Part shown: piece by piece, positions 1-64,000 of the stretch
How the letters are laid out: the number at the start of each line of letters is the position of its first letter
Numbering within the stretch: the first letter of the stretch is position 1
Assembly (NCBI GenBank): GCA_039545315.1
Contig: BCIM01000004.1
Coordinates: forward strand, 1,089,872-1,153,871
DNA: 64,000 nucleotides
Reading direction: 5' to 3'
Source: Kondoa malvinella
Lineage: Eukaryota > Basidiomycota > Agaricostilbomycetes > Agaricostilbales > Kondoaceae
Notes under the pieces: model-generated
The model's database searches: none
The model's input: the letters and a program-made list of their open reading frames with translations, nothing else
What the model was told of the DNA's origin: nothing
Translations under genes and position numbers: made by a program

Positions 1-727
1 CGTAGCATAGGAGTTGACGTGTAGTCATATAGAGATGCGTTGTTGCCAGATAGCAAGGGAATATAGGAAGAAATAGAGACAGAAGCAATCAGCTACTGTC
101 CTCTGTCGTAATGGCAAGCTTCGTGATGAGAAAGCTTATTTCGCGCTGCATGACAAGGTGCGATGCAAGTCATAGCGACAAGCTTCAAGGCAGCTCGAGC
201 ACGAGCTAGAGCTCATCTGACCCATGCGCACCAGAAGCGACAGCCCAGTTGACGACAACGTAGAAACGAGCGCGAGCGGAAGACTGACCTGTAAAGCTGG
301 AATGATGCCTAATGACAGGCTTTCCATTCGACGTCGAGGAATTCATTGCTGTTGCTCTTGTAGTGTTCTGTTCTAAGCAAATGCTCTTGATTGCTTTCCC
401 AAAGGTCTAAGTTGACATGCCTCCGAAACGACAAGAAGCTTGGGCCGCTTTTTGCTCAGAGCAGAGCAGATGGTATACTCGGTATGGCGAATTCACGTCC
501 AGAAGTCTCTGCAGCTGTCTTGCGCGTGCGCTGGCTTGTCGACGTATTCGTTGTTGACTACGAACTCTAAGTCTAACCTTTGTTGATTTTGCCGAATGAA
601 AGAGACATGAGAGTGGCACAAAAGACGACTCGGATTGCAACAAGCTCCCAGATACCAGCTACACCACTCATCGATCATCTGTCCCTTCCCCAAAGGATCC
701 CCTTTTGATTCGCTTGCCTTGAACATC
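1..727. other. No gene assigned
   Basis: I could not support a gene here. On the minus strand an ATG near 345 opens a short frame that ends at a GTCAGT donor-like site close to 290. This could be the first exon of a gene that leaves the window to the left, but the candidate continuation after the next AG stops quickly and matches nothing I recognise. The other open frames are short and overlap each other on both strands. The part next to 728 probably holds the 3' UTR of the neighbouring minus-strand gene. Confidence 0.4.
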
Positions 728-1326
728 TCACTGCCTGCTACCCAAAACGACTTTCGGTCTGCCCTCTTGCACCTCACTCCTCCTGTTCCGCTTCGAAGCC
801 ATTTCCTTCATTCTAGCAGCTTCAGTAGCGCTCATCTCCCCATTTGCAATCACAGGTCTGCTATAACCTTCCTCCCTTCTTTCAGCTGCTGATTTCCTAC
901 TGCAATGCGGTACCAGTTGCGCGCCATGCAAAGGATCGTGAATGTCTACTGAGCGACGACGTTTGTGACCTTGTCGAGCGAGTGGGAGCAGCGACTGAAA
1001 TTGGGTCTTGTCTGATTTGAATCTGTACAACGTGTCAGACATGCACCAGGGCGAAGTGAGGGATCAACATACAATTGTCCATCTTCCCAAGCTGTGTCTT
1101 CATGACCGTCGCATATGATGGGCTGAGGCGCGCGGCGAAGATGACTAATGTCTTCCGACATGGGCAACATGCATAGTTCAGGTGAAGGAGGAAGAAGAGT
1201 AGACGGGACGACTGTAGTTTGTTGCGTCGGCATGCTAAAGACTGTCATGTCGGGTAGGAAACCAGTGTTGATAGATGCTGGCGAAGAAGCGCGCTGGGAG
1301 ATGGTCTTGCTTCGGCTTCGAGACAT
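728..1326 (-). CDS. Small unknown protein, two exons
   Basis: Two exons join cleanly: 1326-1073 and 1022-728, with a 50-nt intron (GTATGT...TTGTACAG). The intron is phase 2, and the reading continues as ...EDGQL|FKSDKTQFQ.... The product is about 182 residues. It begins with a basic, serine-rich stretch (MSRSRSKTISQRASS), has a Pro/Thr-rich middle, and ends in a charged segment with an Ala/Glu/Met/Lys/Arg-rich probable helix (SATEAARMKEMASKRNRR). There is no signal peptide or membrane segment. I do not recognise the family. The end is uncertain: a GTAGGC donor-like site lies just before the stop, so the last exon could continue farther left. Confidence 0.5.
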
Positions 1327-1656
1327 TTGGTTGTGGATGTAGGTTCAAGAGTCGGAAAAGAGGATGGAAGCCATTTAGACGCCTTTCATAGCCCAGCTAA
1401 TCAATTTTCATCGTCCGCGCCTTTGATGGGCAGTGCACCGTCGCAGTCAGCTGGTCTTTGAATATAATAAAGCGCCGCACAAAAGACAGACGGAACGTTC
1501 GGAAGTAGTAGTGCAAAAGTCAGAAAGCGGTGCATAAAAGCGGTGCTAGACGTCCGCGTGACTTGGAAAGCGGTGCTTGGTCATCAGTCGGCGCAGCCCT
1601 GTTTACAGTACCTACTCAGCCTCCAACCAGTTGAGTAATGAAAGCCACTCTCACAA

Positions 1657-2237
1657 TCAATCACATCGCCCGTCAGAAGGCCCATCCTTCCATCTCTCAT
1701 CCACTTTACTACAATCAAACTCCTCCTTGCTCAGCCTCCGATTGACCTCGTTGTGTATCCTGCACATCCACAAGCTCAAGCTACCCCTATCAGCAATCGC
1801 AGGTTCAGGCGGATCGCGCTTCATTTCTTCTTTCAATTCGCTCGCACACGAAGAACACGGATACAGCACAGGCAAAGATTTCAAAAGGGAAAGCATGGAT
1901 GATTTCTGCCCTTCGTTGGGTTTAGTAGGGTAATAAGCAGCTGTAGTGTGCAAAAAAGTCCAAGTATGTCGACCGAGCCTTTCGACGTCTGCTGGGCATT
2001 CTTTGAGATCTCTGACTTGTTCGATAATCTTTTTCGGTGTAGTCGTTGCTCCCTTCTGCATCTGAGACCAGGCTTTGAAACTTGCACCAGCGTTGCAGGC
2101 CTGCAGTGGATATCAGTCATGACACTACAATGCTTTTGATCGAGCCTCACCTTGCATGGTTTGCCATCTGGGCCTAGCACCATACCAGGTGGAAGAGGGA
2201 CAGCCTTATGTTCTTTGTTCTGTGTTTCAATAGCCAT
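1657..2237 (-). CDS. ERV1: Mitochondrial FAD-linked sulfhydryl oxidase Erv1
   Basis: Erv1 re-oxidises Mia40 in the mitochondrial intermembrane space and passes the electrons to cytochrome c, which drives disulfide-coupled import. Two exons (2237-2151 and 2100-1657; 50-nt intron, phase 0) give 176 residues, a normal length. The N-terminal shuttle pair is rebuilt exactly across the intron as DGKPCK|ACNAGASF. The core shows the helix LGRHTWTFLHTTAAYYP, the active-site CxxC in YPCSSC, and the structural Cys/His motif CRIHNEVNRRLSK...FDC. The KPCxxC-type N-terminus and lack of an ER signal peptide favour Erv1 over the ER paralogue Erv2. The start at 2237 lies just before the KPCK shuttle region, as expected. 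The DUF7726-like gene lies upstream on the same strand; its stop is 193 nt away. Confidence 0.93.
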
Positions 2238-2429
2238 CTTGAGAGGTAGTCGCAGTTCAAGTTCAAGATATACTTTCAGAAATGATCGACGACATGCATC
2301 AGTCAGCAATTCACAGCAAAGTCGTCAAGTTGGAACGCCGTCCAGTAAAGATACGCCTATGCTTCGAAAATATGGACAATCGGTCTCCCTCGTCATTCCC
2401 ATCCAAGCGAGATTGAGCCTTCTCACTGC

Positions 2430-3191
2430 TCAGCGAGCGCAGATCCAAAGACCCCTACTCTCTCGACCTGTGTCATGACCTTGGATCCAGGCAGCTTCGT
2501 TCGCTAGACGTCCTTTGCTGTTCTAAGCAGAATCAAGCGAAAATCAGTCATTCTACCCATCGAATAGCAGCCTGAAAACACATACAGGCTTTCCTTCCGC
2601 TATACGCTTCTTCTCGAAAAAGTAATAAGCTCCGCTATAAGTCCCATTCTCTTGTCCCTGTTAAAAGCGTCAGGTTTGTTTATTATCTTTGAAATTGAAT
2701 GACTTACCGCATCAGCGCCTTTTGCGTTCATCTGCGGAGATGGTTCAGCTAGCTGCAAGGATCAAGATGGCTCATACACTCACGAAGCGTCCATACCTAA
2801 GCGAATCATTCAGCTCAAGCAAATCACATCAGAATAATCAAACATACGAATTGCTATTCACTCCTCCAATATCCCTCAAGAATTGAGTGACCTTGTTACC
2901 TACACCAACGTCTTAGTGATATCTCTCTATCTCCAAAGCAAAAAACGCACCCTCTGCCAAATACGCGCGAATCTTTCGTCGAATCATGTTACAGTCTCTA
3001 CCTTCTCTATCAGACGCGTCGTCTCGCAAAACAGATCAAAGACGCACATCATAAATACCAGCGGTCGGATCGAATTCCTCCTTCGCTTTAGAAGTACGTG
3101 GCTTTTTGACTGTTTTATCTGGTGCAGCGCTGGTTGATGCTTGTTGTGAGCTGCTAGAGGGGGCAAAGGGAAGAGTCTGTTGAGAGGACAT
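2430..3191 (-). CDS. DUF7726-like fungal protein, microexon-rich
   Basis: Splicing by hand gives a low-complexity N-terminus (MSSQQTLPFAPSSSSQQAS), then a conserved block: DCNMIRRKIRAYLAEG, NKVTQFLRDIGGVNSNS, YGRFMNAKG, and QENGTYSGAYYFFEKKR. This is the pattern I know from fungal DUF7726 proteins (RRKI...SYxxFM...AYxFFEKKR), which are predicted small helical, possibly DNA-binding domains of unknown function. At least six exons are needed. Two are very short: 2784-2796 (13 nt, completing S-YGRF) and 2708-2731 (24 nt, MNAKGADA). The last exon ends ...GLWICAR. The gene is divergent from COQ6, with starts about 115 nt apart. The family call is from remembered motifs; the molecular role is unknown. 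Confidence 0.72.
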
Positions 3192-3305
3192 GTTGGAGAT
3201 GCTATGGTAGTACGAGGAAGAGCTTTGTTTTGATTTCGCTTTGCCGAATCAACGCGAAGTCGGAAATGACGCGCCTCTTGCCTCTGAACGGCCCAAGACT
3301 TGCCA

Positions 3306-5165
3306 ATGATTTCTACATGTCGTAGATGTGCTCAATTAGCTCGAGGAGCTAAAAAAGCAGAGCATCGAGCTTTTTGGTGGAATGCGACTGCGAAACCTGA
3401 ACCAGTGTTGCAAAAAGTGGAAGAGCACGATGTAGTCATTGTAGGAGGAGGTATAGCGGGTCTGGCTCTAGCCGCTTCTCTCTGTCAGTCCTCGTAGTAC
3501 TCAGTCAGGTGCATAGCGAGGCTAATGCGATGTAATACAGCTGCCAATCCGGTCATTTCGAAGAATCACAAAATTACTTTGTTGGAAGCAAGTGATCTGG
3601 ACAGCAGTCGACATTGGAGTTTAGGGGAAACAGAATATTCCAACAGGGTCAGCTCGATCACGAACCAGTCAAAGGCATTGTTGGAGGGTGAGTAGTCGTT
3701 CAATCAGCTATCTGTGTTGGGAGGCTCAGGCTGTCACAGAGATCGGCGTATGGCAGCATGTAGACCAGGCTCGTGTTAGGGGAATCCAAGAAATGCGAGT
3801 CAGTACCTTCCCTGCTTGCAAGATCGTTGCTCATCCATCTTAGGTATGGGACGGACTATCAGACGCAAAGCTCGAATTCAACATACACGACATAGCCGAT
3901 ACACCTTATGATCCATTAGCCGATCCAGCAGATGGACCAGCAATGGCTTGGCTGACCGAGAACCTGAACCTTCAACGCGCTTTGATCAAACACCTCGATT
4001 CACATCAAGTCGAATTACTATCAAAGACCAAAGTAGAAAGCATCCAAGCAGAATCAATAGATCAAGGTGGTTGGCCTATCGTCTCGCTGGACAACGGCAG
4101 GAAATTACGAGCTAGATTACTCGTCGGCGCAGATGGCTTCAACTCGCCAGTGAGGAAATACGCTGCGATAGAGTCGTTCGGCTGGGCGTATGACGCGACT
4201 GGTCTGGTTGCTACTTTGGATCTGGCGCCTAGCATAGACAACTTTACAGCCTTTCAGCGGTTCTTGCCTACCGGCCCGATAGCGTTCCTGCCCGTAAGTA
4301 CATCCATACTCGTCTCTAGCTTTATCTCACTCTGCTACGTCAGCTGAGCGACACGAAAGCTTCCCTAGTTTGGTCAACGAAGCCAGACATAGCAAGCGCC
4401 TTGAAGAAGCTCGACCCTGCAGTCCTAGCTGAACTCGTCAATGCCGCTTTCCGATTACCTTACCACTCACTCGAACTCGTAACAGGCTTGATCACAGCCG
4501 GAGCTCACATTGACGAAATCATCTCCACCATCCGCTGGCGATCTTCACATACCGTCTCACCTACTTTACCATCCGAAACTTCCTTCCTCGTCCCACCGCG
4601 CATCACTTCCATCCAACCAAAATCAGTCGCTTCCTTCCCTCTTCGATTCAGTCATGCCATTTCCTACATTGGTCAACCCCCAGCCGGTATCGAAACACCA
4701 AACCGAACAGTCCTGATAGGGGACGCAGCACACACTATGCACCCTCTAGCAGGTCAAGGACTCAACACGGGTTTATCAGACGTTAAATCACTCAGGGATT
4801 CACTGCACACTGCGGCGATTGTTGGTGGTGATTTAGGTCATCCCACTTCCCTCGCTAGCTACCCTAAAGAACGCTATAGCGAGAATCATAAAATGCTCAG
4901 CGCGACGGATAAGTTGCACAAGCTGTTCTCAAGGGAAGAAGGACCGATTGTTTGGGCGAGAAGCACTGGGATGGAAGTGATTAATGAATGGAGTGGTTTG
5001 AAGAACCTGTTTATGGCACAGGCAGGGGCGAAAGAGGGTCAAGGTGGTCTGAACCAATTATGGGCTGGTGGTGTACAAGGTGCAGCACAGGGTCTCGCTA
5101 CTGTCGGTCAAGCAAGTAGGATGGGTCTGGGCATGCTCAGAAACAGGATAGCTGGGAAGTCATAG
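3306..5165 (+). CDS. COQ6: Ubiquinone biosynthesis monooxygenase Coq6
   Basis: Flavin monooxygenase of the mitochondrial CoQ synthome; it hydroxylates C5 of the ubiquinone ring precursor. Five exons were traced. The first intron (3484-3540, phase 1) repairs ...LALAASL|SANPVIS. Visible motifs: N-terminal dinucleotide fold DVVIVGGGIAGLALAAS; the DG motif LLVGADGFNSPVRKY; the Coq6-type TKASLVWSTKP; and the C-terminal FAD motif LIGDAAHTMHPLAGQGLN. The first ATG (3306) precedes a basic N-terminus (STCRRCAQLARGAKKAEHR) suitable as a mitochondrial targeting sequence. The tail after about 5040 is Gly/Ala-rich and looks lineage-specific. The other UbiH-family reading is less likely given the gene's eukaryotic context. 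Confidence 0.92.
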
Positions 5166-5222
5166 TCATCTCGCATCACACCTGGTACAATCGCACTCGA
5201 CACCCTATGCATAACCCCCAAA

Positions 5223-6905
5223 TTAACACTGAACCTTCATTGACCAAGGAGGACTGGAGCTCTCGCTGGAGCTGACTGATAGTGGACCACGACCTGGAGA
5301 GGCTGGCGAGTCATCAAGAGCTGGGTTGCGCGCTCGGGATTGGAACGAGAAGCCGTCAAAGGTAGATGGGAGTGGAAGATCTTCAGTCGGCGCAGAAAGT
5401 GAGGCTCGCTTCTCCTTCATCGAGTTTGCCGATGCTCTCCTTCTGACGGACCAGCCGCTAAAAGCAGTAAGCGTACTTGAGTCATCTGCTTTGCTGGTAC
5501 TTGCGACAGCCAGAGATTGCGAGCGAGGTGGAGCGACTCTTGCTGGTTCCGCGGGAGCCGCAGTGACTCCAAAGCCTGGCAATCGCCACATGCTTGCTCG
5601 GCGAGATACAGGTGCGATATCCTCATCCGGTATATCGTCAGTCGGCATAGGGGGCAGCTTCATTGCGGACGAGACCGATGGAGAGAGTTTTGGTAGGGCG
5701 ATAAAGTCTTTTAGTGCAGACAGGCAGGTATCGCTAGCTTCTTTTGCTTCTTGAGCCAGTGTCAGCCTGTTCTGCATAGCCGCCAGCTGAGCTTTCAGAA
5801 GGGCCACTTCGGATGCATCCTGAGCGACGTGAACGTCAGGTAGCGATGAGCGACTAGGTGGTCGAGTAAGCGGTGATTTGAAGGAGCCAAGGTCGACAGA
5901 GGTGCGATAGCTGGAACGTATGCTGGCTCGTCTGATCGGAGATACCCCATGCTCGTCTTCCTTGATGGCTGTCGAGATCAGGCTAGCTCTTGTTGGTTTG
6001 TTAAGGGAGCCAAAGTCATTTTCGTCTGGCGAGACGCTCTCCTTGTCTGAAGCGAGAACCATGTTCTTCAGCCCAGAGCGTGCCTCTTCATCAACTGCAG
6101 AGCTTAGTCGAGATCGAGTGCCAATGGCTGCGACAGATGATCTGCGGTTGCCAGCGAGTGTAGAGGCTTCCATCATCACGCCCTCTAGACCTAGACCAAC
6201 TCCCGATTCTGATCCTCTCCGTCTATCGGGGCTGACAAGCGAGACTCGGCGAGATAGCTGCATGCTTGACCGTCGGTTATCCGAAGCTACTGATTGCGAG
6301 ATGGTAGGTAAAGAGCCGCGTCGACTGTCGTTGTTACGTTTGTTCGCCGCCTCCTCTTGTAATCGCATAATAGCTCTCCGGCTTTCTTCCATTGTTTGCC
6401 TAAGTTTGGCAACCTTTTCTGCTTCTGCCACTTTCTCCGCCTCGGCTGCTTCTCTCCGCTTGCGCTCTTGTTCAACTTGATCAGCCAGCTGATCTGCCGT
6501 ATTCCGCAAAATGGTGAGTTCGTCATTGACGTCGGAAGTGGCCGCTTGTAGATTGGCATGAGAGGCTCTGAGTTCTCCGAGTTGTGATAGCAGTTGATCT
6601 TGAGCAGCTGCCTGAGCTGCCATCTGTTGTTGAAAGAGCGCTATGACGGCCTGCATCGCAGAGTCTCCCTCTGAAGCCAAAGAGGATAGACCGAGATTGA
6701 GAGGACTCAGGTCGTCTGATTCTGCGATGGATGTGAACGGTAGCGAGTCAGAAGAAGGGCAAGGCGATGAGGGTTCGCTGAGGGACTTTTCCGTTGCTGG
6801 AGGTGAATCTGGCATGTTGCCCTTGCCCATTGTGTGTACTAGAGCTCGAAGTTTGGCGTTCTCGTCGGCTAGAGAAGTGCTGTGACGTGAGTAGGCAGTG
6901 GCCAT
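5223..6905 (-). CDS. Serine-rich coiled-coil protein, unknown
   Basis: A long uninterrupted frame of 560 residues starting MATAYSRHS. Order of features: a short helix (ENAKLRALVHTMGK); a Pro/Ser-rich acidic stretch; a coiled coil at about residues 85-200 with repeated AEAEKVAEAEKVAKL; then low-complexity, Ser/Arg-rich sequence with many RRxS sites (RRGS, RRSS, RRAS) that look like basophilic kinase targets; a second short helix (VALLKAQLAAMQNRLTLAQEA); and a disordered C-terminus. I do not recognise the family. The start is uncertain. Upstream to about 7344 is a coding-looking exon (DFKFLDDQTWLTLRVEALV...) that could splice to the AG just before PDENAKLRALV, which would replace the first residues. 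It converges with COQ6 with only about 57 nt between stops. Confidence 0.7.
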   Translation of the reverse strand: MATAYSRHSTSLADENAKLRALVHTMGKGNMPDSPPATEKSLSEPSSPCPSSDSLPFTSIAESDDLSPLNLGLSSLASEGDSAMQAVIALFQQQMAAQAAAQDQLLSQLGELRASHANLQAATSDVNDELTILRNTADQLADQVEQERKRREAAEAEKVAEAEKVAKLRQTMEESRRAIMRLQEEAANKRNNDSRRGSLPTISQSVASDNRRSSMQLSRRVSLVSPDRRRGSESGVGLGLEGVMMEASTLAGNRRSSVAAIGTRSRLSSAVDEEARSGLKNMVLASDKESVSPDENDFGSLNKPTRASLISTAIKEDEHGVSPIRRASIRSSYRTSVDLGSFKSPLTRPPSRSSLPDVHVAQDASEVALLKAQLAAMQNRLTLAQEAKEASDTCLSALKDFIALPKLSPSVSSAMKLPPMPTDDIPDEDIAPVSRRASMWRLPGFGVTAAPAEPARVAPPRSQSLAVASTSKADDSSTLTAFSGWSVRRRASANSMKEKRASLSAPTEDLPLPSTFDGFSFQSRARNPALDDSPASPGRGPLSVSSSESSSPPWSMKVQC

Positions 6906-7440
6906 GATCTGTTCAAGGGGTCAGTTCTTATCTCGTGCTTCCACAACGAGTGCAGCTTACGTGACAGGTCTTCCTGAAATCCCGTACAATTGACTAGCTT
7001 TGCTAACAGTGTTTGTGAGGTCGCTGATGAAGGAGAGTAGGACGAATGCAAGACCAAGGCTTCAACGCGCAGCGTGAGCCAAGTCTGGTCGTCGAGGAAT
7101 TTGAAATCGGTCAAGCTGAGTGTGTGGTATCAAGGTTATGCTTGCTCGATACAAAGCAGGTGTGAATGAAGACAAGAAAGGCTGCAGACAGCACAGAGCA
7201 AAGACTATCTGAAGGCTGGCAGGTCACGAATGGCTGAGCTCCAAGTTGCCAAATTGGGCGACAGCGAGACGATCCGAGAGCGCAGAACAGACTGGCTGTC
7301 TTAATGTACCTTGCGAGCATAGTAAAGCCAGGCAGAGTCAACATCTTGGTATATCGCCAAATGCGGACGAAGAGGCAAGACACAAATCGAAAGTCGAGGC
7401 CGAATTATAGTACAAGCGACAAGCCTACATGCATTGCTCC
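6906..7440 (-). other. Probable 5' exons of the coiled-coil gene
   Basis: This stretch probably belongs to the 5' part of the gene at 5223-6905. On the minus strand, 7114-6961 is open, reads LTDFKFLDDQTWLTLRVE and ends at a good GTAAGC donor. It fits in frame to the acceptor TTCTCTAG located inside the ATG-started frame, giving ...QEDLS|PDENAKLRAL. An acceptor-like CACACTCAG precedes it. Farther up, an ATG at 7344 opens a short frame (MLTLPGFTML) ending at GTACAT. I could not find one convincing splice path joining these pieces, so I leave them as candidates. Confidence 0.35.
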
Positions 7441-8272
7441 CTAGCCTGCCAGTGATACAGATCTATTGCGCAGATGTTGACGAGACAAGAAATTCGAGCT
7501 CGGTGTCTTCTGATGCATCAACCAAACAGGTGTTGGATGATGGTGCTCTTCCTTCCTTTCCTGCTCTCTCTCCTCTACATGCTGTTCCAGCAGCTCCCGT
7601 GTCGTGATTGACCAGCGCAGAGATCCTCCTTCGACCCGCTTTGACCAAATCACATAGATGGAAGCAGCGATCAAAGTGCTGGCTGCGACCCAACTGAACC
7701 AGCTGAAAGCTGAAGTCGCGGAAAGCACCTGTACACAACTATCAGTGACGATAGATCAACTAGACAATCAGCTTACTTGACACAAGTGGACATCTGAGCA
7801 TTCTAACAGCTCGGTCGGAGTGAAATCGACAGCCAGCGCGACAGAACCAGCGAAAGAGAGGGCGAATATGACGAGCTGGAAAGTGACTTCGATCGGCCAG
7901 AGGTCTAGCTTTTTGCAACGTATCTTGTCGAGGCTCTCAGCCAGACTGGTTGACATCTTATCAGTCAAAGCTTGATTTTGAGCGTTCGGAACTTACTAGT
8001 ACAAGCTTATGAATGCTGCAAAGATTGATGTGAACAGCACACAGGCAGTAGACGGTACATAGCCACCAGTCGAGTAGGCTGCAGCCTAGTGAGCGAGGCC
8101 CTCATGCCCTACGAGCAAGCTCACTGTGTTCTTTGATAGCCGCATCCACCTGAACAACTGTTGCGATGCCAACAGCCCATGTTATAACAGAAAGCACAAG
8201 GAGTATCGAGTATAGAAACGAGCGTATTTGTTGAAGAGACATGAAATGAGTGGGAGTGTATTTGGACAGCAT
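7441..8272 (-). CDS. Four-helix (MARVEL-like) membrane protein
   Basis: Exons on the minus strand join into a small integral membrane protein with four hydrophobic segments: one near the N-terminus (SILLVLSVITWAVGIATVV), one in the second exon (ACVLFTSIFAAFISLY), one in the third (VTFQLVIFALSFAGSVALAV) and one in the last (FSWFSWVAASTLIAASIYVIW). A charged cytosolic tail rich in Glu/Arg/His follows. The spacing, with a short loop carrying Cys before the last helix (LLECSDVHLC), resembles fungal MARVEL-type tetraspan proteins, but no diagnostic motif is visible. Two start codons are possible, 8272 (MLSKYTPTHF) or 8242 (MSLQQIRSF). Role unknown; a plasma or vacuolar membrane location is inference. 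Confidence 0.6.
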
Positions 8273-8734
8273 AATAGACCAGCAGGTATGCGTAGATTAG
8301 GTATACAGAGACGGCTATTGCATGAGAGCAAGAAAGGAATCAACACAGCGCATTACGCTGCCCCTTCAGAAGTTTCGCCTGGATTCTGAAACAGGCTTCG
8401 AGCGTAGCAACGCATGGCTATAAGGTACATGGGAAGCGGTCCAAGCTGTTGTAGCCAGCCGAAGTCATAGAAGACATCTTGAAAACGATCGTACGAGAAG
8501 AAGAGAGCAAGAGGAAGCAACGCGCGACACAAAATGCGATGCGCCTGACGCTTGCGGCTGGTCTTGTACGAAATCAACCAGTCTAGTCTCTGGGTGTACT
8601 GTAGAACAAGACCCTGGTACACCAATCAAGTGCTCGTGGCGCTCCGAGAAGCAGGATATCGTGGATCTGTGTCAACCTTCCCTTTTCTTAAACGCTTGCA
8701 AGAAACAATTAGGCCCCTCAAAGTGATCAGCAGC
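8273..8734. other. Intergenic, no supported gene
   Basis: Divergent intergenic region between the tetraspan gene (minus) and the kinase-like gene (plus). A 90-codon open frame on the minus strand (8353-8625) has no recognisable features and lies opposite the promoter of the next gene. I see no RNA gene. Confidence 0.4.
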
Positions 8735-8742
8735 TATAAATA
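8735..8742 (+). promoter_or_regulatory. TATA box of the FunK1-like gene
   Basis: TATAAATA lies 54 nt upstream of the ATG at 8789, a normal distance for a fungal TATA element followed by a short leader. It is a sequence match only. Confidence 0.5.
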
Positions 8743-8788
8743 CCCGCGTTGATGATACCACTGCAGCGTCTCGCTATACCCACACAAC

Positions 8789-10499
8789 ATGCCTACTTTC
8801 GCTGAATGGATTCCGAATCTGGTCACACAAGAGCAGAGACTAGACCCAACCTTCCCGCCGACTTCCAACAAGACAGCCCCTTTCACCAATGTCAGTCTAT
8901 TGCATCAAGCTCACTTGCGGCCAGCCGGCGTCGGACAAGACCACAATATCCCAAACCGTCTCATGTCCTACCTTCACAAACTATGCAAGGAAGACTCCAA
9001 CATGCTTGAAGAAGTCACAGACGACGCAACGGTGGCCTACAAGAACTCGCACAAGGTCTTACGCGCTCAGATGCAGACGCGGGAAAGCTCGGTCGATGAT
9101 GTGGTGAGGCCACAAGTCGAGCTTTGCCTCGACATCACGCACGCCCTCCGACCAGCTGCCGAACATTGGGTAGTCAAGTCACAGGAAAGTGGGAGCTCAT
9201 CTCTGGGGATTATACCAGATATAGTCATACTTGATGGCATCCACGACCTCAAACTGTTGGTAGAAGATAAGACTAGCCTTGTTTTGAGCACGCATCAGCA
9301 CGCTCTCTCCAACATGCATGTGCGCTTCGACTGGACCAAGGACAACAGCAAGCTTTTTAGGGAAAGTGGCGCGTATTCGATACTGATCAAGCTCGTCTGC
9401 TTGATGCTTGATCAGAAGCTTCCCTTCGCCTTTTTGACGGACGCCAAGCAATACTGCATTTTACAAGCACACACATCTGCAAATGGCAGTCATACCATCT
9501 TCCTCACCGAATTTATCTCTGTCGCAGATCAGCAATACCCTTTACCCCAGGTCCTCCTCTCCACAATATTAGCGGCTGATCTACTGAGTGGAAGTCTACC
9601 TTTCGAGCTGCAGATTCCAGCAAGTCTCGTCGAATCGAGCACGCAGTGGGCTATCGCAGATCCGGTAATGACGAATCGCACCGTCTTCGCTTCTACTTCC
9701 CAATCGAATAGCCAATCGCTAGCCAACCACTCTGACAACCAACAGAACGATCAGCAGCCGCAGGACAGAGGCAGGTGGAGAACAGCAACGAATGATTCTG
9801 GAATACTGTTTGCAGACGTTCGTGCTTCGTCTAGCTTAGCTTGCCTCAAGCTGATAGCGCCTAACAGATGCTCTCGTTGAGTTTCAGACCTGTCGATGAA
9901 TACCAACCTCCCGATCGTTACCTCTTACATCCACGCTGCCCGGATGATCTACAGCACCGTACCTGGACTCAGCTCGTTATTGGCGAAAGACTAAACACTT
10001 CATTATACGCGAGTGCATTCTTGGCTGATTTGGATGGAGTCAGAGTGGTCGCAAAAGTCGCTAATGCAGGGTATCAAGGCGGGGACATGCTGGAAGCAGA
10101 AGCGAGGATCTACTCTGATCTCAAAGAGCTGTTTGATACGGCTGTACCTAGGTGTTATGGAATTTTTGAGGGTGATGGGCTGTCGGTTCTGGTTACGGAA
10201 TATGCTGGCCGTCCATTGGGCAAGTGGAAGGAGCTTTCTTACGAGTATGCGTGAGTGACCAGCAGCTAGGTGCAGGTGTTCATACTCATGAATTTGACAG
10301 CCAGCAAGTCTGCAAGCATCTGCAAGCGATACACGCTCACTGTATTCTTCATGGCGACGTGGAACCTAGAAACGTAGTGATCGATTCCGCTACTTGCCAG
10401 ATTAAGATTCTTGATTTCTCTCATTCAATCAAGGTGTCCTGCGCAGAAGATGGCTTAGACGAGCTTGATCAGCTCAAGTTGGAGTTGGGTGTAGCTTGA
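8789..10499 (+). CDS. FunK1-like protein kinase homologue
   Basis: Three exons: 8789-9817, 9868-10250 and 10301-10499, with phases that agree. The product is about 536 residues. The first 340 residues have no motif I know; they include a segment (VELCLDITHALRPAAEHWVV...PDIVILDG) reminiscent of the N-terminal region of basidiomycete FunK1-type kinases. The kinase-like part follows: VVAKVA (VAIK-like lysine), a conserved Glu in LEAEARIYSDL, the hinge VLVTEYAGRPL, the catalytic-loop-like HGDVEPRNVV and IKILDFSHS in place of DFG. The chain ends about 25 residues later, so the C-lobe is mostly missing, which is common in this family. Activity is doubtful or directed at small molecules; substrate unknown. 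Confidence 0.7.
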
Positions 10500-10827
10500 A
10501 AGGAAACAAATCCAGACGAATGTAATTGAGCGGGATCCACATGAAATCACTATTCACAAGCACAAATCCCCAAAGCGCGGAAGAGGGCGATCTACTTGGC
10601 ATCCTTGTCGCTCTGTAGATGCTTCAAGCATGCGTACATTTGTTCATAACAAGAACTTGAAGGCGACAACATGTTGTCGACAAGCTTCGGCATCAGTCGA
10701 GAAGCAATTAAAGTCTTGCCAGCTGCATGATTGATACAAGCGACCGAGGTGACTATCGTTGAACATCGACGTTCGGGGCGACAAAAAGAGAGACGAACTG
10801 AAAATATTGTACAAGACCTCAAATGTA
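10500..10827. other. Convergent 3' region
   Basis: Space between the stop of the FunK1-like gene and the stop of the CBL-mevalonate kinase gene. Overlapping short frames exist, but none has family motifs or a credible start. Probably two 3' UTRs. Confidence 0.5.
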
Positions 10828-13800
10828 CTATACGTACAGCCAATCACCCTGCGTCTCTGCCCATCCTTGCAGCTCAGCGCCAGTAGAATGCACGAATCGC
10901 ATGCGATCTGGCACGACCTGAACTTCACTTCCTCCTTCTGCTGCCTCCCGCTGAGATGAAGCAGGAGCGCCGAGATGAACACCAAAGCCTGATCCTCCGA
11001 CGAGAGTTTCATAACAGGTGAAACCAGCAAATATGAGTTCGCGCTTGAGATCCGCGAGTTTGGAGGGTGAAAAGCCTAAAGAAGAGTTAGCTAAATCAAG
11101 CAGAGCTCTTGGCAAACTGACCATCGGGAATGAGTGTCACAGCACATCCTCCACCTCCAGCGCCAGTGAGCTTCGTCTTCAGGTTATACGGCGCAGCAGC
11201 GGTTTTGACTCTGATAGTCTCGAGCGAAGGATGCGAAACTTGCAGGGTGTCGAGATGTGCGCTGTTCTCCTCTATCAATGCCTGTATATATATGTCAGTA
11301 CTGTGTCATTTGGCATAAGCTCAAGCGCACCTCTAGAGTGGCGACCTGCTTCTGCCTCGGCATGTCGGTATCAAGCAAACATCGCTTGGCCTCATCCGAA
11401 ATAGACTGTATCGCATCCAGTACGCCTTGAACCATTTCAGGCTGCTCATCCTTCAGTTTTTGCACGCCCGCTACCAGCGTCTTTGTATTTCGAGGCATCT
11501 TGGTATCGGTCAACAAGAACTTGAGGCTCTTGAATCCATGCAAGCCTTCCATCTTTGCGTTTCCTCCGGGCGTGAGCGCTCGCTGGAATGATAATGCTCC
11601 ACCGTGACTGGCTACTGAGTTATCTACACCCGAAGGTTTGCCATGGATAATTTTCTCGGCTAAGAACGCCCAAGAATTGACGGCATCTGCTTGTGCAAAA
11701 GGCAGAGCTTTTCGGCCTGCCTGGTCGGCTGAGAGAGGTTTGGAAGGAAGAGCGATGCGTTGATGGGTGTAAAGAATGGATGAGGCAACACAGACGGAAT
11801 ATGCTGCCGATGAGCCAAGGCCAGCAGAAATAGGTAGTGCTGTCCGTATGGTAAAGCTTTGGCCGAGTCTGCTGTCACGATCAGCCAAAAATCAGAGTGG
11901 CATAGGGTTGCAACTGACTTTCTGCTGTGATCTGCGATCTTGATGTAGAGATAGAGGAAAGCTTGCACAGCATGCACCGCTCTGTGATCGAGACCGTGGA
12001 CGAAAGGCGCTAATCGATGTAGCAGGGCTTCATCGGGCTGATTTTCTGGTGTAGTGAATTCATGGTCGAGCGGCAGATCAGAAAGCTTCCAGTCATGCGA
12101 AAGTTCAAAGTCGGACAGGTGAAGGGTGAGGGTTTCGTCATGCCTTGCTTCTGTCAAACAATAGCAGCGCAGATCGACTGAGCCAGCTATTGCGGTCTAT
12201 CTAGGCATTAGACCAGACGGCTCTCGACAAACATCCAGGCTTACAACTCCATGCACAACAGCGTGCTCGCCAAAGAGAATGACTTTTCCTGGCGCAGACA
12301 CAAGCAGATTCTCGCTATTCGGTGAAAGGGAGGTACTAGCGAAAGCTGGAGAGAGTTGCTGAGCTTCTGAGCCAGTTCGCGAAGGTGTGCCATCTTCCGA
12401 AAGCGTGATGGCGCCTGCTTCGAGTAACGCAGCTTCGAGGTCGTCTAAGAGATCGTCCGTGTCTTCTATTCCAACGCAGAGACGGATGAGATCTTCTTGA
12501 AGTCCACGAGCAGCTCGAACAGCCGGGTCGATAGAAGCGTGCCTATTTATCATGCTGAGCTATGATCGAGTTTCGACCAGGCTCAGACGACGTACGACAT
12601 CAGACAAGGCATACTGATCAAACTGTTGACGCAACCAAAGCTGACACTAATACCCCACAACCTCGCCGCAGCCACGATCCGCTCGCTGAGTTGTTTATCA
12701 TCGGTAACGAAACTCAACACCGCTCCAGGTCCTCTTGCAAGCCGGTCATGAATGTCTTTGCCTGGATGTGATGCAAGACCTGGGAAGTGAACCTTGAAAC
12801 CGAGGGCATGAAGGTATTCTGCTACGCGGATCGCAGACCGTTGTTGCTGTTCGAGACGGAGAGCGAGAGTTTTGATGCCTCGTAGGAGTAGGAAGGAATC
12901 TACGGGTGCAAGACCATTGCCAATAGAGTTGATGGTGAACGCGATGCGCTGTAATTTCGTTAGCTAGCATCAACCGGTCTGTCATTCTTGCCCACCTTGG
13001 CGACATCTTCCCGATCACATACGACTACACCGGCCATCAAATCATGATGTCCACTGAGGTATTTCGTGCCAGAGTCGTATACAAGGTCTGCGCCATGTTC
13101 AAGCGGTCGTTGCAGGTATGGACTCATCATAGTATTATCGACTACGACTAAAGCTTCAGGTACATGTTGATGGACGAGATCTGAGATAGCAGCAAGGTCG
13201 GCAATCTGAAGAAGCGGGTTCGTAGGCGACTCTAGCAAGACCATGGCCACGCGAGAATCCGGTTTTGACAAATACGGCGCAAGGTTTTCTGATTTTGTAG
13301 TATCAATGTGATGTACGATGATGCCGTTGTGTTCTTTCAAGTAGGCCAGCAGTCGGTTTGAGCCTCCATAGAGATCATTTCCTTATCATTTTGATCGGTT
13401 TGCATGACTCGGGAATGGCTGATAAGCGAAGTCTGAGCTCACCAGCAATGACATGGTCACCCGGTTTCAACAGCCTAAAGATGACATCTAATGCGCCCAT
13501 ACCAGAAGAAACGGCGAAAGCATGCTGAGAGCCAGAGATCTTTGCGATATGATGCTCAAGAAAACTTCGAGTGGGGTTGCCGCTGCGAGTATAGTCATAC
13601 TGTCCGCCCATGCCTTTGAACGTGGCCGTTTGGTAGATGGGCACGCTGGAACTGCCCCATTGGTCCTGATGTTGCGGATCTGGATTCTCGACAGTCACTA
13701 CTTGAGTCGCTAATCTATACGCTCGGCTCGTTTTCCTCGAAGAGCCAACGGACGTCGCAGGGGTATCAGGTCGTGTGCTAGGGCTGTCTTGAGAGGTCAC

Positions 13801-13842
13801 TTGACTGGCTAGAGAAGCTATGGAGGTAGCCAAAGATTCCAT
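10828..13842 (-). CDS. Cystathionine beta-lyase fused to mevalonate kinase
   Basis: One gene encoding two enzymes. Eight traced exons: 13842-13443, 13381-12996, 12948-12596, 12542-12245, 12196-11919, 11871-11331, 11281-11122, 11075-10828. Introns are 46-61 nt, phases all agree, and the total is 887 residues. Residues about 1-425 are a PLP enzyme of the Cys/Met metabolism family: QYDYTRSGNPTR, the PLP-lysine motif SGTKYLSGHHDLMAG, and the C-terminal QEDLIRLCVGIEDTDDLLDDL. This fits cystathionine beta-lyase (Str3/MetC), which makes homocysteine. In the same exon, after a linker of about 33 residues, mevalonate kinase begins: LVSAPGKVILFGEHAVVHG, then ALPISAGLGSSAAYSV, KPSGVDNSV and LTGAGGGGCAV. 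All three GHMP motifs are present. The linker has no in-frame Met, so a separate kinase start is not available in this frame. The exact lyase specificity (beta versus gamma) is not proven. Confidence 0.88.
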
Positions 13843-14100
13843 CTTGTCGGTTGCAGGACAAGAAATGGTGCAATTGCTTTCTTTCGACTCATCCCCAAAG
13901 CCTTTCGTATGACAAATGCAGGCAACATGACAGCAGCCTACATTAGATTGTTCTATTGACAGTATCGCGCTAAGCCTTGATAAGAGCCCATGTCTGCTCG
14001 TCACCCATTTCACCAAAATCCGATTAACCATGTCATGCATCTCTGGCAAAGACAGCGTCTCTTAGCTTCTCTTCGTTGAACGTAGCTCTTGCGTTCTTCC

Positions 14101-15337
14101 TCACAACAAAGTCCTGGCCATCTCGACCAACTCCCTCTCAGCCTTGATAAATCTCGCCAGGGCATCAGCTTGCAATGACTTGACAGGCTCTTGGTCCAAA
14201 GCTTGCTCTAGACTTTCGTTCGTAGTCGTAGCTTCAGCCTTGATCAATGCCCGATCTCGAAGGTCTTTATAATGCTGATCGAACGGCGTCAAGGCCAACA
14301 CTTGCAGAGCTGCTGGTGAGAGGGTGACATGTGGGATACCGCAAAGTGACATGATTTCGTTTGCTGTTACCAAGCTACGGAAAAATTCTTATGAGCCAAA
14401 GACAACGTTGCCTTTTAGAAGACGGACCTCGCAGCTAGAACTTGGGTAGAGCTACCTTGCTTGTCGTAGACTGCTTGTATATTACGAGAAACTTGAATGC
14501 CCGGCATCTCGGTCAGCGCATCTGCGTAGATCTTGTGATCTGTCGGAACGAAATGGACAGCTATATAAACGTTCAGTCGAAAGTGGCTGACTAGAGAAAG
14601 AAAGACAGACAGAGTGGATTGACATAAGGAGCAACATAAAGACAACCAGCTTCAGCAGCCGCCAGACCTTGTTCAAGACAGAAACAAGTAGTAGCCAAGG
14701 TCCGAACACCATGATCTTTCTCAAGTACAGCACAAGCACCCAGTCCAGCTACAGTAGAAGGAATCTTGATGCACACTCGACTCTTAGGCAGACCGAAAGC
14801 TTCGTACAGTTTCGCGAGACGTAAAGCATGCGCGACCGTTGCATCGCGGTCATCAGCTTGACTTGGGTTTGCTTGAGCATGCAAGAAGCCTTTGGGTTCA
14901 AGGTGAGGCATGACCAGCATGCCTAGATGGACTGTCTGTTCTGGTGTCAGCCTATGACAGAGCAGCATGTCTCAAGTCTCACAGCGCAATCCACCACGAA
15001 AGCAGGCATCTCTTGATCTGATATATCAAAGCTCTTCTGCAGCTCTTTGGCTTTCTGTACGGCTTCTTTGAGCACACGGGCGTGAGCTGCTTTTTGTAGT
15101 TCGCCCAGGACAATGAGTTGGTTCGAGGTCATGTCGTTGAATGCTGCGATATACTGTCAGCCAGGCAGGTGTTTGGTATGCCCCTGAGCGTACGCTTGTG
15201 CTTCTGTGCGACTGAAGCTGGTATGAGCGAATTCGGAAGGCGCTATAAACTGAATCCGGCGCACTCGACGCATCGTTACAGTCAACGTCGAGCGACGTAT
15301 GCAGGCGGAACTCTTCTAGACAGGATCTTGTGCTCAT
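14101..15337 (-). CDS. Transaldolase-family protein
   Basis: Transaldolase moves a dihydroxyacetone unit between sugar phosphates in the non-oxidative pentose phosphate pathway, through a Schiff base on lysine. The spliced N-terminus reads TSLDVDS|FNDMTSNQLIVLGEL, using a GTAACG donor; this is the conserved transaldolase start of the barrel. Other motifs: KGFLHAQANPSQADD, the Schiff-base region VCIKIPSTVAGLGAC (Lys before IPST), and LEQGLAAAEAGCLYVAPYVNP. After further exons comes HKIYADALTEMPGIQVSRNIQ and a helical C-terminus. The sequence diverges from classic Tal1 in the active-site region (Tal1 has KIPSTWEG), so it may be one of the extra fungal transaldolase-like paralogues. Start ATG at 15337. 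Confidence 0.82.
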
Positions 15338-15553
15338 CAATGTCGCTTGGTGAGGTTCGTCGTTCGAGGATCAACATGTCAAATCATCCGTGCAACCTTC
15401 CTCGACAATCTTCTTGAATTACCAAAGGGTACGGCGACATATGCAAGCAGGCTACAGCCTAGTGTCCATCAAAGAGCCACTGGGTCATGAAATCTGTTCC
15501 GCAGAAGAAGTATGACTGGCGAGCGCGACTGTCAAGCAGTACTCGATCGCCAG

Positions 15554-16642
15554 TCAAGCGGTAGTTTTGAGTTCGCTGATCTCTGCTTCCGACAACCCTT
15601 CCAAGCGACGTAACAGATAGTCGACCTGTAACACCTCATCAGACAACGAGTGAAGGCAAGCCTACAATACGCACCTCGACGTCTTTTGTCAATGGAATGA
15701 GATAGTCCCGGTACAGCCTGACCACCTCTTCCGCATCAATCTTCCTCTTTTCGCTGGCTATAACGATACCAGACACATCCCAATCCGCGCCGTACAATTC
15801 CGCCTTTTTGCGTAACCTTACGAGCAAAGCTGCTTCAACTTCTGGTTTCACTATCAGCGAAAGCAAAGCTTCCGGGTTGGGATTGATAATGTGCGGTATG
15901 AAAGAAGAAGGAGCCGAGAGGAATTTAGATTCGGCCACAAACATGCCTGTTGCGATACTTTTAATTCAACACAAACGTTGTATATAGACAGAGGATTTAC
16001 CATAATGTACACGTCGACTGATTGCTTGTAGAGCTTCTAAATCACGTGTTGCGCAACTACCATAGTTCTGGTCGTCTTTTAGCGGATGACTTGCAGTGAT
16101 AGCTGGAACGATACTGTCGACGTAGTGCGCTAATATGGATGGATTCACATTGATGCATTTCGTAGAGGCTGGATGTAGGATGATTGGATAGTCTTGAGCT
16201 GGAAGGATAGGCGGAGGTAGTAATGACTGAGGAGTGAAAGGGTACTCGTCGGGGCTGTCCGTCTTATTAACAGCCTATCCCTCTACTAGAAGAACGGAGC
16301 ATTACCTCTCATAGCGCCTGACTTTCGCTGTCACGCATGTTCAATAGCTTCAAAATCGATTCAACCTGAAGAACTTACCACACATGCTTTCAGACTCTAA
16401 CAAGAACCAATCTAGCCAAGAGCCTGCAAAGCCATCCTTGTGCAAAACATCTTTGAAGCCATCTTTAGCATAGACTCGAGGATTCTGAGCGAATTGAGCG
16501 CGTTCAATCAAAGCTAGGAAGGAGAAGAGCTTCGTCGGACATGTGATAACAATAGGCTTAGGAATGTAGACGGACAGAAAATGATGGTCTCTTCCAATCG
16601 CGCGAGGACGCTTCTGATGCTTGCGAGCGACTGCATTGCCAT
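15554..16642 (-). CDS. ARO7: Chorismate mutase (fungal AroQ type)
   Basis: Converts chorismate to prephenate, the entry to Phe and Tyr. The exons give a full fungal enzyme: [18 protein letters not shown] at the N-terminus, then [59 protein letters not shown], the active-site stretch [19 protein letters not shown] followed by VHYG|...FVAESKF, and the C-terminal [20 protein letters not shown]. All family blocks are in order with no gap. Known enzymes of this family are dimeric and allosteric (Trp activates, Tyr inhibits); the two-lobe architecture is retained here. The start at 16642 places the first helix at residue 5 or so, as in Aro7. Confidence 0.93.
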
Positions 16643-16882
16643 TCTGTATGAGCACACATTGCTGATCTGAGGCTTGTATATCTCACGAGCACGTCTTCTC
16701 GTGATCGCCCTAACAGATTCTGCATGTCGAATAGTATCTTGGTAGCTTGTTGAGCTGTTGGTACCACTCCAAAGGTGAACAGGCAAAGTAGAACAGAAAT
16801 CATGAAGGAACTATCAATGCAAGGATCCCGTACGACTAGCTATACGAAAAAGTTACTATGCATCCAACCGTCCCACGCCTGC

Positions 16883-17812
16883 TCAGAACTTCATCAAGTG
16901 AGGGAATTGACCTTTGCTGAGGGAGAAGCTGGAAGCGAGGTATTTGGCCATGTTGGGTGTCTTGTTGACGGCTTCGAGTAGGGACTTGTCGAGCGCTTTC
17001 CTGTGATCGAATGAGAGGTTAGGTTTGGACCGCTGAACAAACGCATCAAGAACGAACTGGTCAGCTGACTTGGCAGCCTTCTTCTCCTTTTGCTCAGCAG
17101 TTGGCTCACTGCGACGGATGGTCAGCTGTTGAAGTAGTACAACACGGCAGGTAACATACGGCTTCTCTCCATCCTTGAAGAATTCCGATTCCGAACCCTT
17201 GACACGAGAAGCAGTTGCCTTTTTGAAAAAGTCGTCGTTGAACTTGTCATCGATCTGAACAGGCCAGACTATCAGCTTGAGTTCTGACTGCAAGCACGGG
17301 ACAAAACATACCTTGACGGATGAAATGTCAACCTTTGTCGAAGTAGCAATGACATAGGCCTGATTGACTCTCCTGATTGGGACGCCGTTCAATTTGAAGG
17401 GGCCAGAGACGAGGAGAAGCCCGGAAGGGAGTTGTTTCAAGGTGACGACACGCTTGCCTCTGTACTTGCCAGCGAGGAGGATGAGGACGGTACCGGGAGT
17501 GATTGATTTGCGCAGAGTAGGGACGGAAGGGGTCGACTTTCTCGTCTTTTTCAACTGAGCAGTGTCTTCAGCTGGGTAGTAGCGAGAAGCCTTGTGCACT
17601 GGAACGAGTCTGGTCTCTCCATTCTTGCTGCCCCCAACCTTCTTGGTCTTTGTCTCGTTGGCAGCAACAGCAGGGTCAGTGACGTCCTTTGGTTTTGCTG
17701 CTGGCTTGTCGAGACGCTTGTGAAGGCCCTTCTTTTGCTTGAGCGCAGTCTTGGACAGCTTGTTGATGTGCGAGCTAGAGCTCAAAACTGGGTTTCTTCC
17801 TGCGCGGGCCAT
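16883..17812 (-). CDS. RPL6: 60S ribosomal protein eL6
   Basis: Large-subunit ribosomal protein. After removing two short introns the product is about 273 residues. The basic, Lys/Ala-rich N-terminal extension precedes the conserved eL6 core: [67 protein letters not shown] and the C-terminal [15 protein letters not shown]. Both introns (17255-17311, 57 nt; and a 51-nt one with GTATGT near 17160) are multiples of three and contain no stop, so the unspliced frame stays open; the families' alignment nevertheless supports their removal. It is divergent from eL36, which suggests shared regulation. Confidence 0.93.
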
Positions 17813-18017
17813 TTTCTATTATCGATGTCAGCGCTGTGTAATTGCAAAGCCGCTTGGTATGAGCGCTGACTTTGATATTCTTGACGGGGGCAGAGAGGCA
17901 AGCGTCGGTCTTCTCTTCTCTCCAAAGTCACAAAATTTTGGGATCAAGCCGGACTTCAGCCGGACCCTTTTGCCCGAAAATACAAGGCCTTCCTTTTCCG
18001 AAGAGACCCAAGTCAAG
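17813..18017. promoter_or_regulatory. Bidirectional ribosomal-protein promoter region
   Basis: 205 bp separate the start codons of eL6 (minus) and eL36 (plus). The region must hold both promoters and both 5' UTRs. It contains C/T-rich tracts such as TCTTCTCTCTCC near 17910. I could not identify a named transcription factor site with confidence. Confidence 0.5.
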
Positions 18018-18875
18018 ATGTGCGTCTGGCAACATGCGCATGCTGCTCGTGAACTGACGAATTATGCGATTCCACAGGGTCAGAGCTCCAGTTGAAAGAT
18101 CAGGTCGATACACCTTTTTCACCAAACTTGTCATGCAGACTCTGAACGCTGTTCTTATTAGGCTTACCTGTCGGCCTCAACCGTGGTCATGTCACCAAGC
18201 AAAGGGCTCTGCCTCTAAAGCCAGTCAACAAGAAGGGCAAATCTTCCAGATCCCACGAACTCGTAAAGAACATTGTTCGTGAAGTTGCTGGCTTCAACCC
18301 TTACGAGAGGCGTGTGATGGAATTGTGGGTCCTTCTTTCTCCTCTGCGCTATCGACGGTCAGCTAACGCTTGTCGTATAGGCTCCGTAACCAAAAAGACA
18401 AGAAGGTTGGTCTACTTTCATAGGCTATTCTCTTGCTCGCGCGTGGCTTTCGGCTCGCTCTACTCTTCGCCCTCCGATATTCGCGCTATCATGTCAAATC
18501 TTTTGGCGCAGGAACTATCTTGAACAAGCACAGACTGCATCACCACTCTGTCGGAGCGAAAGCGGTCTATCTTGTTGCATTTCATTCGCCCTCGCACCTT
18601 GTCTTTCGCCTCCATGCGATAGAGACGACCTCGCATCTTTCCTCTGCAGCCAAAACCGCACAATTCTACCATCTTATTAGGGCTCTGGCTCACTGCGCTT
18701 TACCTATTTTTACAGGCCCGCAAGCTTGCGAAAAAGAGACTGGGCACACTCAAGCGAGCAAAGGGAAAGGTTGAGGAGTTGACCAACATTATTGCTGAAC
18801 AGAGGAGGTCAGCCTATTCTATCAGAGACAACCGGGTCACCGTCACTAATGCAATCATACAGAGCTGGTCACTAG
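18018..18875 (+). CDS. RPL36: 60S ribosomal protein eL36, start codon split
   Basis: Large-subunit ribosomal protein of about 105 residues spread over six exons. The start codon is interrupted: the first coding exon ends in AT (18018-18019), intron 18020-18077 (GTGCGT...CCACAG), then G of the start codon opens exon 2 (18078-18103). The joined N-terminus reads [22 protein letters not shown], exactly the eL36 start. Later exons give [55 protein letters not shown] and the terminal AEQRRAGH, with stop TAG at 18873-18875. No other ATG gives this N-terminus, so the split is well supported by homology. Confidence 0.9.
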
Positions 18876-19431
18876 TTTCAGACCGTCGTATTTGGCTATC
18901 TGGATCTGTGATGTGGTTGGATCGGGTTGCATTGGCATACTATCGAACTGCATTGCTTCTACTATTTTGACTTTCGTCGACTGGCCTGACTCGCATAAGC
19001 TGCACCTAGCTCCTGCTATATGGTCGGCAGCGTGTCCTTACAGAGACCTTGTTTCCTATCAACGGCAATGGAACGAGCGGGATGTCGGGAGGTCTCGACA
19101 ACCCTTCATCGGACCGCCGAGCGAGACTTTGAGACAGCCTCTGTTTTGCGTGCGACCAATAGACAAGACACAGAGTCGCGGTCCTTATCAAACGTCTTCA
19201 CACCCTACACGCACAGGTTAGCTAACAAATTCCCTTGGATCTCCCTTCCAAAACTTGCCTTGTGCCCCGTTTTGCGCTCGGGGAGGTCTCACAAATCGCC
19301 ACGTCTTGTGCTCGTGTAGACACGACGCCGTGCTTCCCTCGCATTACTGGGACTACTATTGATCATCTGGCCTGCCTTGTCGTGAATTTTTCGCTTACTG
19401 CCGCGTTGCTTTGGCGATAGAACTCGCAAAC
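18876..19431. other. Intergenic between eL36 and ARF1
   Basis: 556 nt in tandem orientation. It should hold the eL36 3' UTR and the ARF1 promoter and leader. Short open frames on both strands lack motifs. I see no RNA gene. Confidence 0.45.
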
Positions 19432-20396
<965 letters not shown>

Positions 20397-20561
20397 TAGG
20401 CTGGCCAGTAGCAATGTCACAAGGGGTAGCAGCATGACGTCTCAATGCTATAATCTTCGTACAAAACTGGCACTACCATGTGTCCTCTCAAACAGCAACA
20501 GCTTGTTGTCGCCCGCCAAATTGTTACATTGATTACAGTACAACATGCTCCACTATAGGTC

Positions 20562-23500
20562 TCAATAATAAGGTCGATTCTGCGCTTGATAGTAATTTGT
20601 ACCGGGAGGCGAAGGTGCAGATGGAGGTTGAGCCGTATACTGATGTTGCTGTACCGGTGCTTGTGTCGAAGGCGGTCCAGGATATGTCGGCTGTTGAACT
20701 GGTTGAGAATACTGTTGATACGAGTGAGGAGCTGAAGGCTGCTGCGGAGACGTGTAACCATATCCAGCTGCCGGCGGTGTTGATTGCGCAGATTGGTAGG
20801 CTGCCGGCCGCTGTGGCTGAGAGGAAGGCGAGCTGTATGGTTGGCCATATTGCAAAGCGGCACTGGGAGGAGGCAGTTGCGGTGGCCGCTTCGTTGAGCC
20901 ATAAGCTGGATTCAGAGGAGCTTGTGGATGCTGATATGAAGTAGGAGTATTATAGTTTGCCGCGGAGGGGTACGGACTAACTTGAGGAGCTGCGGTCGAG
21001 GAGTAAAATTGGGAAGGTGCAGGATACGGTGAGGCAGAGGACGAAGAAGACGGACGGAAAGGAGACTGAGGCGGCTGATGGTACTGACTCGATGAGTCGA
21101 ATCCGGAGGCAGGCCGTGCAGGCATAGCTGGTTGAGTGTAAGAGTATGAAGTTGAAGCTGGAGGGAGACCATAGAGGGACGGCTGAGATGTTGATGGACG
21201 CGATGGTGGCATGGAACCATAATTCTGCTGTGAAGGCGGAGGAGGCAAACGAGGCTGCTGTCCTTGCTGAGCTGGCGACGATACGCTCATGTCTGCCATC
21301 GATCGACCTAAGGAGCCCATCCCTGCATCCTGAATTTTGCTTGCCATTTCGCCAGATGCAATGCTGCTGGCCCTCTCTGCTTTACGAGAAGCGACATATC
21401 TGGATGTTTCGGCACGAATACTGGAGAGCAGCTCTGCCAGGTCGCGGTAGAACGCTATACCTTTGCTGTGTAAGGCACAAGGCAAGATTAGATATGTCAG
21501 CAGTGTCAGACAGAAGTTGGAACTGACCCTAGTCCAGCTCGCACATCCCCATAAGTCTCCATAACATGCGAAAAGCGAGTCTCCATGGTGTTACGACCTT
21601 TTTCAGATTTATTCCAGGTGTCTTGAATTCCTTTTGCAAGTGAGCCTTGCATGAGCGTTTGATGACTGTTCGAGAGCTCTTGCAGTATTGCCTGCTGGTG
21701 ATGAATGGTAGAAGAAATCCGATTCTGATGGGCGCGGAATTTGTCCAGTTCAGCAGCAAACAGAGTAGGTTCTATGTTTTGCGATTTGCGATTCAGTATC
21801 AGAAGGTGCGAAATATCGTCCGCTTGCGTCTGATCAGACAAAACGTAAAGATGAGTGTTCACCAAAGGTAGGCATCATTTGGACGTACCCTTTCTTTCAG
21901 GTCTTTCATGACCTCAGCTCGCTCTCTTTTGATCTGGTATAAGCGATCGATCTGACTTTCCACCATCCCAACCATATTGCGAAGCTGTTCATCTTCAGAT
22001 GGAGATGAGCTGCTGTTCAGATCACCAAGTAGGTCTTGCTGTTGGTTTGAGGAAGAGCCAACGGCTTCGCTGAACAAGCGCTGTAAAGATTGTCCCGAAG
22101 CCTCTGCCAGGATCTCAATGTCTGCTCGACACTCATTCCATGCTTGCAACACCTGCGCATCAGAGCTAGCAGCATGCTCGATCGCATCTTGACGCTCTTT
22201 GATATCGCTGCGTAGGCTTCTGAAAATCGGGACTGAAGCAGAAGGAGGTTGATCAAAGGTAGTCGGGAACCGACGCCTCGCATTCTCGCATTCCCTTTCT
22301 TCATTCGCTAGATCAGCAGACGCGTGTTGTAGATCTGTCGAGCATTGTGCTTTGACGGTTGCTAGAGTAGTCAACATTGTGTTGGTCGATTGTGACCGGT
22401 CCTGCGCGCGCACTTCGTTTGCAAAGTTCCTGATCATAGCACTTGGCTCTGTCGGCGAGTCACTAGCTCGACCAGTCTTGAAGCGCGCGAGCGATCCAGG
22501 CAGTCCCAAATACTCCAAGGTCGTTACCAATTCCCCGTCGGCAACCTCGACCTTTTCAGCTTCGCTTCTAATCAACTTGGCTTTCTCTTCGGAATACATT
22601 GAAGCGCTCTCGTGAACACTCAAAGGAACCAACTTGATGAAAATGTCGGGACCGACAACTTTTTGCACTTCTGGATTGCTGTATACCTCTTGTATTGGTA
22701 CTGGATCTGCAACAGAAGTCTTGTCTAGAACAGGGAGCGAGGCTTCAGCTGTCGGTCGCGCATGGTATATCAGGTCATTCTCCTTTGTTGCTGTCGCCAA
22801 TGCCGCAGTGACGAGCGCTTGATGCGTCTTGGTCATTTCATTCAAGCTTGCGACTGAATCAGCGGGAAGTGTGGGATTGGGACCGGGTGCAAAGATGGCA
22901 TGGAAGTGCGATGCCGATCGAGAGGCATCTTTTGCAGATTCCAGAGCCATTGTAAGCCTCGCCAATGCGTCGGCGTACTTGGCTGCGGTGGTATCTGCTG
23001 TGGCGCGGTGGTATTGTGCGAGTGACGCGAAATAACTGGCTTTACACTATCGTAATGCAATTCAGCTATGTGCGCACAGGCATACGATCTGGCAAACATA
23101 CCTGGATCAACAAACTCCAGCTTCTGCTAAACCAGCCTTTGTTGACGAAATCCTTTACATCCTCTTCCACCGAATGGTAAATTCCGGCTGCTTGGTTGCA
23201 GATTTTGGCTTTCAGACCAGAACCCTTCTTTTCTTCAGGCATGCGCTCGATAAAGACCTCTGTAGCTTGTGCTAGCATGAGATTGATCAAGACTTTGATG
23301 ACTTCTTTCGACAAGTCGGTGGAAGGCGCATGCAGGAAATTGTCGTTGATGTAGGTATACATTCCGGCAGATTGTTTAAAGTACGCGAAAGCTCGCTTGA
23401 GGCCTTCTGGTGATGATCTGTTTTGACTTGCGGCGAGGGCAGACAGAGTTGCTGCAATGTTGAAGATGACTGACGCTTTCTCGTAGGCAAGAGAGAGCTG

Positions 23501-23860
23501 AGAGATTTGTTTCTCGGTAAAGGCATCAGCCCTATTGCAATCACCTCGTTCTCAGCGCTTCACTCGGCAGTGATCACAAGCGACTCACCAAGGAAATGGT
23601 ACTCTGAGTTCTGGGAAACGCAGCTCTAGCAGTTCCAATTGACCAAAGTACTTGTACAGCAGATCACGCGCTGTCAGATCTGATCCAGCTGTGCCTCTCA
23701 ATGCATCTTGCCTGCACCTATTGAGAGCAGCGCATTCGGCAGTGTATTCATCCGGTTTCTCGCCATAAACGCTGGCAATGATAGACCGAATAGCGGGAGA
23801 CCAGTCGACATCTTGCGTCACCTTCTTTGGCGAATATAGCAGAGGAGAGGAAGACGACAT
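20562..23860 (-). CDS. RIM20: pH-response regulator PalA/Rim20 (BRO1 domain)
   Basis: Scaffold of the Rim/Pal alkaline-pH pathway: it binds ESCRT-III Snf7 through its BRO1 domain and presents the transcription factor Rim101/PacC to the protease Rim13/PalB. The N-terminus has the Rim20-type start ([17 protein letters not shown]) and [15 protein letters not shown]...[22 protein letters not shown], followed by [21 protein letters not shown] and later BRO1 helices. A long helical V domain follows ([12 protein letters not shown] to about 21510). The C-terminus is Pro/Gln/Tyr/Ser-rich and disordered. The alternative is Bro1/Vps31 itself, but the [15 protein letters not shown] N-terminus fits Rim20 better. 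It is divergent from the nucleoporin gene, about 255 bp away. Confidence 0.88.
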
Positions 23861-24115
23861 GATTTGATGCAGCTACTCTCAGGTGAGTACGCGAACGAGC
23901 GATGCCAGAGGACAAAGCAAGCGAGCAAGAGGCAATTGCTTCGTCAAGGTACGAGTTATGCGTGTCGGAACCAACGAATCTTCAGATCCGTAGAGGCGAT
24001 GAATATGGCAGGCTAGCGAGTGGGTATAGACTGCGCGGACTCTGTCAAATGGTCGCGGTCCAAGGTGTTTTCGACCGAGGTCAGCGCGAAGCAACGATCT
24101 GCCAGCTTCCGCGAG

Positions 24116-26416
24116 ATGGGCAAGAGAATGTAAGTGTCTAACATTCAGCGTTACTTCCTTCACTGACGCTGTATGCTGACCACTTGCACAGCGCCGAGAA
24201 CCAACTCACACAGGACAACGTCAGTCTCGAGAGCCTTTGTTGCTTTTTGCCTTCGGGTTACTCATTTGATCTGCTTCTACTCCTGTTCTCCCTTCTTCGT
24301 TGCATTGCAATCTTCCCTCTCTGTCTCTCTGGGGTCATCTCTCTGTATCTAGTTTAACGATGATGTGGACGACGACGATCAGGCCTACGAAGGCAAGGAC
24401 TTTACAAAGGCAGCGCCAGAACAGCTCTCAACTAGAAAGTAAGGGCCGCATTATGGCTATTGCGTCCGATAGTATTGACTTTGCTATGGCAGAATCAAAG
24501 CATTGCCGAATAGACGGTCTGGATCTAGTACACCAGTAACGACCCCAAAAGTAACGACAGAGGTTCGTCTCACTCAGGCCTGGTACACTCTCACTAATGG
24601 CTATCAAATTCAACAGAATCAACAGTTCCAGTTACCTAAAACAGCCAATGATCAAGCATCTACGAACATTTACGTCGCGCTCAGAGGGCTCAACCTCTCT
24701 GTCCTCGACACCATACAGAGTCTCGTAGACCAAGATGCCTTTGTTGATCTCGGAGACAAGTTGCTCTCCATGGCTGCGACATATTCGACCGAGAGATCAC
24801 GGATATCCAATAATCGTCAGACCACTGCACAACCTGTCCCAAGCAAAGCGCTACCCACTGCGTCGTCAGCGCCAGTAGCGCCTACCTTCTCCTTTGGCCA
24901 GGCAGCTCAGCCCAGTCTACCAACAACTTCTTCCGCAACAGCATCCAAGCCCGCACCGTTCGCTGGCTTCTCGTTCGGGTCCGCTCCAGCTGCCGCACAG
25001 CCCAAATCCAAACCCGATGGTCCTCCTACAGTACCTACAAACGGCTTTTCGTTTGGTGGCAAGGTGATGGGCACTCCCGAAGCAGGAAACTCGGTCAAGT
25101 CGACTAGTTCAACGACACCTTCAAACAGTTTCGTTTTCGATGCGTCCAAAGTATCAAAGAGCGCAGAAAAGTCGCCCTTTTCTTTTCCCGTTCAAGCGCC
25201 AGCTACGAAAAGTACTACTTCAACGACTGAGCTGGAGATTCCAAAACCAGCACCTATCAATATCCCGACTCGTCCATCCCCTTTACGAGAAAGTTCCCAT
25301 GTGGATAGTCCGCCTTCCGCAACCAAGTCTCAGCAGGCAGAAATTCCATCGGAAAAGGCTAAAGTCAATCCCTTTGCTGCGTTTGGTGGATTTGGAAACA
25401 CCTCGACACCACCTGCGAAGCCGCCCCAGGCAGCAAGTAGCGCATCCACCATCGCTAACCCTTTCAAAAATCTTGCAGCTGCACAAACCTCTACTGAAAA
25501 ACTTCCTACGCCAGCTTTCGGTTCCGCTCTAAGCAGTACTACGTCTACATCGCAACCTACGTTTTCATTTGGCGCTGTAAGCACTACTGCAAAAGATGCT
25601 GCACCTACATTTTCCTTTGGAGGAGGAAGTACATCAAGCGCGAAAACTCTGCCTCAATTCACCTTTGGTGCTCATAAAACTGCAACAAGCGATGCGACTC
25701 CTTCTCCTACTTTCTCCTTTGGCACAGCGGCACCTAAAGCTCCCTCCGCTGCGGGAAGCGTAGGGTTCACTTTCGGTTCGCCGACAAGTCCTTTTGCTGC
25801 TACTAGCAAAACGACCAGTGAAGTCAAGCCTGCACCGGCAGCGTTCTCATTCACTCCTCCGACTCATACTCCATCTGCTAGCTCTAGCAAGGCACCATCT
25901 GAAGGCGGGGAGGAAGAGCAACCTGAGACGATGGAACCCACTTTGCCAACATCTGGCGAGGGCGAAGAGGACGAGGAAATATTGTATGAAGCAAGAGCGG
26001 CCGTTTACGTCATGGATCCAGTTGGTCCTAAATGGACGAATAAAGGCGTGACTCTGTAAGTTTTGTAGCCTATCCCGTTGATGACACTTACTCATGTCTG
26101 CATAACGACTGTTTACAGATTAAAAGTCAAAGAGGCCAAAACGACTGGAAAGAAGAGAGTGCTGGCACGATTGGCTACCACAACAAGCGGATCGATAGTA
26201 CTGGTAAGGCAACATATTTCAAAATGCTCAAACCCCGCTCATAATTTTGCATTCCAGAACTTTAACATTCCGCAAGGGTGGAAGGCTGAAGCTAGTGGAA
26301 AGGAGGTTTCCTTCATGGGCTTCTTTGGCGAAGAGAACAAGGCTGTCAAGGCGAAAGTCAAGACCCCGGAAAAGGCAACAGAACTGGCGGAAGCACTCAC
26401 TGCTGCTGCGAGCTAG
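24116..26416 (+). CDS. NUP2: FG nucleoporin Nup2/Nup50-like
   Basis: Mobile nucleoporin of the nuclear basket that releases cargo from importin alpha. Short first exons join to MGKRIAENQLTQDN|FNDDVDDDDQAYEG, the Nup2/Nup50 N-terminal importin-alpha binding motif (KRxAExxLT). The start at 24116 is required for it. The middle has about eight FG repeats (FSFGQ, FSFGS, FSFGG, FTFGA, FSFGT, FTFGS) in Ser/Thr/Pro/Ala-rich sequence. The C-terminus is a Ran-binding domain: EEILYEARAAVYVMD, KRVLARLATTTSGSIVLNFNIP and EVSFMGFFGEENKAVKAKVK. All three hallmark parts are present in the right order. Confidence 0.9.
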
Positions 26417-26550
26417 CATTTGGTAGACACTGATCATTGCATTGTCCCTTACATACACCAGTTGCAATTCGTTTGGTACTCATTTGCCTTGGAATTCGGC
26501 TATTTACATTGACGACATGGAATAGCATCGCTCGACGAGTGGTGTTCCGC

Positions 26551-27927
26551 TCATGAATCGTCTCGATTGAGTCCAGGGCAGAAGTAGGTCAATACCTGAT
26601 GAGGCAATGAGAGCAGTCCCGTACGCTGCGCAAAGTAGACTCACACCGCCTGATTCCGGTCCAGCACCAATGTACACGTAAAAGACGGCACAAAAATCGG
26701 TACAGATCGCTAAAACCAGCTCATCAGTTTGGGAAATAAAAGAGAGAGTTTGGATATAATCACAGGCTATAGCTGTACCAGCAATTGCTCGACTCGTGAG
26801 AAATTTAGACAGGCTTTTCGCGTCCAATTTGACGCTGCAAAATTCATTAAGATCTTTCGCAGCTGCTGGTGTAGTTAATGCGGCGTCATCTTCGGCAGTC
26901 AGGAATTCAGGATGTCGTAGACCTCGCCATTCTGTAGTGACTGTAGCTTGATCAACTTCTACGCCCATGCGGAAAGAGCCTGCTTTGTTGGCGGATAGTA
27001 TGATGGTCGAGGAAATCTTTTGGAGGCGCATCAAGACTATTGTGAGAGCTGTTAGAGGAGGAAGGACTATGTGCAGCTAAAAAGAGAAGCGATCAGCTAT
27101 CTGTACAGTATATTTATATTGAATGAACCATTAACGTACATCCGGATCTGGGCACATTGGTTCTTTGACGTTCGCTAGATTTGGTAGAACCTTGACAGAA
27201 ATATCTTGTACGACATCAAGCTGTCTCCCGGATCCGCTCTGTAAGAATAGGGACGGTTTAGAAATGCATTCGGCCGCTAAAATGGTTACTAACAGCGTTC
27301 TTGATCGAGATGCTAAGGACGGGAAACAGCCCTTTCTTGGTCAGACGCAAGATGACTTCGGTCTGCAGACAGTTTCTGTGTCAGGTTAGATTTCGAGAGA
27401 GCGACAATGTTAATTTACAGCTCCAACAGCTGATTTTAAAGCTCTATCGAAAGAATTAGTGGATTGTTAGCGTAGGAGAAGAAGGAGAGACACACTTTTG
27501 TAGCGAGTCAGTCAGTAGCTCTAGGTAGACCTCATTGTTCGAATTGCTTTCCACCCTTGATGTTTTGAACAAGGTGTCCTTGAAAACAAAGTTTTAGCTC
27601 GACAATGGCTGTAACATCAACGCTCAGAGCTGACCGTATCAAATTGACTGCATAGGATCATACTCAGCGAGAAATTCTCCAGAAAGGGATGAAGAATTAC
27701 TCACGCCCAAACTTGAACACCTCCAGTGTCTTCACTCGCGCAAATGAAATGAATGCGTTCTCGCGTCAATTTGAGGATGCATCTCTTTGAGAGTTTCTCG
27801 ATAGACTGGCACACGCCTATAACAAGCACACAGACAACAGGAAATCAACATAAGGGTTGGAAATGACGCAGAGTGGGAACTGACGAGAGAAAGTAGCGAG
27901 GGAAGATACTTCAGCTCGGAAGCGCAT
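26551..27927 (-). CDS. HUS1: DNA damage checkpoint clamp subunit Hus1
   Basis: Hus1 is one third of the 9-1-1 ring loaded at damaged DNA to activate ATR/Mec1 signalling. The first exon reads MRFRAEVSSLATFSR, the family start. Following exons give SIEKLSKRCILKLTRERIHFI, LELLTDSL, EVILRLTKKGLFPVLSI, and a long exon with LMRLQKISSTIILSANKAGSF and ATVTTEWRGLRHPEF, then CSVKLDAKSLSKFLTSR. The last intron (GTGAGT...CATCAG) leads to GGVLTYFCPGLNRDDS, matching the conserved Hus1 ending (LTYYxP). Without it the frame would run on to 26504 with unrelated residues. It is divergent from CDH1, another cell-cycle regulator. Confidence 0.87.
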
Positions 27928-28213
27928 GTAAGCAGCTGAAGCGCAGAACAGGGAAAGCTAAATGACCTTTAGACAGGCATGAGACTGAATGCCGAAGGGA
28001 AGGTTGACGAGCTCCAACCATTGCAGCCTGAGTGCAAATACAAGCACCACTGGCAGGGATACCTTGCGCCAATTGCACTACTGGCACAGCTTGGCAACGC
28101 TCAGAGGGAAACAGATCTCGCGCTGCTTTGCTTTGATTATTGCAAGACTCGCTCAAAGTCGCTCAAGCTGTCCACTGCAGCAGTCTCCAGTATTGCAACA
28201 GCATTTCTACAAG

Positions 28214-30231
28214 ATGGAAGACCACTTTAAACGATTGAGACCTTCGACGGGAGTCAGTGACAGCACAGCGAGCACTTCAGCTTCAAGCAGCAGCGCCGCA
28301 TCCTCTGTTCAAGCATCATCATCAACCCGGTCTGGACTGTTTCCGCATCACAGGTCGGAATCCTTTTCTGGGCATTCAAGCGAGCGGATGTTTGACTTGT
28401 CTATGAACCCGTCATCACCTCGCAAGTCGGTCAACAAAGACAAGACGTATGGTGACCGCTTCATTCCAGCGCGAGATACCAACGGCATGGATCTAGCTAC
28501 CTCTTACCAATTAATGGGCGAAGGCGGTTATCCTGGTTCAAGCAACAAGGGCAAGCGGAAACTCGATAAGACAGACATTGACGCTCGCAAGGATGAAGCC
28601 AACCGGACGTTCAACGCTTTGCTCAAATCAGAGCTCTTTGGAGCCCCAGCCCATCATCTCTCTCATTCTGCTTCTCTACCGACATCTTTAGCAGCAGCTT
28701 CTCAGCTCGACGGTGGTCCTTTGGCATCTTCAGGAGATCGCAAGTACACTTCTTCAACCTCAGGACACCCAATCGCTTCTCATACACCTCCTGGAACACC
28801 AAGCTCTGTTGGTTCAGGCGGATCAGCCAGCAAGAACCTCTTTTCCTTCTCGACTCCTTCTAGAAAACGCCTCGCCCTGACAGCTGGAGCACAAGGCGCA
28901 GACTCACCTACTTCAGATCGTTATGCAATCTCACCCGTACGCTATGAATCGCAACAACTTTTACTCAGCCCTCGAAAAACACCTAGAAACCTGTCGAAAG
29001 TGCCATACAAAGTGCTTGATGCGCCCGATCTTGCAGACGACTTTTACCTCAACCTGATTGATTGGAGTACGGCCAATAATTTGGGTGTCGGTTTGGGGCA
29101 TTGCGTCTACCTCTGGAGCGCGCACACCAGCAAAGTCACCAAGTTATGCGATTTCACCGAGCGGAATGATCCTATCACCAGCTTGGCTTGGATGAACAGG
29201 GTATATCCCAAGTCCTATCATTCTGACATTGGATGCTCATGCTCCCTTAGGGTCCTCACATTGCCATTGGCACAAATTCTGGAGGAGTCGAAATCTGGGA
29301 CGCGGAAACTCAACAATTCATCAGAACAATGCGCGGGCATACTTCACGAGTCGGCGCTTTATCCTGGAATGAGGCCATCTTGACTTCTGGATCGCGCGAC
29401 CGAATGATTTTTCATCGAGATGTGCGGATACCGGATCAATGGATCAAAAAGCTACCTGGGCATAAGCAAGAAGTTTGCGGGTTAAAGTGGAGTTTTGATG
29501 GCAAGCAGTTAGCCAGCGGTGGGAATGATAACAAGCTGTTTGTGTGGGATGGTTTGAGAAGCGATGCGCCCCTTTGGAAATTCAGCGAGCATTCGGCAGC
29601 GGTCAAAGCTATTGCGTGGAATCCACACCAGCAGGGTATTCTTGCGAGTGGTGGTGGTACGGCCGACAAGAAGATTCGCTTCTGGAATACCATCACTGGC
29701 AACATGCTGAGCGAAGTCGACACTGGCTCTCAAGTGAGTTTCATCTGTATCACTTGCTCGATTACACATACTGATTCTCTCGTGGCAGATCTGCAATCTG
29801 GCATGTTCACTTCTTTTCAGGGCGGACAAAGCTGATGCTCCGGGGCAGTTGTTTAGCACTACCTCTTCAGAACTGGTATCAACACATGGCTTCTCAGCTG
29901 GAGCAGTACAAAATCAAGTATGCATCTGGAAATAGTGAGCAAGGCTGTCGCATCAGTATTCTCCTTGCTGATGTTTTCTTCAGCCCATCGATGCAACAAG
30001 TGGCTACTTTGACAGGTCATACTTATCGTGTTCTCTACTTGTCTGCTAGTCCGGATGGACGAACAATCGTGACGGGTGCCGGGGATGAGACTTTGAGGTA
30101 TGCCGATCTCACCACCTTTTCCTGAACATCCAGCTAAATGTTGCTCAAGATTCTGGGATTGCTTTAAGGCTGCGCCAAAGAACAGCTCCATCAATCGTTC
30201 GGTATTGGATCCGCTGGCGAGTATTCGGTAG
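28214..30231 (+). CDS. CDH1: APC/C activator Cdh1/Fzr1 (WD40)
   Basis: Substrate adaptor that activates the anaphase-promoting complex in late mitosis and G1. The product starts [15 protein letters not shown]. The C-box DRFIPAR (around residue 80) binds the APC/C; a long Ser-rich linker with SP/TP sites (CDK-regulated in homologues) follows; then the signature [19 protein letters not shown] and seven WD40 repeats ([93 protein letters not shown]). The chain ends in the Ile-Arg tail (LDPLASIR). The linker and DAPDLADDF favour Cdh1 over Cdc20. Upstream ATG-less extension to 27989 was rejected because 28214 is the first ATG giving the family N-terminus. Confidence 0.93.
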
Positions 30232-30437
30232 TGATGAAGTGTTACTGAGGGCTCAAGGTAGCTTCGAAACTGTAAGAATAGATGTAAAATTATCAACGCA
30301 TGCATAGAGTGCTGCAGATCCCGGATGCCAGTCTGATATCGCGTACTATCGATGCTATCGACAGCCAACATGGTTTGCATTGACGTCGTAGCTACTGCAA
30401 TCTGCTTACTAAATTACACATGCCCTTCACTTTCCCT

Positions 30438-31721
30438 TCACTTTCCTACCGTCCAGACTACCAGTTTACCATCAACGCCGCTCGTGCTGACCTTTGTAAC
30501 ATTGCCGCTCTGCCCAGCATATGGCCTGACACTCGTAATAGTGTTCTGATGCACCGTCACTCTGCCCTCTCCTGGTTTAGCACCCACGCTTGGCGCACCA
30601 CGACTATCGGCCGCTCTGAACCTGTTGAAAGCTTCATTGTTGAGTCGACCGACGCTGGCTCGAGGGGCGGAAGATTTAGCAGAAGCGTCGTCGAGTGAGC
30701 GAGAGTATTCCCATCCTGAAGCATTACCGGTGAAAAGGACGGGTTCGCAGTCGTGTCCGGCGGCAACGAGGGATTCTTCAGTCAAAAAGGTGAGGGTCAT
30801 GTATGGCAAGGAAGATGAGCGAATAGTGTAGAGGGCTTGAGGAGCTGATTCAGGACCGGAAGGATAGACCAAGGTCAGAGTTGAGTCGTGAGCTGGATGG
30901 ATAGATCAGCTTGGGATATGAGCGATAGAGTATTGATGCGCACCTGCAAAAGCCAAACAGTCACCAGAAGGCGAGAATGCCACGGCGTGAACCCATCCAC
31001 CAGCAGGAGAGCTGTATTCACCGCAGACCGTGTTGAATGGCAGCTTGGTGCCCCAAACAGAAGGTGCCGGTCTAGCAACAACGCATATCAGCCCAAGTCG
31101 AGTTCATCTCCATTATTCAAGCATACTTTTCGTCGCCCTTGAGAAAGGCTGAAAACACCCTAGCCTTCATATCTGCGCTTCCTGCAGCCAACAAGACACC
31201 ATTCGGGTGCCAATCCAAACTCAAGACTGTGCTTCGAAGCGGCTTCTTAATGTGTTTGGCAACCCACCAATCACTCTCTTCGTCAAAGCTACAGACTGCA
31301 ATAGTCCTAGCACCTGAAGCAACGGCGAATTTAGTTTCGGTAGGCGACCAACGGACCTGAGTTGCTGAACGATTGATGCGAAGCAAGACGAGCGTAGGTT
31401 TCCAGGTAGTACCATCTTGTGAAGGGTTCCAGACGTAGGCGTTCCTGTCTTGAGAGCAGGTAACGATCCTGTTGGATTGAGGGGCAAAGTCGATAGAAGT
31501 AATCAACTTGTCGTGTTCGGTCAAGGTCTGCTCTACTTTCCAGGTTGAAGTGTTGTAGATCTGAGCTTGGTTCGTGTTCTCGCACACGGCCACTATCAAT
31601 CCACAAAGGAATTGTCAGCGCTGCGTGTGCGAGAGCGAAGGATGCCCGCACCTAATGATCTGTCCGAGTTGTAGCTGTGGGCCGTCAAGGGTTCCAGCGA
31701 GAGACTGTGTACTTCTGCCAT
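30438..31721 (-). CDS. ARC40: Arp2/3 complex subunit ARPC1 (p41)
   Basis: WD40 subunit of the Arp2/3 complex that nucleates branched actin at endocytic patches. The first exon reads [20 protein letters not shown]; then [102 protein letters not shown] and [17 protein letters not shown]. These are textbook ARPC1 signatures. The C-terminal half carries the ARPC1 insert region ([10 protein letters not shown]) and ends [14 protein letters not shown]. Stop at 30438; start 31721 is 93 nt from the divergent cyclin H start. Confidence 0.95.
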
Positions 31722-31814
31722 GTTGTATGAAACGGAGAGGACGCTGTTCAGTCTACTCTCGCCTTGCGTTGGTGGAATGAGGTCAAGCAGCTGGTAGTCG
31801 CGATACGGCCAGCT

Positions 31815-33237
31815 ATGGCATTCGGCGCACCTCCACAGCCTCTGTCTCTGTATGAGCAGAGCAGCCAGTTCAGGTCAGTCCTCACGTGCGGATCTCGTCA
31901 GGTGTTGATTGGGTGTCTAGAAATTGGCGATACTCTGCTGAACAACTCGCTGAGCTTAGGCAAGAGCTCAACCAGTCTGCTGTAGACAGAGTAAAGACCA
32001 AAGTGGAAGAAGAACGAGTCCGTCTGACTTGCGAGGGTAGCTTGGGTCATGTCTGATGTGGTATGACCTAGACTACAGCAGATGCCGCGCCTACAGAAGA
32101 ACAACCTCTACCATCAGAGATTCAGTATCTTACAGTTCAAGACGAGCTAGATCTGGTCACTTTCTACCTGACAAAGATTACCCTCCTCGCCGAAAAGGGT
32201 TATGGCTTCCCTGACTCGGTAGCTTCCACTGCAATGACCTATCTCAAACGGTTCTATCTACGCAATACATGCATGGACTATCATCCCAAGAACGTCATGT
32301 CTGTTTGCGTTTGTCTCCTAGGCGGATGTGAGGCTGATGATAGCCCTCAAACAGGCTCACCTGTCTGTTTCTTGCTACAAAGACAGAGAACCACGTCATC
32401 TCTATCGCTCAATTCGCCTCTAAAATTAAGGGCACTTCACCATCTTCCATTCTCTCGCTCGAGTTTCTCGTCTCGCAATCCTTGCGCTTTCAATATAAAG
32501 TCCATCATCCTTTACTAGCGGCCTACGGCATCCTTCTCGACTTGCAAACTTCCCTTCCACTACCTCCATCTACAGAAGAGCTTCAACCGATATACAAAAA
32601 AGTGGACGGGTTGCTCCGACAGGCTCGATTAACAGACCTCGAATTCCTCTATCTGCCTTCTCAAATCGCTTTAGCAGCTTTTCACCTTGCAGATGAAGGT
32701 TTGACAGAGAGTTGGTTGAGCGTGAAAGCAGTGTTAAACACGCAAGAAGGACTAGGTATGGACGAGATGAGGAAGGTGATTGCAGAGATAAAGCCGATTT
32801 TGGTAAAGGCGAAACAGAGTGTGGATTTGGAGAGTGTTAGGAATGTGGATAAGCGTTTGAGGTATTGCAAGAACCCGGAAAAGGATCCCAATTCTGCATT
32901 GTGAGTCTTCAATTTGGAGTAGGATGCGGAATTCAGCCTGAATTCCGTCATTGCAGGTACAAGAAGAGACAAGCGGAAGCAGAGTCAATGTTAGAGGACA
33001 AGCGTGCTGCAAAGAGAGCGAAAGAGGAAGTGCTCGATGATCCTTTTGTGAGGCTGTTAACCTGAATGATGCAATGCGTTTGCTGATCTGATTTAATAGG
33101 GTCCACCACCTGCGTCTATTGTCAGGACAGATCTACCGGTGTCTGCGCAGATAGATCAAGGCAACAAGAAGGACGACTATGCCTTGAAGCCCATCGGAAC
33201 GCCTCCGCAACAAGAGGTTGACAGGCGCGTCGCATAG
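31815..33237 (+). CDS. CCL1: Cyclin H (TFIIH kinase subunit Ccl1)
   Basis: Regulatory partner of Cdk7/Kin28 in TFIIH; the kinase phosphorylates the RNA polymerase II CTD. Spliced exons give NWRYSAEQLAELRQELNQSA (the conserved cyclin H N-terminal helix), LTVQDELDLVTFYLTKI, a cyclin box with LKRFYLRNTCMDYHPKNVM|LTCLFLATKTEN (joined through intron GTCTGT...AAACAG), IAQFASKIKG, LVSQSLRFQYKVHHP, and a second cyclin fold with DLEFLYLPSQIALAAFHLA. The C-terminal helix and basic tail (KKRQAEAESM, KRAKEE) follow. The donor in the cyclin box splits the Met codon and is needed for the motif. Confidence 0.92.
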
Positions 33238-33327
33238 ATATCACTATTGTAATCTTGTCTCTGTATAGTCGGCTAGAGGGTCAACCTTTTAGGAGCGCTT
33301 TGATTCGTTCGTTTACTTGCATCCACC

Positions 33328-33986
33328 ATGTCATTACTTCGCCGCGCTGTAACGATACATGAGAACCCACTGTTGTCTCTACTCAGCCCGCTGATGGCCC
33401 AGCGGCATTGCCAGCGTCCGATCAGGAAATACACAAGATGCATGTCATCTGTCCAACCTACTGCGTCTACCTCTTCAGCCCAGCCTTCTACAGCAGACTT
33501 GCAACAACCGATAGTCTCGCAACATAAGCCTCGGACCTCACCTAGATTGAAAAAGGCCGCAATCACCCTGGTCAGTTCTCTTTCAATGTGGCAATCGGGA
33601 AACTTATTTTGGGGTTTAAACAGACACCGAATGCCGTAGAACGTCTAAGAGGACTGTCATTAGGCGATACACCACAATTAATACGAGTAGGAGTCAAGAA
33701 CAAGGGTTGCGCGGGCATGTCTTATAATTTGGAATACGTGACGAAACCGCAAAGGTTTGATGAAGTGGTCAAGCAGGATGGAGTGACGGTCGTGATTGAT
33801 AGCAAAGCGCTCTTCAGTGTGATTGGGAGCGAAATGGATTGGGAGGATACGAGGTTGAGTCAACGCTTTGTTTTCAACAACCCAAACGTCAGCTCAGAAT
33901 GTGGATGTAAAGAGTCGTAAGTAGTTTTGATTGCGTGTGCTGTATCTCGTTCTGATCCATGCCGGCTCAAACAGGTTCAGCTTGTA
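33328..33986 (+). CDS. ISA1: Mitochondrial iron-sulfur assembly protein Isa1
   Basis: A-type Fe-S carrier acting with Isa2 and Iba57 to mature [4Fe-4S] proteins in mitochondria. Three exons. The N-terminus is basic and Ser-rich (SLLRRAVTIH..., QRHCQRPIRKY), a good presequence. The core has RVGVKNKGCAGMSYNLEYV, VIDSKALFSVIGSEMDW and the C-terminal double cysteine FNNPNVSSECGCKES|FSL, completing the three conserved Cys. The final 12 coding bases are on their own exon after a GTAAGT intron (phase 2), ending at TAA 33984-33986. GCAGMSY and ECGC patterns fit Isa1 rather than Isa2. Confidence 0.93.
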
Positions 33987-34013
33987 ATTTATATTGTGCA
34001 TTTGATTTCGCCT

Positions 34014-34220
34014 ATGCGATGCTTCGACACTTTGCTTTCTCCTTCTGTCTACAGCTCTATTACCAAAGCTCACTCGCTCTTCATCCGTTGGAGCGTGCTC
34101 TTGATCCCAGCAATCGGCGCAAGCTGCCTACTGTATCTTTTCATCTCAGTTGGGGAGAGGCCACGCAACGCAACGGTCAGGACCGGCCAGCAATGGAAGG
34201 TTGAAGAGCAGGATGGGTAG
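34014..34220 (+). CDS. Possible small single-pass membrane protein
   Basis: A 68-codon frame starting MRCFDTLLSPSVYSSITKAH carries one hydrophobic helix (WSVLLIPAIGASCLLYLFI) then a polar tail (RTGQQWKVEEQDG). The helix plus charged tail pattern resembles small accessory subunits of mitochondrial complexes, but I cannot name one. It begins just 28 nt after the ISA1 stop on the same strand, so it could also be part of the ISA1 3' UTR. A different frame over the same bases is also open, so coding is not certain. Confidence 0.35.
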   Translation: MRCFDTLLSPSVYSSITKAHSLFIRWSVLLIPAIGASCLLYLFISVGERPRNATVRTGQQWKVEEQDG

Positions 34221-34480
34221 GCCAACAGCACAGGCTGGTCAGGCAGAGAAAGCTTGAAGTTCTGTTATGCCAGATGCTAGCTGATTGGTTGGGCTTCGAT
34301 GGCTTCAACATGAGTTGTCGCAACGAGTTGTATCTCAATGTCAGTATATAATATCTGTGTCACATCACGGCTGGCCGTTGTCGCGTCAATCTCACGAAAC
34401 GCGGGTTCGACCAAAACAACAACTTTCCGCTTGGACATTACAAAGAAGCCAATGCAAGGCCGCACCTGCAACAGCAACAG

Positions 34481-36420
34481 ATGGATAGCTCGGATACTGA
34501 TCTAGACGATTTAAAGCAAGACCGTCGCGGTATATCGACCAGTCCGCCTTCGTTCAGGCGTTTTGGAGCTTCTTCGACACCTCAACGCTCTAGGAGAAGG
34601 CCGTCGAGCAAGTCTAGCTCTCCAGAACAGCGTACTCGGCGTGATTTCAGCCTTAGAACGAGCGATACAGAGTCTCTAGGCGATCAAGAAGAGGAAAACC
34701 AGAATCCGCGTTATAAGCTATCACGAGGGTCTTTGAATCGCCTTTCAGCCTCTGAGAAGACACCGACAAGTCAGCTAAAAGTGTCAAAGAGAGTCTCGCA
34801 AGCGCCTTCTATCACTTCATCGAGTACTCTTGTGGATCATGAATCTGGCATTGAAGGCAACTACAAGGGATACCGCACTTTGAAATCGCCTGAACCTCAA
34901 TTACAGACTGTATCAGAGTTCCCTACAGCCTCGATTGAGTCCTATCGACTCTCTGCAGCAGACTATATTTCTTCCGTCCCCGCTCGCGCATCTATAGAAC
35001 CCGCAATGGACTCCTCGTACCCCCTGCGATCTTCTGGTTCGGTGAGAATACATAAAGCCTTTGATCGCATTCTACGCGCCTCCCAATCTCCCCCTACAGC
35101 TTCCCCTGAAGCAGAAGTCCAGCCAACTCCATCAACTTCGAAACGAATCTCTCCTCGATTCACCCAAAGCGAATGGCAAGCGAAACCCCATGGTAAAGCA
35201 CGCGCCGAAGAATCCACCGATCGAGATGCTCGCTCCCCGCCAAACGAATATTACGCAGATGAAGAAGATCAAAACGAACCTGAACAACCGCACTATATGA
35301 ACGCCGCAGCAAAACAACCACGCACGCCATCGAGATCTTTCGCATCGACTTATCGAAATCTAGATTTATCGAGCTACCCTACACCGGTTGCGCCTGGACA
35401 TTATCGTTCTCAATCTAGAGAACATCGATTCAGTAGATTAAGGGGCTCTACATTCGACGCTGAGAGATCTCTGGTGGGCGGACAGGGAGAAGAATGGCAG
35501 GCTGAGCCGATGCAAGAGAGGGAAGATATTTTGTCCGTCAGTCTGGATAAAGTGAAAGCAGAGGAACTTGGGAAGGATCAGGAAAGGGATAGTAGAGTAT
35601 CGGGGTTGTCGGACGAGAAATTGCCTTTACCTCCGAAAGAGGAAGATCAGACGGATCGGAAACCGAGGTAAGCCTTTACTACTGTTGGGTTTTCAGGTCA
35701 GATCACTGATGTACAAACAATCGTTTTGCAGTCTAAAGAAACGACTCTCGAATAAGAAGAGCTCCACAGATGCAGAACGAGCTGCATTGGAAGACGAAGG
35801 TCTAGAATTACAACGACAAGGCGTGGACCGAGACACATCAAATACATTGCTGCAAGCTATTATGGAAGCGCAGAAACTGGATAGTAGCTTGAAAGAGCGA
35901 GCTATAGAAGTTCAGCGGACGGTCGAGGAGATTGGCGCAAGAGTCGGTGCGAGGGTGAGTTTCGCATTGGCTGCGTATGTTCGAACTGAAATTCTCAATC
36001 GTCGTTGCTCCAGATTAGCGAAGCGGTGGATACCACGCTTCAAGTAGAGACTCGCCGACGGAATAGATGGCTTTTCTGGGCTATCGGTGCTGAAATTGCG
36101 CTGGTCTGCTTCCTATACAAGTGAGTCTCGAGAGGGTGCGAGTACAAAGACACTGACACATGTACAGAATCGCCTCTGCGCATGCACGACATCAATACCT
36201 AACGAGCTATTACGATCCTTTCTACCCTACCTTGCATGAATACGCCTCTTACTCTTCTCCGCGCAACTTCGCTTTACCAGCCCAAGCAATCTCAGCTTCT
36301 TGGAATCTACAAATAACCGATACATGGCAAGATGTTGTGCAGCGCACGTTCGACTCGCTTGTGAACAGGTGGTCTGGCATTCTGATGGATGGAGACCAGT
36401 CTTGGGTCGTGCCCACTTAA
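34481..36420 (+). CDS. Disordered/coiled-coil single-pass membrane protein
   Basis: Four exons. About the first 400 residues are Ser/Pro/Arg-rich and disordered, with many SP and RxxS sites (SPEQRTRRDFSLRTSD, SFRRFGASSTPQRSRRR). Then comes a helical, likely coiled-coil region (DAERAALEDEGLELQRQG, LLQAIMEAQKLDSSL, ERAIEVQRTVEEIGARVGA), one transmembrane helix (RWLFWAIGAEIALVCFLYR) and a C-terminal domain of about 80 residues rich in aromatic residues (YLTSYYDPFYPTLHEY, WNLQITDTWQDVVQRTFDSL). No signal peptide. The layout suggests an anchored organelle-membrane or nuclear-envelope protein with a large cytosolic/nuclear head; that is inference. Family not recognised. Confidence 0.7.
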
Positions 36421-36698
36421 TTTCGACAGAAGTGAAGGTTTGATTCAGTTCAGTTCAGTAGCAATGTTGTAACACTGTGGACCATGGGATGTATTGTAGC
36501 GTACGAGAATGACCTTAGAACGTACTTCGGGCTCGAGCATGAGTTGACTTCTAACGACGTCTTTTGATTCTGTGCTCTGTGCTGCTTACCTCTCGCAGTA
36601 CGCTTTGATACCCTTGCAACCCTTTATCTGTTTGCCTGCACAACGTGCAACAACCGAGACTTTGCCGCTGGAGATTCATTTCCTGAAAGTAGCCCGTC

Positions 36699-38757
36699 AT
36701 GTCGCAAGCTAGAGTAGAGCCAAACGAGATTGGCTGGTGAGCATCGCTTGCCTTGTATGGTATTGTGTCTCGAGTACTCATCGCTTTCCCTTGATTGCGC
36801 AGGATGTTCGTTCCGTAAGTCTCGCATCGCCTGAACTTCACTAGTTACAAAGAGCTTACGTGTGCCTGTAATGTACTATTAGGCAATACTACACCTTCCT
36901 CAATAAAGAGCCTAGCAAATTACATTGCTTTGTGGGCTATTCCGTTGACAAACTCGTCCGCTATAAAACTAATTTGACGGCCACAGTACACCAAACGATC
37001 GACCTTGATACATGGCACTGAAGGGGAAGAGTGTCCGCCCAAGTATGGTCAGCAGGTAGGTCGAACACTTCTCACTGCATCGCGAGGACGTTTGTTCATG
37101 CGCATGACGATTATAGGAAATACATGATCGCATCGTTGCTTTAGGTTTCCAAGACTGCAGAGTATACGTTTCCAACGTCGACAGTCAAAGTTCAGCAGAA
37201 GGAGGCATTATCGTTCAAGTTCTTGGTGAAATCTCGAATAAAAACCAGCCTTGGCGCAAGTTTGCTCAAACCTTCTTCCTCGCTGAACAGCAGAATGGTT
37301 ATTTCGTGCTCAACGACATCTTTCGTTACCTGAAAGAGGACGAGCATGATGACGAAGAGTCTGGTCAATCAGCTACTTCCAGCTCGTTACCAGCCAGTAG
37401 CAGTCACATTCCCGACTACTCTTCTACCAGCAATGGGATCGATTTGCAAAGCTCGAGGAGCGAGGCGTTTGGTATTCCAGCATCAAGTCCACAATTACCC
37501 AGTGTTCCCGTTGTGTCAAAATCACCCGAAGTAGCACGGATACCAAACCCACCTGCTCAAGTCAAAGTTCCTATACCACCGCCTGAGAAAGTGCAAGACC
37601 CACCGAAAGTCAATGGCTTCCATGCTGAAGAGCCTCAGCCTGAAATAACGGCTACCGTTGAAGAGCCGAAAGCAGAAAATGTCAAAGCAGAATCCGTAGC
37701 TGACCTTGACGAGCCAAAGCCAGCCGCGAAAGAAGAAGAGAAGCCTCGTCCTGTCGTCCCAGAGCCAGCTGTACCGGCTCCTGCGAAACAAACACCAAAG
37801 GCAAATGCAAGCGCCGATCCTGTTGTCGAAACAGCCTCGCAGCCCACACCTTCCACTCCTAGCTCGACAGCTCCATCTGTAACCTCCGAAGGCACATCAG
37901 CACCTACGAATCCACCCTCTGTTTCTACTGCACCGACTGCTTCGCCCATCGCTGGACCGTCAAGTAGCTCGAGCGGCAGCACTCCGGCCCCAACTCATGC
38001 GGTAGCGCCAAAGCCTGCTGCACCAGGTATGATCCAGATGTATCGTGTGTCTAATTTGAGCTAAGGTTACCATGTAGCTGTGAAAACTTGGGCGAATCTA
38101 GCAGCCGCCAGCAGCAAGAAACCAGCACCAACAGCAAGCAGTTCTTCAACTTCCGGCGCTCGTGGATCTGCACCCTCTACAGGTCCATCAAAACCAACCG
38201 TCGTGTCACCTACAGCTCAACTCAGTTCTTCCATTACGACTTCAATGATTTCGCAAATCAACATTCCAAATTGTTTCGTCAAAGGTGTCACTTTCCAAAC
38301 CGACGCGGACGAGCTTAAAAAAGTGCTTCAAAGCAAATTCGGACCGATCGGAGCGATTGACGTAGTGAAAGATAAGGCGTGTGCTTTCTTGGAGTTCAAC
38401 ACTGTGGAAAGTGCGAGGAAAGCAGTGGCGTATTGTTTGCCTGTCAGTAGTGGTGGACATGGAGAAGTCTTGCTGCCCAAGTGTGGTAGCAGTTTGGTCA
38501 TTGAGCCAAAGAGGAAAGGTGGACCAGTCGGAGGGAACAGTGATCGACCGACACCGCAAAGGGAGTATGGACGAGGTGGGAAAGCGGGATTGGGTCAACA
38601 GAGGAATCCGAGCGCTTCGACTACTGCTAATGCGGGTGAATCAAGTCGACCAGAAAAGGAAGAAGCGGCGCCCACACCTTCTGTAGCGACTCCAGGAGCT
38701 GCACAGCATAAGAAGAAGGCGAGCAAGAGCAAGAATACTACGGGAGCTAAAGCATGA
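36699..38757 (+). CDS. G3BP-like NTF2/RRM protein
   Basis: Homologue of G3BP and yeast Bre5 / fission yeast Nxt3: an NTF2-like dimer domain and a C-terminal RRM, acting in stress granules and as cofactor of ubiquitin protease Ubp3/USP10. Short exons rebuild the NTF2 domain: MSQARVEPNEIGW|MFVP|QYYTFLNKEPSKLHCF|YTKRSTLIHGTEGEEC..., with a 12-nt exon at 36803-36814. The NTF2 part continues EIHDRIVALGFQDCRVYVSNVD, IIVQVLGEISNKNQPWRKFAQ and NGYFVLNDIFRYLKED. A long acidic, Pro/Ala/Glu-rich linker follows. The RRM reads NCFVKGVTFQTDADELKKVL, KDKACAFLEFNTVESARKAV. The tail is Gly/Arg and Lys-rich. The start at 36699 gives the conserved GW..QYY beginning. Confidence 0.9.
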
Positions 38758-38915
38758 AGCGGGGAGAAATGCTGTTTTTTTCTGATTTAGAATTGATTCT
38801 TAAGGGAGATTGTTAATGAAGGAGACTTTATGCTCATATACATAAGGTCAACCATGAGAGGTTTTGCATTCGGGTCATGTTATGCTCCCCACCAGCTCTG
38901 CAATCTGTCAACCCA

Positions 38916-39603
38916 TCAAGCCTTGCCGTGAGCCTGTTGGGCCTTGAAGTTGCGATGGAGCTGGAATACAAGAGAGAGACTATGAGCTTGAATCTATACC
39001 AAGAGGAGATGATGTTATACCTCTGGGTTGATCTGAATGACTTTCTGCAGTAGGTCATCGACTACTTTGGCCTTGTTCTGCTCGAACGACTTCTTGAGCT
39101 CTTCAATCTGCTTCTGGGTGTTTTCATCGAGCTCGGATTGCAAGGTCGAGTTATCCCCAGAGTTCTATCCGATGTATGAGCACAAGCCGATAGCCATTGA
39201 CTTGAAAGCGAACTGACCTCCTTCTCGTGCTTTGTCAATTCCTCCTCTTTGGCTTTCTTGTAAGCCTCAATCTCTTTGGCTGCTTCTGATCTCGCTTCCT
39301 TGACTCTGGCCGTGCGGTCTGTGTTCGCACACGCAACCTAGGGTTAGCCTTTGCCGTATGCACGATGACAGTACATGTCGAAGGGACACGAACAATCACG
39401 CGCTTTCTGTACCTGTATACGGGTAAGAGAGGTCAGAGAGAGAGACAGAATAGGGGGACAGAGATGGGCAACTTGCAATCTTCTGGGCTTCCTTCTCTGC
39501 TTCAAGCAAAGCAGTTATTCCTTGTGAAGAGGCCTAATATGGTTCAAACGAGCGAGTATCAGGAGATCTGTAGCAGCGGCAAAGACAATTGAGAACTCGC
39601 CAT
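38916..39603 (-). CDS. VMA10: V-ATPase subunit G (Vma10)
   Basis: Peripheral stalk subunit of the vacuolar proton pump. Exons read GITALLEAEKEAQKIA, RTARVKEARSEAAKEIEAYK, KAKEEELTKHEKE, NSGDNSTLQSELDENTQKQIEELKK (family helix in parts), KVVDDLLQKVIQINPE, and after the last intron (GTATAA...TTCCAG) LHRNFKAQQAHGKA with TGA at 38916-38918. The continuous helix and the end at the INPELH site fit Vma10. The first exon is uncertain: ATG GCG A at 39603 may splice by a GTTCTC donor to the AG before GAATAACTGC. It is divergent from symplekin, with starts 110 nt apart. Confidence 0.85.
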
Positions 39604-39713
39604 GATTATCGCAGCTCGTCGGTGGTCGAGAAGCAACGACTCTCCTCCTGAACGAACATGACTACGCTGACAGGACAGTAGTAGGAATATCCATTGCTAC
39701 AGCGCACACAGCA

Positions 39714-42700
39714 ATGAGTCAAACAGCGGCAGACCCGTCTACGCTTCTGCAGGCTGTCATCAGAACTCAAGGCGAAGAGCAGCCTGCAACAGAACTGGCC
39801 GCCTATCTGTCCACGCACCCTAATCTCGTCTTGATATTGCTTCAACCTCTTATTCAAAGGCTAGGGAACGATGAAACTACACCAAGGTTGAAATTATGGA
39901 TTCTCGACTCTGCCCTTCGAACTGCTCTGTCTTTGCCTGCGCTGCCTGTAGAGCAAAAGTCTCAATGTACGTGACTAGCCTTGAATGCGTATGTATGCGA
40001 GAAAACGGCGGTCTGATTCCCATTGTCGAAACAAAGTGTGCACGCAAACATTGGACTACTTTCCACCTCTGTTGCACGATGCAGATCACAGAATTAAAAA
40101 AGCCGCAACACAATGCTTTGCTTCTGCTTATCCTCTCATGTTTCGCGAAGCTTGCGTCAAGCATAACCAAGCGACGTGGGATAAAGTGCTCGCGATCAAA
40201 AACACCGTCTTGAACTCTTGGACTACTTCGTCTACTGGTGTTCGAGTAGCTGCTACAAAAGCAGTCCAAAAGATCATCCAGACGCAGACGAGAGGAAATG
40301 CAGATCCAAGAGTTTGTCCTTATTGCTGTTGAACTAGGCTCCCTGATTGACTCGAAAGCGTGCAGATGCAACACCGCGTTGAACCCAATTTAGCAATGTG
40401 TCCTTCTTCTCACCCTTTCCTCAATCTTCAAATGCTAGAAGACGAAGCGAAGCGCCTTTTAGAAGAATGCGGCAAACAAATCTATACCTCTTCCACTCCA
40501 GACGTCATGTCTGCCATCATCAATGTCTACACCGGTCTCATCAAAGCCCGACCAGCTCTCTCATCCTCCATTTTTACATCCATGGTCAATTGGGATCCTT
40601 CCACTCTAGCATCAGCATCCACCTGCACACCTTTACAAATCCGCTCTGTTGAGAAAACGTTTCGCATCGCTCTGGCTCATCTACTCCGCGCCGGTCACGC
40701 TACAGCTTTCACTGGACCAATCACTGAATTCTTGCACAAACAAAACACCCGCATGCTCGTCGCTGCAGAAGAAGGTCGTCGTAAAAAAGATGAAGAAGCG
40801 AGTCGAAAACGAGAACGCATCACTGATGAATTATCTGCGAATGTTGAACCAGAAGGCAAGAAGCGGAAATTGGATGCGACTTCAAGTGCTGTTGCGACGA
40901 GGAATTTCGCTAGTGCTAGCGCGAGAGCCAATGTGGGCGATACGGCACCAAACCCTTTGGCTAGCTTTGATGTTACTACTCTACCCGTAACTTTGGTGAC
41001 TGAATTGATTATCGCTAATCTCCAAGTCGTGACGGAAGCGACTTTGGCTGGTGCTATTAGCGTGCGTATCTTCTTTAGGTTCAAAGGGAATTATTCCTGA
41101 TCCTCTTGTTTAGGATATTCGGAGAGAACTTCCCGCTGGACCTGTGGCCAGAGACGAACGAAGAGGACCTATCAATCCAGTCGCTGATGAAGATGATGAA
41201 TTAGAAATAGCTGAAGTGGAAGAGGAGGTATAGCCGATCAATTCCCCACCGTATCAAGTGACTCACCCTGTGCATAGGAGGAAATCATGGATGCCGCAGA
41301 TCGTGAGCTGGACGTCTTTGAACTGGCGGTCAGCGATACGACCTCTCCCCAACTGCAGAAACAGCTTCTTGTATCTGCTGTTGCGCGAATATGTGCCGCA
41401 CCATCGCAAGGGACGACTTTACAGAATCCTCTGTGGCTGTCGTTGATTTCAAGGCTGATCACGAAGGGATTGAGTGGAGTTGAAGCGGAGCAAGATGTGG
41501 TTAGAGAAGCGCTGTTTGAAATCATCAAAGAGGATTTGGCCACTAGGTCGGTCCTTAGTGCTTCACTTGTGTTGCTTGTATTTATGACCTTCTTGAGCAG
41601 ATTACCGATAGCACAGACTTGGCTTAACGAAGAATGGCTATCGCATCCACATCCAGAAGATAAATCTGTGAGTTCACTCAGATCGCACCAATGCAGATGG
41701 ACTGACGGCCTTGTACAGCCATACTCTGCTGGATTGACGCGAATACTCGATACCTTGTTATCGCCTGACCTGAAGAATTCCGAAGTTCAATCGCGCCAGA
41801 TTTCTTCATTCATCCTCGACCTACCTTCTCTTCCATCTGTAGAGCTCGCGCGGTTACACACTCTTTGTCAGCATCAAGAACAGTGAGCCTTTCTTGCTTG
41901 GGTGTAAACAGAGTCTGACAGCGGGCTAGTCTACAACTCGGCTTCACCACACTCCGAGACATTGTTCTGTATCGAACAACGAATCGTTCTGCCGCGCTAG
42001 ACGCTCTTCTATCTCTTGCTACACATACAGAAAAGGTCGTTCGCAACGCAGCCATCTTGACACTCAAGCGATGGGTTCCAGAAGTATCGCCCATGGCTGA
42101 GACAATCACAACCTTTGCCATCCACCTGCTTGGCCGACTCGACATGGCCGTGAACGACGACATGGCTATAGACGATGATGACGACGAGACGAAGCCAGAT
42201 GTAACACCTGCTGCAGAGCAGAAGTGCGCCGTGGTCCAAGACGCTCAGGTCGTATCTGGTTTTGGGCAGCCGACTTCAGAGCAAGTCGTCGTGCAGCACA
42301 TTGAGCTTTTGTTAGCTCTAAGTATAAAGTCGCCAGAATTGTTAGACCAGTAAGTGCATGGCAGAGCAAAAGTCCAGGAGCTGAGAGTCGCGGCAGGCTC
42401 TTTGAATCTTACTCTCGGATGGCTGTAGAAACGCAGACTCATATTCAAAAGCTCATCACTATGCTTGTCCGTTCTATGGGCGCCAAGAATGCAAAGATAC
42501 TGGACTTAATCAAAAATGCACCGGCTGGAGCAGAAGAGCTTGTTCTTCGGGTCATTGCTATTCTCACCGAAAAGGGCAAGACGGCACCTCCTTTGGTCGC
42601 TCTGATCAAAGAGATGGCGACAGAGAGGGAGCTCAGTCCGCGGTATATGGTCGCCGTTGTAGCCGATCTAGACAAGGTAGTTTACATGCATCTTGACAGT

Positions 42701-43557
42701 CCATATCAGCTCATTCGGTTCTACTTAGCCCGAACTTGTCAAGATGCTGCCGAAAATTTTATCCCTCGCGACTTCATCACCTGCGGACAAAGCTTTAGTC
42801 AAATCGGTGATCGAGAATGTTCTGGCGCAACAGCAAGGTTTCGGGACTGTTTCGACCAATCTACCTCGCAGTCGCCAATCAGAATTACTCACTCCTGTCG
42901 AATTCCTGATATTGCTGCACAACAGCATCAAAGAGACTGGTCTCGAACCGACTAAGGAAGGTGAGAGTAGTCCCGCTTCCATGCAGCCTCCGGCTGATCT
43001 CTTACTGCTCTTTGACAGTCATCAGCATGTGCCTGAGCATGCAAGATATCTTCCGACCGGAGATCCTAGCTGCATTCATGCAACAAGTGATAGATGAACC
43101 TGTTCTGCCAGCGCTCTTCCTGCGAACAGTGAGTGCGCGCCAGACTATGTATGCCCCTAAGCTAAAATCATGCCAGGTTATCCAAGCGGCGACAATGCAC
43201 AAGTCACTGCAGCCTTACGTCTCATCGAATCTGCTCTCCAGACTGATCACAAAGAAAGTCTGGACAACGCCAAGTCTGTGGGAAGGCTTCATTCGTTGCG
43301 CAAAGACAACCGCGCCGCACTCTTTCGGCACCCTCTTACAACTGCCCAAGGAACAACTGCGAGAGGTAATACAAAAGCAACCCAACCTACAGCAGCCACT
43401 GAGAGACCATGTCATACAAAGTAAGCAAGTCTCACCTTCGTGACGTTCCTATGGTTGACCATCCGTAGAATTTGGCACGAACAAAGTCCGGCTGAATTCC
43501 CTGCTAGAATCCTTGGGAGGCGATACGGACTCGGTACGGTCGCCTAGTGTACAGTGA
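39714..43557 (+). CDS. PTA1: Symplekin/Pta1, mRNA 3'-end processing scaffold
   Basis: Scaffold of the cleavage and polyadenylation factor. About ten exons. The N-terminal HEAT-like domain is visible in LQPLIQRLGNDETTPRLKLWILDSAL, YFPPLLHDADHRIKKAATQCF, WDKVLAIKNTVLNSWTTSSTGVR and AATKAVQKIIQ. A middle block (SVEKTFRIALAHLLRAGHA, KDEEASRKRERI...KKRKLD) follows. The C-terminal symplekin domain shows SYSRMAVETQTHIQKLITML, ELVLRVIAILTEKGKTAPPL, ELSPRYMVAVVADLDK, GFGTVSTNLPRSRQSELLTPVE, EILAAFMQQVIDEPVLPALF and WEGFIRCAKTTAPHSF. Order and length are as in homologues. The last exon ends SPSVQ, stop at 43555-43557, only 61 nt from the convergent potassium transporter stop. Confidence 0.88.
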
Positions 43558-43618
43558 CTGGTGGAGGATCGCCTTCTGTGAGGTATTGAAGCATGTACTT
43601 TCGTTTAGATTCGTTCAG

Positions 43619-46600
43619 TCAATACCCAAGACCCAAAGTCGCATGAACACAATGCACAATTATCGACAATCCCTTACACGTTGCCCTGTCTTTCCGTATG
43701 AATATGGTACAGCGAGTGTTCACTGTTGCGCATGTCAGCTGGGAAACAGTGGACATTATCTCAACACGTACAATCTTGGCTCCAATACCGACTCGCAGGA
43801 TCTGGCTCTCATTCATGAAATACTGAGAGCTCTCCGGAAACAGTTGAGAGGCTAGACAGGCGTTGAGCGATGTCGCATGGGCTAAATGCAAAAACTTACC
43901 TCCTCGGTATGCATATTCGAGCAAAAACCGCCTTATGCCACCTAAAGACCACTGCAGTATGGGGTTCTTGTATGACACGCCTTTTGATTGTACGGGATTG
44001 TAGGTCGGCATGATGTGCGTACAGTGGTCTGCAGCTTCTTCTAGAGACTTGACTCGAGCGTGCCATTTCTCTCCATGTCCAAGTGTTGTCATGCCACCAC
44101 TTTCGATCCGAAGGATGCGTTGCAGCGTCGGCTTTTCGAGACCACGAAGCTACGAATCTCGGTGAGCTCCGCTCAAACTATGAGTTTATGCACTCACATC
44201 GATATTGTCGCGATATCCCAGTCGTAACGTCATCATGTAGAAGCCGTCCAAGCCCTTGAGCTTGTTCAACAGTATTTTGTCACTCTCGTCCACATCTGGG
44301 GAAGTCGCAAGCGTAAAAATGAGCCAACCGAAGTTGCTACTAAAGAGCCTGGAAGCTTACATGGCACATGCTGCCGTCTGATGCTCAGAAAGACCACGAT
44401 CCGCGGTAGAACGAGAATACGCCTTGTGAGAGCTGTGAAACTATGCGGCGCGCCAATGCCAGATCCAAAATGGTGAAAAAAGCTACTCAGACCATGAAGG
44501 TCAGCAATGTAGGTTTGCGATAGGTGGTGAGCTCACGAAAACATTGTGACTCTCGGGAGCTTCAGAGGCTTTCCGTTGCCGTCTTGCAGCGAAAGACCTC
44601 TGGTCGGGCCATCATCGACCATTAGCTTGACACGTCTACCATCGTGTATTTGAGTGGTTGTCCTGGACAGGATACTTTCCAAGTTGTTTGACGGCACTCG
44701 TAATAAATTGTCTTGCGGTTCTTCGTCGTCATGAGAATGTACGACACGCAGCTGTGCTGGCTGTTCGACTAGTTCTTCGTGTTCGCGTATGTCCGCTAAG
44801 GGTGGCGACTTTTCTTCCCAAACTGGCGACGAAGACGCGTCGCTATCGCTTTCGCTCTCGCTCGGAATATAATGCTTGAAGACATCGTTGAGGAACAGTC
44901 GATGTTCTGCATCGAAGCTAGATTATTCACTGTATCAGGTCTGTACAGGCAGCTTGGTGTCAAAGCGTACCGATCTTCCAAGTTTTTGGCCCAGGTCCAA
45001 AAGCATAGGAACGCGCCAAGTACTACACTGAGTACTAGAGTGAACCAAGCGCCATGCGGTACCTTCTGTAACGAGCTTGAGAAGAAGAGAGCGTCGATGA
45101 AGCCGGAGAGCAGGAAGAAGCCGACCGCGATGAAGACGTTCCACCCTCTTACATAAAACATCACTAACGAAAGCAGCAGGGTGGTGCAGAAGAGGGTGCC
45201 AGAGACACAAAGACCATAGCTACGGGAAACATTAAGCCCAACTTCAGCTCGACCAGCGTCGGGGACTTACGCATTCGTCAAAGCTGGATCAGTTCCAAAA
45301 CCTCTGATCTCCTGTCTACTGCCAAAGCCACCGACTACGGCCAGTGTGCCGGCCATGAGCAGAAAGTTGACTACCGGGATGTAGATTTGTACTCTCTTGC
45401 TTTCGCTCGTGTGCACTGTGTGAACGGGAGCTACAGATCATAGCATCAGCTGACGCTCTCGTACTTTCGAGCCACACATACGAAAGCTACGAAGACCCAT
45501 CAAATGTTGGATTAGGGAGAACGTGGCGGTGATACTGCGCAGGCCATGAGAACTGCTTGAAGTGGACATGATCGTACTTACATGCCTTGACTGGCTACGA
45601 CCGTTGCTGCAAGACTGACTATCCATACGACCCAAAAGAGCGCGTTGCCGTTCGTTACAGGTATCGAGTGGTAAAAGACGTTTCTGATGACATTGCCGTC
45701 TTGATGCAGAGCAGCACCTTGACCGAGGTAGTTGATAGTCAGTGCCGGATATACCAGTGCCATAAACCCAAGTCGGATTGATGCTTTGTCAAATTGACCC
45801 ATGCTGTGAGGTCGTTAGCGGAATTTCACTCACTGGGGCAAAGAAGCATACCTAGCGAACAAACTCTCTACTCCGGTAATGCAGAGCAATACTCCAGACA
45901 AGTGCGATATCGAGCCACTGCGCACGAACCATAATACTGCTCTTGATGGATCGAAAGCGCGAAATATAAGCGGGTACTGAACAATGTTGTAAATGCCAAT
46001 GGAAAAGATGAAGGCGAGCCAGATGATGATGACAGGCGTAAAGACGTGAGTGAGTCGAGCTACTCCTAGTCGTTGGATGCAGAAGAGCACGGCCAGAATA
46101 GCGACTGCGATGCCTTTGATTTCTGCGATTGTCAAAGAGATGTGGACTGTCAAGCCACCGACAGCAGAGACGACCGAAACAGCTATAGTGCACATACTTA
46201 AGCACGGTGCAGTGGTTGCGACGAGTGTCTATCTACCTGGCGCAAGTAGACCATCTGCTATCATCAAAGCAGCGGCGAATAGCGTTATCCCGATGCTATA
46301 GGAATCAATCAGGTCGGTTATCATGGCTTGACATGGATAGCATACATGAGAGTTTTCATCCATGGCCGGGACACAAAGGTTCTGTCATAAAAGAATCAGC
46401 TTAGGTCCGCTGACCAGATCAGCGAGTGACCAACTGATTCTGAGGAAAGAGTGTTGTATACAGCACAACCGGGCCACCTCTGCGAGTGAAGCTTTAGAGA
46501 GACTGCTGGGTTCCGTAAAAGCTGATACGCACTCTCCCGAAGGACTACCGAATTGCAACGCTATTATGGCAGTCTTGACTATACCGACCAAGAACAGGGC

Positions 46601-47069
46601 CCAGATGATGGCACTGATAGCACCAACTGCGACCATGAGGTACTCAACACAGGATACTGCATTGTTGTATCGATGGCGTTACGTACTGACATCCTCATCA
46701 GTTGGTGCTTCTAGATTCTCCGCTGGGAAAATGGCGTTCAGAGCATAGAGAGGCGATGTCCTGCATTAATCTAGGTGAGCGATAGCTGCTGAATGGCTTC
46801 ATCCAGCTAACCCTAAAGAAATATCGTTAGCTAGACATCCGAAAGGGAAGGTGGGTGCGATCTGTGCAACTTACCTATATCGCCTGTTCACAGGATGACA
46901 GAGCATCAGTGATGCATGCTAGCGTTATGCTCTGCAAGCCGACAGACCAAATATCAGACCTGTGCAAGTGTTTCACAACTTCCCCGCACTGTTCAAAGAG
47001 GGGCTGGGACTTACCACAAGCAGCGAGAGAAGTAAGAAATAGGGATTGTGGTGCATCATCAGGTGTCAT
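43619..47069 (-). CDS. HAK1: High-affinity K+ transporter, HAK/KUP family
   Basis: Plasma membrane potassium uptake carrier with about 12 membrane helices. The 5' end is broken into tiny exons: 47069-47015, 46959-46948 (12 nt), 46883-46875 (9 nt), an apparent single base at 46812, then 46760 onward. Joined they read SLAACG-LIFG-DI-GTSPLYALNAIFPAEN, matching the KUP signature GDIGTSPLY. Next come VIGAISAIIWALFLVGIVKTAI and the SGEGGPVVLY motif (GEGG rebuilt across an intron). Later helices: IIIWLAFIFSIGIYNIV, RSGSISHLSGVLLCITGVESLFA, RLGFMALVYPALTINYLGQG, VFIAVGFFLLSGFIDALFF. The hydrophilic C-terminal region ends near 43619. Frame across all joins checked at the 5' end; the far 3' exons are less certain. 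Confidence 0.88.
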
Positions 47070-47489
47070 TAAATATTTCTCTCCAGTAGGGCTCTTTGCT
47101 GTGGAAAGCCGAATGGTCCGCCAAGAGAAGAGACACTTTATATATTTCGATCCTTATCGTCCTACAATACGCCAGTGGTATGCCCGTGTCCTGCGTATAT
47201 CCGCCGCAACCTTGGTCTACGGACTAAGCACATGTAGGCAGCCCAACAAGCATGGCCGCGATAATGCAAGATAAGCTGATTGGCGTCGAAGTGCTGCCGC
47301 CACGTTCTTGCTTTCTCAGAGTCTTCGCTGCCCTTCTATCTATGATGATGTCCATCTACGTACAAGTCCATCACTTGAAGCATAGATGAAATAATAACCT
47401 TGAAACGGAAATGCCGCTTTGGCTCTTTTGTTCTCCATATTTCAAGCAATTGTCCTTCTCGAGCTTGGAAATGACCTTGAACAGCCAAC
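47070..47489. other. Divergent region between HAK and P450
   Basis: 420 nt between start codons. The HAK side carries a TATA-like element (listed separately). On the P450 side I see no clear core element. No further gene is supported. Confidence 0.45.
47137..47144 (-). promoter_or_regulatory. TATA-like element of the HAK gene
   Basis: On the minus strand this reads ATATATAA, followed by AG, about 68 nt upstream of the ATG at 47069. The position and sequence suit a TATA element; inducible transporters often have one. Sequence match only. Confidence 0.45.
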
Positions 47490-49143
47490 ATGGCCGCTAT
47501 ATCCCTATTGAACTTCCTTGCGGCCTCGACGGTCTTGCTAGCAACACTCGTATTTCGATATTGGTCCAGCTGGAAACAGTTTCGCCATGGCATAAAAGAA
47601 GCACAAGCCATGAGCCAGGATGCAGATGCTTACTACCAGAACCATGAACAGCATCCTTACTTTCACCTTCCTATGATTATCGTTCCTTCGCAGACCTTTA
47701 TCATCTCACCTGCACTGATACGAAAGTACTACGCTACACCTCAGCTCGACTATATTCATATTAAAAGGGAATTAGATATTTCAGTCTTTCGAATGCCTAA
47801 AGATTGTTTGCCTACATCTGGTACACGAAGCCAAACCATGACGACGATAGAACACATGTTTCATGCCGAATTAGCACCCGTTCGCTTGGAGGAAGTCATG
47901 CATCGCTTCACCGACCAAATCTACAAGCATGTTGGCCACTTACAGCAAGAGCTCGGTTCAGAAGGCAAAATGATACCCATCAACGAGCGCTTTTACGAAA
48001 TGATGCTTCTTTCTGCCGTTGCTTCCTTCTTTGGCGTGAGTCACAATAGAATGCATCGTCACACTATCTCACACGGTATGACAGGACAACTTCCCTTCAC
48101 CGCTTGTTCTACCTCATCTCCGGCATATGGCTGCACACCTCGCAACAGCTATTGTTCCAGGTCAACTACCATGGCCGCTGAGTCGCCTGGCCACACATCT
48201 TCTCGGTACAGAGGGTCAAGATGCTTTCGAAAGGGTCGCTATCGTGTGTGAAGATTGGCTGAAGGAGCATGGGACTGCGCAAGCTTCAGAGCTAGTCATA
48301 CGGACGGAAGCTATGGCTCGTGCTAGTGGATGGACAAATAGGGAGATTGGTATCATGATGGGTATGCTCATGGTCACTCTGGTCGGTGCGCAAAATTCAC
48401 ACCCTTGACGCTGTTATCAAGCTGATCGAAAATGTGCAGCAAATTCTTCGGACGCAGCGGGATGGATCATCCTTACACTTCTGCAATCTCCCGAGCTACT
48501 CAAGACAGTCAAATCAGAGATCAAAGCCCTCCCTCCATCTGAAGATAATCTAGAACGACCTGAACTGAATGGCGCGATTTTGGCTAGCACTTGTCCTTAT
48601 CTCACCTCCTCTATTCAAGAAACGCTGCGACTCTTCACCTCTGTCCTTTCTGCTCGTATAGCCTTGGAAGATACTACATTGACGGCTGGCGGTCATGTGA
48701 TGCGCATCAAGAAAAACACACGAGTAATCGTCCCCACTCGAGCGATGCATGTTGATAAAGCAGTCTGGGGCGAAAATGTTGGTTCTTGGAAAGGAGACCG
48801 CTTTTACGGAGAAGAAGGCCGGAAGAAGATACGGGATATTGCGCCCTGGGGCGGAGGGAGCAGCGCTTGTTCTGGTCGATACTTTGCTAACGTCGAACTG
48901 GCATCGATCGCCGTCATCTTCCTCTCAGCTTTTGAATTCGACATGGAGAATGCAAAAGTCATTACAAAGGATGGAAGGGAGATTGAAGCGCCAACTTTTG
49001 AAATTATTGATCTGGACGGCAAGGAAATTGATGCAAGGTGGCCAGGTGCTAGAGCAGATCCTCAAGCAGTGCAATCAGGGGTATTTCGGGCAGGTGCACA
49101 AATGACAATGAGGTTGCGTGTAAAGAAGCTGGCTTCTATATAA
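47490..49143 (+). CDS. Cytochrome P450
   Basis: Heme-thiolate monooxygenase of unknown substrate. The N-terminus has a membrane anchor (ISLLNFLAASTVLLATLVF) and starts at 47490. Three main exons: the first ends FFG|, the second runs DNFPSPLVLPHLRHMAAHL to LMVTLVG|, and the third starts ANSSDAAGWIILTLLQSPELL, the I-helix/J region. The ExxR motif appears as SSIQETLRLF. The Cys-ligand loop is APWGGGSSACSGRYFA, with Cys in the heme position and the first Phe of the usual FxxG replaced by Trp. The overall pattern, with WGGGxxxCxGR and a weak oxygen-binding threonine (ANSSDA), resembles the CYP7/8-like fungal P450s. It is not in an obvious biosynthetic cluster. Confidence 0.88.
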
Positions 49144-49237
49144 CTTGTAATGGTATACTACATTTAGGGTACTGATGATGACGGGTTTCCGTGTACAAAT
49201 TCCTCCCAAATATACAAATTCAGATGAGCTGGCCTCT

Positions 49238-51206
<1,969 letters not shown>

Positions 51207-51860
51207 GTTGTTTCGGTGCGATGCTGTGTTTGTGTTGCAATGCAAAGCCGAGTGTCGGGGTGCGAGGATAAGGAAAGACAGAAGGTGTCGTTAAAGATTC
51301 GTAAAAAGAGCAAGGAAAAAGAGAAAGCAAGGAGCGGTGCAAACAGGACAAGAGGAGGACAGTGAGACAAAGACGATGCTCGCTCGGACCCTTTCAAGGC
51401 TAAGTTCGACCCTCCTGATTCTTCTGAGCTTCTTATCTTTGGGCAAAAGCTTTACTGTAGATGTTGTTGCACTCAAACCAAGCAGAGAGAGGTACAATAG
51501 AGAGCAGACAAGTCGATTTCATGCCAATGAGATCGCCATAGAAAACGCCCACAGCGGCTCCAAGCAATTCTTTTCACCCAAAGCGTTTCTACCGGTGCAC
51601 TCCAAAGGCTTTTGGTCCCACGCTCGCGTCCAGCAGGCATTTTAATAGACCAGACGCTGCCCTCCTCTGTTCTGTCTTTGCTCTTCCGGTCGAGTGTTTT
51701 CTGCGTTTCACGTAACCAACTGCGAGACGCTTTGCGCGTATAAATCGCTGTAGCTGCATCTCGGCTGATACATAGTTCTCTTCTTCGTGCTCGCTCGACA
51801 ACCTGAAAGGTTTCCCCATTTTAAGCTTTTTCCTTATCATAATGTCTTTCCCCTTCATCC
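51207..51860. other. Divergent intergenic, MAPK/NiCoT
   Basis: 654 nt between the MAPK start (minus) and the transporter start (plus), the longest unassigned stretch in the right half. Open frames of up to 102 codons exist on both strands but overlap and show no motif. A long promoter is consistent with regulated genes. A CT-rich tract lies at 51655-51690 on the plus strand. Confidence 0.45.
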
Positions 51861-53611
51861 ATGTCTGATAAGCTCAAGAGACAAGCAAGCGCTGCAGAAG
51901 ATAGCGAACACGCGCAAGATGTAGCCGAACAGCCTGTTGCTGCTCTTCTGTCCGACAGCACGCGACCGCCCAAGCGACCAATATCATGGCTCAAGAATCT
52001 GACGGTGCTAGGCAGGGCCTCCCTCTTAATGACCGTTGAGATTGTGAGGCTGCTTCTCCTCTGTTTCAACCCATTCCTTAGTCTATCCAGGCTATCAATG
52101 TGCTGTTGTGGGCTGTCACTTTGATTACTTTCTTGCCGCATCCCGAAAAGAGGAACGTCGCTTCCCTGGCACTAGTAGCATGGACACTGGGGTTACGACA
52201 TGCGCTAGGTAAGCTGTGCTGCCTTCGGCTTACAAGTGGCTTGCTTACATGTAGCGAGCAGATGCCGATCAGTAAGAGCTTTCAAGCTGATCATGATATG
52301 AGGCTCAAGCAGATTGACTCACAGCATCTGTGCAATAGACAAGTGAGTCTGTGCACTAAATGTCTATCTGATATTCTTACAAAGCAGAACAGCTCAATAC
52401 GGCGATTAATCAGCCTTGGGTAATTACTTTGCGTAAAACTCTTGTTTCGCATCTGAATGAATGCAGCCAGGTATTAGAGTCATGCTCTATCGAGCGCTCA
52501 TTCTGATGTCCATGTCGGCGGAAGGTACCGGTCACTGTTGGCACGTTCTTCAGCCTAGGCCATTCGACTGTAGTTATCTGCGCGACGATAGCGTTAGCTT
52601 TCATCCATCCAATTGTACTCGTTCTGACGCAAAGGACAGCATCATCATCAGCGCTTCAGTCGCCAACAAGCTGGACAAGTTCCAAAACATCGGAGGCTAC
52701 ATCGGCGTCTCAATCAGCAGTTCATTCTTGCTCCTGGTGGCTGTCATCAATAGCGTTATCCTCTATCGCACAATTCAAGCTCGGAAACGCTTCCTCCGTG
52801 ACAGCCAGTCTTTCACAGAGGAACAAATGGCAACGATGCAAGAAGAAATAGCCTCCAACACTTGCTTATCTCGATTAGCCAAACCACTAATCAAGATGAT
52901 TGATGCTCCATGGAAGCTCTATCCCTTGGGTTGCGTGTTTGGTCTCGGCTTCGACACTGCCAGCTCGGTGCTACTCTTATCATTATCAGCCATCGCTTCC
53001 GCATCTCTCTCAAATCATCCGGCAGAGCTGATCCTTCTGCCGTTACTTTTCACTGCTGGTATGACGGCTGTCGATAGCTTAGACGGCATTATCATGGTCC
53101 TGGCCTACTGTCAAGGGGCGGACGCTCTCAAGGCGGAAGGCAAGGGGTGGAAGAAGCTACAATTTTATCGCGAGCAGAAAGAAGGGGATGCAGAAGACGC
53201 TCAAGCACAACAGATGAGGACAAAGATGGCTACCTTTTCGAGTCTCAGTATCGTCAGTCTGCTGCAAAGTGTCTAAGTTCAGGCTGAAGCTCATACAGGT
53301 CTTGACTTCACTGTCAATTGCTGTCGCCTTTGTGGTCGCGTTCGTGCAGCTCATGTCAATTGCAGCTGAGCAGTTAAATGGAGCGGAAAAGTCTGGCTTG
53401 GGTGAGTCTCCTCGCCCGTTGTCTGCCGTGTAGAGCTTGATAGATATGCACAGAGGGCCGATGGTGGAGGTTCTGGTTGGCCATCAATGACGGCGGGTGG
53501 TTAGGTATTGTAGTGGTATGCGTCATGGCTGTAGTGATACTGATTGCAACATTGGTCTGGTACATCCAAAAGAGGAAGGGCAAATGTAGCAGTAGACTTG
53601 CAACTGATTAA
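51861..53611 (+). CDS. High-affinity nickel/cobalt transporter (NiCoT)
   Basis: NicO/NiCoT permease; supplies Ni for urease or Co. Exon 1 has a basic cytosolic head, then AINVLLWAVTLITFLP and LALVAWTLGLRHAL. The family signature H-x4-D-H is assembled from several tiny exons: ...RHAL ends at 52208, then 52262-52271 (10 nt), 52325-52342 (18 nt), 52393-52419 (27 nt), 52467-52470 (4 nt) and 52525 onward, giving [42 protein letters not shown]. Downstream: ANKLDKFQNIGGYIGVSISS, LYPLGCVFGLGFDTASSVLL, LLFTAGMTAVDSLDGIIMV. The C-terminal exons add two more helices and a short basic tail, ending at TAA 53609-53611. Confidence 0.9.
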
Positions 53612-56600
53612 AAGTGCATGCTCTGTAATCTGGCCCACATTTCCTGCCCGAGCTCGGTCCTGATCGTTTTTGCCCAGGTAGCATTGGTCTTCGCAGCGCC
53701 TTTGAGGTGATACGAGCAGAACATGTACAAAGCTGGGTTCTTCTCCGGCACAACCTTCCGCTGGACCATCGCTCCCAGATACGCGCCCAGGAGAGTGTCA
53801 TTGTCTTCGACCGGAGTGTCCTGAAACGAGAAGCCGGTCGGTAAAGGGGATTCGATGGTGCGCAGTAAATGCCCATAGTCCACGAACACCAATCGCCGGA
53901 AGTCGACAGGGTAATTCTTGATATCGAGTATAGGAGGTAGCAAGAGAGCGCTGAAGACAGGATGCCCCAAAGACATAGAGTCGTACAACCCTAAGAAGTC
54001 GGAATATATCTGGTAGAATTGAGGGTCGACGGCGGGCGGATGAGATAAGGACGAAGTAGAAGTGAGTGCTTGACTGGCAAGGTGTGTGATTTGAGGGTCG
54101 CGAAAGACGGCTTCGCTGGATGTCACCATTCTAGCGTCGACTTGCTCAAGCAGGAAGATGTTCATCAACTGGAATTGGACTTGATTTGCCGTTGGAAGAG
54201 CTGTAAGGTAGAACGGATCTGATCTCGCCGCTGAGAATGGGATACTGTCAGAGCTGTCAACCGATTGCCCAATCGTACTCACCAGCTTGAAGCTTATCAA
54301 TGCTATAGAGCAGCAGCACTAGCCCGGCAACGACAATCTCTACCTCGCCAAAGTTCCAATTGTCCGGCAAGGCTCGTAGTACCTTCGATTCGGCAGAATG
54401 CAGTAGCTCATGCAAAGGTGTGCTGAGCGGCCAGACTGGCGTGTCCGCTTTGTTTGAGCTATTGAGGGTGGTGATTAGACTGATCTCAGTAGGCTTGAGT
54501 GTATAGCTTGGCGAGGTGGGTACAACAGCTGTCAGGAAGGGTGAGAGAATGTCTTTGACTGGCAAACGTGCGGTTGACGGCGAAAGCTCTTCTAATACTT
54601 GATGAATAATCCTGTTGACGGCGGTCGTCTCGAGTGATCCAGCTATGCTGATGATGAACAGCTTGGCGGCCATTGTATCTTCAAGGTATGGCAGCAGTGC
54701 GACCAGTAAAGCGATGTCTTGTGCAGTAGGATTGTGCATCGATCCAGCTTGCTGGGCAAATACTGCTTTGGCGATCTCTTTGTCGAAGCTCTTAGTACCG
54801 CAAGCCTGCGCAAGTCCTAAACCGGCGATGAGCAAACCTTGTGTCTTCTCTCCAGCCAGTAGATCCTTCGCCGCCTGTTCCAAGCCCTCCTCGACAGACA
54901 TCTCCAGTTCACAGGCCGTCCAATATCGCACACTACCCAGCTTCCATATGCTCAAGCACTTCCATACCTCACTCTGCATCTCTCCACCTTCGGACCATCG
55001 GACCTTAGCGATATCGACTACTTTTTCGCCCCATTCCGATACTTGAGACCACGATACAGTATGTTCCGGATCCGTCTCGTGCGGGTTGATAGCACAAGTC
55101 ATCCATACCCTAGCCAATCTCACCCAGCTGACCGCTACAACCTCTTCGGAAGATGTGAATGTATGCGAGAGGTAAGCGGCCCAGCATGATGCTAGGGTAG
55201 TGCGATATTGGCATGCGATTCCATAGTGACCCAGCAACGATATCAAGTCGATTGTCCTCGCTGTCATAAGCGCACCGAGAGGGTCGTCCAGTTGCCAAAA
55301 TGGTATAGCGAGGTATCTGGATAGTACTTGCAAGCTTGCCAGGTCTGAGAGGACTAGTTGTGCTGTTGTGCGCGAATGGTGGATCAAGAGGGAGAGAATG
55401 TCAAGGAATGCTGGATTGGGGTTTCCATTAGGCCAAGGGACAGCCAGGCAGAGCGTTTGCAAGCGCTCGATGAGGAGTAGATGCTGCGCTATCTTTTCTG
55501 GATTGAGAGAGCCGATTATTGTACATAAAGCGGTAAGGACGATTTGCGAAGGTTCTGGATCCGATTCAAGTACGTGAGAGAGTATGACGAATACGCCTGG
55601 TTTGAGGTCTTGCATGGCTGAAGAAAAGCCAGGAATGTCGGCCGCAGAAGCAGCGAGTGTGATTGCTGATGTTCGAGTGGACATATGCGAGGTAGTCATC
55701 AGGGAAGAGCATATTTCTGCTAGTGCTGGCGCCAGAGCTAGGACTTCTGGATTTGATGAATGCTTGGTGATGATCCTTTGTAGTAGATTAAGAGCGAAAG
55801 AGCGCTGTTGAGGTACAGAAGAGCGAGTCATGCTGATCAAAGCGGGTAGAGAATATGTTTCTGCTTGCGAATGTAGGTGAACTTGCGCGTGCGAGTCTTC
55901 GGCAGACAACGTAGACGACGTTCTGTTGCCAAGCCTGTCGAACGTAGCTGCGGTAGACGAGGCAGGGACAGTATGCGAAACATCTTGTGCATTGGGTGGA
56001 TCCTCTATACTTTGGCTCAGAGCAGCACAATATACATCTAGCCTGCATACCTAGTGGCACTTCTTTTTGCTTGCCCTTCCCCCTGCTCATCAAGAATGCA
56101 ATAGTCTTTTCATCCAACATTTCCCTAACTTCCTTTTGCTCTTCTACTATCTCTGCAGCTGACATCTGAGCTAGTCGATCCTCATTCTGCCTCGCATAGT
56201 CTTCCTCTGATGAAGGTTCTAATGTTTCTGCTGCTGGTTTCGCGGCGCTCAAACGAGACGGACCAGGTTCAGGCGAAGGAGATCGTCGTTTCGGCAGTGG
56301 GAAACCAGTAGCTTGCGGGATAGGTGTGAATGTACTAGAAGTTGCAGACGGTCTCTCTTGTACTTCATTCATGAGCCCAGCAATTGGCATAGCTTGTCTA
56401 GGTTCTCGCTGTGCATCCAGATCTGCAGTAAAGGACTTTGCGCCTTGCTGTTGTTGCCGCTTCTGCTCCATTTGCAGTGCAAATTTCGACTTTGGCTTTG
56501 CTGTAGCCGTGCTTGACGAGCCATTGCCGTTCATGCGAGTAACTGTGACAGCTGGATTGGCACGAAAGGCATCTTTCCACTGTTGTTCAGTCTCGATATC

Positions 56601-56618
56601 ATCTTCCCATCGCTCCAT
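53608..56618 (-). CDS. RBA50: RNA polymerase II-associated protein 1 (RPAP1/Rba50)
   Basis: Needed for assembly and nuclear import of RNA polymerase II. The N-terminal part (from MERWEDDIETEQQWKDAF) has the conserved segment YARQNEDRLAQMSAAEIVEEQ...VREMLDEKTIAFLMSRGK. After an intron comes LRFDRLGNRTSS and, as the RPAP1 C-terminal domain, AETYSLPALISMTRSSVPQQ and RSFALNLLQRIITKH. A long HEAT-like helical region fills the rest, ending with NYPVDFRRLVFVDYGHLLRT. These two conserved regions identify the family. The start is uncertain: 56618 leaves 80 bp to the divergent SEC11 ATG, while the frame is open further to 56684, with more ATGs at 56697/56700. Its stop codon overlaps that of the NiCoT gene. 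Confidence 0.85.
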
Positions 56619-56698
56619 TAGGGTATCACACTGCACTGGGGAGACAAGGTCGTTGAATGAGATCAAGCACCGCTCGTCCAGCAACAGCGTTTTCCATC

Positions 56699-57598
56699 AT
56701 GTTTGGCAGCGAATTAGCGACCTTGCGAAGGCTAGGACCTGTCAGTAGCATCCAGACATCAATTGGAAATGGCTAAGACATGACATTCGCGACAGAGGAA
56801 AGTATTGCTTCAAGGTAACACGGAAATCGCATACACGTCAAACTGCCCAAGCTGAAGTCGAACAGCTCTGAACATTGCGACAGTCATAGCAACAGCGTTA
56901 GCAATGTGGAAAGGCTTGTCGGTCATTACAAACACTGAATCGCCTATCGTCGTCGTCCTCAGCGGTTCAATGGAACCTGCCTTCAAACGCGGTGACTTGC
57001 TCTTCCTCACGCTGAGACCCAGTAGACCGCTTCGGGTGGGAGACATTACCGTCTACAATGTCCCTGGAGCAGCAATACCTATTGTGCATCGCGTGATAGA
57101 AGTTCATGACGAGTAAGTGTCCGTCACAAGATGTGCTTGTACTTACTGCACTTCTTCATACAGACAACCGCATTCAGAGTCTTCTCCACCTCCAACACTC
57201 ATGTCGACATCATCCGGAGTGCAAGAACAATGGATACGTCAGTCAATCCAACCAGGTGTTCTTTGCACAGTGCTCAAGTGCTCTTTGGACAGTGACGAAA
57301 GGCGATAACAACCCGACAGATGATATTGGGCTGTACAATGGTCTGAAATACCTCAAGCGAAGCAACATTATCGGGAAAGTGGACGGTTACTTGCCATACG
57401 TAGGCTATGTAACGATAGCCATGGTCAGTCTCTCGCTCTTTAGATGTACTATAGCTAAAGGGTGCTGCTGACAGAACGACTTTCCAAGTACGCGCTTGTC
57501 CTGAGTGGTTGTCCAGATCATCTGATTGCATCTTCACAGAGCTCAAGTACGCGCTGCTGGGCCTGATGGGTGTGTCTATGTTGTTTCAGAGGGAATGA
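56699..57598 (+). CDS. SEC11: Signal peptidase catalytic subunit Sec11
   Basis: Catalytic subunit of the ER signal peptidase complex. Exons traced: 56699-56740, 56796-56814 (19 nt), 56866 onward, an exon ending at 57238, 57294 onward, 57475-57487 (13 nt) and 57540-57598. They join as [37 protein letters not shown], then the catalytic Ser motif [18 protein letters not shown], the His motif [13 protein letters not shown], an inserted Ser/Pro-rich loop, [16 protein letters not shown] (Asp motif), [26 protein letters not shown], ending FQRE. Both small exons are needed for conserved residues. The loop [18 protein letters not shown] between His and Asp motifs is longer than in yeast. Confidence 0.93.
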
Positions 57599-58090
57599 GC
57601 TGTTTTGCATCGCATTGGTGCTGTCTCCGGAGAGATATGACTGCCCTCTGACATTTCGCTCAATGTTGTTCTCATGCAACCGATCAACGGTACGATACCA
57701 TATCCCGCGTACTCCAGCGACGTAGCTCGCTTTTTTCAGCCAGCTACAGTATACTGCACAGTTGCTCTGTAGTCGTACAAGGGATGCCTTCTCAACACTT
57801 CTGATGATCCACGTTGCTTTTGTTTTGCTCCAAGTCCTGCTTTCGCTCCCTTCGTGACAATACACAGCCTGCCCATCATTGTGCTGCTGCTGTCTGCGCG
57901 TGCCATCGTGCCCATATACCCTTCCCATAGCATTCATTGCTGTGCTTCCTATCCCGCTGTCATAAACTTTCGTGTAGGTAAAGACCTACGCATGCCGTCA
58001 TGGGCTGGCAAACAGGTCAGCGATTCCCTGGATTGGTTATACATAACTTTATGCCCATCGACAGACAAGCAATACCCGATAGAAGACGAC
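57599..58090. other. Intergenic between SEC11 and PH-domain gene
   Basis: 492 nt in tandem orientation. Open frames on both strands (for example 57518-57937 minus) are motif-free and lie over the SEC11 3' end. An upstream ATG at 57992 is in frame with the next gene, so its first exon might begin there. Confidence 0.4.
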
Positions 58091-61000
58091 ATGGCTTCTC
58101 TGCGGTCACAAGATTCTCAATCGAGCATTTCGGAACTCACTCAAATGGCATCTGCTTTCCGCCGTCCTCCGCTACAACATGCAGGTACAGCGCCGACTGT
58201 AGCGTCGAGAAAGAGTCAGGAAACGGTCGAGTTTGGTACCGAGAGTCCTGCAAGTCCAGATACATTTTTGGCTGATGTGAGGGCGAGAAGAGCGAAGAGA
58301 GCAAACAGACTCGGCTCAGAAGCAGAGGGCGGTAAGGCTAAAGAAGTGAAGAGTCCTAGCCTGGTCAGTTGATTGCGCATCTTTGCATTTGTGGCTGAGA
58401 GCAGTTGATAGAGCGAAAGTGTTTCCTCGCCGGCCCTCAGTGTAACTTTCGACACCAAAATCACAGGAGCTTCCCCAGCGCTACCAGAGAAAGACACCAA
58501 TGACAGTCGATCAATCGGAATAGGTTCGCCTCTTCAGCACGACAGAACAGCAAGTAGCTCCAGCGCTGCGACTACCACCGTCCGAAATGTCGTACCTTCA
58601 AATGGTTCCGGTAGTACAGAGAATTCAGCAAATTCCCGAACGACAGCAACGGCGACACCTGTCCCTGATGCCATCTTTTCACCATCAAAGGAATCTGACG
58701 TATCAGACATGAGTGACTTTGGCGGCTATGATCATCCACCTGAGAGAGACATTCTCGATATACTACAAGATGTCAAAGGGCAGCATCAGCGGATGCAAGA
58801 GGAAAGCAAAGATTCGACCGGGAGAAGAGTTGAGCGTGGAATCGAGTACGATCGGGCTGGCAATCCTTTCGAAACGCTTAGGACCAGTCTGAGTCCTTTA
58901 ACGTGAGCTCGTCCTTCTCCAACATGAGTCAGCTAACGTTGGATCTCAGCGAACGTACGGAACTTTCGACTAGAGCGGGCTCGATCTCGACATTACACGA
59001 CTCGGTCTCTTCCAAGCAAGGCTTCCTCACTGCTCAGCTGTCTGCAGCGCAGAATTTTCTCGGCTCGTCCAGATTGGCTCCAAATCTGCGATCTACCAGC
59101 CCAGCTTCTTCTCGAAAGAGTGTCTCTCCAGCATTGCAGAAACGAGCAGCCATGTTTGGAGGACTACACGAGCGATCACAATCGGAAGACGGCGCGTCCA
59201 TTCGCTCAGGTTCGCCTGTCCAGTCTTTGCGCTCTCAATCGCCGGTCGCCAGTCTGCGCAGTCAAGCATCTAGTCGAAGCGATATTGCTAGCTTACGGTC
59301 CAGTTTCAAACCTGCGCCTGCTCAACGAATCGGTCATGAAAGACAGCAGTCGACCAGCTCTTTGACTAGCTCCGTCTCGCAATATGCGCAAGAGGTTCCT
59401 CGACCGGAGATCTTTATCCAGCCGCCTGTACCAAAGCAGACAGTTCAGCCTCCTGTTCAAGCCCGGATACCTGCACCTAGTAGTCCTGGACCTGCTCAGA
59501 GCATGATGTCGGCTATGAGTTCAATCAGCTCTGTTCCGGATGCCCAAGTAAGCCCTTTCAAGTGAGATCTGCTGGACATATGCTGAGGTGTCTCGTACGC
59601 TTCAGATTCTATTCCATGGCGAAGTCTTCTACGCAGCTGAGGCAACTTCTGGCAAAAGGCAGTGGCGGCCAGCTCGAGCCGTTCTGACATTAAATGCTAT
59701 CTTGCTCGCTTGTGCTTCAGAAGATCCTGCATTACCCGAGGACGAAAGAAGGATCGATCTACAAGGATGTCACCATTGCGAAAGCCTGCGAGGCGCTGAT
59801 GCAGCTGTTCTCGCCGAAATCGAAGACCCGCTTGGACTTTCGACTGGAGTTGCCCCTATTCAAGCGTTTCAGCTGACATGGAGGAACGGCTACACTGAAG
59901 TCTTTGGCTGTGTCAAGGCAACTCAGCGTGTGCAGTGGCTCGCTCATATTTTGGATGTGTTTGCGATGAACTCGGAACCGCCATCAGACATCTCAGCTCA
60001 GTCAGAAACACCTTCAAACCGCATCAAAGGTCTGTGGCAAGAGAAACAAAGGCGATTGCAAGGACTGCCCGACGCACCCGAGACCGAAATGCAACCAGCG
60101 GTCTTGCCTGATCCTAGGCTGACCAAATCAACATCAGATTTGGTTGAACACTTCAGCGGAGGAGACGACGACTTTCAAGGCATCGACAGCTTTCTTGATC
60201 AGCCTGGCAGATCACTAAGCCGGCCAAATTCCCTTCAATCTCTTGATTCGCCGTACTCTGACATGGATGTGCGTCAGCCTGTCGGGCAGCGAGACTATAT
60301 GGGCGGTCAGTAGAGAAATTGTTTTATTCTCATTGCGCGTACTAAAGATTGTTGCAGGTTCCGATACCATTTCTCTGCGACCAAGTCTGCTGCCGGGCTC
60401 ATCAATGCCTTCTGATTCGCTACGACGCTACGCTTTGCGCGATACAGCTCGTCGAGGTACCTCTGAGGATGCAGCTCGCTCTCTTCGAGAACCAGCGGCC
60501 TTTCGTCGACGCGGAGCTTGGTCTGATGTTGATCGCAAGTCTGTCAAGAGCGATGTCTTCCCTGGCTACGTACCAGGCCGAGCAGTCGCTCGTGACATGG
60601 AGCGCCTACTGAAGAGTATGGAGCGGCAAGATTCGACGTATATTGCTAAATCGACTCGTTTGACTGATCACATCGATGACATTCAAAAACAATTGCTCTC
60701 GATATCTACACGCCTGCGCGGACACAACGATGGTGATTCAGATGTCACAGTCAGGGATGAACCTTCTATAACTGACAAAGGTAAGACATTATGGCGTTCG
60801 ATTGCGCTTTGCTGAAATTTTTCTTTAGTGGACTACATGCTTTCACTATGTAATATTCTCATGGAATCTCAGCACAAAGTCAGCAGCGCTATAGAACAAA
60901 GCTTGCGAAAGGAAGGCGTTGTCCTTGACCCGAAACCAGCGCCTGGACCTTCTACCAATCCGCCGACCGCACCAACAGATGACTCGACTCTGTTGCGAGC

Positions 61001-63667
61001 AGCTGCTCTAAACCGGATAGAAGATCTTCTGACGACTGTGCTGGGTCGTCTTGATGGCTCACCTGCTGCTTCGCCGGAGCAGTCACCTACGCGATTGCGC
61101 AAATCTTCACAACCACCTCCACAACCTGCTCGGGTACAAGATGTGCCAGATGAGTCAACGCAACTGCCTGCTCCAGTCGAGAAGGTTAGCCAACGACTTA
61201 GGGTGTCCTTCAAGGCATGCTCATTTCTCAGCCGCAGCAAAACTTTGCTTCAGTTCAAAGTACTCCGCGAAGCGAAGGTGCCATAGCTCTTGAGCGCGAA
61301 CGGACACGTGAGCGCTTAGAAAGTATGAGTCATCTACAAAACCAAAGCCGGTGGTCTGCTACAGTCAGTATCCATGTGCATCGATACATTCTCGAATTCA
61401 ATTGTGCTCCGGCAGACTCAACAGAATGATGGTTCGCGCCCTATCACTGTGGTATGTTTCTGTTGAGTGCAGATCTTACCGTGTCTGATCCACTTTATTC
61501 ACTGCGATCAGAACATTGAAGGTCCGACGGTCATGCAAGGGCAATCAGCAAATTCGTCGCAATCCAATTTAGGCTCGCGCGAGGTGGGTGCTTCAAAGTT
61601 TGTCCGAGACGTTGATGAAGTCAGGCGCAGTACGCAAACGAGCGGTCTTTGTTCCCGAGCAACAAGTCCGAGACGTCGCTGCCTTATGCGAATCCAGCGC
61701 AGGTCAGCTGCTTTGTTACTGTAGACGGCAGTATGCTGAAATACTGAATCAGGACCAGATTCAAGCTACCCTTCAAAGTATTATGAAGTCAATAACGGAG
61801 CAAAGCAAGAGTAAGTTAGACATCTGAAAATGTCATTGCGAATACTAAATCTCTAATAGCGTCTGAAAGCAACGCTGGCTATCAGAAGCAAGTCGGCGAA
61901 TATCTGCAACGATTCGACGCGTATTTGAAGAGCGAACAAACGGCACGTTCGACTGATTGGCAGGCAATGACACAGGCGGTGTCTTCATTGCAACAGAAAG
62001 TCGAGTCCCTTGCAGAGACTCGCCGTCGCTCGTTCAGTGGGTCAAAGAAGGAGCGCAAGGTGTCGGATGGCAGCGATAAGTCCACTTTGCGAAAGTCGCG
62101 ACAATCTGCTCCCGCCAAAGAGCCGAACGAGTCCATCGCAAGAGGAAGACCTCCAGGCAAAGCTCCTACTTTGCGAAAGCGAAGCATCTCGATGCCCAAA
62201 ATCAATACTTCAGGCTTTGCGTCTGTCAGGCTGTAAGTTTGGTCGAACGATGCTCTATCTTATCTAGCTCATCTTTACCTTACAGATTTGGTGGTCCTAA
62301 TCCAGTAGCAGACAGAGCTGAACGCTGGGGTCATTCAGAGATCATGAATGTATCAAGGCGACCGTCTATGTCGTCTAGACGCTCGCGGACCACAGCGGCG
62401 GATCCTGCTGGAGCAAGTTACTCCTGTGAGTACTGCCGGGTGTGCAAAATCACATAGTGATTCTGGGTATAGCTGTTTCTGAAGCTATGGCGTCCCTCGG
62501 CATGGCCGCACAGCCAACCTGTTCAGAGATGCCACCTGCTCCAAGTTTCGCTCAGCCTGCAGGTCCAAGACCAATGGCGATGAGCATGGGTTCTGCTCCG
62601 CCTCAACAATACAATGCTGGCCCTGGTCCACCGGCGGGAGCAGCACCAGCAGAAAGCGGAGGCATCTTGACGGCTTTGAAGTCCTTCATGACGCAGCTGA
62701 AGCAGAATCAAGATCAAGAAGCGGAAAGACAGCGGCAGACTGAACTTCGCTTTGAGGAAATGTTGGCTCGTCAGTCTCCTGCTGAAGACAAAACCAAGGA
62801 GATGGACAAGAAAATTGAGAACATACAACAAGCAAATAAAGAGGCCAAGATCGATGAGCTCATCAACATTCTCAAAGCAAAGAGCGCTGAGCAGGATACA
62901 TTGCTGAAGAAGATTTCCGAAGGTAAGAAATCGCTCTCACTTGCCTTGACTATGGCTAGATAATTCGTCTCTTGATAGGTCAAGCTCAACAGGAGAAGGA
63001 AAAGGAGGAGATGAAGGTCAAGAGCCCGACCGCGGAAGATGGGGAGAAGATACTCGATTCGATTCGGTGGGTAGCATCTTCAGCTGGAACTGGTTCTTTC
63101 GTACTAAATGGATGCGCAGCGACGGTGTTAACGCTCAAGTGCGCGATTTCAAACGTGAGTCACCTATATGCTTTTCTTTCTCCTTATGTCCTGACACTTC
63201 ACCTTGCAGAAAATCTCACCAACGAAGTCAGTACTCTCATCGCCTGTTGGCGTTCCGACTGTGCTGACTCTTTTCCTAGACACGACGTATGCTGGATGAG
63301 GTCGGAGCGCTAAAAGAACAGAAAGGGCGCCTGTCGGTAATCTCATACGTTCAGTTACAACTTCTGACGCCCTTGAGACAGGCAACATGATATCTCGGAG
63401 CTGTTCGCGTTCAAAGTGCGACATCAAGGTATGAGCAGTGTTGCTTCTTGCCAAAGTTGGAGCTGATCAATGCATCCAGCTGGAGCTCCTTCGAATCCAG
63501 ACATGCCTCGCTCTCACTCTCCTGGTTTGGAACCTGCCCCTCAGAAGCCCAGCACATTCAATCCGTATTCAGGCGGCAGATTGACGCAGCCGCCTCCAGT
63601 GCAAGATAAGGGGTTCAACATGCGATCAATGTTTAAACAAGCCGGTGGCCCGAGAGGACCAAGGTGA
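58091..63667 (+). CDS. Large PH-domain coiled-coil protein
   Basis: About ten or more exons. The N-terminal third is Ser-rich and disordered (MASLRSQDSQSSISELTQMA; repeats of SxRSQSPVxSLRSQ). A PH domain follows at about 59606-59960: ILFHGEVFYAAEATSGKRQW, RPARAVLTLNAILLACA, IQAFQLTWRNGYTEVFGC and the C-terminal helix TQRVQWLAHILDVF. Then come long low-complexity and helical segments (QPARVQDV, FEEMLARQSPAEDKTKEMDK, IENIQQANKEAKIDELINIL) and a coiled coil (TRRMLDEVGALKEQKGRL|QHDISELFAFKVRHQ). The C-terminus, STFNPYSGGRLTQPPP and FNMRSMFKQAGG, looks conserved. The layout fits a cortical or polarity scaffold, but I do not know the family. Start could be 57992. Confidence 0.72.
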
Positions 63668-63781
63668 CTATCCTAATATGCTCATGTATATGCACCTTGA
63701 AACATTGTAACACGAACGCTTGATTTGTTGATCGGCGTTTTGCCAATTTCTACTTTTTTTCGAAACCCTTGCGCCGAAGCC

Positions 63782-64000
63782 ATGACAGATCAATTCGACG
63801 ATGCTGATGAGCAAGAAATCTACTCTGCTCAGCCCACAAGTGCACCTGTTGCTCCTGTGCTGCAACATGACGCTGTAGCTCCGCCATTGCTTGCAAGGAT
63901 AGACGACTCTGTCTTGTACAGCGATTCATCAGAGGAGGACGACGACAGCGACTATGTGTACTCAGAGGAGGGAGAAAATGATGCGGTCAATTTTCAAGAT
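63782..64000 (+). CDS. Acidic protein, 5' end only
   Basis: Open from ATG 63782 to the window edge: MTDQFDDADEQEIYSAQ, then a Val/Ala/Pro-rich stretch, then a strongly acidic serine stretch (DDSVLYSDSSEEDDDSDY) and ENDAVNFQD. An acidic head of this kind precedes the kinase domain in Rio1 and also occurs in chaperones and nucleolar proteins. No catalytic motif is inside the window, so the identity is open. The start is the first ATG after the preceding stop region. Confidence 0.5.
   Translation, partial: MTDQFDDADEQEIYSAQPTSAPVAPVLQHDAVAPPLLARIDDSVLYSDSSEEDDDSDYVYSEEGENDAVNFQD

What the first reader, a model, noticed from the sequence alone, without database searches (positions are those of the whole stretch)
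10828..13842. Cystathionine beta-lyase fused in frame to mevalonate kinase
The conserved C-terminus of a Cys/Met PLP enzyme (RLCVGIEDTDDLLDDL) and the first GHMP motif of mevalonate kinase (VSAPGKVILFGEHAVVHG) lie in one uninterrupted exon (12542-12245), joined by about 33 Ser/Thr/Pro-rich residues with no methionine. All eight exons keep frame, giving 887 residues with catalytic motifs of both enzymes intact. I know of no described enzyme linking homocysteine synthesis with the mevalonate pathway. Possible meaning: co-regulation of sulfur amino acid and sterol supply, shared location, or channel-free convenience fusion.
Basis: partly seen in the sequence, partly recalled or inferred. Interest (0 to 1): 0.92.

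Follow-up and report, generated by a model that had tools for sequence, protein, structure and literature searches.

The report
Basidiomycete cystathionine-lyase/mevalonate-kinase fusion enzyme
This fungal gene encodes one protein that joins a methionine-pathway enzyme to a sterol-pathway enzyme, but the same fusion occurs widely among basidiomycete fungi and was already described in 2012; what the join is for still looks untested.

Summary
Eight minus-strand exons (13842-10828) give 887 residues: a cystathionine beta-lyase (CBL, Str3/MetC type) joined in frame to a mevalonate kinase (MVK, Erg12 type), the join lying inside one exon, 12542-12245. The claim that no such enzyme is described is wrong: it was reported in 2012 as 'metC-MVK' in a Ganoderma genome paper and as STR3 with a C-terminal MVK in a rice-blast paper (passages), and later as a transcript in Pleurocybella. 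Here I find it in hits from three basidiomycete subphyla. In trees of 31 fused and 25 stand-alone rows, picked by hand, the fused rows are one side of a fully supported branch for both halves. In this genome it is the only MVK locus found; the other four GHMP loci are ERG8, MVD, homoserine kinase and a galactokinase-like gene. Tested catalytic residues are kept in 116-118 of 118 rows, bar one D/N position. Best reading: an ancient, fixed bifunctional enzyme. Both activities and any coupling of the pathways are inferred. Ordinary for a basidiomycete.

The parts
10828..13842 (-). Fusion gene, eight exons, 887 aa: cystathionine beta-lyase + mevalonate kinase
   Evidence: splice model; domains
12425..13677 (-). 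Cystathionine beta-lyase domain (aa 56-419), over exons 1-4; predicted PLP lysine K240 at 13064-13062
   Evidence: PF01053, TIGR01329 over cut-off, best solved relative 1ibj, Arabidopsis cystathionine beta-lyase; Lys in 117 of 118 aligned rows
12245..12542 (-). Exon 4, the joining exon: CBL C-terminus, linker, first MVK motif
   Evidence: seven relatives' sequences run through the same join and read on into apparent intron after ...VVHGV
12302..12424 (-). Linker region aa 420-460: end of the conserved lyase tail (LEAGAI) and the variable Ser/Thr/Pro-rich stretch
   Evidence: by one set of cut points the family linker is 43-98 residues, median 52, window 44 (118 rows); low-confidence stretch 435-451 in the model of relative P0001
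10831..12301 (-). Mevalonate kinase domain (aa 461-887), exons 4-8
   Evidence: PF00288 and PF08544 over cut-off; rat MVK 1kvk 3.9e-71, human 2r3v 3.3e-69; seven of eight tested kinase positions invariant in 118 rows, the eighth D in 76 and N in 42

Best explanation
This is the basidiomycete STR3-ERG12 ('metC-MVK') fusion gene. One mRNA makes one polypeptide whose N-terminal half folds as a PLP-dependent cystathionine beta-lyase (cystathionine to homocysteine) and whose C-terminal half folds as a GHMP mevalonate kinase (mevalonate to 5-phosphomevalonate), joined by a short flexible linker. It most likely arose once, at or before the base of Basidiomycota, and became fixed because no separate mevalonate kinase is left, so the kinase half is presumably essential. 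Shown here: gene structure, domains, retained catalytic residues, one MVK locus in this genome, fused rows on one side of a branch. Inferred: both activities, translation as one chain, oligomer form (lyase tetramer and kinase dimer are recalled family properties), and absence of substrate channelling, since the two reactions share no metabolite.
Against: No RNA or protein from this species was available. 34 of 118 aligned rows have a Met in the linker region (84 have none), and an intron-3 ATG lies in frame with the join, so a kinase-only product in some species or conditions is not excluded. The two 2012 papers each name an exception: Laccaria bicolor and Postia placenta; the second now has a fused entry (P0079), the first I did not check. 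At least six kinase-only rows of unknown host look like true stand-alone kinases, and stand-alone basidiomycete kinases could lie below the 120 rows listed. TIGR00549 stays under its cut-off exon by exon, as can happen with a gene split by introns. pTM is 0.53, so the placement of the halves is unknown. The two trees differ in places, e.g. Bartheletia P0014. Activity of either half is untested.
Confidence: 0.93

Rival explanations
1. Two separate proteins are made from the locus: a lyase, and a kinase translated from an internal start (intron-3 ATG or Met375/Met379), so the in-frame join is only a shared exon.
For: An in-frame ATG lies in intron 3 before exon 4; Met375 and Met379 lie in the lyase C-terminus.
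Against: No Met in the linker here; the next Met is at 679, past the first kinase motifs. Uninterrupted frames spanning both domains sit on short contigs, e.g. P0070, 2736 nt of frame on a 2831-nt contig, and P0129 crosses four joints. A fusion unigene is published.
Confidence: 0.04
2. One half is catalytically dead and serves only as scaffold or regulator, for example a lyase half that only assembles the kinase.
For: The genome has a possible second route to homocysteine, an O-acetylhomoserine sulfhydrylase-like gene on C8 (exon matches, none over the curated cut-off), so the lyase half might be dispensable.
Against: PLP lysine in 117 of 118 rows and the other six tested lyase residues in 116-118 of 118; seven of eight tested kinase positions in 118 of 118. 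The lyase half scores over its curated cut-off.
Confidence: 0.07
3. Gene-model or assembly artefact joining two neighbouring genes.
For: Falsely fused gene models are a common annotation error in compact fungal genomes (general knowledge).
Against: The join is inside one open exon read from raw DNA and recurs in many other genomes and in print.
Confidence: 0.01

Closest known systems
metC-MVK fusion of Basidiomycota (Ganoderma lucidum genome paper, PMC3342255, PLoS One 2012 e36146)
   Same: Same domain order and length (average ~886 aa reported, 887 here); the only MVK homologue in the basidiomycetes analysed (passages read).
   Different: That paper covered 12 basidiomycetes and names Laccaria bicolor as lacking it. 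It notes a 16-residue insert in the MVK half of 7 species; I did not test that insert.
STR3 orthologues with C-terminal mevalonate kinase (PMC3468542, PLoS One 2012 e47392)
   Same: Fusion in all Basidiomycota examined except Postia placenta, no stand-alone MVK there; ascomycete genes separate and not clustered (passages read).
   Different: A Postia placenta fusion of 909 aa is now listed (P0079), so that exception was probably a gene-model matter.
Stand-alone fungal cystathionine beta-lyase (Str3, metG, met-2)
   Same: The N-terminal half meets TIGR01329 and is about 58-64% identical to the listed non-basidiomycete stand-alone enzymes (read by eye).
   Different: Carries the kinase; fused rows branch apart from stand-alone rows.
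Stand-alone mevalonate kinase (Erg12; rat 1kvk, human 2r3v)
   Same: The C-terminal half aligns along nearly the whole kinase.
   Different: No start codon of its own between lyase and first kinase motif; fused rows branch apart.

Membership tests
Basidiomycete CBL-MVK (metC-MVK) fusion | N-terminal cystathionine beta-lyase domain of the eukaryotic type | tested here: met
   TIGR01329 529.5 bits, cut-off 487.5; PF01053
Basidiomycete CBL-MVK (metC-MVK) fusion | C-terminal full-length mevalonate kinase domain in the same frame | tested here: met
   PF00288, PF08544 over cut-off; 1kvk aligned over residues 1-387 of the 432-aa kinase half
Basidiomycete CBL-MVK (metC-MVK) fusion | No separate MVK in the genome | tested here: met
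   Only this locus matches the MVK query; the other four GHMP loci are ERG8, MVD, homoserine kinase, galactokinase-like. Six-frame search of 20 contigs, completeness not given
Basidiomycete CBL-MVK (metC-MVK) fusion | Groups with other fusions in both halves | tested here: met
   Fused set is one side of a branch, SH-aLRT 100, in both trees; rows hand-picked
Basidiomycete CBL-MVK (metC-MVK) fusion | Transcribed as one mRNA | tested here: inconclusive
   No RNA of this species; intron-free spanning frames in relatives and a published unigene in another species
Mevalonate kinase (EC 2.7.1.36) | Catalytic residues kept | tested here: met
   Seven of eight tested positions invariant in 118 rows; which residues matter is recalled from the mammalian enzyme
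Mevalonate kinase (EC 2.7.1.36) | Phosphorylates mevalonate | not testable with these tools
   needs an assay
Cystathionine beta-lyase | PLP lysine kept | tested here: met
   K240; Lys in 117 of 118 rows
Cystathionine beta-lyase | Splits cystathionine to homocysteine | not testable with these tools
   needs an assay

The most novel reading that the evidence does not exclude
The fusion is kept across the phylum because it physically couples sulfur and isoprenoid supply: mounting the kinase on the lyase's oligomer lets the state of one half (for example cystathionine, or isoprenoid feedback) tune the other, matching methionine/SAM to sterol methylation and prenylation.
Probability: 0.1. Interest if true: 0.6.

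Novelty: already known. Interest (0 to 1): 0.2.

Why it matters
It is a handy molecular marker of Basidiomycota and a caution for genetics: removing the 'methionine' gene in such fungi would also remove their only mevalonate kinase, so lethality or sterol effects could be misread. Why two enzymes with no shared metabolite have stayed joined across a phylum is still an open, testable question.

Tried and rejected
Rejected: annotation artefact (the join lies inside one open exon and recurs widely). Rejected: a fusion-specific C-terminal motif. A Trp near the C-terminus is in 118 of 118 fused rows, but also in 53 of 80 rows that I sorted as stand-alone by length (380-450 aa), among them Mortierella-type kinases, so it is a wider fungal trait (that set of 80 includes some fusion fragments). 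Rejected: peroxisomal targeting as the reason for the fusion; no PTS1-like end or PTS2-like start in 118 rows by simple patterns. Rejected: Ser/Thr/Pro-rich linker as a family trait (family-wide the region is richest in Ala, Glu, Leu, Val). A first splice model with exon 5 from 12200 broke the frame. One search stopped on a script error and was redone. Rfam (gathering thresholds) and tRNA scans of the window gave nothing.

Papers: eight searches gave four papers that describe the fusion (PMC3342255, PMC3468542, PMC3720577, PMC4129116; passages only). No other listed title or abstract start announces a functional test; those papers were not opened. Searches listed 20 of 32 and 20 of 184 papers. 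The library lacks most subscription journals.

Limits: the three protein searches list only the best 120 rows each; one search scored 7996 candidates and found 1103 hits, so the extent in lower-scoring groups is not counted. In one search three of 120 hits (P0022, P0033, P0097) were left out as shorter than 780 aa. The structure alignment used 55 of the hits. Trees used 30 of the 117 long fusions plus the window, and 25 stand-alone rows each, picked by hand; quick method, no bootstrap, root not fixed. Organism groups are recognised from names except the four lineages looked up.

Full report
Observation. The minus strand from 13842 to 10828 carries an eight-exon gene. After one correction of the intron-4 acceptor, the exons splice to 2664 nt and 887 residues with no frame break. 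The lyase C-terminus (...RLCVGIEDTDDLLDDL...) and the first kinase motif (VSAPGKVILFGEHAVVHG) are in exon 4, 12542-12245, one open frame in raw DNA. There is no methionine between residues 379 and 679.

Identity of the halves. Residues 56-419 match PF01053 (E 1.9e-125), and the lyase model TIGR01329 is over its curated cut-off (529.5 against 487.5 bits). The nearest solved relative of the lyase half is Arabidopsis cystathionine beta-lyase 1ibj. The C-terminal half matches both GHMP Pfam domains and aligns along rat and human mevalonate kinase. An AlphaFold model of the best-scoring relative, P0001 (Meredithblackwellia, Microbotryomycetes), has mean pLDDT 77.4 and pTM 0.53. Its halves match mevalonate kinase and the cystathionine lyase/synthase family in the PDB. 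Part of the linker (435-451 in P0001) has low confidence and the mutual placement of the halves is undetermined.

Spread. A search with residues 420-887 gave 1103 hits among 7996 scored candidates; of the 120 listed, 117 are at least 780 aa and 119 carry both domains in the precomputed Pfam column (read by eye). Named hosts include Pucciniomycotina and Ustilaginomycotina and many Agaricomycotina (recognised from names). Short lyase entries from Vanrija (Tremellomycetes) and Austropuccinia (Pucciniales) also run into the linker or the kinase. Seven entries that end early, P0241, P0242, P0244, P0250, P0252, P0253 and P0297, read through the linker to VVHGV and then into apparent intron at the place where the window has intron 4. 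This is inferred from protein letters, not DNA; if right, the joining exon and that intron position are shared between Pucciniomycotina and Agaricomycotina. Of the 22 rows looked at, P0251, P0254, P0255 and P0256 stop before the join or show no kinase motif and say nothing either way, and P0238 (named Verticillium), P0314 and P0326 (unnamed) have plain lyase ends.

Searching with the kinase alone listed stand-alone kinases from Mucoromycota-type and arbuscular fungi, a chytrid and animals, and no named stand-alone kinase that I recognise as basidiomycete; the four named basidiomycete rows there (Fibroporia, Ceratobasidium, Candolleomyces, Serendipita) carry the lyase domain too. Of 35 rows without host name and without the lyase domain that I inspected (P0022 among them), most are fragments cut within the kinase or starting in the lyase tail or linker; P0145, P0147, P0168, P0190, P0207 and P0234 look like true stand-alone kinases of unknown hosts, and P0146 is unclear.

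Origin. In trees of 31 fused and 25 stand-alone rows, the fused rows are one side of a branch with SH-aLRT 100 for the kinase and for the lyase, needing one change of state. This fits one fusion event. Rows were hand-picked, the method was the quick one and the root is not fixed. The window falls with Pucciniomycotina rows in both, next to Mixia in the lyase tree and unresolved at the base of that group in the kinase tree; Bartheletia is placed differently in the two.

Is it used? In this 19.1-Mb assembly the kinase query matches only this locus. The GHMP_N family is found at five loci: this one, ERG8 on C2, MVD on C3, a homoserine kinase on C3 (TIGR00191 over cut-off) and a galactokinase-like exon on C1. 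The weak TIGR00549 matches outside this locus fall in or beside ERG8, the homoserine kinase and the galactokinase-like gene. So the pathway is present and this locus is its only mevalonate kinase found. For the lyase side, the genome holds several other Cys/Met PLP loci, including an O-acetylhomoserine sulfhydrylase-like gene, so homocysteine may have a second source. Seven tested lyase positions are kept in 116-118 of 118 rows; seven of eight kinase positions in 118 of 118, the eighth being D in 76 and N in 42 (which residues are catalytic is recalled).

Transcript evidence is indirect. P0129 is 85% identical over 510 columns and crosses four predicted joints without intron residues; both its ends depart from the family sequence as if frame-shifted, so it is imperfect. 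Of ten unnamed long fusions on contigs of 2.7-3.6 kb that I picked, eight leave less room beyond the frame than the window's 351 nt of introns, and three (P0070, P0090, P0114) leave 180 nt or less; how those frames were called is not stated, so I take this as support, not proof, for spliced fusion mRNAs. A fusion unigene was reported from Pleurocybella mycelium.

What is already known. The Ganoderma lucidum genome paper (PMC3342255, passages) named the gene metC-MVK, found it in 12 basidiomycetes with Laccaria bicolor as exception, noted it is the only MVK there, and placed its origin in the ancestor of Basidiomycota. A rice-blast paper of the same year (PMC3468542, passages) reported the same for STR3 in all Basidiomycota examined except Postia placenta, and found the two genes separate and not clustered in ascomycetes. 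The Lignosus genome paper repeated it (PMC4129116, passage). A Postia fusion is now listed (P0079). I found no functional study in the eight searches listed under Tried and rejected.

Verdict. A true, widespread, published fusion. The window adds one more species and a shared-exon detail. The open part is why it persists. The reactions share no metabolite, so channelling is unlikely (inference); a frozen accident with an essential kinase half, or co-dosage, is the simplest account, and regulatory coupling is the bold one.

Noticed in passing
Mortierella alpina proteins P0156 and P0269: Stand-alone MVK (KVV02_006121) and stand-alone CBL (KVV02_006124) carry locus tags three apart, and both entries list a longest contig of 234308 bp. 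This hints that the two genes lie close together in a fungus outside Basidiomycota, perhaps before any fusion. Other Mortierellaceae that I compared by eye (e.g. Entomortierella parvispora, Linnemannia hyalina) list different contig lengths for the two.
   Followed up: no
window 14591-14971, minus strand: An open frame of a transaldolase-family gene lies upstream in the same orientation (PF00923); the gene's full extent was not worked out.
   Followed up: partly
window 10176-10499, plus strand: A protein-kinase-like open frame lies on the opposite strand downstream of the fusion gene (PF00069, 32.0 bits against a cut-off of 31.7).
   Followed up: partly
window 12543-12595 (intron 3): An ATG in frame with exon 4 lies inside intron 3 (MINRHASIDP...), a possible internal start that nothing so far supports.
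   Followed up: partly
P0079: Postia placenta, named as the exception in one 2012 paper, has a 909-aa fused entry.
   Followed up: no
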